From the NCBI GenBank assembly GCA_036939355.1, contig JALLAP010000801.1:1-12791 (forward strand): a stretch of DNA of 12,791 bases. Direction: 5' to 3'. Of the stretch, positions 1 through 12,791 are shown one piece after another; position 1 is the first letter of the stretch; every line of letters begins with the position of its first letter. Source of the DNA: Thalassiosira profunda. Taxonomy: Eukaryota > Bacillariophyta > Thalassiosirophyceae > Thalassiosirales > Thalassiosiraceae. Under the pieces are notes generated by a model that was not told the origin of the DNA, searched no databases, and worked only from the letters and a program-made list of their open reading frames with translations. The position numbers were made by a program, and so were the translations under genes.

Positions 1-260
1 CGGTCGGCGGGGTTGGTGGAACGGGCGTTGGAGGACACGCGACAGGCGAGGCAGATCATGAAGGAGATGTGAGTTTTGTGGATGCCGTTTGTGGATGGCA
101 ATGTTGATTCTCGCAGCCGGATGCTGACACGAATTTCCACCACGCCGCGATCAGGGCCAAACGCGCACTGCGAAACAAAATATTCCTTTACTGCGTCATC
201 GCGGTGTTGCTTTTGGCCAACGGCGCGGTGATTGTTCATCTATGGAGACGAAAGAAGTAA
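1..260 (+). CDS. Qb-type SNARE, C-terminal end (partial, two exons)
   Basis: This is the 3' end of a gene that starts outside the window; the coding parts are 1-68 and 155-260, joined across one intron. Read in frame 1, exon one gives a hydrophilic heptad-like helix (LVERALEDTRQARQIMKE). The splice completes a Met codon, followed by a basic juxtamembrane stretch (AKRALRNK), a single membrane segment of about 22 residues (IFLYCVIAVLLL and on to HLW) and a short RRKK tail before the TAA stop. SNARE proteins drive membrane fusion and are tail-anchored in this way. The pattern of helix, M-x2-M-x-(R/K)-(R/K), N-K and membrane anchor resembles Vti1 and membrin, both Qb SNAREs of Golgi and endosomal traffic. 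The zero-layer glutamine lies upstream, so the class is inferred. Splicing at the other acceptor (see intron) would destroy the helix. Confidence 0.6.
69..154 (+). other. Spliceosomal intron in the SNARE gene
   Basis: The donor is GTGAGT at 69. A CTGAC branch-point-like site lies at 124-128, followed by a moderately pyrimidine-rich stretch and an AG at 153-154. This 86-nt choice keeps the heptad helix of exon one in frame with the membrane anchor. A second acceptor (CAG at 114-116) would give a 48-nt intron. It would force exon one into a Gly-rich frame that lacks SNARE character, so it is less likely. Confidence 0.55.
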
Positions 261-950
261 GAAGTTGGCGGACCAAGAGGTTGGTTGGTGAACTGACTTG
301 GGAAATAAGTGGATTGGAACATAATTGGTATCGTGTGGCCTGGGCGTGACACAAAAGTGCAGAACAAAGGAGGATGTTCCTGAGTTGGTGGATTGCCTAT
401 ACTGCGAGGCTCAGTCGATTGCGGCAGAAAGCAGGAGTATCTCATTGCGTTTCGCATCCGAGTTGGCAATATTTGCAACTCCGTACCTCCACCCCCTATG
501 AGCAGTTACCACCATGTAACAACATAACTTAGCTTTGCAAATTGCAACCGCGCAGCCAAGTGCACACCGAGCATAGCTTGGCTCTGCAGCAACCACCCCC
601 ACCACGTCTTGATAATGTCCTTGCCACCACCAGCTCGCTATCCACTTCTTCAAACCACTGTCTAAATGACCTTTGATTGTCAGTTCATTAGTGACACCAA
701 CCGGTACTCACGGGCAAGCCCCCTCAAACACGAGCGGCGGCGGTCCTCCCGAACGATCCACGAGAGTTCATCGCGACATTGCTGAAGCAGCCCCGGGCTC
801 GGCAAGTTGACCGCCTTGAGCACCACATCCCTGCAGTGTCTCGTACGATTAGCAGGGGGCTGGCTTGCTGGCCGTGGCAACTTGGTGGTTGCAAACAATG
901 AGCACATAATTTTGAGCATTGGCTGTTTCGACGCCAACGCCCATCTCAAG
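261..950. other. Intergenic region upstream of the secreted-protein gene
   Basis: About 690 bases hold no gene I can support. Positions 261-690 are of mixed composition and contain only short ORFs lacking family features. They should hold the 3' UTR of the SNARE gene and the promoter of the next gene. Positions 695-907 are GC-rich and open in several frames. On the minus strand there is an ATG at 907 and a GTGAGT donor at 711, with branch-like CTAAT/CTGAC and TAG/CAG acceptors ending at 662 or 658. A spliced minus-strand gene is therefore conceivable, but its product resembles nothing I know. I saw no clear TATA box or other named promoter element. Confidence 0.5.
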
Positions 951-3071
951 ATGAAGCTCTATCGTCCCGCCTCCCTCGCCCTCCCGGCGCTTGCCCTCCT
1001 CTTCGCCACTCACGGCGTCGACGCTCAATGCTCGCTTCAAGACCTCGGAGGCGTCGACGCATGCGCCACCGAGACGCCGACTGGCGGGGGGGCCTGCTGC
1101 CGCGGCACCGGCGCCGGCGTCGGGACCTGCACTGACACGAACACGTGCGATTGTGCCTCCTACGCTGGCGCTGACGCGGGCATCTGCGCCGGAATCACTG
1201 ATTTCGGTGGGTTTGACCAATGCTTCCTGACGGGCGGCGCTGGCACATGCACAGCCATCATGTCGCCAACGTCGCAGCCGTCGGGCCAGCCTTCGCCGGT
1301 CCCCAGCGAGCAGCCCTCGCCGCAGCCGTCCGGACAACCGTCCGGGCAACCCTCGCCGCAGCCGTCCGGCCAACCCTCCAGCCTACCCAGCGAGGCCCCG
1401 AGCGGCCAGCCCTCGAGCCTGCCCAGCGAGGCTCCCAGCTCCCAGCCCTCGAGCAACCCCAGCCAGGCCCCGAGCTCGCAGCCCAGCGAGAGTCCTTCTG
1501 CGAACCCCAGCCAGGGCTGCGAGAACACCAAGACCGACTGCGGGTGGGGCATATTCAACCCCTGGACGTGCCAGTGCGATTGTCCGGTGGGCATCTGCCT
1601 CGACAACAACCAGCAGTGCTACCATCCCTGCGCCGACACGATCGAGACGAATCCCTGGGCCGGCTGCAGCCCCGGGTGGGACTGCCCGTGGTTCCCCGAC
1701 CCCGAGGTCGGGCACTGCGTTTCCAAACTACACCAGCCCAACCACTTCGAGATCTACCGAACGGCGAAGGAGTGCTGCGACGAGCACTACACGGGCGACG
1801 CCGCGGGCTGTTTGACTACGAGCAAGCGCCCGTGGATTTACTACTACGATAATGACACGCCCTTCCCGGACCCCAATGTGGACGAGAACACGCTGCCGTA
1901 CGAGCTCAACGGACATGCGCCGTACCCGTTCCCGATCCACTTCCCGGGCACCGGCGAACATCGCCCCGACAAGCCCTACGTGTCGGACGGAACGTGGGGC
2001 GGGCACTCGGGGTGGGGGCAGCAGCTCGGCAACCCAGAGCGCTGGTACCCCGATCTGGTCAATAAATTGAACTGCGTCCACGGCGACAACTACGAAGACT
2101 GGATGAACGACGAGGGCTTCGCGGCCGAATATCTGTTCCCGATGAATCAATACGATGATGGGGGCACGATGCGAGACTCGGGCATGGAGGATTGCTGCGA
2201 GAAGTGGTAAGTGGAGACTTGTTGTCCGAAACTCTCTTGGCTCGCACGATATGCTCACATGATATGACTTCCTTGCAACCCTTTGTGCAACAGGTTCCCG
2301 CAGAAGGGCGACGAATGCCCCGACGCCAACCCCTTCAACCCCGTCAACGCTGAGGCCGAAGATGAACCCTGGAACGCCGACCCCTACTCGGCCCACAACT
2401 ACTACTTCCCCGACTTCTCCGAAAACTCCTGCGGCTACGGGCGCGACTATCCCGCCTGGATGGGATGGACGCGCTACGAGAAGTACTACCTCTTCCGCGA
2501 GGAGGACGCCGACCTGTGCTGCGACCGCTTCTTCCCCGGCGCGAGCAATTGCCCCCACGAGGCCCACACGGATCCGGGCGCCGTGCAGTCGGGGTATTAC
2601 TGGACGGCGTACCAGGACGAGCTCGCTAACGACGAACCCATGCCCTTGGTGTACAATCACACTTATTGGCCAGACATCCACGGCCAAACATGCGTCAACG
2701 GCACCGACTATCCGGACTGGATGGGCTCGGACGTCGACTACAAGCGTTTGTACCTCTTCGGCACCCTCGAGGGGTGCTGCAACGAGTGGTTCACGGACCA
2801 GAACATCAACGACTGCACGGCCAACGTCCGCCAGGGATTCTACCACTACGATCCCTGTGCCACGAACCGCCTGAACCCCGAGGATTGCGACACCAGCATC
2901 AACTGGAGCAGCGAGGAGGCCCACATCCGCGCGAAGTGGTATCCCGACCTTGATGGCTACGAATGCAAGAACGACGGGGCCATGCCGGACTGGATGATAG
3001 AAGCGGATTATGTCCCCTGGTACACGTTCGATACCGAGGAGCAGTGCTGCGCGGCGTTTGGCTTTTGCTGA
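951..3071 (+). CDS. Secreted cysteine-rich protein with Pro-Ser linker and tandem CC modules
   Basis: Exons 951-2206 and 2294-3071 encode 677 residues. The start is the first in-frame ATG (CTCAAGATGAAG, purine at -3) and opens directly with a signal peptide: a basic start, then a Leu/Ala core, with likely cleavage after VDA (residue 25). The mature protein has a 10-Cys head (about 26-105), a Pro-Ser linker (106-188) and a Cys block of the form CGWG-x5-TCQCDCP (about 190-245). Next come one degenerate module (247-287) and four good tandem modules (about 365-424, 455-500, 543-590, 634-677). The core of a good module is aromatic-PD, then Cys, a WM, aromatic residues and a CC pair. Potential N-glycosylation sites include NHT, NGT and NWS. 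It is probably extracellular or in the cell wall, with disulfide-bonded modules held out on a flexible linker. The type is common in diatom gene sets, but I know no proven function. No membrane anchor follows the signal peptide. Confidence 0.85.
1266..1514 (+). repeat. Pro-Ser linker repeat (QPS/PSxxPS)
   Basis: These 249 bases encode 83 residues built from short units such as PSGQPS, PSPQPS and PSSLPSEAPS. The period is mostly 4 residues (12 bases), with several units repeated almost exactly at DNA level. It is in frame inside the secreted-protein gene and joins two Cys-rich parts. Such tracts are extended, disordered and often O-glycosylated in stramenopile secreted proteins. Copy number is likely to vary between alleles because the DNA repeats are near-identical. 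Confidence 0.9.
2043..3068 (+). repeat. Four tandem copies of an aromatic-PD / WM / CC protein module
   Basis: Each copy reads roughly as aromatic-x-PD, 5-8 residues, Cys, a Gly/Asp-rich turn, (P/D)xWM, aromatic-rich (YLF or similar), an acidic turn, then CC and usually an aromatic near +3/+4. The CC pairs are at residues 415, 494, 580 and 670. Copies one to three go on to a further Cys (for example GDEC, ASNC, NDC), while the last ends at the stop as FGFC. Copy one carries an extra 15 or so residues between YLF and CC, and the intron lies just after its CC. A weaker copy precedes it, with CC at residue 275 (about nt 1689-1810). The copies diverge at DNA level, so the duplication is old. Confidence 0.8.
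2207..2293 (+). other. Spliceosomal intron in the secreted-protein gene
   Basis: The 87-nt intron has a GTAAGT donor and a CAACAG acceptor, with a TATGACTT branch-like site and a T-rich stretch before the acceptor. It splits a Trp codon (TG|G), and joining restores CCEKW-FPQKG, which fits the CC-x2-W-F pattern of the neighbouring modules. Without splicing a TAA stop follows the Trp codon at once. Confidence 0.92.
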
Positions 3072-3300
3072 TTGGAGAGATCGATGATTAGAGCTGTACA
3101 GAATGGAGTTGGGCGCCGCCTTCGCCGAATGCGCCGTTGTAGACTGGAGTTACTATCTTTATCAGGCCTTGTTGTACAACCCGCGATACCACCGGGGTGG
3201 GAGGGCAGAATGTAGGAATCCTTCTGCAGGATCTTGATAATCGTCGATCCACCGGGATAAATTTATATGTACTATTCAATTACCAATTATGTATCTGGTT
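3072..3300. other. Intergenic spacer between two convergent genes
   Basis: This AT-richer spacer of 229 bases holds the 3' ends of the secreted-protein gene and the minus-strand gene. AT-rich words such as GATAAATTTATATG at about 3255-3270 could serve 3' end formation on either strand, but no AATAAA stands out. I see no gene or RNA in it. Confidence 0.6.
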
Positions 3301-5019
3301 CTATGTCTGTTTTGTGTTGTTGGTTTCTCCGTGCATTCTTTTGACCTGTGTCCCTTGCAGCAAGCGAGGCATCCATCGCTGACCTGCATTTTGCTGTGCC
3401 GCATCTCCGTCACCAAATTTTGCCACGCCTTTTCTATCTCCATCTGCGTTGCACTCTCGCAGAAAGTCGGCATCCCACGACGACGCATTGGAAGTAAGGG
3501 CCAACTTGAGCGACAACACTGAGTGGCGCACTGACGGATGATCATCGGTATCTTTGGGTGCGGACTCCTTCCGAAGCTGAACCAGTTGGTCGTAGGACAA
3601 TGATGATATGGGAGCGGATGCATTGTTGTGTGCAGTTGTTTCTGAGACATTTGATTTCTTTGGAGTTGTCGTATCTTCCTTCGCTTCATCGGCCGCATCA
3701 ATTTCATTGTGCGATCTCTTTCGGCCTTGATTGCTCTTTTGCGGCGTGCTGTCGAGATTGGTTGAAGCTTTGCCTTGTTGTTCAATGCCCTTTGTTGGTT
3801 GCGAGGGGGTCTTTTCTGTCGAATCGAACGACTTCGAGTAGGAAGCGAGGAATTGCGACGGCAGCGTCAGCGGAGCGGATTCGGATTCCTCTTCAGTTTT
3901 GCTGCCCCCGCCAACGCTCCCAGCGCAGGTATCTTCTTTGCCCTTTGCCAAAGGCTGACTTGGTGCTTTGCTTGAACAGTTGGATTGTTGTTGACTCGGT
4001 AGTTGCCTTTTCTCACCGACGCGTCGATTGTCTCCGTACTTGGCTCGTACATCCCGGAAATAGTTGCCGCGGGCGACTTTCTCCTCCTGCGTCTTGGCCT
4101 TCAAGAACCCGCCCGCATTCCACAAGTGCTCGTCGTCCGAAGAGGAGGACGAAGATGCGTCGTCCTGTTTGCCAACAATCGCTTTTGGTTGAGTCAAGAG
4201 CTCTTCCATTTTCTCTCCTTTTGCATCATCATCTGCATCGCCGGCATTGACGTTTGGTTCAGCATTGCGCATGGGCGCATCATCGTTGTCGGCAGTCTCT
4301 TGTGGAGCTGCCAGCCCAACACTTGTCTCTTTATCACCGCCATCAGCGTCCGAATTATCAACACTGCTTTTTGGTTTTGCCGCTTCCTCGCTGCTCTCGC
4401 CTTCTTTTCCATCTCCCTCTGCTTCCTTCTGAGGAGAGGCATCCACTGGGTCATCCCCCGAATCTTTCCCAAGATCATTCTCTGCAACACCACCTTCTCT
4501 TATTCTAACCACCCGAAACTGCGCCATCGGCTTCAGATTGGACGACGAATACGTCGCCCCTCCGCTCCAAAGGAGCGAAATAACATCTCCGTCGGCCACT
4601 TCCACTGCCTGCGCATCGCCTTTTGGGGTGTCTCGGCGTCGATCCCCGCCGGAAGTGTGCACGTGCACCAACCGGGAGGCAGTTTTTGGAACGGACAGCC
4701 GCACCCATTTACCGCCATTGACGTCTGCAAAATTCCAGAAGTCTTTGCGCGGAATGAACTTCGACACCGCCTGAATGGACCTACAAACATCGCACAGCGT
4801 CGACTGGTCGCCCTCCTTCTTCGCCTTTGGCGGTGCCGCGCCGGCCTTCCACCGGCGCTTTCTACAATTGGGGCACGCCCGGGAGAGGGGGCGGAGCAAA
4901 TCCTCCCTCCCGACGCTCCCCGGAAGTTCCAGCGGGGGCAGGGCCGGACCAGATCCCTCGTTGTCACCGACGCCCTCGGGTGGGGCGAAGGGCCACAAAG
5001 GCGCGAGGTGGCCCCACAT
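3301..5019 (-). CDS. FHA-like, CxxC-containing, largely disordered SQ/TQ-rich protein
   Basis: This single exon gives 572 residues. The ATG at 5019 is the first in-frame ATG; the frame is open further upstream to about 5178 but only with GTG-type codons. The N-terminus (MWGHLAPL, then GSVGR at 34-38, SRLVH at 115-119, DGDVISLL at 143-150 and FRVVRI at 168-173) has the spacing of landmarks in a divergent FHA phosphothreonine-binding fold. Two Cys pairs (C49/C52 and C76/C79) could bind zinc. The rest (about 175-572) is acidic, Ser-rich and low in complexity. It contains a Ser6 run in an acidic setting (289-294), several SP/TP sites, a GRKR basic patch near 433 and SQ/TQ at 276, 310, 342, 354, 388 and 406. 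FHA plus an SQ/TQ cluster is typical of DNA-damage adaptors (NBS1, MDC1 and similar), so a nuclear checkpoint role is a reasonable guess, not a recognition. The far C-terminus is the least certain part. Confidence 0.7.
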   Translation of the reverse strand: MWGHLAPLWPFAPPEGVGDNEGSGPALPPLELPGSVGREDLLRPLSRACPNCRKRRWKAGAAPPKAKKEGDQSTLCDVCRSIQAVSKFIPRKDFWNFADVNGGKWVRLSVPKTASRLVHVHTSGGDRRRDTPKGDAQAVEVADGDVISLLWSGGATYSSSNLKPMAQFRVVRIREGGVAENDLGKDSGDDPVDASPQKEAEGDGKEGESSEEAAKPKSSVDNSDADGGDKETSVGLAAPQETADNDDAPMRNAEPNVNAGDADDDAKGEKMEELLTQPKAIVGKQDDASSSSSSDDEHLWNAGGFLKAKTQEEKVARGNYFRDVRAKYGDNRRVGEKRQLPSQQQSNCSSKAPSQPLAKGKEDTCAGSVGGGSKTEEESESAPLTLPSQFLASYSKSFDSTEKTPSQPTKGIEQQGKASTNLDSTPQKSNQGRKRSHNEIDAADEAKEDTTTPKKSNVSETTAHNNASAPISSLSYDQLVQLRKESAPKDTDDHPSVRHSVLSLKLALTSNASSWDADFLRECNADGDRKGVAKFGDGDAAQQNAGQRWMPRLLQGTQVKRMHGETNNTKQT

Positions 5020-5371
5020 ATCTGAGACGAGCGCACGGCGGCTGCCTCTCGCCGCCGCCACTGCCCCGCCACCCCGCCCCCAATGCTGCGATAGCGCACA
5101 ATGCAACCCTGTTGCCCTACGTGCCGACACGACACCCTTCTGACACGGACAGCCTTCTGCCCCCTGCCTCGCGCTTCAGGCTTTCCAGCCTCTAGGCGCG
5201 GATTGCAATGGTACGCAAATGATCACATAAAACAGAATGAGTGGCAGATTGTGTGCCTTTGATGTATGCCTCCAACATTAAAGAAGCGCTAAATATCTAG
5301 ACGGTCGAACTTCTTCTTCTTCCCCCCCCCCGCCCGCCCCCCCCACACAAGAACAGACGCAGCCGCCACCC
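5020..5371. promoter_or_regulatory. Divergent intergenic region (shared promoter)
   Basis: The start codons of the minus-strand FHA-like gene and the plus-strand FYVE/CAP-Gly gene lie 352 bases apart, head to head. Both promoters and 5' UTRs must therefore lie here or within the neighbouring coding ends. The half nearest the minus-strand gene is GC-rich. The centre (about 5210-5300) is AT-richer, with CATAAAA at about 5226 and TAAATAT at about 5290 as weak TATA-like words. No start site can be fixed. A CT-rich run followed by CAAG just before the plus-strand ATG could also be the 3' end of a 5' UTR intron. Confidence 0.55.
5322..5344. promoter_or_regulatory. C10-G-C3-G-C8 tract (G-quadruplex/i-motif candidate)
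   Basis: The plus strand reads ten C, G, three C, G, eight C, so the minus strand holds G8, G3 and G10 runs broken by single C. It is preceded by four CTT-type triplets. The tract lies 28-50 bases before the ATG of the FYVE/CAP-Gly gene, where it would form part of the 5' UTR or core promoter. The minus strand meets the usual G-quadruplex pattern, and the plus strand could form an i-motif or bind poly(C)-binding proteins. Length may also be prone to sequencing error. Confidence 0.6.
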
Positions 5372-8300
5372 ATGGAGGGGTGGATCGCATCCACCGACCC
5401 CGCGACGGGGCGGACCTTCTACGCCAACCGCTACACCCGGACGACGCAGTGGGATCCCCCGCCGGGCTGGAACTCGACATCTGCCGCACCCCAAAATGGG
5501 GCTCAACAAAGTGCACCTGGCACGACCGATGTGCTCTCGGACGTTGCCAAGGCCCGGGGGCAGATGGAGGCGATGGGGATGAATAATAAACAAAGTACTG
5601 AGCGCGGCAGTGGGGGAGGACGGCGGCAAGAGGAGGATGTGCTTCCGGACGGGTGGGAGGAGATGACCGATGCGGCCACCGGACGCAAATTCTACATCGA
5701 TCACGCGAACAAGGTTACCACGTGGGAGCGCCCGACAAAAAGCGTCGGCGGCAGCAATGGAGGGAACAGCGGTGCGGAGAGTGGCAGCAATGCGTCCAGC
5801 AGCGGGGCTGCCGAAACTGGGTTCGGATTCGATCCCAACTCGATCATGAAGCTGAACCAGCACGGCAGCCACGCGCAGTGGGACGATCCCCGATCCGGAA
5901 GCCGGGCGGGGCACCGCGACACCAAGCACCACAATCGCCGAAACAACTACCACAGCGACAGCTACAAGGGGGGATATTCCATGGGCAATTCCTCGTCGCA
6001 TCCGGGACCGCCCCCGTTGGATTTTGCGGTGGTGTCGGTGCCGGACGCGCTGCGGGCCGAGTGTCCGGGGTGTTATTCGGGCTTCACGTACACCAAGCGG
6101 AGGCACCACTGCCGCCTTTGCGGGGTGAGTGAAGACTGATTGATGATTATTGCAAAGCCGGCCGAATGTGTTGATTGCTTATGTTGATATTTTTGCTAAC
6201 TTGGTGCACGTCTCATGCAACACAGGACGTCTTCTGCGACGCCTGCTCCGCCTCCCGGACCGTCCTTCCCCTCGACGGGCCCGAATTTTCGGTGCCCGTC
6301 CGCATCTGCGATTGGTGCATGAAGGACGTGAAGAAGGGAAACTACTTCAGCTTGCGTCGGTATTTGACGCCGTTGCAATTGTTCGATCCGAACAATGCAG
6401 GAAGAAGGAGGAAGGTGGACGACGGGGCGGGGAGCGGGGAGGCCACCAAAGAGATTACCGCGGACACGGTGGCGGCGTCGCTGTCGTCGCTGAGCTCGGA
6501 CATTGATGCGATGGTGGGGGATCCCACGCAGTTTCAGGACAAGATGACGATCGACGCGTCGGTTTTGGTGACTGCGGTTGGGAAACACCTGAAGGACCGG
6601 AAGACGGCCGAGTATGCCATTCGCGTCCTGGCGAGCCTGTTGATGCTGGGGAACATCGCTGGGGAGGATTCGTTCGCGATGGCAGTGTACGAGGGTGACT
6701 TTGGTATGCGACATGCCGACTCTACCAACTCGCTGACATCGGATGAATCGGGCCTGAAAGCCATTTCAAGAAACAAGCCCTCGGAGATTGTGAATGACGT
6801 TCTGGCTGTGCTGGAGTGGAATGGAAGCGACGGGCGAACGCTCAGCGCAATGGAGCAGGCGGTGAAAGCAGTTTACTACCTCACCGAGCCGTCGTTCGTG
6901 GAAGGGGCAATCTCGAAATGGGACGCGCACCAGAGGCGAGGGAGCGAAGACGAGAAGGAAGAAAAGGGCGAGGACGGGCCGGTGGATGTCGACGAAGTGG
7001 GCGAGTCGATGCACGACCTCGTCCAAATCGACGTTCATCGTGCTTTCCGATCGATGCTGGACCATGCGACGTCCTCCGCATCTCCCTCGCTGCAGCGCTG
7101 GGCGACGGCGACGCTCCGACATCTCATTGCAGAAGACCAACGGCGCGCGTGCATCTACTCGTCGGGACCGTCGCGATACGATTCCTTCATGTCCCACCTG
7201 GTCTCCACCGGAGGGATTATGATATTGTGCAGCCTCCTGTCGTCAGACGACGCCGAGACACGAACGCACGCCACGTCGACATTGGAAGCTATCATCATCG
7301 CCACTCGTCAGATCGTGCTTGCACTAAACACTTCACGTGGGCCGGGAGGTTATTCGGCCCGCGCGGGGAGGGGCACGGAGGACGATTCGCGCATCGTCGA
7401 CGCCATCGTGTCCAATGGCGGCTGCGGCCCGGCCTTGGCGCACTTGCTCATCTCGGCAGATGAGTCGGTGGCCATGATGGGATGCTCGTTTGCGTCCTCG
7501 CTCATCTCCCCGTTGCTGACTGATCCCCGGGGATCGGGCCGGGCGCTGCAGCACTGCATTGCTGGCTCATCTAGTTCTGATGCAAAGGATGATGGCTTGT
7601 CGTCGTATAGAAAGGCAGCAGTTGCACTCGTGGTCGGAGACGCCTCTTTCAGTGGCCCCGGTGGCGAAGCGTCGTGCCTGCCTTCTTTGATTCAGATATT
7701 GCGGAGTGGGGTTGACGCGAATGCCTGGGGAAACGCTGCCTCGCGATCGATGAAGCTCCAGGTTGCGTCGGGCGAATGCATCGCCTCTGTTGCGCTGGCA
7801 ATTGGTCACATTTTGGGCACCACGGCTACCAACGACAATCTCTACTTGCGAGCCAAGAGCGCGTTGGACATTATGGAGAGGGAACGCTTGTTTGATGTGG
7901 CCTACCGAATCGTCACATCTGATGCCTCCCGGTCGTTCGACGCGTCTAGAAACACGCCGCAATCGCGTCTGAGAGAAGCAGCTGGCCTCATGCTGCTCGC
8001 ACTGTCGTCCTGCTCTGACCCCTCAGCGTCGTATCTTGTTTCGAACAAGGCGGTCTCTTCGCTTCTGGCCATTGCTGCAGAATCGCTGGGCGCTCCTTCG
8101 GCACTGCGAGGCGAGTGGGCGTCTCGTGGGTTGTGCCACCTCGAAACGAGTGCTGTGCTGCTCCTTCGAGCGTGGAAGGACGATGATGAATCCAATCGCC
8201 TCACTCTCCTTCTGGACGCGCTCGACGCTGGCGCACTTGGACTCGCGTCGCGTCTGGTCAAGGCGAAGGTGCACCTGAAGGACCACGATGGCAGCTACTC

Positions 8301-11300
8301 CAACATGCGCATCAAGATTGCCACTTGTTTTATTTTGGCAGCGATGTTTGGCATTGCCAGCGCTGACGGAGAGAATGGTGTTGGGGCATCTCGCCTGTAC
8401 AGTGCCGTCGATGCAGACTGCGCCGCCGCGTTGGCGTATGGTGGCGGCGAGTCAGATGGCAGGACCGACCTCCCCGCGTTGACCATTCACCTCCTTGGCG
8501 CGACACTTCCTTATGCTCACAAATTTGCGAACGAGGGTGGCGACGAACCATTGCCGATGATGGACCTGACAGAAGCGTGCCTCTTGGCAGCAGGCAGCAT
8601 GTGCGGTGCGGCGAGAGGATGCTTCAATGCAAAGGGTTCTTCAGCAGTAGAACTACAGCCAGGCAAGTTCAGCAACCAGAGAGAAGACGCAAGTGCAATG
8701 GCGTGCAGGGCCTTGTTGGCATCCTCCAAGGATCGAGCTGGTCCCCTGTTGCCTTCTGTACTAGTTGGAGCCCTGGGCGAATCGTTGGTTGTCCCAGCCC
8801 TGAGGTTGACTCTAGCCATTGCCCAAAATGGTCACTACGAAGTACGTGGAGACCTTGCCAGGAGCGGCATTCTCGTGCCGGTGGGCGACATTTTGCAGCA
8901 ATCACTTTCTTCCGGCAAGAGATACAACTTTTCAGTGTCAATCGCCATCGTGCGGTTCTGCGGACCCTCTGCGGTGGGCAGCTCAAATAGAGGCAGCATT
9001 GCAGCGCTGCAGAACGCAATACGCACGTTGTCGTGTGTGCTCGTGATACCGGAGAGCTCAGACCAGCATGCCAACGATCAGCGTAGAAACTCGCTGCTCT
9101 CACTCAAGCACGAAAGCCTTCTTGCATTGGAGGCGTTAGGCTCGAACGAAACACTTCACAGCACGCTGATTGCAGATGCGTTTCCCAGCCTGACTGAGTT
9201 CCTGGCTCAAGTGGACGAGGTTGAGGCCGGTGTTTCAGCGGAAGAATCGGATGTCATGGTCTGTTCTGCACTGAGAACGATTCAGCGGATAATCTCCCTT
9301 CCCTCTTCGGCGTCCTCTGCTGCTGCCAAGGGCATGATCGCGTCACTCGTGAAGATATTGAACGCGAGCGAGGAGAGGCCAGGCTGCAAAAAACGAGAAG
9401 TTTCAATGGAGCTACTGCATTCCATTGCGCTGGGCAAGAACGATGCTGCTGACAAGAGTGGCCTCCTGAAGAGCGGCGTCTTCGAGTCGGTAGCGACCTT
9501 GTTAGGTGAAGGGGGCGCTTCACCCAAAATGACAAGACTGGGTCTGGACATCATTGAGTTCGTCGTTGCTGAGGTTGATTCCGTAGACCCCAACTCCCCG
9601 GCGAGGGATGCTTATTTGCGACATTTCGTCAATGGCATGGCTGGCCAGGAAGGACTTCTGAGGGCCCTCATCGCGACCATGATTTCCACAAGAGGGACCA
9701 GTGGAGATGGCTCCCCTGCATCTTCTCTGTACAGCACACCGCTCCCACTGCCAGAGGACAGCAACGCACGCTATGACGCCGAGGACAAGGCCATCAAGAT
9801 CTTGTTCAGCATATCATGGCTGCTGTGCAGCGATGTCAGTGGTGCTGGCAAAGAGCATTTCTTGCATGCATTCATGCTGAAAGACGTCCGTGGATCGGCT
9901 GAGACTGTTGCAAATGCCTGCTGCATTTTCCTTCAAGTCTTGATGAATGAAAAGAGCGGAGTCTGCGTCCCGGCGAATCCTGTCGATAGATCACTCTTTT
10001 TGGATACCAAGTTGCCCACTGTCCAAAGCCAGCTGCTGGAGGGGTTGTCATCGAGTTTGGATGAGTGCCTGTCCAGCAACGAGTCTCGAGAGAACGCTGA
10101 ACAGCTGATTTGCAGCTTCAAGGTCCCAACTGTGAGCCTAATGGGCTGTCGATCGAAGGGAATTGGCCAGGCCGCGTTCGACTTGTACGAAAATGTGGTG
10201 CTCCCACTTCCGATTGATGTTCTTAGCGATCTGCTTCTCGCAGACGAGGATTCGCTCGTGTCCCTGTTTGAGCTGGTCACAGGACAAAACAATGCGGTGC
10301 CCGACGTTGATCATGCGAAGCAGACATTTGCTCTCACCCTGGGCAATCTTGCCAAGACTGGATCGTTGTCGGCAGCGGTGGAGCGCTTTGGGGTGCGAAA
10401 TCTTGCCATTGCAGCGTTGTCAGCTGCGATGCAAGGAACTGGGGATGAAACTATCGACGAGAATGAGGACAGCTTGCCTCGGATCTGCTTGGATAGTTTA
10501 GTGGCGATCTTGTCCGCCAAATCATATCATGAGTTGGAAATCACTGCATTGGAGGCGCGAACAATGTCAATGGCAATTGGCAAGATCCTGGCTTCCACTG
10601 TGCTCAACCGATTCTTCACCCAAGCGTCGCTTGAAACAACTTATGACGATACGATTGACCACAGTTCAGACCGCTCTGCAATCTCTCAGTCTGCAGAAGC
10701 CCGACTGCTTTGTTCAATCGCTTCCTATCCTGAAACTCTAGAGACACTGAATAAGGCTGGAGGCTTGGAAGCTGTGGGTCTCATCGCCCACGAGGGAGAG
10801 CTGGCGGCAATTCGAGCCATCGCAAAGGCTTGCGAATTGAGCCCAAAGTCGGTGGTGGATGTCGACGCACATCTCTCGATTCTGGACGCCCTTGTGGAGG
10901 TAGAAACTAAGCTCTCTCCAGAGCTGTCTGACCCCAGCAACCTTCGCGAGGTTGTGATCAAGTGCATCCAAATCATCATGCTCTTGAGCCAAGACCCGCA
11001 AACGAAATCAGCAGTCATGTCGGCAGAGCAAAGCTTTGGTTGCTTGGCGGCTGCGACGTGCATTATTTCTTCGAGGGCAAAGTTATTGGGTCAAGGAAAT
11101 GAAGCGGGAAAAGATGCCTCCTCTTCTGGCAAAAGGCACGTCCCTGCCAGCAAACCGACAACTGTTCAAAGAAAGGCGCCAGTTGTCAGAGCTTCAAAAG
11201 AGACTGCTGTCTCTGACGAAAAAGAGGAATTGAAGCTTGGAGATGCAGTTCTTATCGACTCGTCTCAGTCGTCTCCCTCCAAGAAGACCCAGACCCACGC

Positions 11301-12510
11301 AGAGCAGCTGGAAGGCGTCGTCGCTCATCTAGGCCCTGTTCAATTTGCGCCTGGGGACGATTGGATTGGCATCCACCTAACTGGATCCAGTGTGGGCCAT
11401 GGCAAGAACAATGGCATTGTGAAAGGCGTGAAGTACTTTGATGCAGGCTCTGAGGGCGAGAAGAATGGAAGTTTTGTCAGGAGGGCCAATGTCAAGAAGC
11501 AAGAATGTGTGGCGGAAGCTGAGGAAGAGATAGATGTGGAAGAAACCGAGGAAGAGGAACAGCACTCTGCGGTTGAAGAAAAGATCGAGCCACCAGTTGA
11601 GGCGCACCTGGAACAGACTTGGGGCCGGCTGCTAGTGAAGGGCGACCTGACGCTGGAAAGGCATGCACTATTGCTGCTACTCGGATTCTCTTTGAGCAAG
11701 CCGCACCGGGATTTGCTGATGCAGTCTGAAACTTTGGTCGACGGTATCTCTGGCGTTGTGCTGCTCCAGTCGCCGACACTCATCGACTTCCAATGCAAGG
11801 CATTGGACCTCCTGGTCTCGTTCACCCATCATCTGCACAAGTCAGATACCCACCTCACAGAACTCTTTTGTTCTGTGGTCGACTCTCGCACCAAAATGCT
11901 TCAAACGACGAGAGACAGGCGAGAGCAAGCAGGCGCGAAGCGTCTTCTGGCTTCGTCATTATCGGGGCTGCAGAATCTGTTCTGTACCTTTATGATTGCA
12001 GACGAGAAAGTGAGGTCACTGAAGATTGCCGCAGACCTGTTTGTGTTTCTGGCGGATTCATTGTACAAGGGACCCAAAGCTCGAAGATCAGCAGCACTGA
12101 AAGAGGACGGAGTGCTTTTCTGCCACCTGACATCCTTCTTCATGCTATCAATGGGATCGCAATCATTGTCAGAGTTTCTGTCGGCCAAGTTTGTTTCCTC
12201 TTGCCTCAGGCTTGTCACGATGACAGCCGGCGTAGCCTCGCTCGGTTGTCACATTCCAATTGCTGGGAGCGAAGGGGCCGATTACTGGAGTGCGGCGTTG
12301 TCCCATTGTCTTCATTACCTGTCATCCGTACTGAACGAGTCGTCTCAACAGAAGCTGGGAACCAGTTTCGCCTCTTTGATATCGGGTGTGGAGACTCCGC
12401 CGGGAGCTTTCGATTTGTGCATCAAGCACGTCGCAGATGGAAAGCTCGGCGCCTCATCTATCTCAGCGAAACAAATCTTGGCAAACATTGAACGGTTGCC
12501 TATTGAGTGA
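5372..12510 (+). CDS. Giant WW-WW-FYVE-ARM-CAP-Gly scaffold protein
   Basis: Exons 5372-6124 and 6226-12510 encode 2345 residues; the ATG sits in a GCCACCC context. WW1 is residues 1-31 (W4, F16-Y17, W27, P30) and WW2 is 91-121 (LPDGW, F107-Y108, W118, P121). A Ser/Gly/His-rich linker holds PGPPPL (211-216), a possible WW ligand. FYVE is about 221-283: ligand pairs C231/C234, C247/C250, C255/C258 and C279/C282, with KRRHHCRLCG and RIC motifs. From about 330 to 1880 the chain is helical, with ARM/HEAT-like pieces such as MILCSLLSSDDAETRTHA near 583. CAP-Gly spans about 1920-2010, with FAPG, W and GKNNG at 1977-1981, closing with GSFVRR. An acidic run (2017-2029) and about 300 more helical residues end it. 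FYVE domains bind PI3P on endosomes; CAP-Gly binds microtubules or EEY/F tails. It is inferred to be an endosome-microtubule scaffold. I cannot name a known family. Confidence 0.88.
6125..6225 (+). other. Spliceosomal intron splitting the FYVE domain
   Basis: This 101-nt phase-0 intron has a GTGAGT donor, a GCTAAC branch site about 25 bases before the acceptor and an ACACAG acceptor. It falls exactly between HHCRLCG and DVFCDACS, and removal rebuilds a textbook FYVE core. If retained, translation ends at a TGA at 6137-6139, four codons into the intron. That would leave a 255-residue protein with both WW domains but half a FYVE finger. Confidence 0.95.
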
Positions 12511-12555
12511 TTGATAAGATAAAGCGAAGCCTATGTTACCTACTTCCCTCCCAAC
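12511..12555. other. Convergent 45-base spacer
   Basis: Only 45 bases separate the TGA of the giant scaffold gene from the TGA of the minus-strand gene that faces it. GATAAGATAAAG just after the first stop is the only AT-rich word on the plus strand. The 3' UTRs of the two transcripts must overlap unless both are extremely short. Confidence 0.7.
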
Positions 12556-12791
12556 TCACAGCGCAACGACGTGACTAATCTTCACCTCTGTGGGAGTTAC
12601 ACCTGGCTCTGCAGCGGCCATGTCGAGTGAGAGGAGCATCGTATCCTCTTTCTGGATACCGTTGTCCCCAAACTGCTTCAGCAACCGCACGCATTTCTGA
12701 TTTGGGTACACGTCCATCTCGGACTTGACGAGCGCGCGGCCATTGATCGAAATCGTGACGCTGGGATTATCCAGAAACATGCTCTCGGCAA
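12556..12791 (-). CDS. C-terminal end of an unrecognised protein (partial)
   Basis: The minus strand is open from the window edge to a TGA at 12558-12556 and gives the last 77 or so residues of a protein. The ATG at 12780 need not be the start, as the frame stays open upstream (AES before MFLDNP) to the window end. The segment alternates hydrophobic and polar residues (VTISINGRALV, CVRLLKQFG, TMLLSLDM, TEVKISHVVAL), suggesting a beta-rich domain ending at the C-terminus. There is no membrane segment, Cys motif or catalytic signature. I do not recognise the family. That it is coding is supported by balanced protein composition and the position of its stop next to the neighbour's stop. Confidence 0.55.
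   Translation of the reverse strand, partial: AESMFLDNPSVTISINGRALVKSEMDVYPNQKCVRLLKQFGDNGIQKEDTMLLSLDMAAAEPGVTPTEVKISHVVAL

What the first reader, a model, noticed from the sequence alone, without database searches (positions are those of the whole stretch)
5372..12510. Single protein combining two WW domains, a FYVE finger, long ARM-like repeats and a CAP-Gly domain
The sequence shows complete WW, FYVE and CAP-Gly signatures in one 2345-residue reading frame with only one intron. FYVE domains bind PI3P and CAP-Gly domains bind microtubule plus-end partners or tubulin tails. Both in one chain would tether early endosomes or vesicles directly to microtubules, with the WW domains recruiting proline-rich partners. 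I know of no described family with this order. In a diatom such a scaffold could bear on vesicle delivery to the silica deposition site or on endosome positioning, but that is speculation.
Basis: partly seen in the sequence, partly recalled or inferred. Interest (0 to 1): 0.75.

Follow-up and report, generated by a model that had tools for sequence, protein, structure and literature searches.

The report
Diatom membrane-to-microtubule scaffold protein
A diatom gene makes one very large protein that joins a module expected to bind internal membranes to a module expected to bind microtubules; the main scaffold occurs in many diatoms, but the microtubule module was found only in the Thalassiosira group, where it appears to be a later addition.

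Summary
A 101-base intron (6125-6225) joins two exons into a 2345-residue protein with two WW domains, a FYVE finger, an armadillo (ARM) solenoid and a CAP-Gly domain. A second, diverged copy in the same assembly keeps exons, intron and order, with dN/dS 0.18. A Thalassiosira rotula MMETSP entry carries all three Pfam domain types in one chain. It is one gene.

It is not a lone oddity. WW-WW-FYVE-ARM is a diatom family (89 long homologs, named ones all diatoms). The CAP-Gly was found in 15 of the 16 closest homologs plus both local copies. The remaining 73 lack it: 9 have nothing aligned there, 64 have a shorter linker, net acidic in 63. The predicted structure hangs the CAP-Gly between two parts of one ARM solenoid. 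Its core is better conserved than the solenoid (69.5% against 58.5% identity).

Most likely it is a membrane-to-microtubule tether. Binding is inferred, not shown. Caveats: no aligned member has the Trp of the FYVE WxxD motif, and the one EB1 frame found does not end in EEY/F. The silica idea has no evidence here.

The parts
5372..6124 (+). Exon 1: start codon, WW1, WW2 and first half of the FYVE finger (residues 1-251)
   Evidence: Translation; 94.5% DNA identity with the second copy on C851
5378..5470 (+). WW domain 1, residues 3-33
   Evidence: Pfam WW, two stretches; dN 0 against the second copy
5642..5734 (+). WW domain 2, residues 91-121
   Evidence: Pfam WW best stretch 91-121; dN 0
6038..6333 (+). 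FYVE finger, residues 223-287, split by the intron; keeps RRHHCR and RIC, lacks the Trp of WxxD
   Evidence: Pfam FYVE 63.4 bits; 91-row alignment columns; dN/dS 0.03
6125..6225 (+). Single intron, GTGAGT to ACACAG, 101 bases
   Evidence: Splicing restores CRLCG-DVFCDAC of the FYVE finger; same place in the second copy, 109 bases
6226..12510 (+). Exon 2: second half of FYVE to the stop codon (residues 252-2345)
6460..11082 (+). Main ARM solenoid, residues 330-1870
11083..11304 (+). Flexible linker before the CAP-Gly core; its first 52 residues evolve fast
   Evidence: Residues 1871-1922: dN/dS 0.94, mean identity 0.275; pLDDT under 50 in model residues 244-277 and 295-300
11305..11493 (+). CAP-Gly core, residues 1945-2007, loop GKNNG at residue 1977
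   Evidence: Pfam 46.4 bits; PDB CLIP-115 2cp2, E 4.7e-6; mean identity 0.695 in 17 members
11503..11607 (+). Acidic linker, residues 2011-2045, predicted disordered in part
   Evidence: pLDDT under 50 in model residues 375-398; translation
11611..12507 (+). C-terminal helical (ARM-like) part, residues 2047-2345, present also in homologs without CAP-Gly

Best explanation
It is one gene for a large scaffold of a diatom family (WW-WW-FYVE-ARM). In an ancestor of the sampled Thalassiosirales a CAP-Gly domain was placed in a flexible acidic linker within the ARM solenoid. Shown: gene model, domain order, family range in the searches run, place of the CAP-Gly, its conservation. Inferred: the FYVE finger docks on PI3P-rich (endosomal or vacuolar) membrane, the CAP-Gly on its long tethers binds a microtubule (tubulin tail or another CAP-Gly ligand), the WW domains recruit proline-rich partners in trans, and the ARM solenoid holds further partners. 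The protein would thus link or position such membranes along microtubules without being a motor.
Against: No binding or localisation data. None of 91 rows has a Trp in the stretch where WxxD should lie. The EB1 frame in this assembly ends LLAD. No tubulin gene was found in the assembly, so the tubulin tail could not be read. Lys of the CAP-Gly loop is Arg in 11 of 17, and the window has GKNNG. The homologs without a CAP-Gly show that microtubule binding through it is unlikely to be the family's first task.
Confidence: 0.5

Rival explanations
1. The CAP-Gly serves as a protein-interaction module for something other than microtubules (for example a zinc-knuckle or another acidic C-terminus, perhaps within the protein itself), so the protein is an endosomal scaffold without microtubule contact.
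For: The CAP-Gly front surface also binds zinc-knuckle motifs in CLIP-170 autoinhibition (PMC9062740, passages). Acidic stretches lie beside the domain. The EB1 frame found does not end in EEY/F.
Against: The Asn and a basic residue at the place named for EEY/F binding are kept; the closest CAP-Gly domains found outside the family belong to coiled-coil proteins, and the best PDB matches are CLIP-115 and dynactin-1.
Confidence: 0.22
2. The FYVE finger does not read PI3P, and the protein is brought elsewhere by its WW or ARM parts.
For: No Trp at the WxxD place in any of 91 aligned rows.
Against: The Asp of WxxD and the second His of HHCR, which PMC3017826 (passages) links to PI3P specificity, are kept in the window protein; FYVE dN/dS between the two copies is 0.03, lowest apart from the two WW domains.
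Confidence: 0.2
3. Two genes or an assembly join: the CAP-Gly end belongs to another gene.
For: No CAP-Gly in 74 of the 89 long homologs, 9 of which have nothing aligned at that place.
Against: Same order on a second contig, in a T. rotula MMETSP entry and in other assemblies at 45-64% identity; the part after the CAP-Gly is shared with homologs that lack it.
Confidence: 0.02

Closest known systems
FYCO1 and protrudin (animal FYVE adaptors for kinesin)
   Same: FYVE-based link of PI3P endosomes to microtubule transport (PMC9845747, passages)
   Different: They recruit kinesin-1 (same passages); their lack of CAP-Gly, WW and ARM is recalled. Here a CAP-Gly would touch the microtubule itself
Dynactin p150Glued and CLIP-170 family
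   Same: CAP-Gly domain; best PDB matches are CLIP-115 and dynactin-1
   Different: There the CAP-Gly is near the N-terminus and followed by coiled coil (recalled); here it lies between ARM parts, with no dynactin Pfam hit in exon 2
Vac8 / beta-catenin type ARM scaffolds
   Same: ARM solenoid fold
   Different: No FYVE, WW or CAP-Gly there (recalled); sequence identity only about 9-17% in the listed rows
Diatom WW-WW-FYVE-ARM proteins without CAP-Gly (P0017-P0089)
   Same: Same family over WW, FYVE, ARM and, where present, the C-terminal part; 27-34% identity
   Different: 10-41 residues in the CAP-Gly columns instead of the domain (64 of 73 rows; 9 have nothing aligned there)
Dictyostelium protein ACTFIW_002667 (P0094)
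   Same: WW, FYVE and ARM Pfam domains in one chain
   Different: Only 4% of the query aligns (46 bits); homology over the whole length not shown; no CAP-Gly in its Pfam list

Membership tests
Diatom WW-WW-FYVE-ARM family | Two WW, FYVE, ARM body and C-terminal helical part in this order, alignable end to end | tested here: met
   45-64% identity to 16 and 27-34% to 73 further homologs, some of them truncated
FYVE domain proteins | Zinc-binding Cys pattern with R(R/K)HHCR and R(V/I)C | tested here: met
   RRHHCR and RIC between residues 243 and 279
FYVE domain proteins | N-terminal WxxD motif | tested here: not met
   SVPD in the window: Asp kept, Trp absent; 0 of 91 rows have a Trp there, 4 of them with a gap
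FYVE domain proteins | PI3P binding | not testable with these tools
   Needs purified domain and liposomes
CAP-Gly proteins | Pfam CAP_GLY above cut-off with Trp, GKNDG-like loop and Phe | tested here: met
   46.4 bits against 26.5; GKNNG here, G(K/R)N(D/N)G in 16 of 17, GKCDG in P0007
CAP-Gly proteins | Binding to EEY/F tails or microtubules | not testable with these tools
   EB1 tail read as LLAD; no tubulin hit in the assembly
Dynactin p150Glued | N-terminal CAP-Gly followed by long coiled coil and dynactin domain (definition recalled) | tested here: not met
   CAP-Gly at residues 1945-2007 of an ARM protein; no dynactin Pfam match
FYCO1 | RUN domain together with FYVE (definition recalled) | tested here: not met
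   No RUN match in residues 1-401 or exon 2; coiled coil was not tested as such
ARM repeat proteins | Armadillo solenoid fold | tested here: met

The most novel reading that the evidence does not exclude
Thalassiosirales evolved a motor-free, single-chain bridge from PI3P membranes to microtubules by placing a CAP-Gly, possibly copied from their own coiled-coil CAP-Gly protein, inside the ARM solenoid of an older diatom WW-FYVE scaffold.
Probability: 0.35. Interest if true: 0.65.

Novelty: new variant of a known kind. Interest (0 to 1): 0.48.

Why it matters
If true, one protein couples membrane identity to microtubule contact in a major group of ocean diatoms, whose endosome and vesicle positioning is, to my knowledge, little studied. 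The presence or absence of the CAP-Gly in otherwise alignable homologs offers a natural comparison: swapping or deleting one domain tests what microtubule contact adds to the scaffold. It is also a clear case of a domain placed within a repeat solenoid while the parts on both sides stay alignable.

Tried and rejected
Two-gene model: rejected. Origin of the CAP-Gly: a tree of 43 CAP-Gly domains mixes those of this family with those of the coiled-coil proteins (5 changes of label needed, 0% of bootstrap trees with 1); 20 of 39 inner branches are open and the bootstrap had not settled, so the donor is not settled. Two of the 'other' rows there, P0115 and P0117, look like fragments of this family, which adds to the mixing. 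Gain against loss: P0008, which lacks the CAP-Gly, falls beside the CAP-Gly clade with weak support (0.344; open fork); it may be a first branch or a loss. A wider profile search (73 proteins, again only the candidates sharing most words scored) gave no long relative with a name outside diatoms; the named rows outside diatoms are matches of 60 bits or less, most of them over the FYVE finger; many rows have no name. Search for tubulin in the assembly gave nothing with either Pfam model, which I take as incompleteness, not absence. Papers, all as passages found by word: PMC10341546 speaks of FYVE and CAP-Gly in separate Leishmania proteins; PMC2837644 does not hold the words Thalassiosira, diatom or WW domain; PMC8233823 and PMC3001460 gave FYVE background only. 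PMC1434745 (CAP-Gly plus Thalassiosira, a kinesin paper), PMC2924389, the three papers and the rest were seen as search listings only, so the claim 'no description seen' rests on those listings. The rows shown are ARM-type or other helical repeat chains as far as their titles tell; no CAP-Gly chain by title is among them, which may only mean that the long solenoid fills the list.

Full report
Gene model. The window is contig C800 of a 21.8 Mb assembly of 1366 contigs. Two exons, 5372-6124 and 6226-12510, joined over a 101-base intron with GT-AG ends, give 2345 residues. The intron cuts the FYVE finger and its removal restores CRLCG-DVFCDAC. Contig C851 holds a second copy: 2346 residues, 92.8% identical, intron in the same place (109 bases), same minus-strand neighbour. 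Overall dN/dS between the copies is 0.177; WW1 and WW2 have dN 0, FYVE 0.03, ARM parts 0.08-0.23, CAP-Gly 0.19, the C-terminal part 0.27, the linker before the CAP-Gly 0.94. Third codon positions carry the most differences in all ten blocks of 235 codons. The intron itself is 92.1% identical over aligned bases, hardly more diverged than the exons, so it lends no extra weight of its own. The frame is coding along its whole length, CAP-Gly included.

Organism. A coiled-coil CAP-Gly protein on C457 is 99.5% identical over 1133 residues to one of Thalassiosira profunda (P0100); its partner on C836 is 95.3% identical over 1099. The window is thus from T. profunda or a near relative. The assembly holds two diverged copies of both CAP-Gly loci; the EB1 domain gave only one match, so not every locus is there twice.

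Family. A search with the whole protein gave 99 hits among 7988 scored candidates; P0001-P0089 are long relatives. Those with an organism name are diatoms, among them Thalassiosira rotula, Skeletonema menzelii, Nitzschia inconspicua, Pseudo-nitzschia multistriata, Cylindrotheca closterium, Fistulifera solaris, Thalassionema frauenfeldii; P0016 bears a CCRYP tag, which I recall as Cyclotella cryptica. Most rows have no name. Of P0001-P0016, 15 have the CAP-Gly and P0008 does not. Three of the 15 (P0005, P0006, P0015) show no WW or FYVE by Pfam and P0011 no WW; nothing aligns to WW1 in these four. Of P0017-P0089 (73), none has the CAP-Gly: 9 have nothing aligned there and 64 have 10-41 residues in its columns; over the wider linker (19-130 residues) 63 of 64 are net acidic. 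None of the new rows lists a CAP-Gly by Pfam. On a quick tree of 42 rows built without the linker columns, the 17 CAP-Gly rows and P0008 form one group (SH-aLRT 100, no bootstrap), with P0008 and P0016 unresolved at its base; the other 24 rows show no CAP-Gly, P0083 among them being cut short before that place. One gain, with or without a loss in P0008, explains this best. Only T. rotula's order was looked up; that Skeletonema and Cyclotella are Thalassiosirales is recalled, and most CAP-Gly rows are unnamed.

Is the CAP-Gly alive? Among its 17 carriers its core has a mean pairwise identity of 0.695, against 0.585 for ARM, 0.479 for the C-terminal part and 0.27-0.28 for the linkers beside it. 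The loop reads G(K/R)N(D/N)G in 16 of 17; the Trp at 1964 and Phe at 2001 are invariant. In CLIP-170 the K and N of this loop are named for microtubule tracking and EEY/F binding (PMC9062740, passages). Lys is replaced by Arg in 11 of 17, whose effect is unknown.

Is the FYVE finger alive? R(R/K)HHCR stands in 88 of 91 rows and R(V/I)C in 84; the Asp of WxxD is kept in 83, but none of the 91 has a Trp in that stretch, 4 having a gap. PMC3017826 (passages) names this Asp and the second His of HHCR as the residues implicated in PI3P specificity, so binding is plausible, with unknown strength.

Function. The best reading is a tether: FYVE to PI3P membrane, CAP-Gly to microtubule, WW to proline-rich partners, ARM as body. 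Known FYVE adaptors such as FYCO1 and protrudin reach microtubules through kinesin-1 (PMC9845747, passages); a built-in CAP-Gly would be a shorter route. The EB1-like frame on C300 ends in LLAD as read, so the classical EEY/F tail of EB1 is not there unless an intron hides the true end. Tubulin genes were not found in this assembly, so the tubulin tail is open.

Literature. Full-text searches for FYVE with CAP-Gly and diatom (0 papers), with domain architecture (1), FYVE with WW domain and diatom (1), FYVE with CAP-Gly (21), CAP-Gly with Thalassiosira (1), and FYVE with T. pseudonana and armadillo (3) showed no title or abstract start on such a protein. Of the papers in these listings, passages of two were read; the others were seen as listings only. 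The library lacks most subscription journals.

Verdict. Real, one gene, an architecture for which no description was seen in those searches, and a lineage-restricted domain on a scaffold shared by many diatoms. Mechanism inferred. New variant of a known kind (membrane-to-cytoskeleton scaffold).

Noticed in passing
window 951-3071 (+): Secreted-looking protein pieces: a possible signal peptide, a PSGQPS/PSSQPS repeat (Pfam PT, 38.3 bits) and repeated WYPD motifs; at least two reading frames, perhaps one gene with introns.
   Followed up: no
window 3301-5019 (-): 572-residue frame head to head with the scaffold gene, no Pfam match, kept beside the second copy on C851.
   Followed up: partly
G000 contigs C800/C851 and C457/C836: Two diverged copies of both CAP-Gly loci (one pair 93% identical in protein; the other pair 99.5% and 95.3% to one T. 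profunda protein): diverged haplotypes, homoeologues or two close strains in one assembly. EB1 gave only one match.
   Followed up: partly
L007 6564-9998 (+) and L006 1-4170 (-): Coiled-coil CAP-Gly protein whose CAP-Gly region is 57-59% identical to the window's; possible donor of the domain.
   Followed up: partly
Homologs P0055, P0063, P0064, P0065, P0071, P0072, P0079, P0125, P0126, P0128: The linker at the place of the CAP-Gly carries a PPxY motif, a classical WW ligand, in these members: possible binding to their own WW domains.
   Followed up: partly
L008 1126-1665 (-): The only EB1-like frame found in the assembly ends in LLAD instead of an EEY/F tail.
   Followed up: partly
G000: No match to either tubulin Pfam model in 21.8 Mb, odd for a eukaryote; the assembly is probably incomplete.
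   Followed up: partly
Homolog P0008 (2242 aa): Close to the CAP-Gly clade but without the CAP-Gly: either an early branch or a loss.
   Followed up: partly
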